Below, one piece after another: positions 1 to 47,385 of a stretch of DNA of 47,385 nucleotides. Made by a program: the position numbers and the translations under genes. The DNA is from a candidate division TA06 bacterium B3_TA06 (GTDB taxonomy: Bacteria; Hydrothermota; Tepidihabitantia; B3-TA06): positions 65,836 through 113,220 of the forward strand of contig NJBO01000002.1 in the NCBI GenBank assembly GCA_005223075.1. Direction: 5' to 3'. Position 1 is the stretch's first letter. Each line of letters opens with the position of its first letter. The notes under the pieces are model-generated. The model did no database searches and was not told the origin of the DNA. It worked only from the letters and a program-made list of their open reading frames with translations.

Positions 1-1214
1 CTTTCAACACATACGACATCTCCTGCCGACAGACCGACGAGTTCGTGTGGGATCATCCCGATTTTCTTATCCTCTATTCTGCCGGCAACGTAGGCGCCTT
101 AGGGGTAAGCCCCCCATCTACAGCGAAGAACGTTCTCTCAATCGGCGCAACCTTTAACGGCGCCTCTGCCAATACACCCTTTCTTATATCAAGCATGGGG
201 CCTACCGACGACGGCCGCATCAAGCCTAACCTCACCGCCCCTGGAATTCTTATATCAGCTGACGGGGCCTCACAGGAAAACTATAAAGACGGAGCGGGTA
301 CAAGTATGTCCTCACCCGCGGTAGCCGGTACATGTGGCTTAATCGTCCAATATCTAAGGGAAGGCTGGTATCCTTCGGGTGCCCCATCTTCCGCCGACGG
401 CATCGAACCATCCTCCGCCCTGCTCAGGGCGATGCTTGTGAGCTCAACCATTGCTGACTTCCCCGGCAATCCCATCCCTGATCCTACAGTGGGCTGGGGA
501 CGGGTCTGCCTGGACTCGGTTCTCTACTTTGCAGGGGAAGAAAACCGGCTCTATCTGGATGATGGAACCCTGGGGATAGAGACCGGCGATGAGGCTATCT
601 ACAACGTGGACGTTGAAGGCAAAGACTGGCCCTTGAGGGTGACGTTGGTTTGGACCGATCCGCCCGCTGATCTGGCGGCGGCGAAGAAGATCGTTAATGA
701 TCTTGATCTTGAAGCAATGTCCCCTTCCGGCGGTATATACAGGGGCAACGTCTTTGCAAATAACTTCTCACAGACAGGTGGTTCTGCGGATGCGACAAAC
801 CTCGAGGAGTGCCTTCGCATCAAAAACCCCGAAGAAGGAACCTGGACCGTGCGCGTGATAGGGACGAACGTCCCCGAAGGGGCTCAACCCTTTGCCCTGG
901 TCATCACCGGCGATATGGCCAAAACAGGAATAGATGAGGGAGAAGATATCCAAACGTCTCTTGACCTTAATGTAGCCCCCTTCACAGATCAGCTGATTAT
1001 TCGACTCTATACACCCCAGGCGGGAGCACTCACTTTAGAGATGTTCGACCAGACAGGACGCAAAGTCAGGACTTTGATAGATGAACGCGTGCATCCTGAG
1101 GGAGAGGCAACTTACTCATTTAGCCTGCGGGGTTCCTTGCCCAGCGGCGTCTACTTCCTGCGGTTGAAAACCGCTGGAAAACAAGTTACCACCAAGGCCC
1201 TGCACCTTAAATAA
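1..1214 (+). CDS. Secreted S8 (subtilisin-like) serine protease, 5'-truncated, with C-terminal sorting domain
   Basis: The frame is open from the left edge of the window, so the N-terminus is missing; a GTG at 45 is internal. The first visible residues align with the paralog at 1341-4880 just before its oxyanion-hole Asn region (YSAGN here, YSGGN there), so the catalytic Asp and His lie outside the window. The catalytic Ser is visible in the GTSMSSPAVAG motif. A beta-sandwich region with WTDPPA and NDLDLE follows, a P-domain-like module common behind S8 domains of secreted proteases. The last ~85 residues form a FlgD-Ig/Por-type sorting domain (FDQTGRKVRTL ... LPSGVYFLRL), suggesting export to the outer membrane or surface. 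The role is inferred to be extracellular protein degradation. Identification as an S8 peptidase is secure; the exact specificity cannot be read. Confidence 0.92.
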   Translation, partial: FNTYDISCRQTDEFVWDHPDFLILYSAGNVGALGVSPPSTAKNVLSIGATFNGASANTPFLISSMGPTDDGRIKPNLTAPGILISADGASQENYKDGAGTSMSSPAVAGTCGLIVQYLREGWYPSGAPSSADGIEPSSALLRAMLVSSTIADFPGNPIPDPTVGWGRVCLDSVLYFAGEENRLYLDDGTLGIETGDEAIYNVDVEGKDWPLRVTLVWTDPPADLAAAKKIVNDLDLEAMSPSGGIYRGNVFANNFSQTGGSADATNLEECLRIKNPEEGTWTVRVIGTNVPEGAQPFALVITGDMAKTGIDEGEDIQTSLDLNVAPFTDQLIIRLYTPQAGALTLEMFDQTGRKVRTLIDERVHPEGEATYSFSLRGSLPSGVYFLRLKTAGKQVTTKALHLK

Positions 1215-1340
1215 GAAGGGGGGTAACGAATGCTGGATTGCAGATTCATCAATTCAGCTGAGGAGGATGAAAGGTTTACTTGCATCCAAAAGAAGGACAG
1301 TGAGAAATATTAGAAGTAACCCTAGCCTAGGAGGCAACTT

Positions 1341-4300
1341 ATGAGAAAAGCCTTTGCTTTACTCTTCTTACCGTTTCTGCTCCTGGCCGCGACAGGACCT
1401 TTGATAGACGGTCAGGTGCTACCGACGGCAACCCATCTTTACAGGGATCCTACGGTGATCCATCTCCCCTGCGGGATCGATCTTGATACCCGCGATGCGG
1501 AACCGACACTTCCTGCAAACCTCATGCTTTCAGCCGAGCAGGAAGGAATCGGCACCTACCTTGTTCAGTTTGACGGCCCTATCTACTCGCACGAACGCCG
1601 TGCCCTTGAACAGGCAGGGGTAATCATCGAGGGCTACCTGCCTAACTACACCTATATTGTTCGGATGGATCAGGCTACACGCGCCAAGGTAGAGATCCTA
1701 CCAGGAGTGGGCTGGGTAGGTAACTACGAACCCGGTTACAAACTGTGCCCTGAGATTGACCTTGAAGGCGGCATCCCAGAGAAATTGGTGGTAACTCTTT
1801 ATGCAGGCATCGATGGCGAAGTCATCCGCGATGCTGTTGAGGCCATCGGAGGAGAGATGCTTGAGTGGCAAGCCACCGACTTCCAGACATTCGTCCACAT
1901 AATGCTTGCCCCCCAGAGGCTCCCCGTGCTTGTCCGCGAGCCGCAGATCAAGTGGATAGAACCTTTCTGTCAACTCTATCTCTACAACGGACAAGCCCAG
2001 TGGGTTATCCAAACCTGGGAAGAAGACAACCGCCGCATCTGGGATGAAGGAATAACCGGAGAAGGCCAGATCCTCGCCACCCTTGATACTGGGATTAAAA
2101 CGACCCACAACTTCTTCCGCGACCCCTCTGTTGCTATCACCGACTTCGGGAATTACCCCACCCACCGCAAGATCATCGGATACCAGAAAACCGTGTTTGT
2201 CCCCGAGATAACATTTGGCGACGAGATCGGACACGGCACCCACACCGCCGGATCGGTCCTGGGCAACGATCAGCCGGTAGGAGGCTCAAGCGTTAATATC
2301 GGCATGGCTCCGGACGCCAGGATCTTCTTCCTCGATGGAGGCGGTGGAGGTGTAGGAATCATCACCTCGATAAGCCTTGAGTACAGCCTCAGTATTGCCT
2401 ACAACGGCAACAGCGCAGGCGGTGCACGAATCATCTCAAACTCATGGGGGAGCCCAACCCGTGCCTACAACCAAAGATGCGTGGAGTCCGACCAGACCAT
2501 GTGGAACCGCCCCGACTACCTGGTCATGTACTCCGGCGGTAACACCGATCAAAGTCAGTATACAGGCTCCCCGGCAAACGCCAAGAACGTCATAGCCGTA
2601 GGAGGATGCCTGAACGGCACCGCAGCTAACTTCCACTGGAGTGGAAGTGCGCAAGGACCTACTAACGACGGCCGCATCAGTCCTGACATAGTGGCACCAG
2701 GTAAAGATGTAACCTCCTCACATAACAGCGGCGATGCCGCCGAAGTTACATGGTCGGGAACCAGCATGGCCGCTCCAACAGCGGCAGGCAACGCTGGCCT
2801 TATCCGCCAGTACTTCACCGACGGCTGGTATCCCTCAGGTAGTCCCAGCTCTCAATCTGGATTTAACCCCTCGGCCGCTCTTCTCAAGGCAATGATGATC
2901 AACTCGGTAGAAACCGACTTCCCTTCAATCGAGGACAGGGTCCCTTCCAATAGGGTCGGCTGGGGAAGACCGAAACTGGACAACGTGCTTTACTTCCCCG
3001 GTGATTCTCGCAAACTTGCCATCGTGGACTTCGATGAAGGACTGGCGACAGGTTACCAGTTCCTTGGCAAAGTGGATGTATCCGGCAGCAGCGAACCTAT
3101 TCGAATCACCCTGAACTGGACAGACTATCCGGGCCAGCTGTATGCCTTTCCAGCCCTGGTGAACGATCTTAATTTGGAAGTTATATCTCCGTCGGGCAAG
3201 GTCTATCGCGGCAATAACTTCAGTAATAACGTTTCTGTGGAAGGCGGCGATTTTGACACCAAAAACCCGGTCGAGAACGTCTTCGTTGATTCCTCTGAAA
3301 CCGGGGAGTGGGAGATTCGCGTCCATGCAAACAACGTACCTGCAGGTCCTCAGCCGTTTGCCCTTGTCGTAACCGGCGAACTTGGCAACCTCATCACGTC
3401 AGCCTCAATCGAAGATGTGATGGTGGACGACGACGGCCAGTCCAACCCTGACGGCAACATGGATCCGGGCGAAAACGTAACCCTCTATGTCAAGCTTATA
3501 AACGCAGGCAGCGAAAGCCTTCACAACGTGACGGCAACGCTTTCGAGCGCATCCTCCGACGTCACCATCACCGACAACAGCACAAGCTACGGAACCATCA
3601 ACGCCGGTTCTTCCGCTGAGGGCGATGGTTTCGGCGTGAGCGTTTCCTCATCCGCTGTCGTCGAGACATGGGTCGAGTTCGAGCTCAGCCTCTCCTCCAC
3701 AGAACTCTCAGGCGATCTGGGAGGCTTCGAACTGATGATTGGTACGCCGACTTACGATTGGGTCAGCCATGATGTTGGTAATGTCAAACTCACCGTGACA
3801 AAACAGGGCGCGATCGGATACCTGGGTGATGAACCTAACGATATAGGCGACGGCTTTCGCTTCCCGAAAGACGCCTTCACCAGCTGGCTCTATCATGCAA
3901 GCTTTACAGCCGGTAACTCCGCCGACTATCTGAACGACCGGATGTTTAACGGAGCGGACTGGGAAGTAAACACTAATCCAGACGGTATGGTAATCATCGG
4001 CCGTCGCGAGTACTCCGACCAGGACAGCCGCGCGATCTACACCGATGCCGGCCACCCCAGTGCCAAGGGACTTAGAATCTGGCAGTACGGATACGCATGG
4101 AAAGGAACGGACTTCGTAATACTCAAGTTCGTCCTTGAAAACACAGGAGGCTACGATTTGAACGACATGTACGCGGGAATCGTGGCGGACTATGATATGG
4201 GATCAAACTCTGCAGACGACCTGGCCGGGACAGATCAGAGCCGTAATCTGGCTTACATGAAGGAATCCACCACTGACAATCCGCATGTCGGCATACAGCT

Positions 4301-4880
4301 GATGTATGGGAATAAATCCAACGTAAGCGTGATCTCCAATCCTGATTATGTCTGGGACACCTGGGACGACGATATCTGCTTCAGGTTCCTCAACGGTGAC
4401 CTGCACTTCGAGTCCTCCTCAAATGATACCGACTGGTCGATTGTTGTTTCCGTCGGTCCTATCAACCTTGCACCCGGTGCAACCGATACAGTGGGATTTG
4501 CAATGATTGCCGGTGAAAGCCTTGCCGACCTACAGTGGAATACCTCAGACGCAATAGATAGATGGGAATCCCTGGCTATTGAAGAAGAACACCCCACTAC
4601 ACCTGTTACTCTGGATATGCACCTTTCTCCCAGTCTCTTTACCGGAGAAGGATCCATCCGATTCAGCCTGCCTGCCACTAGCAATGCCCGTCTTGACGTA
4701 TTCGATCTTGCCGGTCGTAAGGTGATCACGCTGGTGGACGGCAATCTCACCGCTGGCCAGCACGAGATATACTGGAACGGGAGCGACCAGAAGGGTGCCA
4801 CGCTATCCAACGGCGTCTACTTCATCTCGCTTACCACCGACGATGCAAAGATTGTCCAAAAAGCAGTCATCGTGAAGTAG
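1341..4880 (+). CDS. Secreted S8 (subtilisin-like) serine protease with C-terminal sorting domain
   Basis: This 1179-residue protein has an N-terminal signal peptide (MRKAFALLFLPFLLLA) and starts at an ATG behind a good Shine-Dalgarno sequence (AGGAGG). A propeptide-like region of about 230 residues precedes the protease domain, which has a full triad: Asp249 in LATLDTGI, His298 in GHGTH and Ser475 in SGTSMAAP, with the oxyanion Asn in YSGGN. A P-domain-like beta-sandwich follows (NWTDYPG, NDLNLE), then a CARDB-like stretch (NPDGNMDPGENVTLYVK), another unassigned beta-rich region, and a terminal FlgD-Ig/Por-type sorting domain (FDLAGRKVITL ... NGVYFISL). It is a tandem paralog of the gene ending at 1214, and both are probably exported by the same route. 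A strong terminator directly follows. Activity as an extracellular endopeptidase is known for the family; the substrate is not inferable. Confidence 0.95.
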   Translation: MRKAFALLFLPFLLLAATGPLIDGQVLPTATHLYRDPTVIHLPCGIDLDTRDAEPTLPANLMLSAEQEGIGTYLVQFDGPIYSHERRALEQAGVIIEGYLPNYTYIVRMDQATRAKVEILPGVGWVGNYEPGYKLCPEIDLEGGIPEKLVVTLYAGIDGEVIRDAVEAIGGEMLEWQATDFQTFVHIMLAPQRLPVLVREPQIKWIEPFCQLYLYNGQAQWVIQTWEEDNRRIWDEGITGEGQILATLDTGIKTTHNFFRDPSVAITDFGNYPTHRKIIGYQKTVFVPEITFGDEIGHGTHTAGSVLGNDQPVGGSSVNIGMAPDARIFFLDGGGGGVGIITSISLEYSLSIAYNGNSAGGARIISNSWGSPTRAYNQRCVESDQTMWNRPDYLVMYSGGNTDQSQYTGSPANAKNVIAVGGCLNGTAANFHWSGSAQGPTNDGRISPDIVAPGKDVTSSHNSGDAAEVTWSGTSMAAPTAAGNAGLIRQYFTDGWYPSGSPSSQSGFNPSAALLKAMMINSVETDFPSIEDRVPSNRVGWGRPKLDNVLYFPGDSRKLAIVDFDEGLATGYQFLGKVDVSGSSEPIRITLNWTDYPGQLYAFPALVNDLNLEVISPSGKVYRGNNFSNNVSVEGGDFDTKNPVENVFVDSSETGEWEIRVHANNVPAGPQPFALVVTGELGNLITSASIEDVMVDDDGQSNPDGNMDPGENVTLYVKLINAGSESLHNVTATLSSASSDVTITDNSTSYGTINAGSSAEGDGFGVSVSSSAVVETWVEFELSLSSTELSGDLGGFELMIGTPTYDWVSHDVGNVKLTVTKQGAIGYLGDEPNDIGDGFRFPKDAFTSWLYHASFTAGNSADYLNDRMFNGADWEVNTNPDGMVIIGRREYSDQDSRAIYTDAGHPSAKGLRIWQYGYAWKGTDFVILKFVLENTGGYDLNDMYAGIVADYDMGSNSADDLAGTDQSRNLAYMKESTTDNPHVGIQLMYGNKSNVSVISNPDYVWDTWDDDICFRFLNGDLHFESSSNDTDWSIVVSVGPINLAPGATDTVGFAMIAGESLADLQWNTSDAIDRWESLAIEEEHPTTPVTLDMHLSPSLFTGEGSIRFSLPATSNARLDVFDLAGRKVITLVDGNLTAGQHEIYWNGSDQKGATLSNGVYFISLTTDDAKIVQKAVIVK

Positions 4881-4908
4881 CTATCGAGATAAAAGAGACT
4901 TCAACCCT

Positions 4909-4937
4909 GGAGGGGGCCTCGGCCCCCTCCTTCTTTC
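4909..4937 (+). terminator. Rho-independent terminator after the protease pair
   Basis: A perfect 10-bp inverted repeat (GGAGGGGGCC / GGCCCCCTCC with a TC centre, 4909-4930) is followed by TTCTTTC. It lies 28 nt after the protease stop and ends that transcription unit. Confidence 0.85.
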
Positions 4938-4994
4938 ATATCCTTAAGAAGAGAAAGAGGTAGATCTTAACTTGACCGAGATTAGTGTTACGGG

Positions 4995-5022
4995 TTGACA
5001 ATCCTTCATGCGAGCCTAGACT
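4995..5022 (+). promoter_or_regulatory. Promoter of the PIN-domain gene (leaderless arrangement)
   Basis: TTGACA (4995-5000), a 16-nt spacer and TAGACT (5017-5022). The ATG at 5028 begins only 5 nt after the -10 box, about where transcription should start, leaving no room for a Shine-Dalgarno site. Confidence 0.6.
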
Positions 5023-5027
5023 GAATC

Positions 5028-5768
5028 ATGTCCGCCTCAAGATGGCAAACACGCAAGTATCTGCTCCTGGATACGAGCGTAATCGTAGACTACTATCTGC
5101 CTGAAACATCCACCTCTACAAGTACCCCGAAAAGGATAGCGAACATAATTGACTCGATCAGGAGCAAGATAGCCAACATACGGATATTTGTGCCTAACTT
5201 CTGTATCGTTGAAACCTATTCCGTATTTGCAAAGTGGCGTTTTGGCGAAAGAATCCTGCCCCATGGTAAGCCCATCTCAAAGAAGAGATACGATGAAGTC
5301 AGAAGAATGTTCCGCGAGGATACCCACAACGGAAAGATTATCGAACAGTATGAGTTGTCTCGATATCACGTTATAGCCGCGGATTTAATATCGGTTGTGG
5401 ATTACCACTACCAGTATTTCCGTCGAACGAAGGGCTCTTCTAAGAAATCGAAGTTTACATCCATTAATGTCGCCGATACCTTAATAGGCGCTATGGGCAT
5501 ATGGCTTGTAAAGCAACACGGGCAAGGGAATGTTGCAGTAGTTACTGCAGATCAAAGAATAGACGCTATCATCGGAAAAGCCCAAAGGGTATCGGCAACT
5601 GCCCTGAAAAAGCTCCGGCTACGCGAGCTTGCCGCTTCCATAGATCTGGAATACACTCCGGAGATATTCCCCAAGGTTTTTTACCTCGAGGAAGCTTCAG
5701 ACAACGAGTTAAGGGAGTTCTTCGGCAAGTGGCCTCTGCCTGTAAGACAAACCGAACTCCCAGTCTAA
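5028..5768 (+). CDS. PIN-domain protein (putative ribonuclease)
   Basis: This 246-residue protein shows the PIN-domain acidic residues in order: Asp in LLLDTSVIVDYY near the N-terminus, Glu in CIVETYSVFAKW, Asp in NVADTLIGAMG and Asp in VVTADQRIDAI. PIN domains are Mg-dependent nucleases, often VapC-type toxins. It is longer than a typical VapC (about 130-150 residues), with an internal basic insert (YFRRTKGSSKKSK) and a C-terminal extension. No antitoxin-like small gene lies next to it: a terminator is upstream and a GTPase gene downstream. A toxin role is therefore unproven, and RNA processing is equally possible. The start follows the promoter so closely that the mRNA is probably leaderless. 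Confidence 0.75.
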   Translation: MSASRWQTRKYLLLDTSVIVDYYLPETSTSTSTPKRIANIIDSIRSKIANIRIFVPNFCIVETYSVFAKWRFGERILPHGKPISKKRYDEVRRMFREDTHNGKIIEQYELSRYHVIAADLISVVDYHYQYFRRTKGSSKKSKFTSINVADTLIGAMGIWLVKQHGQGNVAVVTADQRIDAIIGKAQRVSATALKKLRLRELAASIDLEYTPEIFPKVFYLEEASDNELREFFGKWPLPVRQTELPV

Positions 5769-5780
5769 CCGCCAAAACAG

Positions 5781-5808
5781 TTGACGACCTGTGCTCTGCA
5801 AATATACT
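5781..5808 (+). promoter_or_regulatory. Promoter of the DRG-like GTPase gene
   Basis: TTGACG (5781-5786), a 16-nt spacer and TATACT (5803-5808). The expected start near 5815 leaves a short leader holding an AGAGGAG Shine-Dalgarno site before the ATG at 5838. Confidence 0.6.
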
Positions 5809-5837
5809 AACGCAATGAGTAGAGGCAGAGGAGATAT

Positions 5838-6758
5838 ATGCCGGCAAATCTAACCCCGCAGTATAAGGAGGCAGAGCAGCGCTACAAGGAGGCCATCACC
5901 AACGAGGAGAAGCACGTCGCGTTGAAGGAGATGATCGCACTTCTGCCAAAGCATAAGGGAACCGAGAAGATCTACGCCGACCTGAAGAAGCGACTATCTC
6001 AACTTGAAAAGGAGATGAAACGCAAGCCCAAGACTCCTACCTCAAGGCGAGAGCGGATGTTCAACATACCCAAGCAGGGCGCGGGTCAGATAGGCCTTCT
6101 TGGAGCGGCTAACGTGGGTAAATCCTCTCTCTTCTACGCGCTCACCGGTGCGGAATCGGTCATCGCCTCCTGGCCATACTCCACCCCCCATCCGGTGGTG
6201 GGCATGATTGCCTTCGAGAACATCCAGTTCCAGCTCGTGGACATGCCACCCATGATCGCAGAGCACACCGAACCATGGCAGTGGGGGATACTCCGCAACG
6301 CGGACATAGTGCTGGTGCTCTTCTCTGTAGTCGACGATCCGGAAAAACAGATCGCAGAACTTAAACAGGAGATCGAAAGATACCATCTGCGCAGGGTGAT
6401 CTGGGTGTCCACCAAGATCGATGCGCTTCCTGACGGGCAGATGCTTCACTACCCGGTGGATGCCCTTTATACCGCTGCGGAGCAGCTTATGGGCATTGAG
6501 GAACTTACCCGCGAGATCTTCGATCGGTTGGAGATTGTCCGCGTCTACACCAAGCACCCGGGCGGTGAGCCGGATATGAACGATCCAGTTATCCTCAAGA
6601 AGGGTGCGGTTCTTTTAGACGCGGCAGCGCACCTACACAAGGACTTTGCAGAAAAACTCACCTATGCGCGGCTGTGGAATGCAGAAAACGAAGGCATCCG
6701 CGTGGCCCGCGACCACGTGTTGGCCGACGGCGACATCGTCGAGTTCCACATTCGCTAA
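5838..6758 (+). CDS. DRG/Obg-like GTPase with C-terminal TGS domain
   Basis: This 306-residue protein begins with a charged helical N-terminal region (about residues 1-75) rich in Lys and Glu, as in DRG-type GTPases. The G domain carries G1 GAANVGKSS (about 89-97), a G3 of DMPP (135-138) and G4 TKID (192-195). The last ~70 residues form a TGS domain, a small RNA- or ligand-binding fold, ending in ADGDIVEFHIR. DRG proteins bind ribosomes or translation factors in archaea and eukaryotes; bacterial relatives are poorly characterised. The G3 motif has Pro where the common DxPG has Gly, which could change GTP hydrolysis. It has its own promoter and sits alone between the PIN gene and convergent surE. 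A translation-linked role is inference. Confidence 0.85.
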   Translation: MPANLTPQYKEAEQRYKEAITNEEKHVALKEMIALLPKHKGTEKIYADLKKRLSQLEKEMKRKPKTPTSRRERMFNIPKQGAGQIGLLGAANVGKSSLFYALTGAESVIASWPYSTPHPVVGMIAFENIQFQLVDMPPMIAEHTEPWQWGILRNADIVLVLFSVVDDPEKQIAELKQEIERYHLRRVIWVSTKIDALPDGQMLHYPVDALYTAAEQLMGIEELTREIFDRLEIVRVYTKHPGGEPDMNDPVILKKGAVLLDAAAHLHKDFAEKLTYARLWNAENEGIRVARDHVLADGDIVEFHIR

Positions 6759-6814
6759 TCCGTAACACACCTCAGATGCCAAAAGAGCGAAAGCAACCAA
6801 CTTGCCAGGCTCAC

Positions 6815-6846
6815 AGCTGACGACTAAGGGCTGTCAGCCGTCAGCT
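6815..6846. repeat. Small inverted repeat between convergent genes
   Basis: AGCTGACG (6815-6822) and CGTCAGCT (6839-6846) form perfect 8-bp arms around a 16-nt centre that itself contains further GCTG/CAG pieces. It lies between the convergent GTPase and surE ends. There is no T-run, so it looks more like an intergenic palindromic repeat than a terminator. Confidence 0.4.
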
Positions 6847-6894
6847 AAACACCAAGACAAACGTAAACCCCTAATCGGTTCGGGATGCCCTCGA

Positions 6895-7659
6895 TTACCT
6901 AGGATTTAACCTCTTGAAGGAATCAAGCGTCTGCAGATCTTCCAAAATGTCGTTCATCATGTCATGACCTGTGAGGTCCAGATGCATGGGTGTCACCGAG
7001 ATATAACCCGCCTCAAACGCCTCAGTATCCGAGCCCTCTACCGAGATGCTTGATAGCTCGCCCGAAAGGATAAGGTGCCACTCGCCGTTTTCATCCTGGG
7101 TGCGGCGCACCACATCCTTGTAAACTCGCTTGCCAAGACGGGTAACGCGCACACCCCTCGGCTCACCGGGCGGAACGTTGATGTTCACAAACGTGGGTCG
7201 GGCGCAGTCAAGAACCATCTGACAAAACTCGCGCATGAACTCAAGGGAGGAGGCAGTGAGTTTTTCAACCTCCCGGTCTGTCGATATCGCTACCGCAGGA
7301 TAGCGAAGAAGCCTTCCCTCCATGGCGGCGGCAACCGTGCCTGAGTAGAGCACGTCGTCGGCAAGGTTGTATCCCATGTTGATGCCCGAGACCACAAGAT
7401 CTATCCGCTTCTGCATGAGCGAGTGGTGGGCCAGAAGCACACAGTCGGTTGGCGTGCCTGCGATGGAGACGTGATGCGGGTCGCGCTCTATGATGCGCAC
7501 CGGTTTGCCGATAGTCAGGCTGTGGCTTGATCCTGACTGCTCCTGGGACGGAGCGATCACGAAAAGCTCACCCAACCCCTCCAGGGTTCTCTCAAGCAGC
7601 TTGATGCCTTGCGCGTCTATGCCGTCGTCGTTGGTAATAAGGATGCGTTTCTGCGACAT
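6895..7659 (-). CDS. surE: 5'/3'-nucleotidase SurE
   Basis: The 254-residue protein starts MSQKRILITNDDGIDAQG, with the diagnostic SurE metal-binding NDDG motif at the N-terminus, and continues with the conserved APSQEQSGSSHSLT segment and the VSGINMGYNLADDVLYSGTVAAAMEG core. SurE is a metal-dependent nucleoside-monophosphate phosphatase of stationary-phase survival. The ATG at 7659 is chosen because the family begins here, and because TTGACG, 16 nt and TAAAAT lie just upstream, with the -10 box ending 5 nt before this ATG. A longer reading to 7698 would cover the promoter itself. Single-gene unit, convergent with the GTPase gene. Confidence 0.95.
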   Translation of the reverse strand: MSQKRILITNDDGIDAQGIKLLERTLEGLGELFVIAPSQEQSGSSHSLTIGKPVRIIERDPHHVSIAGTPTDCVLLAHHSLMQKRIDLVVSGINMGYNLADDVLYSGTVAAAMEGRLLRYPAVAISTDREVEKLTASSLEFMREFCQMVLDCARPTFVNINVPPGEPRGVRVTRLGKRVYKDVVRRTQDENGEWHLILSGELSSISVEGSDTEAFEAGYISVTPMHLDLTGHDMMNDILEDLQTLDSFKRLNPR

Positions 7660-7664
7660 GCTTG

Positions 7665-7692
7665 ATTTTAGCGACAATCGAGGCAACGTCAA
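7665..7692 (-). promoter_or_regulatory. Promoter of surE (leaderless arrangement)
   Basis: On the minus strand: TTGACG (7692-7687), a 16-nt spacer and TAAAAT (7670-7665), then 5 nt to the surE ATG (7659). There is no room for a Shine-Dalgarno sequence. Confidence 0.65.
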
Positions 7693-7700
7693 CGTCATAT

Positions 7701-7774
7701 TCTATCCACAGATTACGCAGATGTTGCAGATTTAGATTTTTGAATCCGTGTAATCTGCGAAATCTGTGGATAGA
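7701..7774. repeat. Palindromic intergenic element (74 bp)
   Basis: The arms 7701-7721 and 7754-7774 are inverted complements over 21 nt with one mismatch. The element is built from short CAGATTACGCAG/CTGCGAAATCTG-like modules. It abuts the surE promoter. It resembles small palindromic repeats dispersed in intergenic DNA; only one copy is visible here. A transcript would fold into a long hairpin. Confidence 0.65.
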
Positions 7775-7839
7775 CAATTCTGGTTTGAGGATTAAGTAGG
7801 GACCAACCTCAGCGTGCCACAGTTGGGTATAAGGTCGGC

Positions 7840-8206
7840 CCTTACTTACCTCCACCCCACGCGGATACTTCACCCGACTGGGGCGCAGCGGCGGTTGATG
7901 TCGTCCGTGCCTGTCCAGCTAATAGTATGTACTCCAGGCGCAACCTCACCGTCTACAAGCTTGGAGACCAAACGCCCGCTCACGTCGTAAACATCAAGGT
8001 TGACGCGAGAAAGATAAGGAATCGAGTAGGTAATAAGCGCCTCCTTGCCGACCGTCACGGCATCAAACGCAAAGACAAGTGAGTCATACTTAGCCACGCT
8101 GAATTCGCCCGACTGGCACACAACCGCGTTGCCCAGGGTATTGCGCGCCATCAACATACCCTTTCTTTCAAGCTGACTTAGGATTCCAGCTGCAACCCGG
8201 TTCAGC
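7840..8206 (-). pseudogene. Remnant of a secreted protein's C-terminal sorting domain
   Basis: The best-preserved part (8157-7870) encodes about 95 residues matching the Por/FlgD-Ig sorting domain: ITYSIPYLSRVNLDVYDVSGRLVSKLVDG and GVHTISWTGTDD. It then breaks: where intact domains read GVYFVRL, the frame hits TGA at 7872-7870, and the next codons (to about 7840) still resemble a decayed version. Upstream the frame stays open to a TAG near 8209, with no signal peptide, Shine-Dalgarno site or body domain. It is therefore the debris of a once larger exported protein, not a functional small gene. The possibility that the short frame is still translated cannot be excluded. Confidence 0.65.
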
Positions 8207-8242
8207 TAAAATCCGTCTAAAACTCATGAAGGATCGTAGGTA

Positions 8243-8270
8243 TTGACAACGCGCCCCTGAACCGTATCAT
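8243..8270 (+). promoter_or_regulatory. Promoter of the mazG-like/membrane-protein operon (leaderless arrangement)
   Basis: TTGACA (8243-8248), a 16-nt spacer and TATCAT (8265-8270). The ATG at 8279 begins 8 nt after the -10 box. No Shine-Dalgarno site is present. Confidence 0.7.
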
Positions 8271-8278
8271 AAGCGCCG

Positions 8279-8587
8279 ATGGAAGATAAGCTTGGAGTCC
8301 GTGAGTTTCAAGATTTGATAAAGGAAGAGTTCTTCCACAAGGACTCTCGCCGGGGGCTGCCGCGAACCTTTATCTGGTTCACTGAGGAGGTAGGTGAGCT
8401 GGCAAGGGCAATCAGGTACGCAGACAGAAAGGCTGTAAAGGAGGAGTTTGCCGACGTCCTCGCCTGGCTGTGCACCCTGGCAAATCTTGCCGGGATAGAC
8501 CTTGAGGAAGAAGCTAGAGAAAGATACGGAAAAGGCTGCCCGCGGTGCGGGTCAAAGCCATGCAAATGTAAAGAAGCCTTCAAATAG
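8279..8587 (+). CDS. MazG-like nucleotide pyrophosphohydrolase with C-terminal Cys cluster
   Basis: The 102-residue protein is a compact all-alpha NTP-pyrophosphohydrolase domain with the typical acidic pattern: WFTEEVGELARAI, then EEFADVLAWLCTLANLAGIDLEE. Family members hydrolyse NTPs or dNTPs to the monophosphate and PPi. The tail adds a CPRCGSKPCKC cluster that could bind zinc. The promoter ends 8 nt before the start. The gene lies 9 nt upstream of the DUF6754 gene and probably shares its mRNA. The exact nucleotide substrate is not inferable. Confidence 0.88.
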   Translation: MEDKLGVREFQDLIKEEFFHKDSRRGLPRTFIWFTEEVGELARAIRYADRKAVKEEFADVLAWLCTLANLAGIDLEEEARERYGKGCPRCGSKPCKCKEAFK

Positions 8588-8596
8588 GAGGGGCAT

Positions 8597-9904
8597 TTGA
8601 TCTTACTTATGCTCATTCCCCTTCTCCTTTCGCAGACGGAGGATATAGAGGAGCCTGCCCAAGACACCCTGATACCCTCTATCCAACCTCCCACAGGAGT
8701 CGTGGCAATTGACGTTCCCAACGACGAAGGTCATCAGATCGTAGTGCGCTGGGAGCTCTCTCCGGATGATGCCAAGCTCGCCTCCTACGTTGTCTACCGT
8801 GCTGAGGAAGGAGGAGAGTTCAGTCAGGTGGCGGTTCTGGCACCTGGTACTGACAGCATGGTCAACAACAACGATATACTGGACAGAGTAGTTGACTTCT
8901 ACTCCGCCGAACTGAGATCGCTCAAACGAGACCTACGTAAGGCGCAAAGGAAAGCGGATACGGATGCAGTCCGAGAGCTTGAGGCATCCATTAAAGGGAT
9001 AGAGTCTGAACTCGAAGCCACCCGAAAACAACTGCTGCGGAACATGGTTCCCTATATCTACAAGGTTGCCGCATCATATAAGGGTTACGAGTTCATCTCC
9101 GAGGTTTCAGAACCGGCACAGGCCAGAGGACAATGGTTCCACCTGGGCCGTATAAACGTTCTGGTTGCTATGATCTTCTTCTTCTTCCTGGTCACGTTCT
9201 TCATCTCACAGGCCAAGAGAGGCAAAAATCTCTTCCTGCGCAAGATCGCCGGTCTGGAGGCCATTGACGAGGCGGTCGGCCGTGCTACAGAGATGGGACG
9301 ACCTATACTGTTCGTCCCCGGACTCTCATACATAGGTGACATCGCCACCATCGCTGCGCTTAACATCCTTCAAGGAATAGCCAAGAAAGCGGCCCAGTAT
9401 GATACCCCGATCATCGTGCCAAACCGCGACCCTATCGTCTACACCGTTGCGCGTGAGATTGTCAAGGAGGCTTACTCCGACGCCGGACGCCCTGACGCCT
9501 TCAACCCGGACAGTGTATTCTTCATAACCCAGAGCCAGTTCGCTTACGTGGCCGCAGTCAACGGTATCATGCTCCGCGAGAAACCTGCCGCCAACTTCTT
9601 CCTCGGCATGTTCTGGGCTGAGTCGCTGCTTCTTGCAGAAACAGGTAACATCTCTGGCGCTATTCAGATCGCGGGCACCGACGCCTCTGCACAGCTGCCA
9701 TTCTTCATCACCGCATGCGACTACACCATCATCGGAGAGGAGCTCTACGCGGCCTCGGCATACCTTTCCAGGGAACCCAACCTTGTGGGGACAATCAAGG
9801 CTCAGGACTGGGGCAAAGCCACCATCGCTGGATTGCTTATAGTGCTCACTGTGCTTGCTATGTTTGGGATCGAGTTCGCTGTGAAACTCCTCACCACGGT
9901 CTAA
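8597..9904 (+). CDS. DUF6754-family membrane protein with N-terminal Fn3-like domain
   Basis: The 435-residue protein begins with a signal-like hydrophobic stretch (MILLMLIPLLLSQ), then an Fn3-like extracytoplasmic region (IVVRWELSPDDAKLASYVVYRAEEGGEF) and a charged probable coiled coil (about residues 100-145, ELRSLKRDLRKAQRKAD). A transmembrane helix follows (INVLVAMIFFFFLVTFFIS). The large conserved part holds GRPILFVPGLSYIGDIATIAALNIL, PIIVPNRDPIVYTVAREIV, ITQSQFAYVAAVNGIM, FFLGMFWAESLLLAETG and GAIQIAGTDASAQLPFFITACDY, which I recognise as DUF6754. A C-terminal membrane helix ends it. Function is unknown. It is the first of four consecutive membrane-protein genes and is preceded closely by the MazG-like gene. 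Confidence 0.8.
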   Translation: MILLMLIPLLLSQTEDIEEPAQDTLIPSIQPPTGVVAIDVPNDEGHQIVVRWELSPDDAKLASYVVYRAEEGGEFSQVAVLAPGTDSMVNNNDILDRVVDFYSAELRSLKRDLRKAQRKADTDAVRELEASIKGIESELEATRKQLLRNMVPYIYKVAASYKGYEFISEVSEPAQARGQWFHLGRINVLVAMIFFFFLVTFFISQAKRGKNLFLRKIAGLEAIDEAVGRATEMGRPILFVPGLSYIGDIATIAALNILQGIAKKAAQYDTPIIVPNRDPIVYTVAREIVKEAYSDAGRPDAFNPDSVFFITQSQFAYVAAVNGIMLREKPAANFFLGMFWAESLLLAETGNISGAIQIAGTDASAQLPFFITACDYTIIGEELYAASAYLSREPNLVGTIKAQDWGKATIAGLLIVLTVLAMFGIEFAVKLLTTV

Positions 9905-9913
9905 GGAGGCAGC

Positions 9914-10576
9914 ATGAAACGCAGAATACCACTTACTATAACCCTGGTGCTTGGTATCGTGATGATGATCCAGTTCTTCATCCCTCACCAGTTCTCCCAG
10001 GATTTCAAGAACACCGCATTGGAGTGGCTGAGGGTCATCGGCGGCTTCGCATTCATCATTGGACTCGCAAGCTTCGTCAGCCATCACGCGACCAAGATCA
10101 AGCATAAGAAGGAAGGCTGGGTTTACAGCCCCATAGCACTTGGTGCCCTCGTGGTTATGGCTGTGGTTGGATTAATCGGACGTTCTCCAAACATGAACTG
10201 GCTTCCCATCACCGTCCAGGGGCAGCAGGTCTCGATCTTCACCTATCTTTTTTCCAACTTCTTCACCCACATGATGATCCCTCTCGGCGCCACCATGTTC
10301 TCTGTGCTTGCGTTCTACATCGCCTCTGCAGCCTACCGTTCGTTCCGTGCAAAGTCGCTCGTTTCCATCCTTCTTCTGGTCGCCGCCTTCGTGATAATGC
10401 TCGCGATTATCTTCTATAACGTGCTTCCCCTTGGCGACTTAGGAGAGTGGTTGCTATCAGTACCTAACATGGCAGCTAAACGCGGGATCCTACTCGGTGC
10501 AAGCCTGGGTGCAATCGCTACATCATTAAAGATCATCCTCGGGATTGAACGCGGCTACCTTGGAGGTACGAGATGA
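9914..10576 (+). CDS. Unnamed polytopic membrane protein of the DUF6754 module
   Basis: The 220-residue protein has about six hydrophobic segments, including TITLVLGIVMMIQFF, IGGFAFIIGLASFV, IALGALVVMAVVGLIG, LGATMFSVLAFYIASAAY and ILLLVAAFVIMLAIIFYNV, and ends with a conserved-looking GILLGASLGAIATSL...GIERGYLGG. A basic loop (HHATKIKHKKEG) lies between helices 2 and 3. An AAGGAGG site precedes the ATG, 9 nt after the DUF6754 gene. Its stop overlaps the next gene's start by 4 bp, so the two are translationally coupled. I do not recognise a named family; a subunit of a membrane complex with its neighbours is inferred from position only. Confidence 0.75.
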   Translation: MKRRIPLTITLVLGIVMMIQFFIPHQFSQDFKNTALEWLRVIGGFAFIIGLASFVSHHATKIKHKKEGWVYSPIALGALVVMAVVGLIGRSPNMNWLPITVQGQQVSIFTYLFSNFFTHMMIPLGATMFSVLAFYIASAAYRSFRAKSLVSILLLVAAFVIMLAIIFYNVLPLGDLGEWLLSVPNMAAKRGILLGASLGAIATSLKIILGIERGYLGGTR

Positions 10577-11817
10577 AGTTCTGGGAACGTCTAGGCAAGA
10601 TCGACCGCCGCATTATTTACATAGTTCTGGCCGTTGTAGTAATCATTCCCCTTATCCTTACGGTTAAGCTTCCGGGGAAGGTCCGTGCAATGCCTCGCAC
10701 CAAGGATGTCTTTGATCACATCGAGAACATAGACCCAAACGGTAAACGCAGGGCTATCCTGATATCGGTTGATTTCGACCCTCAGACCGAACCCGAGCTT
10801 AAGCCCCAGCTTGAAGCGGTTGTCCGACACGGATTCGCTCGGAATATCCCGCTGCTGGTTATGGCCCTTCCCATCCAGGGAACCGATATTGGCATCGAGG
10901 TTTTCACAAGACTCGCCGAGGAGCATAACAAGGAATACGGTATAGACTACGTTATCCTGGGCTGGAAACCCAGTCCGGTGGCGGTAATCCTTGGTATGGG
11001 TAACTTTATCGAACAGGTATTCCCTACCGACTACTTCGGCACCCAGCTGGCTGAACTGCCTGTGATGGAAGGCATACGGAACTACGACGATGTAGGATTG
11101 GTTATTGATTTCACCGGATCAAGCTTATACGTTTACTGGGTCTACTACGCTCATACCCCTTACGATGTCCCGGTGGCTACAGGCGTAACCTCGGTCTCGG
11201 TAGCAGATATCTATCCCTTCCTTGGTTCCAGACAGTTCATCGGGATGCTTGCCGGGATGAAAGCAGGTGCCGAATACGAACGCCTGGCGAAGGATCGTTA
11301 CTACCCCAACGTGGTGGTCAAATACCTTGGAAAGGACTCCTACAATGTAACCATAGAAAAGCAGAGCTACGACGCTGATTCAAACGACATAGCCAGTCTT
11401 GCTAGTCGGTTCGATCTCAATCTGGATGAGTTGTATAACACTTTGGATTCTCAGGGCAAGTTCGAAAAAACCCTTGTCTTGCTGGAGTTCCCTGATACCA
11501 CCACCTACTCCCGTGACTTGATCGTGAGGCTGAAGGGAAAGCGAGCCTACACAATAACCTCAGAGGGTCAAAAGCTTACCGTGGATAAGGATAAGATGCT
11601 GGCGATTGCCAATCTTTACGACGTATCCGAGTTAGAAGTAAACAAGTTACTCAAGAGAGAAGACAATCCACAAGACCCTAAGATGACCGATGTAAAACGC
11701 AGCATCTTCCTGCGAGGCACACAGGCTCTACCCGCTCTCTCGGCCTCACTTCTCGTAATCATCCTGTTTGTGATCCTCGGCAACATAAGCTACTTTGCAA
11801 CCAGGAGAAAGTCATGA
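10573..11817 (+). CDS. Unnamed membrane-anchored protein of the DUF6754 module
   Basis: The 414-residue protein has an N-terminal membrane helix (IIYIVLAVVVIIPLILTV) and a C-terminal one (LPALSASLLVIILFVILGNI), so about 340 residues are probably extracytoplasmic. That part has alternating beta/alpha patterning (KRRAILISVDFDPQ, IPLLVMALPIQG, YGIDYVILGWKPSP), then FPTDYFGT, LPVMEGIRNYDDV and GMLAGMKAGAEYERL, reminiscent of a Rossmann-like or periplasmic-binding-like fold. The second half (about 255-385) looks like a separate small domain. No catalytic motif is apparent. It overlaps both flanking genes by 4 bp. Function unknown. Confidence 0.75.
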   Translation: MKFWERLGKIDRRIIYIVLAVVVIIPLILTVKLPGKVRAMPRTKDVFDHIENIDPNGKRRAILISVDFDPQTEPELKPQLEAVVRHGFARNIPLLVMALPIQGTDIGIEVFTRLAEEHNKEYGIDYVILGWKPSPVAVILGMGNFIEQVFPTDYFGTQLAELPVMEGIRNYDDVGLVIDFTGSSLYVYWVYYAHTPYDVPVATGVTSVSVADIYPFLGSRQFIGMLAGMKAGAEYERLAKDRYYPNVVVKYLGKDSYNVTIEKQSYDADSNDIASLASRFDLNLDELYNTLDSQGKFEKTLVLLEFPDTTTYSRDLIVRLKGKRAYTITSEGQKLTVDKDKMLAIANLYDVSELEVNKLLKREDNPQDPKMTDVKRSIFLRGTQALPALSASLLVIILFVILGNISYFATRRKS

Positions 11818-12524
11818 AGAAATGGGTACCTACAGTAATTTTCCTGGCAGTCGCGGTGGTACTGATCGTTCTGGCTATCGTATTTCTTCCCGTCTCAAAA
11901 AGCGTCTGGGTCTGGATAGCAGCGCTTCTCACACTTGCCATCTTCAGCATACTCTACCGTGACAACCCGATCTACAGGATAGCAGAACACATATTTGTAG
12001 GACTCTCACTCGGCTACAGTTTAGCCATAATCTGGTGGCTGGCCCTGTGGCAGATCGCGCTGCGCCCCCTGTTCGTGGAAGGACGATTCATCCTCATAAT
12101 CCCCATCGCCATAGGACTGTTGTACTTCACACGACTCATACCCAAGGTCTCCTGGCTGGTGCGAATCCCCATCTCAATCGCTCTGGGTCTAGGATCGGGT
12201 ATTGCAATCCCACTCATCTTCCAGGCCACCATCTTCGAGCAGACCAAGGCCTCGCTGGTGCTTCCTGAGATGTTCGCCCCAGGAAATCCCTGGCCAGGCA
12301 TCTGGGCGATTATACTGATTATAGGAATAGTCACCACCCTCGCATACTTCTTCTTCTCACGAAAAGAAAAGAGTGTCCTCTCCCCTGTCTCCAAGGTCGG
12401 TATCATCTTCATCATGCTTGGGTTCGGAGCCACGTTTGGTCTTACGGTCATGTCGCGTGTCTCCCTACTTATCGGACGCCTTCAGTTCCTTCTAAGGGAG
12501 TGGCTGGGTATAATCACACAATAA
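11814..12524 (+). CDS. Unnamed polytopic membrane protein closing the DUF6754 module
   Basis: The 236-residue protein has about seven hydrophobic segments, among them TVIFLAVAVVLIVLAIVFLP, WIAALLTLAIFSILY, FVGLSLGYSLAIIWWLALW, ILIIPIAIGLLYFTRL, ISIALGLGSGIAIPLIF, IWAIILIIGIVTTLAYFFF and IFIMLGFGATFGLTVMSRV. The start overlaps the previous stop by 4 bp. No cofactor or catalytic motif is evident. With the genes from 8597 it makes a four-gene membrane set, presumably one complex. No terminator is visible before the next gene, so read-through into the phosphohexomutase gene is possible. Confidence 0.75.
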   Translation: MKKWVPTVIFLAVAVVLIVLAIVFLPVSKSVWVWIAALLTLAIFSILYRDNPIYRIAEHIFVGLSLGYSLAIIWWLALWQIALRPLFVEGRFILIIPIAIGLLYFTRLIPKVSWLVRIPISIALGLGSGIAIPLIFQATIFEQTKASLVLPEMFAPGNPWPGIWAIILIIGIVTTLAYFFFSRKEKSVLSPVSKVGIIFIMLGFGATFGLTVMSRVSLLIGRLQFLLREWLGIITQ

Positions 12525-12583
12525 GGAAGCAAGTTGGTATAGATCAACATAAGCGAAACCCGCAAGGTAACAAGGAGATGTAG

Positions 12584-13960
12584 ATGGGGGATGTAAATCC
12601 TTTAATCTTCCGTGCCTATGACATCCGCGGTGTTGCTGATCGGGATTTCACCCCACAGGTGGTAGGAGCACTCGGACGCGCACTCGCATCACGGGCGAAA
12701 GAACGCGGGGTTATGCGGATCGCTGTGGGACGTGACATCCGGTTGAGCTCGCCGAGGCTGTTTGACAATCTCTCAGAAGGAATCAATAGAGCAGGCGTTA
12801 ACGTAGTGGATCTGGGCGTTATACCCACCCCTTTGCTCTACTTCGCCCTGCACCATTTTGATTTGGATACCGGGGCGATGATCACCGGCAGCCACAACCC
12901 CGCCGATCAGAACGGGTTCAAGATCTGCGAGGCAAAACAAAGCCTGTACGGTGAAGCAATACAGGAGCTAAAAAAACGCATCGAGGATGAACGCTTCGCC
13001 GAAGGACAAGGAAGTATAGAAAAACTTGACCCGATCCCGGCCTACCTTGAGTTCATGCATAAGGCCTTCGAGTTCAAGGAGCCGAGGCGGATAATTATTG
13101 ACCCAGGCAACGGCACCACCGGCGTGCTGCTTGAGCGGCTTTTTGCAGGGTTTCCCGAACTTGATGTATCCTACATAAATCTTGAACCGGATGGGCGCTT
13201 TCCTGTTCATCTTGCCGATCCCACTGTTCCAGAGTATATGGAAGAGCTTGGCAGGCTAGTGCGGGAGCACGGAGCCGATCTGGGTCTGGGCTTCGACGGT
13301 GACGGCGACCGGATCGGTGCGATGGACGAGAAAGGCCGGCTGATCTTCGGTGACAGGCTTCTGGCTATCCTGGCCTCGGAGGTGCTTGAGCGTCAACCCG
13401 GTGCTAAGATAATCTTCGACGTGAAGTGCTCCCAGGGCATAGTGGAGTATATCAGGGAGCGAGGCGGCAACCCTATTATGTATAAGACAGGCCACTCACT
13501 TATCAAGGCAAAGCTTCGTGATGAGAAGGCTCCGTTGGCGGGCGAGATGTCCGGACATCTTTTCTTCGCAGATCGCTTCTTCGGTTACGACGACGCCCTG
13601 TATGGGGCACTCAGGGTTCTTCAGCTCCTTGAGCTTCGCAAAAGACCACTTTCAGAACTTGTTGCCGAAGTCCCCTCCTACATCAACACCCCGGAGATCC
13701 ACGTTCCCTGTCCTGACGAGCGCAAGTTCGAGGTCATCAAGGCGCTACAGGACGAGTTCTCACGTGAGTACGAAACCATAACCATAGACGGAGCCCGTGT
13801 CCTCTTTGAAGAGGGCTGGGGACTTGTTCGAGCCTCAAACACCCAGCCGGTGCTTGTCCTGCGCTTTGAGGCAAAAACCACCGATGAGCTCAAGCGTATA
13901 CGTGAAATTTTTTCCCGCAAGCTTAGAGAACAAAACGTAGAACCCGGGGAGGTTCTTTGA
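12584..13960 (+). CDS. Phosphomannomutase/phosphoglucomutase
   Basis: The 458-residue length fits the alpha-D-phosphohexomutase family. The N-terminus reads NPLIFRAYDIRGVADRDF. The phosphoserine loop is TGSHNP (Ser103), the Mg-binding loop FDGDGDR (Asp238 onward), the sugar-specificity loop GEMSGHLFF and the phosphate-binding loop RASNTQPVL. All four active-site loops are intact, so it should interconvert hexose 1- and 6-phosphates for glycan or lipopolysaccharide precursors. The GEMSGH form is typical of dual PMM/PGM enzymes. It starts at an ATG after AAGGAGATGTAG. Its stop overlaps the TTG start of efp (TTGA). Confidence 0.93.
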   Translation: MGDVNPLIFRAYDIRGVADRDFTPQVVGALGRALASRAKERGVMRIAVGRDIRLSSPRLFDNLSEGINRAGVNVVDLGVIPTPLLYFALHHFDLDTGAMITGSHNPADQNGFKICEAKQSLYGEAIQELKKRIEDERFAEGQGSIEKLDPIPAYLEFMHKAFEFKEPRRIIIDPGNGTTGVLLERLFAGFPELDVSYINLEPDGRFPVHLADPTVPEYMEELGRLVREHGADLGLGFDGDGDRIGAMDEKGRLIFGDRLLAILASEVLERQPGAKIIFDVKCSQGIVEYIRERGGNPIMYKTGHSLIKAKLRDEKAPLAGEMSGHLFFADRFFGYDDALYGALRVLQLLELRKRPLSELVAEVPSYINTPEIHVPCPDERKFEVIKALQDEFSREYETITIDGARVLFEEGWGLVRASNTQPVLVLRFEAKTTDELKRIREIFSRKLREQNVEPGEVL

Positions 13961-14514
13961 TTCCGACAACCCGGGTTAAAACCGGTAACTGCATCGTTGT
14001 GGACGGCGATCCGCACGTGGTCCTTGATCGCCGACACATCACTCTCGCTCGCAAATCAGGCAAGATACAGCTCAAACTGCGCAACCTACGCACAGGACTC
14101 TCCACCGAACGACGGTTCGCCTCGGATGAGAAAGTGGAGATAGCCACCATTGAGGAGACCCGGATGCAGTACCTCTACGAGGACGGCGAACTATACTACT
14201 TCATGAACACGGAAAACTACGAGCAGATTGCCATCAACGCGGAGTTAATCGGCGATAACCGCCACTACCTTACCGAAGGTCTTGTAATCTCGGTTTCCTT
14301 CTTTGAAGGCAAAGCGATAGGCGTGAGGTCCCCCAAAGCGGTTGTGCTGGAGGTTGTAGAAACCGAGCCCGCTCTGAAGCACGCCACAGCCCAGGCACAA
14401 CTCAAACCGGCGGTAACCAACACAGGTCTTAAGGTAAACGTGCCGCCATTCATCGAGCCAGGCGACAAGATAAAGGTCAACACGGAAACCGGCGAGTATC
14501 TGGAAAGGGCGTGA
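13957..14514 (+). CDS. efp: Elongation factor P
   Basis: The 185-residue protein has three small beta domains as in EF-P. The first shows the KLRNLRTG signature, the second YLYEDGELYYFMNTENYEQIAI and the third the C-terminal VPPFIEPGDKIKVNTETGEYLERA. EF-P relieves ribosomes stalled on polyproline. The start is TTG at 13957, overlapping the previous TGA and preceded by GGGGAGG. The domain I tip loop, usually PGKGGA with a modified Lys, reads LARKSGK here, placing Arg32 (or Lys33) at the tip. This may mean an unmodified factor, or an arginine modification as in the EarP system. No modification gene (epmA/B or earP) is in the window. Confidence 0.95.
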   Translation: MIPTTRVKTGNCIVVDGDPHVVLDRRHITLARKSGKIQLKLRNLRTGLSTERRFASDEKVEIATIEETRMQYLYEDGELYYFMNTENYEQIAINAELIGDNRHYLTEGLVISVSFFEGKAIGVRSPKAVVLEVVETEPALKHATAQAQLKPAVTNTGLKVNVPPFIEPGDKIKVNTETGEYLERA

Positions 14515-14612
14515 ATATAAAGTCATAACTGGATGCAAAAGGATGCGGAGGGGGGATGTTTATCTTTACAAACAGGAGCGTAGCTGAGGTTGTCCTGCTC
14601 AACCAGAAGATC

Positions 14613-16157
14613 TCAGTTTATCGGCACAAGACGTAACACCCTGATCGTCCCATCGGCCTTGACGGTGTATTCCATATCGAAACGTCCGTTAGGCTGAGGA
14701 AGAGGACGTAGGGCAAACGGGAGATAAATGGGGATCCCATCGGCGCGGTATCCCTCTCCGGCTTCTTCGATATGGACCCCTCGCGCCAACAGTCTGGGGG
14801 AGCAATTCCCCTCACCGAACGGAGCGAGAAGGGCCCAATCCTTAAGGTCTTTCTCAATCCCCAGCTCGAACACGATCTCCTCTTTATCCTGTGATTGGGG
14901 CAGTTGTATGGGATTTGCTTCGAGGGCCCTGAGAAACTCCTCCAAGTTCTCGGGTCTGAGGGTGAAGCCGCAGGCCTTACGATGACCACCAAAGGTCAAG
15001 AAGATGCTTTCAAACTGCGAGAGATACCACAGAAGATCGGTTTGCTCGAGACCTCGGCACTCCGCGTGCCACAGGTTTCCTTTTGGAACGAGAACAATCG
15101 CCGGTCGGTTATAGCGTTCACGCAAAGCGTGAGTTGTAGTGCCCAGATAGGCCTCGCCGATCTCCTCGGAAACCGAGATGACCATCCCGCCTATATGAAG
15201 CGCTGAACGCTCCGCCTCCTCGATCATCCATTGCTTGCCGCGCTGCCACTTCATTGCACGTTCTTTAAGCTCGGCGTATCGGGCCCGAAGCCACCCCCGA
15301 TCCCTGGAGAGCAAAATCCTCACCCCTTCCTCAGGATCGGCGGCGTAGAAGACCGAGATAGCCCTACTGTAAAGGTCGAACACGGTCAATCTCTCCGCCT
15401 CAAAACCCATCTCTTCAAGCCAGATCTCAAGTGAAGGCCACTCGCCAGCCCGAATGTGGTCCAGACCTACCCGAACGATCAGACGGTTTTCGTCAAGAAG
15501 GGGACAGCGATCGGAGATAGTTCCCAGGGCGGCAAACATCCAGTAATGAGGCCGCAGACGCGCAAGTTCCTCAACCGACATACCTACCATATATTGATAT
15601 AACGCACAAACGAGCTTCAGCACGACACCCGCACCTGCAAGCTGAGGCCACGGATACCCGCTCTGCGGAAGCTTCGGGTTTATGAGTATCGTGTCCGGCG
15701 CTTTACCTATCAACTCGTGATGGTCGGTGATGATCAAACCAAGGCCCAGCTCACGAGCCAGTGCCGCCTCGGCAACGTTAGTAACCCCTATATCTACCGT
15801 AACTACAAGATCCACCCCAGATGCCTTGAGCTCCCGCAGTTCATCAGGGATCAGCCCGAACCACTCCACCTCTCGTGAAGGGATGCGTACCCCAACCTTC
15901 TCTGCCCCCAAATCTTCGAGCGCAAATTTGAACATCGCAGCAGAGGCGATCCCGTCAAGATCAGCGTGCCCCCATACAAATATCTTATGATGCTCCTTCA
16001 CCGCCCCTCTCAACCCCTCTACCGTCTCCCGCATTCCCTTCATTGAAAACGGATCGTAGTGATCTGTAAGTCGCGGAAGGAGAAACAGACGTTGATCATC
16101 AGGGTCGGTAATCCCTTTAAGGGAAAGGTAATGCAGTAACTCGTTCGAGATCTTCAT
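14613..16157 (-). CDS. recJ: RecJ-like DHH/DHHA1 single-strand-specific exonuclease
   Basis: The 514-residue protein has a DHH-family core: motif I HADLDG (64-69), the DHH motif in LIITDHHEL (145-147), a GTISDRCPL segment and, near the C-terminal third, the DHHA1 motif FGGHRKACGFTL. A final beta-rich region could bind single-stranded DNA. RecJ digests single-stranded DNA 5' to 3' during recombination and repair. Motif I lacks the first Asp of canonical RecJ (DYDVDG), so the metal site may differ, and another DHH phosphoesterase role is possible. The ATG overlaps the tsaD stop by 4 bp, making it the third gene of a ybbR-like/tsaD/recJ operon. Confidence 0.82.
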   Translation of the reverse strand: MKISNELLHYLSLKGITDPDDQRLFLLPRLTDHYDPFSMKGMRETVEGLRGAVKEHHKIFVWGHADLDGIASAAMFKFALEDLGAEKVGVRIPSREVEWFGLIPDELRELKASGVDLVVTVDIGVTNVAEAALARELGLGLIITDHHELIGKAPDTILINPKLPQSGYPWPQLAGAGVVLKLVCALYQYMVGMSVEELARLRPHYWMFAALGTISDRCPLLDENRLIVRVGLDHIRAGEWPSLEIWLEEMGFEAERLTVFDLYSRAISVFYAADPEEGVRILLSRDRGWLRARYAELKERAMKWQRGKQWMIEEAERSALHIGGMVISVSEEIGEAYLGTTTHALRERYNRPAIVLVPKGNLWHAECRGLEQTDLLWYLSQFESIFLTFGGHRKACGFTLRPENLEEFLRALEANPIQLPQSQDKEEIVFELGIEKDLKDWALLAPFGEGNCSPRLLARGVHIEEAGEGYRADGIPIYLPFALRPLPQPNGRFDMEYTVKADGTIRVLRLVPIN

Positions 16158-17146
16158 GAGCTAGATCTTTGAGTAAAAGTCGCGCGATCAAAGGCAGAAG
16201 CATCTAAGGTGCTCTCACCAAACGCCTCGTATCGCGCTCTGCCTGCCGCGGCGACCATCGCTGCGTTGTCGGTGCATAATTCTGGCAAAGGGAAGTAAAG
16301 CTTAAATCCTACCTCATCCCCGGCAGCCGAAAGCTTGGACCGCAATCTCTTATTAACAGCTACCCCTCCGCACAAACCCACCTGATAAACACCAGACTTC
16401 TTTACTGCACGCACAACTCGATCTACAAGATGATCGAAGGCCGCCTCCTCGAGTCCTTTGGCCATGTCAGCTGGCGAGGTGTCGGGGTGAGCCGCAAGGT
16501 AGTTTCGGGCCGCGGTCTTAAGCCCTGAGTAACTAAAATCGAGTCCTTTCGGATCGGGTCGAGGAAGAGGTATGGGGCTTCGGGATTTCTGGGCCAACCT
16601 CTCCACTCCCGGGCCTGCAGGATACCCCAGCCCCATGAGTTTACCTACCTTATCCAACGCCTCTCCGCATGCATCGTCCAGCGTAGCACCAACCTCGACG
16701 TAATCAAATGGGGCCTTCACTAGAAGCAACTCGGTATGTCCCCCTGAAACAAGAAGCACCAGGAATTCAGGCTCAAGTTGAGGATGAGCCAAAAGAACGC
16801 TGTAGATATGACCCTCAAGATGGTTTACGGCTACGAACGGCTTACCTGAGGCCTGTGCCAGACCCTTGGCAAAGGAGAGACCGCACAGAAGCGAGCCCTT
16901 AAGTCCAGGCCCTGCTGTCGCAGCCACCAGATCCACTTGATTAAGCAAGATGCCTGCCGTCTTTAAAGCGAAATTTACCAAAGGGTAAAGCAGTATTGTA
17001 TGTGCACGGGAAGCGAACTCCGGAACCACCCCTCCGTATTCTGCATGTATTAGATGCGAGGAAACAAGATTTGCACGAATCCACTCATCCCCTACAACTG
17101 CGACGCTGGTATCGTCGCAGCTCGTATCTATCCCAAGGGTTATCAT
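16154..17146 (-). CDS. tsaD: tRNA N6-adenosine threonylcarbamoyltransferase TsaD
   Basis: The 330-residue protein is a standard TsaD: N-terminal GIDTSCDDTSVAVV, the metal-ligand motif NHLEGH (His109, His113), the nucleotide-binding LVSGGHTELL segment, GGVAVNKRLRSKL and CTDNAAMVAAAGRARYE. It transfers the threonylcarbamoyl group to A37 of tRNAs reading ANN codons, such as the tRNA-Ile in this window. The partner genes tsaB, tsaC and tsaE are not present here. It overlaps the ybbR-like gene upstream and recJ downstream by 4 bp each. Confidence 0.96.
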   Translation of the reverse strand: MITLGIDTSCDDTSVAVVGDEWIRANLVSSHLIHAEYGGVVPEFASRAHTILLYPLVNFALKTAGILLNQVDLVAATAGPGLKGSLLCGLSFAKGLAQASGKPFVAVNHLEGHIYSVLLAHPQLEPEFLVLLVSGGHTELLLVKAPFDYVEVGATLDDACGEALDKVGKLMGLGYPAGPGVERLAQKSRSPIPLPRPDPKGLDFSYSGLKTAARNYLAAHPDTSPADMAKGLEEAAFDHLVDRVVRAVKKSGVYQVGLCGGVAVNKRLRSKLSAAGDEVGFKLYFPLPELCTDNAAMVAAAGRARYEAFGESTLDASAFDRATFTQRSSS

Positions 17147-18063
17147 CTAATTAGCAAACGGAATACTGCAGGTTTGCTGTTCTCCACTTTGATACCCGGA
17201 GCCAGCGAAACATCTGCAGGCACCCTGTAGTCCCCGGGCGTCATGTAAGAAACCGAGATACTAACCTCGACCTCATCCTTGCTGAAGCCCCGCAGAAGGC
17301 TAACAGGTCCCCTTAGGGTCAGCTTCGCTTCCTTGTTCAATAGATAAGCCTGTCCCTGAAGAGGTACCCCCTTAAGGCTCACAGGCACATTCGTAAGCAC
17401 CACGGTCGTCTCAGGCTCGACCTTTACTTTCACCAAGACAGATGATGGCTCGGTAACCAGCCCAGCGGTGTCCGGAACCTGAATCGCAAGCAAAGTGGAG
17501 AAACTTTCAGAAACTCCCTCCACGTTCAAAGGTTCTGAAAAAAGATGGCTAAAAGTCGAAACCACCTCCTTAGTTCCGTATAGATCAACCGTTTTATCAT
17601 AATCTATATCCGAGATCGCGAATCCCTCTGCCGGGATACCATCCGAACGAACGATAACCGCTACCTTGCGTTTGGCCCGGCGCTCTATCACGAGCTCAAT
17701 CTGGTATGGGTCAAGCGACCGCACCTGGATCTGTTCAGGCAGATTCACGTTTTCAGGGCCGATCCTCAATCGCTCTCTACCCTCCCTCATGGATACGAGG
17801 GGCAAAACAATCTTGGGGTTGAACCTACCCAGTCGGACGAGATATCTGCCCTTGCCCCGTATCTCCACGCTCACCGAATCCACGTTTTGCTCGACCACCA
17901 CGTATTCGGTGGGAAGAAGGGACATGTCCAGACCGAGCTTCAACTCACGCGTATACTCCCGCTCAAGCCTGGCAAAAAGCCACAAAACAACGGCGGCAAC
18001 AAGCGCTATCAGCTTAAGCCACCAGTCCTTGACTATCCAGCGAACCAAACGCGGTTTAGCCAT
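17143..18063 (-). CDS. YbbR-like-domain membrane-anchored protein
   Basis: The protein (306 residues) has a short cytoplasmic start, one membrane helix (WLKLIALVAAVVLWLFARL) and an exported region of repeated beta-rich YbbR-like units, e.g. VVEQNVDSVSVEIRGKGRYL, IEVRSLDPYQIELVIERR-type segments and TVDLYGTKEVVS. In Firmicutes YbbR (CdaR) regulates the c-di-AMP cyclase CdaA; no cyclase gene is adjacent here, so that role is not supported. I place the start at the ATG at 18063, not the TTG before it, because a TATAAT ends only 5 nt upstream. It overlaps tsaD by 4 bp. Confidence 0.8.
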   Translation of the reverse strand: MAKPRLVRWIVKDWWLKLIALVAAVVLWLFARLEREYTRELKLGLDMSLLPTEYVVVEQNVDSVSVEIRGKGRYLVRLGRFNPKIVLPLVSMREGRERLRIGPENVNLPEQIQVRSLDPYQIELVIERRAKRKVAVIVRSDGIPAEGFAISDIDYDKTVDLYGTKEVVSTFSHLFSEPLNVEGVSESFSTLLAIQVPDTAGLVTEPSSVLVKVKVEPETTVVLTNVPVSLKGVPLQGQAYLLNKEAKLTLRGPVSLLRGFSKDEVEVSISVSYMTPGDYRVPADVSLAPGIKVENSKPAVFRLLIR

Positions 18064-18068
18064 CAAGG

Positions 18069-18097
18069 ATTATAGAAGAGATAGTCCACCAAGTCAA
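18069..18097 (-). promoter_or_regulatory. Promoter of the ybbR-like/tsaD/recJ operon (leaderless arrangement)
   Basis: On the minus strand: TTGACT (18097-18092), a 17-nt spacer and a perfect TATAAT (18074-18069), then 5 nt to the ATG at 18063. Confidence 0.75.
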
Positions 18098-18132
18098 GCG
18101 CTCAGGGGAACGTATGCACAGACTCCTAGGGC

Positions 18133-18161
18133 TTGACAAAGTCTGGTTTTATCTCTATAAT
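18133..18161 (+). promoter_or_regulatory. Promoter of the repeat-protein gene at 18183
   Basis: Consensus TTGACA (18133-18138), a 17-nt spacer and consensus TATAAT (18156-18161). A short leader with an AAAGGAGACAG Shine-Dalgarno site leads to the ATG at 18183. Confidence 0.85.
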
Positions 18162-18182
18162 TACATAACAAAGGAGACAGAT

Positions 18183-19169
18183 ATGAAAAAGTTAGGGGTT
18201 ATATTAATCCTGCTTCTCTTCTTTTCCGTTCCAGCTCAGGCATGGGAGAGGACCTACGGCGGCAGCGAAGTGGAGGAGGGCTATTCTGTTCGAGAGACCC
18301 TAGATGGAGGCTATATCATCGCCGGGGGGACATACTCCTTTGGCAACCCTGGTGGTGATGTCTACCTTATCAAGACCGATGCTTCGGGTGACACCATCTG
18401 GACAAGGACCTACGGCGGCAGCCGCTGGGAGGTGGGCCGGTCTGTTCAACAGACCTCGGATGAAGGCTATATCATCGCCGGACAGAGAGGCAACATTGCC
18501 GACACTCTCATTGATGTCTACCTTATCAAGACCGATGCTTCGGGTGACACCATCTGGACCAGGACCTACGGCGGTAGCGACTCTGATGTGGGCCGGTCTG
18601 TTCAAGAGACCTCGGATGGATGCTATATCATCGCCGGGTCCTGCGCCGCTGGCAATGCTGTCTACCTTATCAAGACCGATGCTTCGGGTGATTCCATCTG
18701 GACCAGGACCTACGGCGGCAACGACGCTGATGGGAGCAATTCTGTTTGCGAGACCTCGGATGGAGGCTATATCATCGCCGGATATACACGCTCCTTTGGC
18801 GCTGACGAAGCGGATGTCTACCTTATCAAGACCGATGCCGATGGGAACTCCGCCGGCATAGAAGAGGATAAGGAAACGAGGTACGCTCCCGGGCTCCTGC
18901 TTGAGGTTCAATCGCTCAGTGAAGGCGAGCTCGATCTTTCCTACTTCCTGCCCGGCTCCGGCCTTGCCAGGGTGGAGCTGTATGACGCAGCCGGAAAGAG
19001 GGTCGGTGTTATTGAGGATGGTGAGAGACAAGCTGGTTGGCATCACATAACCCGGCCGCTCTCACTGCCTTGTGGCATTTACTTTGTGCGGCTTTCCGCC
19101 ACTCTCGAAGAGGGATGTAAACTTGAGAGATTGAACATCACCGAGAAGGTTATACTATTGGGGAAATAG
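18183..19169 (+). CDS. Secreted repeat protein with C-terminal sorting domain
   Basis: The 328-residue protein starts at the ATG at 18183, which has both a Shine-Dalgarno site and a signal peptide (MKKLGVILILLLFFSVPAQA); an upstream ATG at 18114 precedes the promoter and is rejected. The body has four tandem units of about 48-52 residues with the pattern TRTYGGS..., VGRSVQETSDGGYIIAG, DVYLIKTDASGDTIW, a beta-propeller-like repeat common in large secreted FCB proteins. The unit VYLIKTD recurs at 18361, 18517, 18661 and 18817. The C-terminal ~75 residues form a sorting domain (VELYDAAGKRVGVIEDG, CGIYFVRLS). Probably a surface or extracellular adhesion or binding protein; ligand unknown. Four units alone are few for a closed propeller. 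Confidence 0.82.
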   Translation: MKKLGVILILLLFFSVPAQAWERTYGGSEVEEGYSVRETLDGGYIIAGGTYSFGNPGGDVYLIKTDASGDTIWTRTYGGSRWEVGRSVQQTSDEGYIIAGQRGNIADTLIDVYLIKTDASGDTIWTRTYGGSDSDVGRSVQETSDGCYIIAGSCAAGNAVYLIKTDASGDSIWTRTYGGNDADGSNSVCETSDGGYIIAGYTRSFGADEADVYLIKTDADGNSAGIEEDKETRYAPGLLLEVQSLSEGELDLSYFLPGSGLARVELYDAAGKRVGVIEDGERQAGWHHITRPLSLPCGIYFVRLSATLEEGCKLERLNITEKVILLGK

Positions 19170-19184
19170 CTGTGTGCTAGGTTT

Positions 19185-19205
19185 CCCTCCCCCTGGTGGG
19201 GAGGG
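19185..19205. repeat. G/C-rich palindrome within dispersed-type intergenic repeat
   Basis: CCCTCCCC (19185-19192) and GGGGAGGG (19198-19205) form perfect 8-bp arms. The following stretch, with GGGAGAGGGGACGTCATTTCGC, resembles the material at 33351-33480. There is no T-run, so it is not a convincing terminator for the repeat-protein gene. Confidence 0.45.
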
Positions 19206-19323
19206 ATTAAGGGAGAGGGGACGTCATTTCGCACTCCTCGCAACGACACCCCAACCCTTCCCTATCAAGGGGATTTAAAGGAAGCAGTATGCCAGTGGTT
19301 CCTCCAGGAGGGGATTATCAGCC

Positions 19324-19352
19324 TTGACTGATAACGATTTTGGACTTAAAAT
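19324..19352 (+). promoter_or_regulatory. Promoter of uvrA (very short leader)
   Basis: TTGACT (19324-19329), a 17-nt spacer and TAAAAT (19347-19352). The ATG at 19365 lies 12 nt after the -10 box with no clear Shine-Dalgarno site, so the predicted 5' leader is only about 5 nt. Confidence 0.65.
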
Positions 19353-19364
19353 TAGGGCTACGCT

Positions 19365-22172
19365 ATGGAACAGGATATCTTCATCAAGGGTGCGCGGGAA
19401 CATAACTTAAAGAACATAGACGTAAGTATCCCGCGTAACAAACTCGTAGTGATCACCGGGATCTCGGGTTCGGGCAAGTCATCCCTTGCCTTCGACACCC
19501 TTTATGCCGAGGGTCAGCGTCGCTACATGGAGTCCTTATCGACCTACGCCCGCCAGTTCATGGGTGTGATGCAGAAGCCGGACGTGGACTTCATCGAGGG
19601 GCTTTCACCGGCGATAGCCATCGAGCCGCGCACCGCGGCTCGCAATCCCCGCTCAACCGTGGCAACCGTAACTGAGATCTACGACTACCTGCGTGTGCTG
19701 TTTGCACGCGTAGGCAAACCTTACTGTCCCAACTGTAACGTACCCATATCCAAGATGAGCACCGACCAGATAATCGATGCACTCCTTGCCTATCCTGATA
19801 AGACAAAGCTGGTGATCCTTGCTCCCAAGATTCGAGGGAGAAAGGGGGAGTATCGGGATCTTTGGGGTAAGCTGGCGCGCAAGGGTTTCGTGCGGGCACG
19901 GGTGGATGGAGAAATAATTGAACTGGATAGTCCGCCTATCCTTGAGAAGTACAAACAGCACACCATCGAGGTGGTGATAGACAGGATAGTGCTAAAACCC
20001 AACATCCGAAAGAGGCTGGCCGACTCGGTAGAACTGGCTCTATCCGAGGGTGAGGGGCTTTGCACAGTGCTTATAGACGGAAAGAATGAACGCATCTTCA
20101 GCCAGTCATTAGCGTGCACCCAATGCGGATTTTCCTATCCTGAGCTCTCACCCCGGCTTTTCTCGTTCAACTCTCCTTACGGGGCCTGCCCTGTATGCCA
20201 CGGATTGGGAACAAAGATGGAGATCGATCCTGACAGGCTTATCGCCAACCCCAGGCTTTCCATACTTGAGGGCACGCTTACGCCCTGGGGTGAACCACAG
20301 GGGTGGGCATTGGCCCTGCTCAGGTCGGTCGCAAAACACTACAAATTCGATCTTGCCGCGCCCTGGGCCGAGCTGTCAGAAGAGACACGTAACATAGTGC
20401 TATACGGCTCTCCCGCCTCGGTTGAGGTCAAATACGTGGGTCGCTCAGGCCATCGTTATGAGGGCTACGAACGCTTCGAGGGTATCGCCAACAACCTGAT
20501 GCGGTTGCACAGGGAGACTGAATCAGACTACCGCAGGCGGTATATCGAGGGGTTTATGTCCATCCTGCCCTGTCCAAAGTGTGGGGGCGACCGTCTCAAA
20601 CCCGAGGCGCTCTCTGTACGAATCGGTGAGGCAAACATCCGCGAGATAACCAGGTTCTCGGTACGCGAGGCGACCGAGTTCTTTGCAAATCTCAAGCTCT
20701 CAAAACACAATCGCACCATCGTCAAGGAGGTCATCAAGGAGATCTCCGAACGCCTTCGCTTCCTGGTTGAGGTAGGTGTTGCCTACCTTACTCTGGATCG
20801 AACCGCGGATACCCTGGCAGGCGGCGAGGAGCAGCGTGTTCGCCTTGCCACCCAGATCGGCTCAAGGCTTGTGGGCGTAATCTACATACTCGATGAACCG
20901 ACCATCGGTCTGCATCCAAGGGATAACAGGCGACTGCTGTCCACGCTCGCTAAGCTGCGTGATCTTGGAAACACGGTAGTCGTTGTTGAACACGACAGGG
21001 ATACGATAGAGTCGGCAGATCACGTGATAGATCTTGGTCCGGGTGCGGGTGCCGCGGGTGGGCGGATCGTAGCGCAGGGCACTCCTGAGGAAATCAAATC
21101 CTCTAAACGTTCCCTTACAGGTCGCTACCTTACCGGTAAGTGTAAGATAGAGGTTCCATCCCACAGACGTTCCCCAAATCTCGATAAACTGGTGGTAAAA
21201 GGAGCGCGCCACAACAACCTCAAGAACATGGACGTAGAGTTTCCGCTTGGCCTCTTTATCTGCGTCACCGGCGTATCAGGATCCGGCAAGTCCTCCCTGG
21301 TCGCCGATATCCTCTACAGGGCGCTTGCCCGCCGCTTCTACCGCTCCCGCTCCAAGCCAGGGGCTCACGACCGCATTGAAGGTCTTGAGTATATAGATAA
21401 GGTCATTAACATCGACCAGTCGCCCATAGGCCGCACCCCGCGTTCTAATCCGGCCACCTACACCCAGGCGTTCGGCCCGATCCGTGAGCTCTTTGCCAAG
21501 ACCAAGGAGGCGCGCATCCGCGGGTACAAGCCGGGCCGGTTCAGCTTTAATGTTCGAGGAGGTCGCTGTGAACGCTGCTCAGGCGAGGGCACATTAAGGA
21601 TCGAGATGCATTTCTTGCCAGATGTTTATGTTCCATGCGAGGTCTGTCGCAGCAAGCGCTACAACCGCGAGACCATGGAGGTGCGCTTCAAGGGCCGAAA
21701 TATCGCGGAGGTGCTTGATATGACCGTGGATGAGGCGCTTGAGTTCTTCCGAGACATCCCCCCAGTGGCTCGTAAGCTGCGACTTCTCAAGGACGTGGGC
21801 TTAGGATATATAAAGCTCGGGCAGTCCGCTCCGTCGCTTTCAGGAGGTGAGGCGCAGCGTATCAAGCTGGCAAAGGAACTGTCAAAAATCCCAAAGGGAC
21901 ATACGGTCTACCTCCTGGATGAGCCTACTACCGGGCTCCATTTTGAGGACGTAAAGATGCTTCTTTCGGTTCTGCAGCGCCTGGTGGAGAAACGCAACAC
22001 GGTGATAGTGATTGAACACAATCCAGATGTGATCAAGTGTGCGGACTGGATAATAGACCTGGGGCCTGAGGGTGGTGATGAAGGCGGCCACATAGTGGCC
22101 CAGGGCCCGCCTGAGAAGATCGCAAAATCCGCAAAATCCTACACCGGTCGGTTCCTTAAGGGGATATTGTGA
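19365..22172 (+). CDS. uvrA: Excinuclease ABC subunit A (UvrA)
   Basis: The 935-residue length and domain order fit UvrA, the damage-recognition ATPase of nucleotide excision repair. The first ATPase has a Walker A in [20 protein letters not shown] and a split signature/Walker B ([28 protein letters not shown]). The second has [25 protein letters not shown] and [12 protein letters not shown]. Zinc-binding cysteines appear in CPNC, CTQCG...CPVCHGLG and, in the second half, CERCSGEG...CEVC. It works with UvrB and UvrC, which are not in the window. Its stop overlaps the GTG start of the next gene by 4 bp. Confidence 0.98.
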
Positions 22173-23584
22173 GATTCAAGCTCTCAGGATTGAAACCTCA
22201 TACCGATATCCTCAAACAGATAGCAGGATTGACTGGAGACAAAGAACTGTACCTGGTGGGAGGTGCGGTGCGCGATCTGTTTCTTGAGCGAAAGACCCTG
22301 GACCTTGACTTCGCAGTTCAGGGCTCGGGTATGAAGTTCGCTTCACGGGTCGCTCGCAAGATGAAAGGCGCGTTTGTCACGCTCTCAGAGGAGGAGGATG
22401 AGGCAAGGGTCGTGATCCGCAAGGAACTGATCCTTGATTTCCGCGGCTTCAAGCGCTCGATCATGGATGATCTGGCATCGCGCGACTTCACCATAAACGC
22501 CATGGCACTGCCGGTCAAAGCGCTCCTTGAAGGTCAAGACCTCTCCCCCATCGATCCCTTCGGCGGTATCAACGATATAGAAAAAGGCCTGGTGTGTGCT
22601 GTAGACCCTGGTTCGATAAAGGCCGATCCACTGCGGATCCTGAGGGCATACCGCTTCGCCGCCCAGCTCAGATTCCGCATCGACTCTGCGCTTGAGCACG
22701 AGGCGGAGAGTACATCCCTTGAGGGTGTGGCACGCGAGCGCATAGCCTACGAACTCATGCTGATCCTGGGTTTTCCGCGCGTCTATCCACTGATCAATCG
22801 TATGATCGTTGCCGGGCTGATGCAGCAGATCTTCCCATTCGATGAGTTCTGGGCTGATTATGCTGTGCGGTCGCACTCGCTTGCAGTCCTAGGGACACTG
22901 GAGCGTATGCTTGAGGAGAGACGTTTCCCGCCCCTTATACGTGAAAGGATCGAGGAGATCGCCGCCGACCCTCACCGCACCGCACTTCTCAAATTGGCAA
23001 CCCTGTTTCACGACGTTTCAAAACCCGAAACCAAGGTAAGGACCGATAACGGCAGAATGCACTTCTACGGGCACGACACCAAGGGAGCCAGAAAGATGCG
23101 CCGGACGCTTCAGAAGGAGCTGCGATTCTCCAGGGCCGATGCCGAATACGTGGAGCAGGTTATCGCAAGACACATGCATCTGCATCTTATCGCCACCGGA
23201 CCCCAGCTTACCGAACGCGCGATGCGTCGATTTAGCAGGATGTGCGCGGACGTGGCCTCGGAGGTCATGCTGCTCGATCTTGCAGACGGCTTTGCCACCG
23301 CTGGCCGGACCAGACATCTGGAGTACACCATCGTCAAGATACTGGAACTGGCCATCCAGGACGCAAAGCGCGCAGCGTTTGTGCCATTGGTCAACGGGCA
23401 TGATCTCATCGCCCTCGGTCTTGAGCCCGGCCCGATCTTCAAGGTTATCCTTGGGGAGTTGGAGGAGCTCCAGTGGGAACGCAAGATCACCACCAAGGAG
23501 GAGGGGCTGGCGATAGTAAAGGAAAGACTGAAGGAGGGCGAATACAACCTGCCCGACCGGGGTCCGACAAGTTCTTCACAATAA
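22169..23584 (+). CDS. cca: CCA-adding/poly(A)-polymerase-family tRNA nucleotidyltransferase with HD domain
   Basis: The 471-residue protein begins at a GTG overlapping the uvrA stop (GTGA). The class II nucleotidyltransferase head has [22 protein letters not shown], with the catalytic acidic pair in DLDFAV, and [12 protein letters not shown]. The neck shows [20 protein letters not shown]. An HD domain follows ([14 protein letters not shown], then HMHLHLI). CCA-adding enzymes build or repair the tRNA 3' end; this fits the tRNA-Ile in this window, which has no encoded CCA. Family members may instead be poly(A) polymerases or split A- or CC-adding enzymes, which sequence inspection cannot separate. 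Coupling with uvrA is probably just operon economy. Confidence 0.88.
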
Positions 23585-23594
23585 AACATCACAC

Positions 23595-23622
23595 TTGACA
23601 ATTCAAGAAATCTTTGCATACT
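23595..23622 (+). promoter_or_regulatory. Promoter of the PQQ-propeller lipoprotein gene
   Basis: TTGACA (23595-23600), a 16-nt spacer and CATACT (23617-23622). An in-frame ATG at 23629 lies 6 nt after the -10 box, while the Shine-Dalgarno-led ATG at 23701 begins the signal peptide. Confidence 0.55.
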
Positions 23623-23700
23623 AGAATTATGGAGGTGGCACCCTTTGTACCATTTAAGGGGACGTTTCTAAACAAACTAAACAACCAAAAGGAGGATGGC

Positions 23701-24849
23701 ATGAAATCATCAGACAAGGTCAGGCATCAAACGCGGAGAGTCTGTCTTCTTCTACTATCTTTCGTGTTCTTTCTGTCCTGTGGAATCCCGGTCGGCCCGG
23801 AAGGCGCTCTTAAGTGGCGGTATCAGACCGGGGATTATGTGACCTCTTCCCCTGCCGTCGGTGCGGACGGCACGGTATACGTGGGGTCTCTTGACAACTA
23901 CCTTTACGCAATCAAGCCGAACGGCTCCCTTAAATGGCGTTACCAGACCGTGTCTGAGGTGTGGTCTTCACCGGCCATCGGCTCTGACGGTATCATTTAC
24001 GTGGGGTCTTGGAACTACCTTTACGCCATCAACCCTGATGGCTCCCTAAAATGGCAATATCAGATCTGTCAGACCGAGGATTGGGTGTTGTCTTCCCCGG
24101 CTATCGGCACGGACGGCACCATATACGTGGGGTCAAGGGACAACTACCTTTACGCAATCAACCCTGACGGCTCCCTAAAATGGCGCTACCAGACCGGGGA
24201 TTATGTATGCTCTTCCCCTGCCATCGACACGTACGGCACCATATACGTGGGGTCAAGGGACAACTACCTTTACGCAATCAACCCTGACGGCTCCCTAAAA
24301 TGGCAATACCAGACCGGGGATTGGGTGCACTACTCTTCCCCTGCCATTGGCGAAGACGGTACCGTATACGTGGGGTCTTGTGACGACTACCTTTACGCAA
24401 TCAACCCTGACGGCTCCCTAAAATGGCAATACCAGACCGGGAGTATGGTGCGCTCTTCCCCTGCCATTGGCGAAGACGGTACCGTATACGTGGGGTCAGA
24501 GGACACCTACCTTTACGCCATCAACCCTGACGGTAGTCTCAAGTGGAGATACGAGACGGATCATATTGTGCACTCTTCCCCGGCCATCGGCACGAACGGC
24601 ACCATATACGTAGGGTCAGATGATGATTACCTTTACGCAATCAACCCTGACGGTAGCCTCAAGTGGCGGTATCAGACCGGGGATTATGTGACCTCTTCCC
24701 CTGCCATCGGCACGGACGGCACCATATACGTGGGGTCTTATGACTACTATCTCTACGCAATCTACAGTTCCTCTCAGGGGCTTGCCCCATCCCCGTGGCC
24801 GAAGTTCCACCACGATAACATGAACACCGGAAGGGTAGGAGGACCGTAA
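23701..24849 (+). CDS. PQQ-like beta-propeller lipoprotein
   Basis: The 382-residue protein starts at the ATG at 23701, which follows AAAAGGAGG and opens a lipoprotein signal peptide (VCLLLLSFVFFLSC, lipobox Cys). The mature part is eight tandem blades of 39-43 residues with the pattern SSPAIGTDGTIYVGS, YLYAINPDGSLKW, like BamB/PQQ-repeat propellers. The tail PWPKFHHDNMNTGRV is typical of the end of this family. It is probably anchored in a membrane facing the periplasm or exterior; ligand and partner are unknown. Several blades are nearly identical in DNA. An in-frame sorting-domain remnant follows the stop. An in-frame ATG at 23629 could add 24 residues if the mRNA is leaderless. Confidence 0.88.
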   Translation: MKSSDKVRHQTRRVCLLLLSFVFFLSCGIPVGPEGALKWRYQTGDYVTSSPAVGADGTVYVGSLDNYLYAIKPNGSLKWRYQTVSEVWSSPAIGSDGIIYVGSWNYLYAINPDGSLKWQYQICQTEDWVLSSPAIGTDGTIYVGSRDNYLYAINPDGSLKWRYQTGDYVCSSPAIDTYGTIYVGSRDNYLYAINPDGSLKWQYQTGDWVHYSSPAIGEDGTVYVGSCDDYLYAINPDGSLKWQYQTGSMVRSSPAIGEDGTVYVGSEDTYLYAINPDGSLKWRYETDHIVHSSPAIGTNGTIYVGSDDDYLYAINPDGSLKWRYQTGDYVTSSPAIGTDGTIYVGSYDYYLYAIYSSSQGLAPSPWPKFHHDNMNTGRVGGP

Positions 24850-24981
24850 AGGCAGCTTGAGGAAACCTTAGAAGGCAAGGGTATCCGGGAAGCACCAGAG
24901 GTGCTACCCCACGGCGTCTACTTCGTGCGGGTTTACACCGATAACCACTCCACTCAAACCAAACTGGTTCTGTTGCGATAA
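24850..24981 (+). pseudogene. C-terminal sorting-domain remnant in frame after the PQQ gene stop
   Basis: Immediately after the TAA at 24847-24849 the same frame continues for 43 codons to the TAA at 24979-24981. The end reads HGVYFVRVYTDNHSTQTK followed by LVLLR, a clear match to the last strands of the Por/FlgD-Ig sorting domain seen in other genes here. The front part of the domain is missing. It has no start or Shine-Dalgarno site of its own, so it is most likely debris. Confidence 0.6.
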
Positions 24982-25033
24982 AAGATCAGTCCTTGAACAA
25001 AGGCTGCGCCATAGACGGGTGCAGTGCCGAGGG

Positions 25034-25062
25034 TTGACATAGCGGTCTTTTCCCCGTATCAT
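25034..25062 (+). promoter_or_regulatory. Promoter of tRNA-Ile
   Basis: TTGACA (25034-25039), a 17-nt spacer and TATCAT (25057-25062). Transcription would start about 6 nt before the mature tRNA 5' end at 25075. Confidence 0.8.
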
Positions 25063-25074
25063 TTCAATTAGCAA

Positions 25075-25148
<74 letters not shown>

Positions 25149-25200
25149 TTTTATTGCCTGAATGGACGAGCCAGCCCATCAAGCTTAAAAGGAGGTCAGT

Positions 25201-26016
25201 ATGGGCCGTTTTATCCTGAAAAAACTCCCTTTTTTGATGTTTTCCGCGGTGTTTGTCTTAGGGTGTAAGGGCGGGCTGGGGCTTGTGGAGATAGAAGGTC
25301 CCATTGTTTCCTCGGAAGAGATCGTCAAGGACCTTAAGCGCTTCGAAGAAAACCCTGCAATAAAGGGCGTGCTTGTGGTGGTCAACTCACCAGGCGGAGG
25401 CGTGGGGGCAAGCCAGGAGATCTGCGAAGCCATTAAGCGTCTCAAGAAAGCCGACAAAAAGGTCGTGGTATCCATGTCCTCGATTGCGGCATCTGGCGGT
25501 TACTACGTCTCAGCACCCGCCGACAGAATAGTGGCCCTGCCAGGCACGCTCACCGGCTCCATCGGGGTGATACTGAACTTTCCCGTCTACGAGGAGCTCT
25601 TGGACAAGGTGGGTATTCAGCTCTATACCGTTAAGTCGCGCGAGCACAAGGACATAGGTTCGGGGTTCCGGCAGCCCACCGAGCAGGACACGCTTCTTTT
25701 GAAGGTAATGATAGACGACGTCTACGATCAGTTTCTGGAAGAGGTTGTGGCCGGACGCGGTCTGCCGTTTGACAGTGTTTATGCAATCGCCGACGGCAGG
25801 ATCATCACAGGGCGTCAGGCATACTTCTACGGCCTGGTAGATACGCTGGGCACGCGTGATGACGCCCACCGGATACTGGCTGAACTCTGCGGCCTGGAGG
25901 GCACGCCCAAACTTGCCAAGATTCCAAAGAGGAAATCGTTCCTCGAGAGGTTTCTGGAATCTAAGTTCAATCAGCTTTTCCAGCCCTCACTACGATACGA
26001 ACTCGATTTGAGGTAG
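25201..26016 (+). CDS. sppA: SppA-like signal peptide peptidase (S49), lipoprotein form
   Basis: The 271-residue protein has an N-terminal lipoprotein signal (FLMFSAVFVLGC) and the S49 core: VVNSPGGGVGASQEI, the nucleophile in SSIAASGGYYVSAPAD (Ser98), TGSIGVI, and a basic segment VKSREHKDIGS where Lys150 is the likely catalytic base. SppA peptidases cut remnant signal peptides in the membrane with a Ser-Lys dyad. The short single-domain form is typical. A lipobox instead of the usual membrane helix is slightly unusual. It starts behind AAAAGGAGG, 52 nt after the tRNA with no terminator between, and lies 12 nt upstream of the cyclase-ATPase gene. Confidence 0.9.
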   Translation: MGRFILKKLPFLMFSAVFVLGCKGGLGLVEIEGPIVSSEEIVKDLKRFEENPAIKGVLVVVNSPGGGVGASQEICEAIKRLKKADKKVVVSMSSIAASGGYYVSAPADRIVALPGTLTGSIGVILNFPVYEELLDKVGIQLYTVKSREHKDIGSGFRQPTEQDTLLLKVMIDDVYDQFLEEVVAGRGLPFDSVYAIADGRIITGRQAYFYGLVDTLGTRDDAHRILAELCGLEGTPKLAKIPKRKSFLERFLESKFNQLFQPSLRYELDLR

Positions 26017-26028
26017 AAGGAGAGAGGC

Positions 26029-28776
26029 TTGGCCGAGGAGGTACTTCTTCCACAGGTTCCTCTGCATGTGCTTGCGCGGATCGCACGCGACGAAAGGGTT
26101 ACTCATGGAATCACCAAAACGAGATCCGTGCTGCTTTACACCGATATCTCGGGTTTTACGCCGCTTACCGATGCGTTGACCGCCGCAGGTAAGGAGGGGA
26201 TCGAGTGGGTCACGGAGATACTCAACGACCACTTCTGGCGACTCTCTCGAATACTTGCAGACTACAATGGCATTCTCCTAAAACTGGGCGGCGACTCGCT
26301 GCTTGCCCGTTTCGACGGTGTGGATGCCGTTGACCGCGCAACCGATGCGGCATGGGAGATGCTTGACTGGTTCAAGGGGCATCCCGAGGTTAAGACTCGT
26401 AAAGGGGACTTCCCCCTCTCGATAAAGGCGATCGTGGGAGGCGGGGCATACTTTGAGGCGATCCTGGGCGATGAGGAAAAGAGCAACTGGTTTCCGCTGG
26501 GTGAGGTGGTTGAAGAACTGGCCCGCGCAGAAAAGGCGGTAGGAGCAGGTGAATTTATCGTAAAAAAGGGCTTGCAGGAGGAGATGTTTCCTTCTGAACC
26601 CTACCCTGTGATTGAGGATGCCGAGCGTGCAAAACTTGCCGGGGTGACGCGCTCGTTCCTGCCGGTAGGTAAGAGCGGAAAACCGGCACTCTCATCGGGT
26701 GGGGAATACCGGGTGGTAGCGCCTATCTTCCTGAATATGCACGGTTACGATCCGGCAAACCCTCGCTTCGACACACTCAACGAGTTCTATCTCGACCTTT
26801 ACAGACTTCTTAGTGGATACCATGGGACAATCAACAAGGTTAACATCGCGCCTCAGGGAAGCACGTTTCTGATACTATTCGGTGCTCCTTTAAGCCATAA
26901 AGAGGATCGTGCCAATTCCGCCGCCTTCTTCGCTGAACTGGCGAAACTTACCACGCCCTTCAAGCTCAAGGCGGGGCTTGCATACGGAGCGTGCTTTGCC
27001 GGATTTATAGGTGGACCCCAGAAGGAGTACACGGTCATCGGCCAGCGGGTGAACGCCGCCGCAAAGCTCATGAGCGCCTCTGAGCCGGGCGAGTTTGTAA
27101 TCACAGCAGAGGCCGCACAGAAGTTTGCCGACCTTTATGAAAGCAAGTCCCTCTCCCCTGCCGTGATCAGCGGGGTAGGCTACCAGCGATTTGAACTTGG
27201 CAAGGCCAGGAAAGTTCCAACCAAAGTGCCTGGCGAGTGGACGACGCACGAGCCAGAGCTCGATCGTGCGGTTGAACTTGCCTCGGGGGAAAGTATGGTG
27301 GTGGGGATCGCAGGCGATCACGGAATGGGCAAGAGCCGATTCCTGCGCCGCTTAGCCGAAAGGCTTGCTCCAACGCACGAGGTGCTTGAGGTTTCGCTCG
27401 ATGAAAGAGGAGCCCCTTATCAGGTCTTTCGACGCATCCTCATGAGCCAGGCCTCTATCAAGGAAGATGACTCGGCAGACCTAAAGCATAAAAAACTTAC
27501 AGACCATCTGAGTGATGTGGTAAGGAATGCTGGAGAGAGCCTCGAAGTGGACGAATTGCTGAGGCGTTTTGCATTCATCGCAGGGATGCTTTTCGGCCTG
27601 GGGCAGGCACAGGAAGAGATAGCCGCGTATTCCCCAGAGCTGAGGGTTGAAAACTTGATGGATGCTTTCCGCAGCTACATCCTGCGACGTGCTGCAGGGC
27701 GTCCTTTAGCGCTTCTGGTTGACGATCCTGCAAGAGGCGAGGTAGGTTCGCTTGAGATGCTTGCATTCGCCACACGAACAATACCTCGCCTTAGGCCCCA
27801 AGGGATAACCTTCTTCTTTACATACAACCCGGAGTTCGAAGAGACGTTCTGTAAAGGATTGGAGATACCACAAGAGAGTCTACAAAATGTTACCCTTGAA
27901 CCGCTCTCCGCATCGGATTCAAGGGAACTTGCAGAGCGAATACTGGGTGCTGGGGCCGACGACGCGGTTCATCAATTCCTTTATGAACGCTCACTCGGCA
28001 ATCCGTCGGTTCTTGAACAGTGGGCCGGCTATCTCCTGGATAAGAACTTGATCACCGAGATGGACGGCAAGTGGGTAATGGGCGAGGGGGTGGATGCGGC
28101 GGAGATACCGGATGACCTCTACAGCCTTGTCTTCTCCAGGCTAGACAGACTTCCCGAGGAGGTCCGCCAGACACTCAGACTGGGTGCTGTATACGGGATG
28201 CACTTCCCGTCTACGATTATTGCGCACATTATGAAAAAGGTTGATGTGGCGGGACTTATGTCCCCTGCGACAGCCTCCGGACTTATCTATCCCATAGAGG
28301 CGGGTGAGACAGAGTACGTATTCAGGCAAACGCTCGTGCGTGATGTTTGCTACGACTCGATCCTTCGAGGTGATCGTGAACGTCTGCACCGGGAGGTTAC
28401 AAGGGCGATCGAGGTCCTTTACGTCGAATCGCTGGAGCGCTATTTTACGATGCTTGCCCATCACTCGGCCGAATCCGGCGACTGGGAACAGACGTTCAAT
28501 TACAGCCTTCGCTCGGCCAAAGAGAACCGCCGGTTATTCCGCAACGAGGCGGCCAAGGTGTTGATCTCTTCACTCTCGCCTGAAAATGCAAAAGCTATAA
28601 CCGATCTCTTCGTCCAGAAGTGGCTTGATAAGAAGCGAATATCTCCAGAGGTTAAGGAGGAAACCAGCAAAGTAGAAAAAACGGATGTAGGGGAGGAAGT
28701 GGCAGCCCGCGTAAAGGAGAAGGAAGACTTAAGTCACGGAGAAGGCTCCGGCGACCTCCCTAATAGACCTGAATAA
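26029..28776 (+). CDS. Double class III cyclase domain fused to AAA ATPase (soluble adenylyl cyclase-like layout)
   Basis: The 915-residue protein starts at TTG after AAGGAGAGAGG. The first cyclase homology domain has both metal Asp residues (Asp39 in LYTDISGFTPL, Asp89 in LGGDSLLARF). The second (about 228-370) lacks them (NMHGYD; QGSTFLILFG) but keeps the Asn of the transition-state motif in VIGQRVNAAAKLM (Asn342, with Lys346 for the usual Arg). A P-loop ATPase follows, with Walker A GDHGMGKS (429-436) and a later LALLVDDPARGE, then a helical STAND-like region. The charged tail (about 875-915) looks disordered. This order, C1-C2-NTPase, is that of soluble adenylyl cyclases. A cNMP-producing sensor is the best inference, but the Lys substitution means activity is not assured. 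No receptor domain is visible. Confidence 0.85.
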   Translation: MAEEVLLPQVPLHVLARIARDERVTHGITKTRSVLLYTDISGFTPLTDALTAAGKEGIEWVTEILNDHFWRLSRILADYNGILLKLGGDSLLARFDGVDAVDRATDAAWEMLDWFKGHPEVKTRKGDFPLSIKAIVGGGAYFEAILGDEEKSNWFPLGEVVEELARAEKAVGAGEFIVKKGLQEEMFPSEPYPVIEDAERAKLAGVTRSFLPVGKSGKPALSSGGEYRVVAPIFLNMHGYDPANPRFDTLNEFYLDLYRLLSGYHGTINKVNIAPQGSTFLILFGAPLSHKEDRANSAAFFAELAKLTTPFKLKAGLAYGACFAGFIGGPQKEYTVIGQRVNAAAKLMSASEPGEFVITAEAAQKFADLYESKSLSPAVISGVGYQRFELGKARKVPTKVPGEWTTHEPELDRAVELASGESMVVGIAGDHGMGKSRFLRRLAERLAPTHEVLEVSLDERGAPYQVFRRILMSQASIKEDDSADLKHKKLTDHLSDVVRNAGESLEVDELLRRFAFIAGMLFGLGQAQEEIAAYSPELRVENLMDAFRSYILRRAAGRPLALLVDDPARGEVGSLEMLAFATRTIPRLRPQGITFFFTYNPEFEETFCKGLEIPQESLQNVTLEPLSASDSRELAERILGAGADDAVHQFLYERSLGNPSVLEQWAGYLLDKNLITEMDGKWVMGEGVDAAEIPDDLYSLVFSRLDRLPEEVRQTLRLGAVYGMHFPSTIIAHIMKKVDVAGLMSPATASGLIYPIEAGETEYVFRQTLVRDVCYDSILRGDRERLHREVTRAIEVLYVESLERYFTMLAHHSAESGDWEQTFNYSLRSAKENRRLFRNEAAKVLISSLSPENAKAITDLFVQKWLDKKRISPEVKEETSKVEKTDVGEEVAARVKEKEDLSHGEGSGDLPNRPE

Positions 28777-28833
28777 ACATCCGAGAGAATACATACCTGG
28801 AAGGCGGTTGAGAGTCCAAACACTGCGTAAGGA

Positions 28834-28879
28834 TTTAAAAAAACAAAAGAAAACCCCGCGCCGAAACGCCGGCACGGGG
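28834..28879 (-). terminator. Rho-independent terminator of the lipoprotein gene
   Basis: On the minus strand, CCCCGTGCCG (28879-28870) and CGGCGCGGGG (28863-28854) pair over 10 bp with one G-T wobble, and a T-rich tract (28853-28834) follows. It lies 27 nt after the stop at 28907. Confidence 0.85.
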
Positions 28880-28906
28880 CAAAAAGATCTTATCCGCTCC
28901 AAAAAA

Positions 28907-29770
28907 TCAGTAGTGTCCTATGTGCTGGGCGGTCTGGAACGCGTAGCGAAGGTAGACTTTAAGGGCATCGCCCTCGCCTAACATAACAACAGGCGCGGTG
29001 GTAATATCTCCAACTACCGCGAACTTGCCGAAGTAACCATCAGCGGTCATGAAGTAGTAAACCTGATCCTTTTCAAGCATCACTGTGTCAGAGTAGGTAG
29101 CAGATGAATCCTTTACATCCAGCCAGTTCTGTATATGAACTTCTGCAGGCTCGACACCGTTTCTATTCTCGCTTCCAAGCGTCATCGTATTGGTAATGTA
29201 GAGATTTTCGCCTCCAGCATCTGTAAATAAAAAGAAATCCGCCTCACCGTTCGCTGTCAGATTTTCCTCAGGGTGACCAGTCGCACGATCAAAGCGAAGT
29301 GCGTTGTTTATACCCTCTTCAGGAGGGGTAGCATCAGGATTATAGCCTAGATAGGAGCCCGAGCCCCACGGGCGGGGATAGAACATGCCGCCGAAACCCA
29401 GGGTCGAAACCGTGTCGCCTACCATCTCGCCGCGGCCTTCAAAATAGTACTGCTTACCGTTCTTTAATCCGCCTTGCTCGATTATCGTGCTATCCGTGAT
29501 GCCGGAGGCAACCGGCGTTCCAAGTTCACTACCAGGTAGATTACTCATATCAAAGGTGTCCACGTAAACGCTTACACCTTCAAGCCCTTCAGGCAGCTCG
29601 GCTGGAAAACCTTTGATCTCTATTCTAACGCTGTCGTCACCCGGAGTGGCGATTACCTTCAACTCCTCGGTGAGCAGTTTCTCTATCCCTTCAACGTCCG
29701 GGGGCTTGGGAATCAATCCACAACCAACGATAAGGATAGCTAAAGGTAGGGTTATCAAGATTTTCTTCAT
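28907..29770 (-). CDS. Lipoprotein of unknown function
   Basis: The 287-residue protein has a lipoprotein signal peptide (MKKILITLPLAILIVGC) and starts behind a strong AGGAGG. The mature part is beta-rich; one stretch (VSVYVDTFDMS ... GLKNGKQYYFEGRGEM) is Fn3-like. No enzyme motif is visible. It has its own promoter, a 5' UTR stem-loop and its own terminator, so it is a single-gene unit. I do not recognise a named family. It precedes the OmpA-family gene on the same strand, so an outer-membrane or periplasmic location is plausible. Confidence 0.8.
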   Translation of the reverse strand: MKKILITLPLAILIVGCGLIPKPPDVEGIEKLLTEELKVIATPGDDSVRIEIKGFPAELPEGLEGVSVYVDTFDMSNLPGSELGTPVASGITDSTIIEQGGLKNGKQYYFEGRGEMVGDTVSTLGFGGMFYPRPWGSGSYLGYNPDATPPEEGINNALRFDRATGHPEENLTANGEADFFLFTDAGGENLYITNTMTLGSENRNGVEPAEVHIQNWLDVKDSSATYSDTVMLEKDQVYYFMTADGYFGKFAVVGDITTAPVVMLGEGDALKVYLRYAFQTAQHIGHY

Positions 29771-29787
29771 CTTACCTCCTTTGGCAT

Positions 29788-29804
29788 CGGTTCAAGGTGA
29801 ACCG
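29788..29804 (-). promoter_or_regulatory. 5' UTR stem-loop of the lipoprotein mRNA
   Basis: CGGTTCA and TGAACCG flank a 3-nt centre (29788-29804) between the promoter and the Shine-Dalgarno site. It may affect mRNA stability or initiation, or be an operator. Confidence 0.45.
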
Positions 29805-29843
29805 GTTTTAGGCTCCGTAGTGGCGAATAACGCCCAACACCAT

Positions 29844-29871
29844 AGCATAACTAATGTTTGGGTTGTGTCAA
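29844..29871 (-). promoter_or_regulatory. Promoter of the lipoprotein gene
   Basis: On the minus strand: TTGACA (29871-29866), a 16-nt spacer and TATGCT (29849-29844), giving a 5' UTR of about 65 nt. Confidence 0.65.
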
Positions 29872-29970
29872 GGGAGACAACCAATCTTAAGGATCAGTAG
29901 TTTCCCACGCCCACTTGCGGTCTGCAAGAGGCATATCAAACATACCTGATCCTGGCTAAAGCACTATCTA

Positions 29971-31596
29971 TCAGGGCAAAACAACCAGCTCTACGCGGCG
30001 ATTCTGGGCGCGCCCGGCTTCGGTGTCGTTAGATTCCACAGGCATACTCTCGCCGTATCCACGAGCCAGGAGTCGTCCCGCAGGTATCCCGTGTGCACGG
30101 ATCAAGTAGCCGCGCACCGCCTCGGCTCGGCGCTGGGAGAGCAAAAAGTTTCCCTCAGCCGAACCCTGGGAGTCGGTATGACCCTGGATCTCGATGCAGA
30201 TATCCGGGTTTCCCTGGAGCACGCGCACCGCCTCATCTATGGCTGGATAGGATGAAGCCGGAATTACGGCGCTTCCTGATGGAAAGTAGATGCCGCTGAT
30301 GCGGATACGCGCGTCGCTTCTCAGCATCGAGATCGTTACTGCAAGCGGCATACCCGCAGAAACCAGAACGGTCTCCCTCTGGGGCAGGTAACCTGGGGCA
30401 ACTGCCTCGATCGTGTAGGAACCAGGCGGAAGGCTGAAGTGGGTCTCTCCAACCTCATCTGTAGCCAGAGTGATGGCTGCCACAGAAACCGAGACACCAG
30501 GTATGACACCTCCGGTTTGGCGATCGACAGTTTTTACTATAAGGTGTGCGCCGGTGCGATCCGGTTCAAGCTCTACCTCAAGCAACGCGGGCCGACGAGG
30601 GGTAAAGTTCAGGGTATAGGTCTGAGGCGTATATCCGGGCGCACTTACGGTTACCTTATACCGACCGTTCTGCACATCTAAAACACGCTCGCCGCTTAGG
30701 CCGATTACAAAAACGCCCGGATAATGATCCGCGATTGTAACCTGGGCGGCGAGGGGCTCGCCGGTAGAAGCATCCCTTACCCTGACGAGAAGCAAAGCCT
30801 TGCGTCTTACGATCTGCGGAACCGGCGAGTAAGCCAGGCCTACTGAGATCTGATTCACATACTCCCCGCCTTCAAGATCGATACTGCGGGCGTCAGGGGT
30901 AAGCCCAAAGTCAGCCGCATAAAATAAACTTATCCCGATATCGGTGAGGATCCTCACCCCGGGCGTCAGCCTCACGGGGAAGGAATCAGCAAACACCTCA
31001 GCCGTAAGCTCGATGTAGGGATTGAAGAAGTCGTAGCGTAACTCCGCACCCGCCCCTAGAAGGACACCGGCTTTCTCACGCAGAAGTCCTCCAAGATTGA
31101 GATGAGTTGTGAAAATCTCAGTTTCTCTGGTGGCAAGCACGCGGACGGAGCCGCCGAATACCCCGGGATCGAAGAAAGAAGAGCGCGTTGGCAGAAAGGT
31201 ACGTGCGTCAATCCCCACGCTCCAGAACTCAAGCGGCCACGTGTACTTCGCCCCCAGCTCAAAATCCCAGAGAGCCAGGGTAGGTGAAACACCGCTTATA
31301 AGTTGCGGGTAGGAGTATCCCAGCCCCAAGGCAGCGCTTACTTCCAAGGGCTCAAATGGAACCCAGGAGCCGAACAGGCGAAAAACGGAGTTCTCCCACG
31401 TCCTGATGTCGGCGTCAAACATATGTTCGGCACCATGATCATCCCCGGCAAACGAGGCCCCTACAGTCCAGGCATACAACCCCTGGTTGCGGGCATCAAC
31501 GACACGTGCCAGTCCTTCACCTCCTGAAACAACAGGTGCACCTTCAAGAAATACCAGCGATGCTGATATAAAAATTACCAAAGCTATGCGCTTCAC
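29971..31596 (-). CDS. OmpA-family outer-membrane protein with carboxypeptidase-regulatory-like domains
   Basis: The 541-residue protein has a signal peptide (MKRIALVIFISASLVFLEG) and a GTG start after AAGGAGG. The first ~250 residues are alternating amphipathic strands, consistent with an outer-membrane barrel. Two regulatory-like beta-sandwich domains follow (ASTGEPLAAQVTIADHYPG...; RQTGGVIPGVSVSVAAITL...). The C-terminal ~115 residues are a canonical OmpA peptidoglycan-binding domain: IYFPSGSAVIPASSYPAI, IQGHTDSQGSAEGN, LSQRRAEAVRGYL, ARGYGESMPVESNDTEAGRAQNRRVEL. It should anchor the outer membrane to the cell wall. The promoter and a 5' UTR stem-loop precede it. Confidence 0.9.
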   Translation of the reverse strand: MKRIALVIFISASLVFLEGAPVVSGGEGLARVVDARNQGLYAWTVGASFAGDDHGAEHMFDADIRTWENSVFRLFGSWVPFEPLEVSAALGLGYSYPQLISGVSPTLALWDFELGAKYTWPLEFWSVGIDARTFLPTRSSFFDPGVFGGSVRVLATRETEIFTTHLNLGGLLREKAGVLLGAGAELRYDFFNPYIELTAEVFADSFPVRLTPGVRILTDIGISLFYAADFGLTPDARSIDLEGGEYVNQISVGLAYSPVPQIVRRKALLLVRVRDASTGEPLAAQVTIADHYPGVFVIGLSGERVLDVQNGRYKVTVSAPGYTPQTYTLNFTPRRPALLEVELEPDRTGAHLIVKTVDRQTGGVIPGVSVSVAAITLATDEVGETHFSLPPGSYTIEAVAPGYLPQRETVLVSAGMPLAVTISMLRSDARIRISGIYFPSGSAVIPASSYPAIDEAVRVLQGNPDICIEIQGHTDSQGSAEGNFLLSQRRAEAVRGYLIRAHGIPAGRLLARGYGESMPVESNDTEAGRAQNRRVELVVLP

Positions 31597-31635
31597 AAAC
31601 TCCTCCTTAAGTTCATACCTTCAACACTTAGCACT

Positions 31636-31652
31636 GCGATCTTCCAGATCGC
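31636..31652 (-). promoter_or_regulatory. 5' UTR stem-loop of the OmpA-family mRNA
   Basis: GCGATCT and AGATCGC form perfect 7-bp arms around 3 nt (31636-31652), between the -10 box and the Shine-Dalgarno site. Confidence 0.5.
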
Positions 31653-31666
31653 GTTCACCTATATAA

Positions 31667-31695
31667 ATGATAGGGAAGAAAGCACACTAAGTCAA
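31667..31695 (-). promoter_or_regulatory. Promoter of the OmpA-family gene
   Basis: On the minus strand: TTGACT (31695-31690), a 17-nt spacer and TATCAT (31672-31667), giving a leader of about 65 nt. Confidence 0.7.
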
Positions 31696-31753
31696 GGGGT
31701 ACGTGAGGTATAAATATCCCTCCTCTAACTATCCGATATCTAGTTTTTTTAAG

Positions 31754-33070
31754 TTAACGTATCGCTTCTGATAACCGTATACCGATCGTGCCGGGTGCAA
31801 GTTTGATAATCATACGAGTACCGTCCCTCAGGATAATCATCGTGATCTCTTTCCTATCGGGCTTGACCGAATCTATCGCTTCCCGGAGGTCTGTATAAAC
31901 CCTGATCTTCTTGCGGTTATAGCTTATGATAACGTCCCCCGGCTCAAGTCCAAGGGAATCGGCCTGGGTTCCGGGCACGACCTCCTTGATCACCACCAGC
32001 TTTTTGACCCCTTTGATAGCTTGCCATGCGGTTTCGGTACCAACTTTGATTAACGCTGAGTAGGCGGCCTGACGCAGGGGCTGAGGTTCGCTTTCGTCTG
32101 CAAGTATCTGATCCAACAGGGCTTCTGAACCGATGCAACGGCGCGCTCCCAGAAGGTAGATGATTTGTTCCCTTAGTTCTGTGGATTCTTCCTCTCGGTA
32201 CAGCTCAAGCAGCCCGGCCTCGATATCGGCTAGGGGTTCATCAACACACAGAATCTGCCTCAAGAGCCCGGCATGTGCAGCAGGTTCAAGCTCTTCATCC
32301 GGCCAAAGGAGTGCGGGAAGTGGAAGGGGCTTCTCCTCGTTGAGCTGGCAGTAGACGAAATCACGCGCGTCTTCAACCATCTCCATGGTTATCTGATGCT
32401 TACAAGGATAACGCAGGATCTCGGCGGGCACCCCGTGTTCGGCAAGGGTATCGACAGCCGCTTTGCCGTCGGCAAAATCCACGACATTGTCATACGCCCC
32501 GTGAAGAGCGCGGACAGCAAGACTCGATGCCGCACTGTCCAGAGGATGAATGGAATCTATCTCGACCTCAAACCATCCACCGACAGGAATAAGGCCGCGG
32601 AACAGTTCGGGGTAGCGGATTCCGACCTCGTAGGTCATCATACCTCCCTGGGAGAAGCCGTAGAGGAAGACCTTGCGAGGATCAACCGGATAGTCCTCTT
32701 TGACCTGCTGGATGCACTGAAGCACCCAGCGCGTGCTCTGCTCGACGGTAGCCTTGTGGAATTCAGGCGTTCCCCACATATACCATGCCCAGCCAAGCTC
32801 GCCGTCGTCTCGCTCAAATGGGAAAGGCGTCTCAGGGTAGAGGCCGATGGCATCTGCGGGATAGAACGACCGGGCGGTGCCCACGTAGCTCGACATGCGG
32901 TCGCCGAACCCGTGCAGAGCAACTATCAAGGGGTAGGTCCTGCTGGTATCGAAATCATCGGGCAACTCGATCGTGTAACCCAGTTCGATGTCGAAAAACG
33001 CGGTGTCGACTATCACCTCAGCCGCAGCCGGTGCAACTATTATGAGGGGTAAAACAAAAACTCTCTTCAC
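31754..33070 (-). CDS. Exported alpha/beta-hydrolase (esterase) with C-terminal PDZ domain
   Basis: I choose the GTG at 33070 because CTGGAGGC precedes it and a signal peptide follows (VFVLPLIIVAPAAA); an ATG 33 nt upstream lacks this. The protein (438 residues) has a hydrolase domain with an oxyanion loop LIVALHGFGDRMS, a nucleophile elbow FLYGFSQGGMMTYE and probable Asp and His later (HGAYDNVVDFADGK; PCKHQITME), like phospholipase/carboxylesterase or PHB-depolymerase-type esterases. A helical HEAT-like section follows (about 270-355). The C-terminal ~80 residues are a PDZ domain (GTQADSLGLEPGDVIISYNR). The PDZ fusion suggests targeting to protein C-termini. The substrate is unknown. It has its own promoter. 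Confidence 0.85.
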   Translation of the reverse strand: MKRVFVLPLIIVAPAAAEVIVDTAFFDIELGYTIELPDDFDTSRTYPLIVALHGFGDRMSSYVGTARSFYPADAIGLYPETPFPFERDDGELGWAWYMWGTPEFHKATVEQSTRWVLQCIQQVKEDYPVDPRKVFLYGFSQGGMMTYEVGIRYPELFRGLIPVGGWFEVEIDSIHPLDSAASSLAVRALHGAYDNVVDFADGKAAVDTLAEHGVPAEILRYPCKHQITMEMVEDARDFVYCQLNEEKPLPLPALLWPDEELEPAAHAGLLRQILCVDEPLADIEAGLLELYREEESTELREQIIYLLGARRCIGSEALLDQILADESEPQPLRQAAYSALIKVGTETAWQAIKGVKKLVVIKEVVPGTQADSLGLEPGDVIISYNRKKIRVYTDLREAIDSVKPDRKEITMIILRDGTRMIIKLAPGTIGIRLSEAIR

Positions 33071-33092
33071 TAATGCCTCCAGGTTGTAGGGG

Positions 33093-33120
33093 AATATACG
33101 CATTAACTTAATGATGTCAA
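33093..33120 (-). promoter_or_regulatory. Promoter of the esterase-PDZ gene
   Basis: On the minus strand: TTGACA (33120-33115), a 16-nt spacer and TATATT (33098-33093), with a short Shine-Dalgarno leader to the GTG at 33070. Confidence 0.7.
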
Positions 33121-33480
33121 TTAAAACGGGGTGTCATTGCGAATCCTCGTAGGGGCTGACCTTCAGGTCAGCCCGATTATTAAAGAACGGGCCGACTTAA
33201 AAGTCGGCCATACGTTACTTTCACACGAAACTATATCTAAAAATATAAGCTTGTCAATGTGAATTAGCGGTGATGGAGGACAGGTTCTCAGCCTGTCCGG
33301 ACACCTACGCTTCAGGGCGCGTTTGAGGGTGTCCTCCACCCCCACCCTACCCTCCCCCATTGAGGGGGAGGTAGATATGCTTCAAGCGGTTTGCCCCAGT
33401 ACCCTCCCCTCACTTGACGGGACAGTGTGCCCCTTGAGTGCCTGGTGCACTCATAGGGTAGGGGGTAGGGGGAGGGTGAA
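33121..33480. repeat. Gene-free stretch of palindromic intergenic repeats
   Basis: This gap holds four hairpins: GGGCTGACCT/AGGTCAGCCC (33153-33174), GGCCGACTT/AAGTCGGCC (33190-33209), GGACAGG/CCTGTCC (33278-33298) and CCTCCCCC/GGGGGAGG (33351-33371). A TGTCATTGCGAAT stretch at 33132 resembles the GCAATGACAC piece near 36165, and the CCCTACCCTCCCCC material resembles 19185-19260. I see no gene: frames crossing it are low-complexity. It looks like an accumulation site for dispersed non-coding repeats. Confidence 0.6.
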
Positions 33481-33484
33481 ATCC

Positions 33485-33512
33485 TTGACACAAGGCCTGA
33501 TTCCCCTATCCT
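33485..33512 (+). promoter_or_regulatory. Promoter of the Cys-hydrolase gene (leaderless arrangement)
   Basis: TTGACA (33485-33490), a 16-nt spacer and TATCCT (33507-33512). The ATG at 33521 lies 8 nt after the -10 box with no Shine-Dalgarno site. Confidence 0.65.
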
Positions 33513-33520
33513 TCACCCTA

Positions 33521-34324
33521 ATGGATGATCGATTCCCCGTAGTCAGGGTTGGAGAGGAGTATCTGAGCTATCAGAAGACAGGTAAGGGTAAGCCGCTATT
33601 CTGCCTGCACGGCTGGGCAGGGCACGAGCGGACGTTCGATGGTATCCTGCCCTTTTTCAACCCGCACTTTCGAATCTACCAGCTTGCCTGGCCCGGTTTC
33701 GGCTCGGCAAGATTGAGGAGAGGCCGATATAGTCTGGACGATATGGTGCGCTGGGTGGATAGGTTTCGTGAGCACTTCGGGTTCCGTAAGATATATCTCA
33801 TGGGCAACTGCATAGGCGCGAACGTTGCCCTTGAGTACGCCTACCAGCACCGTGAGCGGCTCAAAGCACTTATCATTAACGAACCGCACGGCTTCATGCC
33901 CGCCTACTTCTACCTGCTAATCTATCCGGTAATTGGGGATGTTCTACTCAGGGCACTCTTCAAGATACCTCCAGGCCGCTCGCTTATTATGAGTATGTTT
34001 CCCCTGGAGGATGAGGAAGGCACGGGTTACACCGAGAGGCGGCTGGCCGAGGTCCCCACCTCTTCGATGGCTGCATTCCTGCGTGCCATGTACCTTTATG
34101 CACGAGAGACCAACGCCTATGCCCGTCCCAAGATCAAGGTCCCAACTATATTCCCTCTCCCCCAGAAGACATTCGTGCAGGTGGCGGTCTTTGAGAGGCT
34201 CTACGGACGCTGTTTTACCAATCTTGAGGTGGCTCCCGTCGAGGGAGAGGTTCACAACCCGGTGGTCGAGGATCCCCACGCCTTTGCCAGGGCGGTGCTG
34301 CCGCATCTAGGGATAAGGAAGTGA
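33521..34324 (+). CDS. Alpha/beta-hydrolase with Cys in the nucleophile elbow
   Basis: The start is the ATG at 33521; the frame extends upstream to 33323 but runs through non-coding repeats and the promoter. The 267-residue protein has the oxyanion loop LFCLHGWAGHE (about 26-36), PGFGSARL, a nucleophile elbow LMGNCIGANVALEYA with Cys97 where most family members have Ser, and a probable catalytic His near the C-terminus (VEGEVHNPVVEDP). Cys nucleophiles occur in dienelactone hydrolases and PHA synthases, but the overall pattern here is that of a generic lipase/esterase fold. The substrate is unknown. The HD gene follows 9 nt after its stop. Confidence 0.82.
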   Translation: MDDRFPVVRVGEEYLSYQKTGKGKPLFCLHGWAGHERTFDGILPFFNPHFRIYQLAWPGFGSARLRRGRYSLDDMVRWVDRFREHFGFRKIYLMGNCIGANVALEYAYQHRERLKALIINEPHGFMPAYFYLLIYPVIGDVLLRALFKIPPGRSLIMSMFPLEDEEGTGYTERRLAEVPTSSMAAFLRAMYLYARETNAYARPKIKVPTIFPLPQKTFVQVAVFERLYGRCFTNLEVAPVEGEVHNPVVEDPHAFARAVLPHLGIRK

Positions 34325-34333
34325 GCAAAACAC

Positions 34334-34855
34334 ATGGATGCGATAACCCGCGATGAAGCAAGAAAGCTGATACGACAAGCTGGACTGAGTGATAGTCTTA
34401 TAAGACACTCCGAAGGCGTTGCCAGACGCGCCGAGTCGGTGTGCCAGCTTCTTGAAGCTACCGGCCACACCGTATATACGGAAAAGGTCGTCCTTGCCTC
34501 GCTTATTCATGATATCGGACTCAGCCGTCCTCACGGTCTGGATCACGGAGCAGCGAGTGCAGAGGTTCTTGAGGAGCTTGGCCTTACTGAACTGGCAAGA
34601 ATCACACGCGTCCATGTCTTTACACAAACGACTGAGATATCTCTGGAAGCCAAAATCCTTATATACGCTAACCTCACCACAGGCCCTGAGGGGGAGTCGA
34701 TTGATCCGGAGAAAAAACTTAAGTTCCTGCACCACCTGGCTTATAACTGGAAAGACAAAAACGAGAGACGGCTTGCACTGAGGGCGCTGGGGGTAAAACG
34801 CAGGATCGTCTCAGAGATAGAGGAGCTTATCAGGAGGGCGATAACGGTTTCTTGA
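34334..34855 (+). CDS. HD-domain phosphohydrolase-like protein, paralog 1 (last metal ligand changed)
   Basis: The 173-residue protein has an HD-domain pattern: His25 in LIRHSEGVARRAE, His59-Asp60 in LIHDIGLSRPHGLDH and Asn113 in ILIYANLTTGPEG. HD proteins usually end the metal set with Asp at this last position; the neighbouring paralog has Asp there. Loss of that ligand may reduce or change activity. The family often hydrolyses nucleotides, but no substrate is inferable. The ATG follows AAGGAAGTGAG, 9 nt after the hydrolase gene, so the two are probably co-transcribed. Confidence 0.82.
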   Translation: MDAITRDEARKLIRQAGLSDSLIRHSEGVARRAESVCQLLEATGHTVYTEKVVLASLIHDIGLSRPHGLDHGAASAEVLEELGLTELARITRVHVFTQTTEISLEAKILIYANLTTGPEGESIDPEKKLKFLHHLAYNWKDKNERRLALRALGVKRRIVSEIEELIRRAITVS

Positions 34856-34962
34856 CCCCAATTAAGATAAAACCCTAGATGTTTGATCATATCATCGGAA
34901 GTAGAATAGGGGTTGACAAATTAAAGAATTCGAGGAAACTATAAATAAATCCTGGAGGGTAC

Positions 34963-35484
34963 ATGAGCGTAATTACACGTGATGACGCCCGCAGGATACT
35001 ATGGGAGGCCGGGCTTGATGAAAAGATGATCAATCACGCGGAGGGCGTGGCCCACCGGGCTGAGGTGGTATGTAATATCCTCCAGGCAGCCAATTATAAG
35101 ATAGATACGGAAAAGGTTATCCTCGCCGCTTTGCTGCATGATTTGGGACACAGCCGCCCACACGGCCTGGATCACGCTGCGGTGAGCGCAGAGATCCTTG
35201 CTGAACGAGGGCTTAAAGAAGTGGCTGAAATAGTGCAGGTCCATGCCCTTCCGCAAACGGGTAAGCTTACTCTGGAAGCCAAGATACTTATCTATGCCGA
35301 CACCACAACCGGCCCGGACGGCGAGGCTATCGATCCCATGAATAAGCTTGAGTTTCTGCGCCGTTTGGGTGAGGAGTGGAAGAACGAGGATGAGCGCTTG
35401 TTGGCAAAGGAGGCCTACGAGGTCAAGCGCCGGGTTGTCTCGGAGATTGACTTATTGATCAAACAAGCCATGGCCAAGACTTGA
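34963..35484 (+). CDS. HD-domain phosphohydrolase, paralog 2
   Basis: This protein (173 residues, same length as the preceding gene) keeps the complete HD set: His25 in MINHAEGVAHRAE, His59-Asp60 in LLHDLGHSRPHGLDH and Asp113 in ILIYADTTTGPDG. The two align end to end with no gaps by eye, so they arose by tandem duplication. It has a good Shine-Dalgarno site (CCTGGAGGGTAC before ATG). A TTGACA at 34913 and a TATAAA at 34940 lie upstream, but 21 nt apart, so promoter assignment is uncertain. The substrate is unknown; phosphatase or nucleotidase activity is the family expectation. Confidence 0.85.
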   Translation: MSVITRDDARRILWEAGLDEKMINHAEGVAHRAEVVCNILQAANYKIDTEKVILAALLHDLGHSRPHGLDHAAVSAEILAERGLKEVAEIVQVHALPQTGKLTLEAKILIYADTTTGPDGEAIDPMNKLEFLRRLGEEWKNEDERLLAKEAYEVKRRVVSEIDLLIKQAMAKT

Positions 35485-35563
35485 TCTCGCCCACTTACAA
35501 TCTTCAAAGTTGACCTTTATGAGCGCAAGCGGCCCTTAGTGCACCCTCAACCTTTTCAACTAC

Positions 35564-35591
35564 TTGACAGCGGTCCGCGAGTTGCTATAAT
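35564..35591 (+). promoter_or_regulatory. Promoter of the ArsR-type regulator
   Basis: Consensus TTGACA (35564-35569), a 16-nt spacer and consensus TATAAT (35586-35591), among the strongest matches in the window. Confidence 0.85.
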
Positions 35592-35593
35592 CG

Positions 35594-35611
35594 TTTAAGT
35601 AACCGCTTAAA
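35594..35611. promoter_or_regulatory. Putative operator palindrome of the ArsR-type regulator
   Basis: TTTAAG and CTTAAA form perfect arms around 6 nt (35594-35611), covering the expected transcription start just after the -10 box and before the GTG at 35614. This placement suits autorepression by the dimeric regulator encoded next. Confidence 0.5.
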
Positions 35612-35613
35612 TA

Positions 35614-36027
35614 GTGAGAAAGATGCGCAGGATAGTCTTGGAAGAGCGCGCCCGTATATTACGTGCGCTGGGCACAGGCAGCAGGATGCAGATACTTGAG
35701 ATACTCAAGGCCGGACCACTGGAGGTAGGCGCGTTGGCCCAGCAGATAGACATAAGCCAGAGTGCGGTCTCCCAGCATCTGAAGGTGCTCAAAGAGCTGA
35801 ACCTCGTATCAGACCGGCGCCGCAGCTACTTCATATACTATTCCTTAAACCCCCAGGAGTTTGCGAGACTTGAGGAGATGATGATGGCGGTGTGTCGTAT
35901 CTCGTCCGAACGCTCCCTTCGTCGCGTGCGCCGCGAGCGGCTGTCTGCACTTCGCGATCAGCTCAAGGCAGAGCTTGAGCGAGTCCAACAGGCGCTTTCC
36001 ATGTTGAAAGAAGAGGAAGAAGCCTAG
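35614..36027 (+). CDS. ArsR/SmtB-type winged-helix transcriptional regulator
   Basis: The 137-residue protein has an ArsR winged helix: ILRALGTGSRMQILEIL, then the recognition helix region IDISQSAVSQHLKVLKELNLVSDRRRSYFIYYSL. A Lys/Arg/Glu-rich C-terminal helix (about 95-137) probably forms a coiled coil. The usual Cys metal-binding motif (ELCVCDL) is absent, so it is unlikely to be an arsenic or zinc sensor of the classic kind. The start may be the GTG at 35614 or the ATG at 35623. A palindrome at the transcription start suggests autoregulation. The next gene downstream is thyX, separated by repeat-rich DNA, so the target may be only itself. Confidence 0.85.
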   Translation: MRKMRRIVLEERARILRALGTGSRMQILEILKAGPLEVGALAQQIDISQSAVSQHLKVLKELNLVSDRRRSYFIYYSLNPQEFARLEEMMMAVCRISSERSLRRVRRERLSALRDQLKAELERVQQALSMLKEEEEA

Positions 36028-36046
36028 AATGTATGCCTTTGATTCA

Positions 36047-36172
36047 CACCTTCGTCATCGCCAAGGAGACGCAGGCGACCGCGGCGATCTCAATATGAGA
36101 TTACTCCTTTGCCGTCGTCGCTTCGCGTGCCACGCAAGGCTTCGCCTTGCTCGCAATGACACCAGGTGTCTT
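36047..36172. repeat. REP-like intergenic repeat
   Basis: The stretch between the ArsR and thyX genes contains ATCTCA/TGAGAT (36087-36101), repeated GCTTCGC/GCGAAG-like modules (CTTCGCGTGCC, GGCTTCGCC) and ends in GCTCGCAATGACAC. The two ends, GTCATCGCC near 36051 and GCAATGAC near 36162, are roughly inverted. It resembles dispersed REP-type elements and shows no gene. Confidence 0.45.
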
Positions 36173-36207
36173 TATGTGGAATGCAACGACCGCGTCGTTG
36201 CCGCAAT

Positions 36208-36239
36208 AACCTTGACCATCGGTCAAGGTTGGGTATCAT
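36208..36239 (+). promoter_or_regulatory. Promoter of thyX with overlapping palindrome (leaderless arrangement)
   Basis: TTGACC (36212-36217), a 16-nt spacer and TATCAT (36234-36239); the ATG at 36246 follows 6 nt later. The -35 box sits inside a perfect 10-bp inverted repeat, AACCTTGACC/GGTCAAGGTT with a 3-nt centre (36208-36230), a good candidate repressor site. Confidence 0.6.
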
Positions 36240-36245
36240 CCTCTC

Positions 36246-37733
36246 ATGGAAGTAATCCTTGCCGGGTTCAACCTGGATACCGATACGATCAGGAACCTCA
36301 AAGAGGGCAAGAAGGACGTACCGCTGACACCAGAGACCATTTCCGCGGCATACGCTCGGATCAGCCGATCACCCAAAAGGGTGGACGAGTTAAGGAAGCA
36401 GGCCAGGGAAGAAGTCGAACGCACGCGCCGCTCAAATAGAACCATCATCTTCGAGATGGGTCACCACTCGGTGGCCGAGCACGCCTGCTTCAACTTCGAC
36501 GTGATCGGTATCTCGAGACTGGCGGTGGAGGCCTTGCAGGGCTTTCGACTAGCGTCGTATACGGAGAAGTCACAGCGCTACATCACGTTGAGCGACGACT
36601 TCGTATTACCCGAAGAGATTGTGGAACTGGGCAAGGAGAAGGGGTTCCGCGAGACCATTGCCGCTCAGAATGAACTTTACCATTCCCTGTTTGAGGACTT
36701 AAAGGCATATCACGCAGAGCACGATCCTGTTTTAGCCGAGAACAAACGTGATTCAGCCAATCGCGCCAAGGAGGACGCCCGCTACGTGGCCGCTCTGGCT
36801 ACCCAGAGCCAGCTTGGGATGACCGTCAATGCCCGCGAGCTCGAGCTTATGGTTCGTCGCTTTGCATCCCATCGTCTGGCTGAGCTAAGGGAGCTTGGAG
36901 GCAAGTTGTACGATGAGGCCAGGCGCATAGCGCCATCGCTTCTTCTATTCTGCGAACCCAATCGGTTCGATCAGGAGACATATCCCGCTTTGGCCGGGTT
37001 CGAAAAAAAACTTGAGTCCGAGAATCCTCCTCAAGCCGATGTGACACTTATCGAATCAACGGAAGACGCCGACCTCAGACTACTTGCCGCTCTTCTGCAC
37101 CGAGTCAGCTCGGCCTCCTTCGAGTCATGCAGGCAGGCTGTCGAGAAGATGACAGACCAACAGCGGTTGGATTTAATAAAGATTGCTTTTGAGAGAGCCG
37201 AATTGTATGATTCGATGCTGCGTGAGTTCGAACACGTGGTTCTGACCTACGAGGTGATCTGCTCGGCATCCTGCTTTGCCCAGCTCAAGCGGCACCGGAT
37301 GGCCTCCATCTCTGCCCAGTCTTACGACCCGGAGCTCGGATTCACCGTTCCTGAACCTATCGAGGAGATCGGCCGTGCCGATGAGTTCAAGCACATCATG
37401 GAACGAAGCCTTACACTTTATCATGAGATAGCGCAAGATGATCTAAACGCCGCCCCATATATCCTTACCAATGCTCACCGCAGAAGGATGCTTATCACAT
37501 TAAACGCTCGAGAACTCTACCACTTCTCAAGGCTGCGGTCGGATTCTCATGCACAGGCCGAGATTCAGGGGATCTCTAACCAGATGGTCCATCTGGGTAA
37601 TATGGTTATGCCTCTGGCCCTCCTGCTTGCCGGTGGCAAGGACGCATATTCTGAAATGTATGCTAGGATTTTTGGACATCCCCCCAAGGTCATCGAGGCC
37701 GAACTCCCCGGCGAGCGGACCATAGACCCGTAA
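36246..37733 (+). CDS. thyX: Double-domain FAD-dependent thymidylate synthase (ThyX)
   Basis: The 495-residue protein is twice the usual ThyX length (about 220-250) and consists of two ThyX-like halves. The N-terminal half has FEMGHHSVAEHACFNF and, at 101-112, RLASYTEKSQRY, keeping the ExSxRY part of the ThyX motif but lacking the leading RH. The C-terminal half has the exact RHR-x7-S motif (Arg349-His350-Arg351 to Ser359, in RHRMASISAQS) but lacks the following Asn-Glu and Arg-Tyr. Both halves carry the later NAREL helix (NARELELMVRRF; NARELYHFSRLR). ThyX makes dTMP from dUMP with FAD and methylene-tetrahydrofolate as a homotetramer. Here each half may supply part of a shared site. The mRNA is probably leaderless. 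Confidence 0.88.
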   Translation: MEVILAGFNLDTDTIRNLKEGKKDVPLTPETISAAYARISRSPKRVDELRKQAREEVERTRRSNRTIIFEMGHHSVAEHACFNFDVIGISRLAVEALQGFRLASYTEKSQRYITLSDDFVLPEEIVELGKEKGFRETIAAQNELYHSLFEDLKAYHAEHDPVLAENKRDSANRAKEDARYVAALATQSQLGMTVNARELELMVRRFASHRLAELRELGGKLYDEARRIAPSLLLFCEPNRFDQETYPALAGFEKKLESENPPQADVTLIESTEDADLRLLAALLHRVSSASFESCRQAVEKMTDQQRLDLIKIAFERAELYDSMLREFEHVVLTYEVICSASCFAQLKRHRMASISAQSYDPELGFTVPEPIEEIGRADEFKHIMERSLTLYHEIAQDDLNAAPYILTNAHRRRMLITLNARELYHFSRLRSDSHAQAEIQGISNQMVHLGNMVMPLALLLAGGKDAYSEMYARIFGHPPKVIEAELPGERTIDP

Positions 37734-37769
37734 CACACCAAATAAACGAAAATAACTACCAGGAACCTC

Positions 37770-38076
37770 CTGCACTAAAACCCGTCTCTCATTCCTCGTC
37801 CCTGCGCATAGGGGATGAGAAACTGCCTCGCTCCACAATGCTTGATTTCTGGAAGTGGGCGTTCAGCGATATGCGAATGAATGACTTTCGGAATCAAGAT
37901 CGAAGTTAAAGCATCCGCTTACCTGCAAGGCTGGCCTCTCGAGGCATCGAATCGTAAAATTGTGCCGGGGAGCTAACTCTATCAGCCTATCTGCACTCAA
38001 GAACTCCGATGTTAAATGCTTCTCTGCGGAAGAGATGAAGGCGGGTGGAGAAAAGCTCTTAGAAGATATATGTTAG
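37770..38076 (+). pseudogene. Decayed gene fragments: ExK-motif (nuclease-like) protein and an unassigned tail
   Basis: The first piece (frame of 37802) reads LRIGDEKLPRSTMLDFWKWA then FSDM and stops at a TAA at 37907. A second piece in another frame (37881-37980) reads GIKIEVKASAYLQGWPLEAS before a stop. Together they match, from memory, the start and middle of a hypothetical protein family whose IEVK part recalls PD-(D/E)XK nucleases; the middle is deleted and the end lost. A third open stretch (about 37984-38076) reads LKNSDVKCFSAEEMKAGGEK then LLEDIC and stop; I cannot assign it. No start or Shine-Dalgarno site fits. This accounts for the otherwise gene-free gap after thyX. Confidence 0.5.
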
Positions 38077-38111
38077 CACCCTGGCTTCTCTCTGATTGAC
38101 CATCGGGGTCC

Positions 38112-38142
38112 CCCCAGACTTTTGCAACGCAAAAGTCTGGGG
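38112..38142. repeat. Perfect 14-bp hairpin downstream of the NYN gene
   Basis: CCCCAGACTTTTGC (38112-38125) and GCAAAAGTCTGGGG (38129-38142) pair perfectly around AAC. It lies 5 nt past the NYN gene stop on the minus strand. No T-run follows on either strand, so it is terminator-like without being a classical rho-independent terminator; it could protect the mRNA 3' end. Confidence 0.55.
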
Positions 38143-38147
38143 TAATA

Positions 38148-38810
38148 CTAGTCTATAAAAAGTATGTCTATGGATGCATCACCCTTAGCGATGGCCTCGT
38201 CAATCTCCTCGTGCATCATAAGGGGATAGGTGGCCTCGTTAATCAGGGCACGGGAGGTCCGGGTCTCGCGTTCGTTGCCGTCCGGCATGGTGTACTGAAA
38301 GTCCCAGGCTAAAAGGAGTGCCCTTGTTCCGATACCGTTGAGTTTGCGCACCAGAGGCACGTAGTCACCGTCACAGCCCAATAGAGCCACCACATCAAGC
38401 TTCTTGTGTACAGCAAGATCGAACGCCTCAAGCGAGAGCCAGACGTCTATGCCCTTCTCCTGAGGCCTGAAGGAGCGTTCATCTACCGGAAGGTAGTGCT
38501 GAACAACCCCTGCACGGATAAGAACGTCGTCAAACATCCTCTCCGCCTTAAGCTTGCCCGCCTGATCCGCGGCCTCGGCGCTGAAGCGCCCGCGGAAGTA
38601 GTGGGCCTCTACAATATGCACACGGGCTGCATCAACACCCTCCTTCTCGGCGACCCTTTGGCGGATGAACTCATGAATCCCGTGTATCGATATTCGCGAT
38701 TGCCTTTGGTGATAAAATTTGTAGTAGTTACTTACCTCGTTGAGATAGCCGCCGTCGTAAAACACCGCCACTCTTACCATCTCCTTCTTTCCACTACGTT
38801 CAAGCATCAT
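38148..38810 (-). CDS. NYN-domain (LabA/DUF88-like) putative ribonuclease
   Basis: The 220-residue protein has NYN-domain acidic motifs: VRVAVFYDGGYLNEV near the N-terminus, EKGIDVWLSLEAFDLAV in the middle, and VALLGCDGDYVPLVRKL. NYN domains are PIN-like Mg-dependent RNA nucleases. An insert of about 50 residues between the first two motifs holds an EAHYFRGRF segment, usual in LabA-like proteins. The start is the ATG at 38810 after AAGGAGAG; an in-frame ATG at 38780 just before VRVAVF is an alternative. The C-terminal ~30 residues are acidic. It is a single-gene unit with its own promoter. The target RNA is unknown. Confidence 0.85.
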   Translation of the reverse strand: MMLERSGKKEMVRVAVFYDGGYLNEVSNYYKFYHQRQSRISIHGIHEFIRQRVAEKEGVDAARVHIVEAHYFRGRFSAEAADQAGKLKAERMFDDVLIRAGVVQHYLPVDERSFRPQEKGIDVWLSLEAFDLAVHKKLDVVALLGCDGDYVPLVRKLNGIGTRALLLAWDFQYTMPDGNERETRTSRALINEATYPLMMHEEIDEAIAKGDASIDILFID

Positions 38811-38903
38811 CTCTCCTTAAGCTAAACATCTTGTTGTATCCTTTCAACTAACGCTAAATGCCGGTCCGGTTCTACTCGCCGCCGAAACGACACTCTACCA
38901 TCA

Positions 38904-38931
38904 ATTATTATCGAAATTCAGCACACGTCAA
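38904..38931 (-). promoter_or_regulatory. Promoter of the NYN gene
   Basis: On the minus strand: TTGACG (38931-38926), a 16-nt spacer and AATAAT (38909-38904), giving a leader of about 85 nt. Confidence 0.55.
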
Positions 38932-39003
38932 CCCCTGTCCAACCAAAAAGAAAGCAACCCCACAGCATTTGAGGACCGCCTATCGGATGGAGGTTTTACT
39001 GTC

Positions 39004-39975
39004 TTACTTCTTCTTTTCGGCCTCGGGCGCTATCTTTTTGTCCTTGAACAGCTCGGCTATACCTGCAATAGAGGCCATCACGCTCGAGACCTCGTAGGGA
39101 AGGAATACCTTATTCGCCTTACCCTGCGCTATGATCTGCAGGGCTTCAATATACTTGATAGCTATGAGGTCGTTGGTGGGATCGCCTTCATGAATGGCCG
39201 AAAAGACGTTCTTGACCGCCTGTGCCTCACCCTCGGCGATGGCGATCTTCTTGAACCGTTCCGCCTTAGCAACCCGTTCGATGGCCTCTGCCTCACCCTC
39301 GGCGCGAAGGATGGCGCTCTGCTTCTCACCCTCGGCCTTCAGGATACGGGCTTGCCTATCACCCTCGGCCTTGTTGATTGTCGCTTCCTTGATACCCTGC
39401 GCCTCCAGAACCATGGCGCGGCGCTCACGCTCCGCACGCATCTGCTTGTGCATGGCGTCGGTAACATCGCGCGGCGGCTCGATGCGCTGTAGCTCAACAC
39501 GGGTTACCTTGATTCCCCACTTGTCGGTAGCGTCGTCAAGAACCTGACGCAGCTTGGTGTTGATGGACTCGCGGGATGTAAGAGACTTGTCGAGCGTAAA
39601 ATCACCAATCACATTTCTCAGGTTGGTCTGAGCAAGCTTGACTGCCGCCAAACGGAAGTCTTTAACGTTATAGACAACCTTTACAGGATCGGTTACCTCG
39701 TAGTAGATAACCGCATCCACGGTAACAACCACGTTGTCCGCGGTGATTACCTCCTGGGGCGGGACGTCCACCACCTGCTCGCGCATATCCACCCGGGTAA
39801 GCCTTTCGATGAACGGAACAAGCATCGTCAGACCGGAATCGGCCGTCCGTTGATAACGGCCCAGACGTTCGACAAGCGCCTTCTGCCAGGGACGGATGAT
39901 GCGCAAAGAGGCCAGGATTACGATAAACAGGAAGACCCCTACGATTATAAGCAAGACTACAGCCCATACACCCAT
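39004..39975 (-). CDS. SPFH/Band 7 (stomatin-like) membrane protein
   Basis: The 323-residue protein has an N-terminal membrane helix (VVLLIIVGVFLFIVILASL) followed by a Band 7 domain: IRPWQKALVERLGRYQRT, LTMLVPFIERLTRVDMREQV, DVPPQEVITADNVVVTVDAV and TLDKSLTSRESINTKL. A long Ala/Glu/Arg-rich helical region (ERERRAMVLEAQ, KAEGEKQSAILRAEGEAEAI, about 180-260) should form a coiled coil for oligomerisation. The tail is Lys/Glu-rich. Such proteins (QmcA/stomatin) organise membrane microdomains. It begins 1 nt after the NfeD stop, with its Shine-Dalgarno site inside the NfeD gene. The NfeD-stomatin pairing is well known. Confidence 0.93.
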   Translation of the reverse strand: MGVWAVVLLIIVGVFLFIVILASLRIIRPWQKALVERLGRYQRTADSGLTMLVPFIERLTRVDMREQVVDVPPQEVITADNVVVTVDAVIYYEVTDPVKVVYNVKDFRLAAVKLAQTNLRNVIGDFTLDKSLTSRESINTKLRQVLDDATDKWGIKVTRVELQRIEPPRDVTDAMHKQMRAERERRAMVLEAQGIKEATINKAEGDRQARILKAEGEKQSAILRAEGEAEAIERVAKAERFKKIAIAEGEAQAVKNVFSAIHEGDPTNDLIAIKYIEALQIIAQGKANKVFLPYEVSSVMASIAGIAELFKDKKIAPEAEKKK

Positions 39976-39976
39976 T

Positions 39977-40429
39977 TTAATCCTCCTTTGGTTTTACTAC
40001 CAGATGAACGCCTTCAAGGCGGACTACCTCAACCACGGTGCCCGCCTCGATGGACGCATCGTTTTCACTATCCGCGCGCCACTCCTCCTTGGCTACACGA
40101 ACAAGCCCCCTGGCTGTCAAGGGATCAATACGCTCTACCACTACGCCGGTCTTACCTATCATGCGGTCCGCGGCCACACCCTGCTGGGAAGCGCGCCGCG
40201 TTACCCCCTTGAAGAACACCCGTGAGAGGGCGAAAAGGACGCTTGCGACCACAAGGGCGGCAAGGATCTGCAGCCAGAACGGAAGCTTGAGGAAAGCAAG
40301 CACCGCACCAACGGCCGCTCCTATACCGAACCACATCAGGGCAAAGCCCTCGGTGAAGATCTCACCCACAAGGAACAAGACCGCCAGCCCCACCCAAACA
40401 AAAGGAACTATCTTATACGCAAGCTCCAT
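39977..40429 (-). CDS. NfeD family membrane protein
   Basis: The protein (150 residues) has three hydrophobic segments (VPFVWVGLAVLFLVGEIF, FALMWFGIGAAVGAVLAFL, FWLQILAALVVASVLFAL) and a C-terminal OB-fold domain (IGKTGVVVERIDPLTARGLVRV ... AGTVVEVVRLEGVHLVV). This is the short NfeD form, which lacks the N-terminal Ser-protease domain of long NfeD. It works with the stomatin-like partner encoded directly downstream. I choose the ATG at 40429 because CGGAGG lies 7 nt upstream; a TTG at 40435 is possible. The promoter at 40509-40537 serves both genes. Confidence 0.9.
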   Translation of the reverse strand: MELAYKIVPFVWVGLAVLFLVGEIFTEGFALMWFGIGAAVGAVLAFLKLPFWLQILAALVVASVLFALSRVFFKGVTRRASQQGVAADRMIGKTGVVVERIDPLTARGLVRVAKEEWRADSENDASIEAGTVVEVVRLEGVHLVVKPKED

Positions 40430-40508
40430 CAGCAAACCTCCGAGGTGTTTTCGGGAAGCTCCATACTATTCAGATTACAACGTTCCCTACGAGTTTATTC
40501 AACATCCA

Positions 40509-40537
40509 AGGATAAGCACTTCAAGGTACGTTGTCAA
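40509..40537 (-). promoter_or_regulatory. Promoter of the nfeD-SPFH operon
   Basis: On the minus strand: TTGACA (40537-40532), a 17-nt spacer and TATCCT (40514-40509). Confidence 0.7.
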
Positions 40538-40582
40538 GCAAAATAATATGCTCCTTTTCGCTTAAGGCGAAAAGATCGCAGG

Positions 40583-40614
40583 AAAAAAAGGAGCGAAGCC
40601 TTTCGCTTCGCTCC
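40583..40614 (-). terminator. Rho-independent terminator of the 551-residue protein gene (copy 1)
   Basis: GGAGCGAAG (40614-40606) and CTTCGCTCC (40598-40590) on the minus strand form a 9-bp stem, followed by a run of seven T (40589-40583). It lies 21 nt after the stop at 40635. Confidence 0.9.
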
Positions 40615-40634
40615 AATATTGTGATGGATCTCCA

Positions 40635-42290
40635 CTACCTGACGATCAGAACCCGTTCGGTGCAGGAGAAGCCACAAGCAGAAAGCCGAACAAAGTAGAC
40701 GCCCGCAGGGGCAGCCGATGCGTTCCAGGTGATCTCGCCTGATCCTGCAGGGGTATGTCCTTGCTTTAAGGTTTCGATCCTGCGTCCCATGGCGTCGAAG
40801 ACAGCAATATTGATGTCTGAGGCATGGGGCAGGGAGTAGCGAAGACCAATCAAGCCATCCGAGATGTTTGCGGTGGTAAGGTTCAGTTTAAGAGGATCGG
40901 TAGGACTTGTGGTTTTTTGCTCTTCTATCCCGACCCAGGGGAAGCCCTCTGCAAACGCCGCACGTGCCGAATCAGCCTTTTCCAGCAGCTCGTTCAGGGT
41001 TGCTCCTATCGCTACGGCAAAGGTAAAGTCATACTCGTCGCCAGGCGCCATATCCGGGTAAGGACCGGAGTTGAGAAGCATCCTCACGTCGCTCGGATCA
41101 TCTAAGGTATTGAATTCGGTGGAAATCATGCGTTCATACTTAAGGGTGTCGGTACCGTCGGAGTCGACTACGAGAGTGGTATCATTTTCCCATGTTTCAA
41201 GGCCGGTAACTCCCACATCACCTGGAGTTTCAATAAGAAAGATTCCTATGTATCCTGGAGGACTGCTCCACCCGCTCTCCGAACCGTTATTATCGTAGGC
41301 GTATCCGACATTATGGGAGCCGGCATACCCGATCTTATCGTCCCAGAAACCGTCGTCACCGGGCTCTTCCCCCCCTGTTCCTATGTCCGGATCCATGAAA
41401 TAACTGAAGTAGGGTGCCTTGAGCAGGTGCTCATTCATGTTGCGTATCTTGTAGTTAAGAACGATCACATTGGCAAGAGCGCCCCTTGACCACGAGTAGG
41501 TTCTCTGTTCCGCACGTATCCCAAGTCCCCACATGTCGTATGGGCCGTAATCGCGGTTTATCCAAATCATCGTCGCCGAGTCTGCCGGAATCCAGTCTCC
41601 ACCTACAGCGTAGGTATCCTGGTGGGAAACCATATCCCCTGCTGCAGGATCAAGCTGGTCTTCTGGTGGGCGATTCTTGTTAAGCACTGTGTCGGCAAAA
41701 GGCCAAAGGGCTTGATACGGCTTTGGGGTTTCTCCTGGGCGGGCAAAGAGGCGATTCCCTTCGCCCTCAAGACCCCAGCCTTCAGGGATTCTCATGTCGC
41801 TGAAGTAAAGCCCTACGCTATCGATATTGGCTTCCTCCATCTCGGGCACGGCCATCGCTCCCATATCCGAATTGTAAGCTGCCTTCGAAACGTTGGCGAT
41901 CCAGGTGGTGTCTCCGGTTAGTGTATCTACATAAGGGTAAATCGCCCCGAACCAGAATCCTGCGGCGTAGACGTAGTACTGCTCCGACCCAGCAGGATAC
42001 TCAGCCGTATGCCCGTTTTGCTGTGGGGACTGTAAGGGTAATCCTTCATATGGATGATAGTCTTGCCACGAACGTCCGAACATACCGCCCTGCATGGTGT
42101 TAGCTACGAGAAAGTCCTGCAAGTTACCTACACCGGTCCACCACGCCAGCCAGAACCATGCCGGTTCGTCGGTGATCTCGCCCAGTAGTCGGTATCCCGA
42201 TGACGGCTGGGGAACCGTCATACCCGCAGGTGGCGCGGCCAAAAGGGCTACGCTTGTTAGTACGAGGATAAGACTTAACTTACGCATCAT
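40635..42290 (-). CDS. Exported 551-residue protein with C-terminal sorting domain (tandem copy 1)
   Basis: The protein starts behind AAGGAGG at the ATG at 42290 with a signal peptide (LSLILVLTSVALLAAPPAG). The large body is a beta-rich region with motifs also found in the neighbouring paralog: EPAWFWLAWWTGVGNLQDFL, YPYVDTLTGDTTWIANVSKA, NKNRPPEDQLDP and DPDIGTGGEEPGDDGFWDDK, the last Asp/Gly-rich and possibly calcium-binding. The C-terminal ~90 residues are a sorting domain (LRYSLPHASDINIAVFDAMG ... GVYFVRLSACG). I recognise no enzyme motif. With the gene at 42455-44110 it forms a tandem duplication of equal length. Probably cell-surface or secreted; function unknown. Confidence 0.85.
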   Translation of the reverse strand: MMRKLSLILVLTSVALLAAPPAGMTVPQPSSGYRLLGEITDEPAWFWLAWWTGVGNLQDFLVANTMQGGMFGRSWQDYHPYEGLPLQSPQQNGHTAEYPAGSEQYYVYAAGFWFGAIYPYVDTLTGDTTWIANVSKAAYNSDMGAMAVPEMEEANIDSVGLYFSDMRIPEGWGLEGEGNRLFARPGETPKPYQALWPFADTVLNKNRPPEDQLDPAAGDMVSHQDTYAVGGDWIPADSATMIWINRDYGPYDMWGLGIRAEQRTYSWSRGALANVIVLNYKIRNMNEHLLKAPYFSYFMDPDIGTGGEEPGDDGFWDDKIGYAGSHNVGYAYDNNGSESGWSSPPGYIGIFLIETPGDVGVTGLETWENDTTLVVDSDGTDTLKYERMISTEFNTLDDPSDVRMLLNSGPYPDMAPGDEYDFTFAVAIGATLNELLEKADSARAAFAEGFPWVGIEEQKTTSPTDPLKLNLTTANISDGLIGLRYSLPHASDINIAVFDAMGRRIETLKQGHTPAGSGEITWNASAAPAGVYFVRLSACGFSCTERVLIVR

Positions 42291-42309
42291 GTGCCTCCTT
42301 TTTGGTAGC

Positions 42310-42331
42310 GTCCGCCTCCAAGATGGCGGAC
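42310..42331 (-). promoter_or_regulatory. 5' UTR stem-loop of copy 1 mRNA
   Basis: GTCCGCC and GGCGGAC form perfect 7-bp arms around 8 nt (42310-42331), just upstream of the Shine-Dalgarno site. The paralogous gene lacks it. Confidence 0.45.
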
Positions 42332-42333
42332 AG

Positions 42334-42386
42334 CCACAAAGGGTTAACGTATAAAACTACTCCCAAAACAGCATTTGTCAAGCCCC
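42334..42386 (-). promoter_or_regulatory. Promoter-containing 53-bp direct repeat, copy 1
   Basis: This 53-nt block is identical to 44160-44212 upstream of the paralog. It contains TTGACA (42381-42376), a 16-nt spacer and a weak -10 TAGTTT (42359-42354) on the minus strand. Confidence 0.7.
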
Positions 42387-42393
42387 CGGAGTA

Positions 42394-42436
42394 GAAAAGG
42401 GACGAAGCCAAAACGCTTCAAGCGTCACTTCGCCCC
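42394..42436 (-). terminator. Terminator of the 551-residue protein gene (copy 2)
   Basis: On the minus strand GGGGCGAAG (42436-42428) pairs with CTTCGTCCC (42107-equivalent arm at 42399-42407) with one wobble; an inner ACGCTT/AGCGT hairpin lies between, and TTTTC follows. It resembles the copy 1 terminator in its GCGAAG stem. Confidence 0.7.
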
Positions 42437-42454
42437 AGGATTATGAGTTTCCGG

Positions 42455-44110
42455 TTATCTGATGATCAGAACACGCTCGGTGCAGGATTGGCCCGATGCC
42501 GAAAGCCTCACAAAGTAGACGCCTGAGGGGACAGTTGATGCATCCCAGATAATCTTACCTTCTCCGGCGGAAGCATATCCTTGCTTCAAGGTTTCAACTC
42601 TGCGACCTGAAGCGTCGAAGAGAGCCAGATCAATACCCGATGCGTTAGGTAGAGAGTAGCGGAGCTTCAGTAAATCGCTAAATACAATAGGATCGCTCAG
42701 GGTCAATCCAAGAGAAGCAGATACAGATTCCTCTTCAACATCCACTTTCTCTGAGAAACCTCGGTCAAAAGCCGCACGGACCGAATCAACGTTCGCCTGC
42801 AGCTCCGCCAACGTTTGACCTACCACCACCGTCAGGGTGAAGTCGTACTCATTGCCGGGTGCCAGGTCAGGGTAAGGACCAGAGTTGAGAAGCATACGGA
42901 CGTCATCGGGGTTCTCCCGTGTAACAAAATCGGTAGAAGTCATGTAAGCATACTTAAGGCTATCTTGTCCCAGCTTGTCGATATCATGTCCGTTTGGCCA
43001 GGTCTCGAATCCAGTAAGACCCTCATCTCCTGGAGTTTCTAGTAGAACGGCACCTATGTAACCTACAGGTGTGCTCCAACCAGGCTCCGAGCCGTTGGCA
43101 TCGTAGGCGTAACCAAGGTTCCGGTCTCGATCAAACCCGATCATATCATCCCAGAAGCCTTCATCACCCGGGACACTCCCCCCTTCTCCGATGTCAGGGT
43201 CGGCAAAGTAGCTGAAGTAAGGTGCCTTGAGGGAAAAGTCATTCATGTTGCGTATCTTGTAGTTAAGAACGATAGCGTTAGCCAGCACCCCCCTATTCCA
43301 GGAGTAGGTTCTTTGTTCTGCTCGTATACCTAACCCTAAGCCGTCATAGGATCCGGTCGTAAGGATCCAGATAGTAGTTGCTGAGTCAACTGGTATCCAA
43401 TCGCCGCCTACAGCATAGGTATCTTCGTCGGAAACTATATCTCCTTTTGAAGGATCAAGCTGCTCGTCAGGCGGTCGGTTCTTGTTTAGCATCGTGTCGG
43501 CAAAGGGCCAGAGCACTTGATAGGGCTCAGGGGTTTCCCCAGGCTGAACGAATAGGTTATCGCCTACGCCTTCGAATTCATCTCCCTCTGGAATGAGCAT
43601 ATCGCTGAAGTAAAGGCCGCGGTTGGAGATATCATTATACCCACCGGCGTCTCTCATCTCAGGCACAGCCATCGCTCCAATATCCGATTCATAGGCCGCC
43701 TTCGAAACGTTGGCGATCCAGGTGGTGTCTCCGGTTAGTGTATCTACATAAGGGTAAATAGCTCCAAACCAGAACCCCATTGCATAGAGGTAAAACTGTT
43801 CGGAGTTTGCGGGATACTCGGCATTTCTACCCCTGGTAACAGGATACCAACCTGTATAAGCTGGCAAACCTTGGTATTCGTGTTCATCATCGGGATGGCG
43901 GGCGAAGACACCACCCTGCATGGCGTTGGAGACCAGGAAGTCGGAGACGTTACCTACCCCTGTCCACCAGACCAGCCACCACGCCGCCGGCTCATCGGTA
44001 ACCTCGCCTGACAACGACTTGCTTAATGATGGTTCTCGAGTCAGCTCACCGGACGGGGCTGCTGCTAACATTAAGCTCGTGAGTATAAGAATAAGACTGA
44101 GTTGACGCAT
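42455..44110 (-). CDS. Exported 551-residue protein with C-terminal sorting domain (tandem copy 2)
   Basis: The protein has the same length and order as the gene at 40635-42290: signal peptide (LSLILILTSLMLAAAPSG), EPAAWWLVWWTGVGNVSDFL, YPYVDTLTGDTTWIANVSKA, NKNRPPDEQLDPSKGD, DPDIGEGGSVPGDEGFWDDM and a terminal sorting domain (LRYSLPNASGIDLALFDASG ... GVYFVRLSASG). Divergence from copy 1 is spread over the gene with small compensating indels (for example RDAGGYNDISNRG), so the duplication is not very recent, although the 53-bp promoter block is identical. The start ATG follows AAAGGAGG. The promoter lies back-to-back with that of hisC. Function unknown; surface location inferred. Confidence 0.85.
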   Translation of the reverse strand: MRQLSLILILTSLMLAAAPSGELTREPSLSKSLSGEVTDEPAAWWLVWWTGVGNVSDFLVSNAMQGGVFARHPDDEHEYQGLPAYTGWYPVTRGRNAEYPANSEQFYLYAMGFWFGAIYPYVDTLTGDTTWIANVSKAAYESDIGAMAVPEMRDAGGYNDISNRGLYFSDMLIPEGDEFEGVGDNLFVQPGETPEPYQVLWPFADTMLNKNRPPDEQLDPSKGDIVSDEDTYAVGGDWIPVDSATTIWILTTGSYDGLGLGIRAEQRTYSWNRGVLANAIVLNYKIRNMNDFSLKAPYFSYFADPDIGEGGSVPGDEGFWDDMIGFDRDRNLGYAYDANGSEPGWSTPVGYIGAVLLETPGDEGLTGFETWPNGHDIDKLGQDSLKYAYMTSTDFVTRENPDDVRMLLNSGPYPDLAPGNEYDFTLTVVVGQTLAELQANVDSVRAAFDRGFSEKVDVEEESVSASLGLTLSDPIVFSDLLKLRYSLPNASGIDLALFDASGRRVETLKQGYASAGEGKIIWDASTVPSGVYFVRLSASGQSCTERVLIIR

Positions 44111-44159
44111 TGGGCACCTCCTTTGTGATTTGTGTCATACTCTGTAGTCTTAGGATGGA

Positions 44160-44212
44160 CCACAAAGGGTTAACGTATAAAACTACTCCCAAAACAGCAT
44201 TTGTCAAGCCCC
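44160..44212 (-). promoter_or_regulatory. Promoter-containing 53-bp direct repeat, copy 2
   Basis: Identical to 42334-42386, with TTGACA at 44207-44202 on the minus strand. The hisC -35 box on the plus strand begins 7 nt further (44219). Confidence 0.7.
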
Positions 44213-44218
44213 ATGAAC

Positions 44219-44246
44219 TTGACACCAACAGTTTAACCTGTATAGT
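44219..44246 (+). promoter_or_regulatory. Promoter of hisC
   Basis: TTGACA (44219-44224), a 16-nt spacer and TATAGT (44241-44246), followed by a leader with CGGAGG before the GTG at 44278. Confidence 0.75.
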
Positions 44247-44277
44247 CAGGGAAAAGAATAACTACCCGGAGGTCTCA

Positions 44278-45369
44278 GTGCTCAAGACTCGCCCCTCGCT
44301 CGAACGCATCCAGCCCTATAAGCCGGGCAAGCCGATCGAGCAACTGGTACGGGAGTACGGGATCACAGGGGAGATCATAAAACTCGCTTCGAATGAGAAC
44401 CCTCTTGGCCCCTCCCCAAACGCGCTCGCTGCCCTTTCACATGCATTGACTGAAGTTCATTTATACCCTGATAACTCCTGTTATGCACTCATTAACCGCC
44501 TCTCCGAAATCCACGAGACCCCGCCGGATTATATCACCGTGGGCAACGGTTCGGTGGAGATCATCCTCCAGGCGGCACTTGCCTGCCTTGAACCGAATGA
44601 CGAAACCATCATGAGTGAGGTAAGCTTCATCATGTACCCTATCGCCACTCACATCGCAGGGGCGGTGCCGGTTAAGATACCCGTAAAGGATTACAAGCAC
44701 GACCTGGAGGCGATACTTGCAGCTATTACGGATAAAACGAAGATCATCTTCATAGATAACCCTAACAACCCGCTTGGCTCGGTTATCTCGCGCAGCCAGA
44801 TGGATGCCTTCATCGAGCGCGTGCCTGATCATGTGCTCGTGGTCCTTGATGAAGCTTATTATGAGTACATCGGCAGCATGGACTACCCCCGGTCTCTCCA
44901 CTACGTCCACGCGGGCCGCAACGTTCTGGTGCTGCGCACCTTCTCGAAGATATACGGGCTTGCCGGGCTCCGAGTCGGCTACGGCTTCGCAAATCCTGAG
45001 ATCATCCATGCAACCTCAAAGGTTCGCTTGCCCTTCTCGGTCAACCGTCCGGCTCAGATAGCGGCTCTGGCGGCGTTGGATGATGAGAAACACGTGGACG
45101 AAAGCCGGGCGCTCAACGAAAAAGGCAAGATGTATCTGGCCAAGGAGTTTGAACGGCTGGGGCTCGAGTATATCCCACCTTACGGGAACTTTGTCTTCGT
45201 GCGCTTTCCATGCGAGACCGGACCCATCTACAAGGCGCTTGAGCATCGTGGGATCATCGTGAGACCAGTCGGAGATAAGAATGCATTGCGCATCACCATC
45301 GGCACACCCGAGCAGAACAAGCGTTTGATCGCATCCTTGGAGAAGATTCTAAAAGGCAAAGACCCGTAA
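44278..45369 (+). CDS. hisC: Histidinol-phosphate aminotransferase
   Basis: I choose the GTG at 44278, which follows CGGAGG and a clear promoter; an ATG at 44110 in the same frame lies upstream of the promoter. The protein (363 residues) is a class I/II PLP aminotransferase with the HisC signature order: IIKLASNENPLGPSPNAL, NGSVEIILQAAL, IDNPNNPLGS, LVVLDEAYYEY and the PLP-lysine motif RTFSKIYGLAGLRVGYG, then a C-terminal RHGIIVRP-like segment (HRGIIVRPVG). It converts imidazole-acetol phosphate to histidinol phosphate in histidine synthesis. No other his gene is nearby. Related aminotransferases for other amino acids (for example aromatic) cannot be excluded. Confidence 0.92.
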   Translation: MLKTRPSLERIQPYKPGKPIEQLVREYGITGEIIKLASNENPLGPSPNALAALSHALTEVHLYPDNSCYALINRLSEIHETPPDYITVGNGSVEIILQAALACLEPNDETIMSEVSFIMYPIATHIAGAVPVKIPVKDYKHDLEAILAAITDKTKIIFIDNPNNPLGSVISRSQMDAFIERVPDHVLVVLDEAYYEYIGSMDYPRSLHYVHAGRNVLVLRTFSKIYGLAGLRVGYGFANPEIIHATSKVRLPFSVNRPAQIAALAALDDEKHVDESRALNEKGKMYLAKEFERLGLEYIPPYGNFVFVRFPCETGPIYKALEHRGIIVRPVGDKNALRITIGTPEQNKRLIASLEKILKGKDP

Positions 45370-45452
45370 CACACCATAACATACCATACGGATACTCAGC
45401 AGCCTATGTGAAAATCTAAAGTAGCAAATTGTAAGAGCGAACATAAAAAGTA

Positions 45453-45477
45453 GGTGGCCGCGAGGCCACCTTTTCTT
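45453..45477. terminator. Bidirectional terminator between convergent hisC and the Asp-box protein gene
   Basis: GGTGGCC (45453-45459) and GGCCACC (45464-45470) pair around GCGA. TTTTCTT follows on the plus strand, and a T-run (opposite AAAAAG, 45445-45450) follows on the minus strand. Confidence 0.9.
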
Positions 45478-45499
45478 ACAGTATAGAAAGTTTCTCGGA

Positions 45500-47385
45500 T
45501 TAGTGCAGGAGCACAACCTTGGCGGTTTTGGTGAAGCCGGGTGCGGCTATGCGGATAAAGTAAAGACCGCCTGCAAGCTCCGCGCCATCGTCGTCGGTGC
45601 CGTCCCAGTAAAGGGAACCGGAGCCGGAAAGCTCACCCTCGTGAAGGGTGTGAACCACCTGACCTGTTACGTCGTAGACCCGAATCGTAGTTGAGATAGG
45701 ATAGCCAACCGCGTAGCTCACAAGGGTGCCTGAAATGAACGGATTGGGACAGGTAACCTCTATACGAAGCGCATCCGCGGACTCGGCAATGCCGACTAAC
45801 GGCGTGCCCTGGAACACTACGAACAATTTTCTACCGAGCAGGGTGTGGGTCGCACCAGGAATCGCGGCAAAGAACGTCGCTTCGTAGAATGCGTAGTCGT
45901 CGCAGGTCCACTTGGCGAACTTGACGTTCTTCACCTCTTCCGGATCAAGATTGGCCACCGGCACGCTGTCGAGGTAGTCGGCGGTGTGATAGCCCTGAGA
46001 TACGATCTCGCAGTAGCAGTAGAAGTTTTCAGCCGCCTCTGTGCCTACGTTCTTGAAGTTGGCGTCAGGCGTCATGCTGTCCACCACGCTGCCTTCCTCA
46101 GGCTTTACGACCTCTATCGCATCAACCTGGACCGCACTCTGGATTGTGGCATACTCGACCCTGGTGTTGTTTGTAGGGTCGTCGTCCTTGGTCGTCTTCT
46201 CGGGCCAGAGGTAGACCGTTACTTCGACCTTGTAGCGGTCGCCGGGCCAGCCAGAGGGTGTCCAGGACGGGAAGGAGACGGCGTCCTCTTCGCCTGCCTC
46301 AAGATAGACGATCCCCTCAAGGTTGCCTTTGTCGTAGTTGACGCCCGGACCGGTAATCCGGCACATGGCGTAGCCGGAGTCAACATCACCGCCGAAGTTG
46401 GTGATCACCGCCTCGGGCGTTACCGGCACCTTATCGACCTTGCCCAGCGGTTTAAGGATGCGAACTACCGCAAGATCACGCCCCGATGGCGGAATAGTGT
46501 CCGTGATGGTGTCGCCCAGGAACCAGTTGTAGTAGATCTCGAAGTTGCCATCGTCGCGGCTGTCAGTCCAGATGATGTGCACGTTGCCATTTTCATCGGC
46601 TGCAAAGTTGGCGTAACGCGAGTATCTGCCGTCGTTAAGGGTCAAGGCCTGGTCGTATCCCCATGAGCCGGATACGGCATCATACTTGTTGTAGTGAGTC
46701 TCCGTGATGGAACCGGAACCCCAGCGGGAGTCCCAGGAAATCCAGACGTTATTGAAGGTGTCGCAGCAGATCGAGGGCCAGTAGGAGTAGTTGCCGGTAT
46801 ACTCGCTTACCTGTGTGGAGACCCAGCTTCCGCTTGCATTGGTGGCAACGTAGACCTGACACGCACTGCCGGGGTCCGCGTAGGCGATATAGAGGTTGTC
46901 GTCACTATCATGGCAGATCGAGGTGCCACGTTTGTAGCGAGCGAAGTTTGTTCCGCCGATGGTCTCGTTATTCCAGGTCGCCCCGCCGTCGGTGCTCCAT
47001 ACATGCTTGAGAAGGTTGCCGTTGTTGTGTGCAACGGATACGTGAAGGGCGTCGTCGGACGTCACGCAGATCGAGGGGTAGTAGGCGAAGTATTCGGTAG
47101 AGGATGAACCCCCGTCCGAGTGGGGATCGAAGGCCATGATCGGGGAGGAGTAGGAGCTGGCGCCCGAATTCTTTCTCTGGTAGTATACGCTGCGGCCTTT
47201 GGCATCGCCAGTGGTTGAACTGTAGTGGTTGAACACGTTGTGCAGGTTGCCGTCGGAATCAAAGGCGATGGCAGGGCAGCAGCAATCAACGTCTACCCCG
47301 TGCTCGATTATTGAACCCCAGGAACCGTTCTTCTCGCGGGTGTAGAGATGGGAGAGGGGATGGGAATACCAGCTGATGTCCACTG
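45500..47385 (-). CDS. Secreted Asp-box/CARDB-like protein with C-terminal sorting domain, 5'-truncated
   Basis: The frame is open to the right edge of the window, so the N-terminus and signal peptide are missing. The visible part (about 628 residues) starts with a sialidase-like propeller region with BNR/Asp-box units, clearest in STDGGATWNNETIGG, and repeated ICHDSDDNLYIAYAD-, ICCDTFNNVWISWDS- and HIIWTDSRDDGNFEIYY-type strands. Two CARDB/Ig-like modules follow (VVRILKPLGKVDKVPVTPEA; IEVVKPEEGSVVDSMTPDA). The final ~80 residues are a sorting domain (IRVYDVTGQVVHTLHEGEL ... GGLYFIRIAAPG). Asp-box repeats alone do not prove glycosidase activity. Probably surface-bound carbohydrate-binding or adhesive protein. 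Confidence 0.85.
   Translation of the reverse strand, partial: VDISWYSHPLSHLYTREKNGSWGSIIEHGVDVDCCCPAIAFDSDGNLHNVFNHYSSTTGDAKGRSVYYQRKNSGASSYSSPIMAFDPHSDGGSSSTEYFAYYPSICVTSDDALHVSVAHNNGNLLKHVWSTDGGATWNNETIGGTNFARYKRGTSICHDSDDNLYIAYADPGSACQVYVATNASGSWVSTQVSEYTGNYSYWPSICCDTFNNVWISWDSRWGSGSITETHYNKYDAVSGSWGYDQALTLNDGRYSRYANFAADENGNVHIIWTDSRDDGNFEIYYNWFLGDTITDTIPPSGRDLAVVRILKPLGKVDKVPVTPEAVITNFGGDVDSGYAMCRITGPGVNYDKGNLEGIVYLEAGEEDAVSFPSWTPSGWPGDRYKVEVTVYLWPEKTTKDDDPTNNTRVEYATIQSAVQVDAIEVVKPEEGSVVDSMTPDANFKNVGTEAAENFYCYCEIVSQGYHTADYLDSVPVANLDPEEVKNVKFAKWTCDDYAFYEATFFAAIPGATHTLLGRKLFVVFQGTPLVGIAESADALRIEVTCPNPFISGTLVSYAVGYPISTTIRVYDVTGQVVHTLHEGELSGSGSLYWDGTDDDGAELAGGLYFIRIAAPGFTKTAKVVLLH

Follow-up and report, generated by a model that had tools for sequence, protein, structure and literature searches.

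Genome comparisons centered on a 47,385-nucleotide stretch of DNA from the candidate division TA06 bacterium B3_TA06 (the window) show that four adjacent membrane-protein genes behave as one evolutionary unit that is inherited together in fixed order. They also show that two general soluble partners encoded outside the window, a GlmL/MutL-type ASKHA protein (MutL) and a ~375-amino-acid (aa) sandwich-barrel-like protein (B375), co-occur with this module, disappear along with it, and frequently have their genes immediately 5′ of it. As judged from sequence, the module and its partners point to an undescribed cell-envelope machine.

The four membrane genes are inherited as one unit

Five co-directional open reading frames occupy positions 8279 to 12524 of the forward strand. 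A MazG-like protein (102 aa; 8279 to 8587; PF03819, E = 1.4e-11) is followed by a DUF6754 protein (435 aa; 8597 to 9904; PF20539, E = 5e-120), a six-helix protein without a known family (TM6; 220 aa; 9914 to 10576), a third protein (ROSS; 414 aa; 10573 to 11817) whose AF2 core and topology indicate a periplasmic α/β domain between two transmembrane (TM) segments, and a protein with seven helices that likewise has no known family (TM7; 236 aa; 11814 to 12524). The gaps between successive genes are 9, 9, −4, and −4 nucleotides (nt), and the co-directional run with touching or overlapping membrane genes proposed in the initial annotation was borne out for all five frames. The DUF6754 frame starts with TTG and has a good Shine-Dalgarno sequence. 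A sigma-70-like promoter match (TTGACA-16-TATCAT; forward strand, 8243 to 8270; 11/12 consensus positions) lies directly before mazG and explains why that annotation began at 8243. Promoter-type sites in the region were no more numerous than in shuffled sequences, and the match is only suggestive of a promoter for the mazG-led run. On the same strand, a phosphoglucomutase/phosphomannomutase (PGM/PMM) gene (12584 to 13960) begins 59 nt 3′ of the module and precedes an EF-P-like gene; a PGM/PMM gene in this place is confined to the taxonomic order of the window's bacterium, where it also occurs at loci L045, L046, L047, and L063. A known anti-phage defense system was rejected, since PADLOC returned zero matches for seven proteins.

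Neighborhood analysis of ~110 loci from many candidate phyla and Planctomycetota recovered 107 complete modules in 82 loci, all in the same order. DUF6754 was followed by TM6 in 118 of 139 cases, TM6 by ROSS in 114 of 118, and ROSS by TM7 in 117 of 124, with median gaps of 9, −4, and −4 nt; stop and start codons overlap in most copies. Conserved co-occurrence, on which the initial annotation had staked its proposal of a single four-gene membrane unit, was thus found well beyond the window. Carriers include WOR-3, Zixibacteria, Latescibacterota, Fermentibacteria, Poribacteria, related phyla, and anammox Planctomycetota, and the modules that could be aligned number more than 500. Within the window's phylum, DUF6754 was present in 113/120 genomes at one to seven copies each (versus 0/14 controls) and TM6 in 116/120; the window's own genome carries a second module.

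Tandem arrays of ordered paralogues were frequent, and the order of the paralogues was kept across species. The four proteins diverged together module by module: in these arrays, distance correlations for all six protein pairs were 0.875 to 0.917, versus ≤0.80 in 500 within-locus permutations. Given these conservation statistics, the arrangement of the module is not attributable to chance.

Architecture of the module proteins

The PF20539 match covers residues 177 to 430 of the DUF6754 protein and scores 399.9 bits against a gathering score of 27, making it a full member of the family. Its parts run from a signal-like N terminus through an Fn3 domain, which has relatives in the PDB, to a TM segment, a conserved α/β domain (residues 208 to 393; forward strand, 9218 to 9775; assigned from conservation, AF2, and topology), and a second TM segment. 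The AF2 model has a pLDDT of 88.5, and a charge of +3.5 after the first TM segment supports the topology. Although the Fn3 domain is placed outside, as initially annotated, the strongly conserved part of the protein is the cytosolic α/β domain rather than this exterior one, with near-invariant polar residues at R215, R229, T231, E232, Q314, R327, E342, E348, Q357, T361, C374, D375, E381, and E382. A literature search for DUF6754/PF20539 found no paper naming DUF6754, and a search on its GlmL context yielded nothing useful. Pfam lists PF20539 as a domain of unknown function; to our knowledge, the entry mentions neither the four-gene module nor its topology, nor a link to MutL and B375.

The exterior part of ROSS had been annotated as a ~340-residue Rossmann-like domain held by two helices. 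Both TM segments and an α/β core were recovered, with RR before the first segment and a positive flank after the second. The confidently modeled core nonetheless spans only ~200 residues (AF2 pLDDT, >95), whereas ~130 residues form a low-confidence insert that comparison with relatives identified as variable (residues 247 to 375; forward strand, 11311 to 11697). The insert occurs in the window and in one other genus of the family and is missing from a 96%-identical congener; a LysM domain within it was rejected, as Pfam gave no such match and only a weak one to DUF1456 (E = 0.026). Residues D67, E75, D125, D153, and E236 are conserved in ROSS. The 49 family members examined shared no consistent Pfam match, and the periplasmic domain had no sequence match in the PDB. 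By Foldseek, the closest fold was that of the LOG/PpnN nucleosidases (SLOG-type Rossmann; E = 6.2e-3; TM score, ~0.24 to 0.25), a generic Rossmann resemblance without sequence similarity that does not place ROSS in that family. Neither the ROSS nor the DUF6754 α/β domain gave a significant structural match in the fold search. In the AF2 models, strands and helices follow one another in an identical 13-element sequence in both domains, but homology between them was rejected on profile-profile probabilities of 2.7 (whole proteins) and 0.2 (trimmed domains). Given this lack of signal, their likeness appears to be a visual resemblance between examples of a common fold type.

TM6, ROSS, and TM7 matched no Pfam or NCBIfam family above threshold and had no solved structural relatives. 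The remaining protein belongs to a DUF, and the initial view that none of the membrane proteins has a known role holds. The TMD0_ABC family was touched by only 2 of 37 TM6 members. While TM7 has seven helices in the window, as first described, its first helix is absent from most relatives, so that the family core comprises about six; residues N51, E58, Q143, R215, and R222 are invariant. TM6 and TM7 showed no mutual homology when this was looked for, and an apparent extra TM6 paralogue in the genome, the third hit, was a second piece of the same gene. From the topology, we infer that the Fn3 domain of DUF6754 lies outside and its α/β domain inside, that the ROSS domain is periplasmic, and that TM6 and TM7 make up the membrane core.

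MutL and B375 as general soluble partners

MutL and/or B375 were encoded directly 5′ of the module in loci labelled WOR-3, Planctomycetota (including Scalindua), Latescibacterota, and others. Among 149 Planctomycetota genomes, 41 carried DUF6754, 38 carried B375, and 36 carried both (P = 1e-26, uncorrected for kinship), and in 25 of these 36 the two genes lie no more than 3 kb apart; MutL and DUF6754 likewise occurred together in 36 genomes (P = 4e-22, again uncorrected for kinship). In one genus (g24; two genomes, 94 to 95% complete), DUF6754, TM6, ROSS, TM7, MutL, and B375 were all absent, whereas the sister genera keep all six. Several observations count against a strict link. Five Planctomycetota genomes had DUF6754 without B375, seven had MutL without DUF6754, and one Zixibacteria genome had the module without MutL. 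Most genomes of the window's phylum have their MutL and B375 genes at a distance from the module, and B375 is usually single copy where there are several modules. Glycine decarboxylase (GcvPB) was rejected as a core partner: its gene lies 5′ of MutL in four loci, but trpE takes that place in Planctomycetota.

MutL matches PF13941 over its full length (E = 1e-126; 423 bits versus a cut-off of 27), and its ATP motifs, DCGSTTTK and VDIGGATTD, are invariant in seven aligned members. It shares this domain and the ASKHA motifs with the GlmL/MutL accessory proteins of B12-dependent glutamate/ornithine mutases (PF13941, NF040745, TIGR01319). Unlike those proteins, the linked MutL has B375 and membrane proteins as its neighbors instead of mutase subunits, and it falls below both the GlmL equivalog NF040745 (227.4 versus 475 bits) and the NCBIfam ornithine-protein cut-off (214 versus 600 bits). 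B375 weakly resembles the N-terminal barrel-sandwich domain of RnfC (E = 0.002 to 0.004, below the cut-off), and the Rnf/Nqr redox pumps also comprise several polytopic membrane proteins. In contrast to those pumps, no Fe-S motifs were seen here, and an ASKHA protein stands in place of the NADH/ferredoxin subunits; neither the window's proteins nor the members of the ROSS, TM6, and TM7 alignments had a Pfam match to RnfA/D/E/G or NqrB-F. Since MutL and B375 are the general partners, the soluble nucleotide-processing partner proposed in the initial annotation is better read as an ATP-binding ASKHA protein.

Candidate functions of the module

We tentatively favor, at somewhat below even confidence, a four-subunit inner-membrane complex that acts as an ATP-dependent transporter, or as an importer/exporter-like envelope machine, driven by MutL and B375. 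The four membrane genes would encode one obligate complex in which TM6 and TM7, with invariant charged or polar residues in or near their helices, would form the membrane core and, as a polytopic pair, the path. The periplasmic ROSS domain would bind the ligand, while MutL would bind and hydrolyze ATP and, via B375, drive or gate the complex through the cytosolic domain of DUF6754. Fold type and conserved polar residues suggest a ligand-binding role for the α/β domains, and the tandem paralogues may serve different substrates or build ordered hetero-complexes. Counting against a transporter, TM6 and TM7 had no homology to any transporter, and for known GlmL proteins the link is to B12 mutases rather than to membranes. 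The recurrent neighbors examined included no ABC ATPase, which sets the module apart from ABC transporters. We advance more hesitantly the broader proposal of an undescribed ATP-dependent envelope machine, in which MutL and a B375 adaptor power a four-subunit complex that exposes an α/β ligand domain on each side of the membrane, deployed in ordered paralogue arrays as core equipment of its carrier phyla.

Polar residues are very highly conserved in the cytosolic domain of DUF6754 and at the five ROSS positions, a pattern that also resembles active sites, and the Fn3 domain and variable periplasmic inserts fit contact with the envelope. These features, along with sugar or cell-surface genes (e.g., PGM and Wzi-like) adjoining some loci, would suit a membrane-bound enzyme of envelope biogenesis acting on lipids, glycans, or lipoproteins, with a catalytic α/β domain on one face and MutL/B375 supplying activation energy or reactivation. 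We consider such an enzyme possible but rather doubtful, given that no sequence match to any enzyme family was found, that the fold search gave only weak generic Rossmann matches, and that the adjoining metabolic genes vary between lineages. A transmembrane sensor or regulator that relays a periplasmic ligand signal through the cytosolic DUF6754 domain to control MutL/B375 would explain α/β domains on both faces connected by TM helices, as well as the many paralogues per genome with differing neighbors. Nevertheless, it appears unlikely: a sensor would not need two polytopic proteins that carry invariant charged residues, near-universal retention is atypical of sensors, and the recurrent neighbors examined included neither a kinase nor a GGDEF, HAMP, or DNA-binding family.

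Co-transcription could hold paralogues together even if the membrane proteins acted separately, but the fixed order over distant phyla, the start/stop overlaps, the module-specific co-divergence, and the joint loss of all parts make an operon without a physical complex very improbable.

The MazG-like protein, initially proposed as the module's functional partner, has the motifs EExxE...ExxD and a C-terminal CPxC-PCxC cluster. Its PF03819 match scores 45 bits against a cut-off of 22, and almost all of the 16 relatives that were aligned retain the metal-binding EExxE...ExxD motif, whereas its scores fall below the NCBIfam equivalog cut-offs for NTP pyrophosphohydrolase MazG (16.6 versus 208 bits) and HisI (19.8 versus 42.7 bits). 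SSO3215 (PDB 1vmg) is a relative (E = 7e-21) with the same EExxE...ExxD core, and the window's protein is an ordinary member of this widespread type, differing by its lineage's link to the membrane module. Upstream placement does recur: of ~110 loci, 15 have a co-directional MazG gene 5′ of the module, in several cases overlapping DUF6754 or within 10 nt of it. These loci span several families; nearly all belong to the window's phylum (WOR-3/Stahlbacteria labels), and one is labelled Latescibacterota. MazG is a lineage-specific neighbor outside the module core, and in the favored model it would be an accessory enzyme sharing a transcript with a single paralogue in a single lineage. Despite its recurrence and its retained catalytic and Cys motifs, a MazG pyrophosphohydrolase as the functional soluble partner of an envelope complex is the least credible reading, since MazG is missing beside most modules, including the second one in the window's genome and almost all loci beyond the phylum, and MutL/B375 follow the module far more widely.

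The module is present in almost every genome of its phylum, at up to seven copies, and is common to many uncultured phyla and anammox bacteria, which makes a basic role in the envelope or in energy metabolism likely. Yet only one of its four proteins has a family entry, and that family is a DUF. The joint loss and joint occurrence of the module and a GlmL-type protein would, moreover, give the GlmL/MutL superfamily a role beyond B12 mutases.

The four membrane genes form a heritable unit

The five ORFs lie in the window where the initial annotation had placed them (8279-12524), with successive spacings of 9, 9, -4, and -4 nt and a promoter-like site immediately 5' of the first. This ORF encodes a MazG-like protein (8279-8587; Pfam MazG, E = 1.4e-11) and is followed by DUF6754 (8597-9904; Pfam DUF6754, E = 5e-120) and by three genes whose products match no Pfam or NCBIfam family above threshold: a 6-TM protein (TM6, 9914-10576), a 2-TM protein with an alpha/beta domain (ROSS, 10573-11817), and a 7-TM protein (TM7, 11814-12524). 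No consistent Pfam family emerged for TM6, ROSS, or TM7 when all members of the family alignments were scanned, and PDB profile searches with all four membrane proteins found only Fn3, in DUF6754. DUF6754 is itself a Pfam entry without a function. The closest named DUF6754 record among the matches listed came from a Candidatus Stahlbacteria (WOR-3) MAG (74% identity). The gene at the window's left edge (L054:6744-9050, overlapping window 1-1214) encodes a subtilase whose C-terminal tail weakly matches the Por-secretion type, and the next gene (1341-4880) likewise appears to encode a tailed subtilase of this kind.

Of 120 genomes sampled from across the window's phylum, 113 carry DUF6754, at 1 to 7 copies each; 14 well-known genomes searched as controls have no copy. 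TM6 was found in 116 of the 120, and all 4 genomes that lack it are among the 7 without DUF6754. We compared neighborhoods at 110 loci. Some come from the window's phylum, the two modules of the window's own genome among them, and 80 come from the named-genome matches listed; the latter carry labels such as Stahlbacteria/WOR-3, Edwardsbacteria, Latescibacterota, Fermentibacteria, Zixibacteria, Eisenbacteria, Poribacteria, CSSED10-310, Hyd24-12, and Planctomycetota (including the anammox genera Scalindua and Loosdrechtia and a Brocadiaceae). The coupling of the four membrane genes seen in the window recurs in many phyla, with 107 complete DUF6754-TM6-ROSS-TM7 modules in this order in 82 loci. 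TM6 directly followed DUF6754 in 118 of 139 cases (median gap, 9 nt), ROSS followed TM6 in 114 of 118, and TM7 followed ROSS in 117 of 124 (median gap, -4 nt for both). The window's genome holds its second module, in the same gene order, on contig C1 (around 237000-241000), and head-to-tail repeats of whole modules are common (in 32 cases the gene after TM7 is a further DUF6754).

Where a locus holds two or three modules, the pairwise distances for any two of the four proteins correlated at 0.875 to 0.917; when genes were shuffled 500 times among modules of the same locus, the correlation never exceeded 0.80. Paralogue order was also mostly kept: when two Zixibacteria or WOR-3 arrays are compared, modules 1, 2, and 3 generally have their closest relative at the same position in the other array. 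The proteins of a module therefore evolve together, and the four-protein module is a heritable unit. Five loci, mostly labeled Zixibacteria (L091, L116, L135, L138, and L140), carry three distinct modules in an order fixed across species; in such arrays the third module has a longer DUF6754 and TM6, and the first module's ROSS has about four hydrophobic segments.

Soluble partners of the module

The proposed link of the MazG-like enzyme to the module held in part. In 15 loci, one MazG subtype is encoded upstream of the module and co-directionally with it, in some cases with overlap into DUF6754, but nearly all of these loci belong to the window's phylum (the label of one, L072, is Latescibacterota), and mazG is missing at the second module of the window's genome. 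This MazG is of the SSO3215 type (1vmg, E = 7e-21) and retains the EExxE...ExxD motif and a C-terminal Cys cluster. In several WOR-3 genomes, a gene for a 23S rRNA intervening-sequence four-helix-bundle protein separates mazG from DUF6754; in Scalindua, such a gene separates B375 (see below) from DUF6754 (seen at L056:16432-16818 and L134:7479-7877 and also in L057, L070, and L081).

A wider context than that of mazG is provided by MutL, a GlmL/MutL-type ASKHA protein (PF13941, E = 1e-126), and B375, a protein of ~375 residues (alignment A6), whose genes, in this order, immediately precede DUF6754 in WOR-3, Planctomycetota (Scalindua among them), and Effluviviaceae-labeled loci. In Latescibacterota-labeled loci, B375 is present without MutL or stands by itself where the known sequence ends. 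A conserved protein of ~110 to 150 residues often precedes MutL; GcvPB (glycine dehydrogenase subunit 2) precedes the MutL region in several lineages (L050, L054, L085, and L119), with trpE in its place in Planctomycetota. The ASKHA fold binds ATP, and because MutL retains the phosphate motifs DCGSTTTK and VDIGGATTD, it is predicted to be a likely ATP binder. B375 resembles sandwich-barrel domains (RnfC_N/biotinyl-type) weakly, at an E value of around 1e-3 that is below the cut-off.

In the window's genome, MutL is encoded ~9.7 kb upstream of the module, just outside the window (C2:62971-64419), and B375 is on contig C20. A 951-residue ORF (G000:C3:156765-159587) is a fusion of MutL and B375-like parts; comparable ORFs of 870 to 1,030 amino acids in other genomes appear to make up another, divergent class of MutL-B375.

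B375 is found in 114 of the 120 genomes of the window's phylum. Of 149 Planctomycetota genomes, 41 have DUF6754, 38 have B375, and 43 have MutL; DUF6754 is accompanied by B375 in 36 and by MutL in 36 (Fisher P = 1e-26 and P = 4e-22, respectively, uncorrected for kinship). The B375 and DUF6754 genes are no more than 3 kb apart in 25 of the 36 genomes that have both, an adjacency independent of kinship correction. Two genomes of one genus in the window's phylum (94 to 95% complete) lack DUF6754, TM6, ROSS, TM7, MutL, and B375, and two other genera of its family have all six genes; this is most simply read as the loss of one six-part system as a whole. MutL and B375, an ASKHA protein and its putative adaptor, are a pair co-inherited with the module.

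Topology of the membrane proteins

The AF2 model of DUF6754 (mean pLDDT, 88.5) comprises an Fn3 domain, a TM helix near residues 183-207, a six-strand alpha/beta domain, and a TM helix near 394-422. Since mean net charge across 48 members is +3.5 after TM1 versus 0.0 before it, the positive-inside rule places Fn3 outside and the conserved alpha/beta domain in the cytosol. Fn3 is dispensable, as the N-terminal part is absent in 4 of 125 DUF6754 proteins. The ROSS model has a core pLDDT above 95, and two arginines ahead of TM1 (98% and 96% conserved) and a C-terminal flank charge of +2.5 imply that its alpha/beta domain is periplasmic. We infer that the module forms a complex in the inner membrane and exposes an alpha/beta domain on each face.

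In ROSS, D67, E75, D125, D153, Q221, and E236 are among the invariant or nearly invariant residues; invariant charged or polar residues are R190 and R213 in TM6 and N51, E58, Q143, R215, and R222 in TM7. The exterior part of ROSS is an alpha/beta domain, as the initial annotation had suggested, but Foldseek found no confident relative (best match PpnN/LOG-like, E = 6e-3, TM-score 0.24). For the DUF6754 alpha/beta domain, Foldseek likewise found no confident relative, its matches being essentially Fn3 structures. The two domains share an alternating element order, but homology between them found no support in profile comparison.

The window's ROSS is longer because of an in-frame insert of ~129 residues (residues 247-375; window 11311-11697). 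This segment, also present in one other genus of the family, is cleanly missing from a 96%-identical congener and has its boundaries just before the last TM helix (compared with L045:9549-10406). The second ROSS of the window's genome (L003:7672-8913) carries a different, repetitive insert of ~135 residues inside the alpha/beta domain, coiled-coil-like with EYxxA repeats.

A candidate envelope machine

None of the known kinds tested fits the module, and no published description of it, its topology, the three further families, or the MutL/B375 link was found in a literature search that excluded most subscription journals. The mechanism that we propose, tentatively, is that of an ATP-dependent transporter or equivalent envelope machine, in which MutL would be the power or gating unit, B375 the adaptor, the periplasmic domain of ROSS the ligand binder, and TM6/TM7 the membrane core. 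Of its main rivals, a membrane-bound envelope enzyme appears unlikely, and a sensor is more doubtful still.

The module keeps varied company: its lineage-specific neighbors are MazG, PGM, aroK/aroB, purF, transketolase and 2-hydroxyacid dehydrogenase, and TonB/ExbBD with DUF4388. One paralogue in the window's phylum is followed, 3' of TM7, by a conserved run of DUF4388, two uncharacterized soluble proteins, and two small membrane proteins (L034, L036, and L048; L050 and L124 have the first three of these genes), and the L034 run also carries ExbB-ExbD-ExbD-TonB. The lineage-specific neighbors point to no common substrate and suggest either that the paralogues differ in purpose or that they and these neighbors are simply transcribed together.
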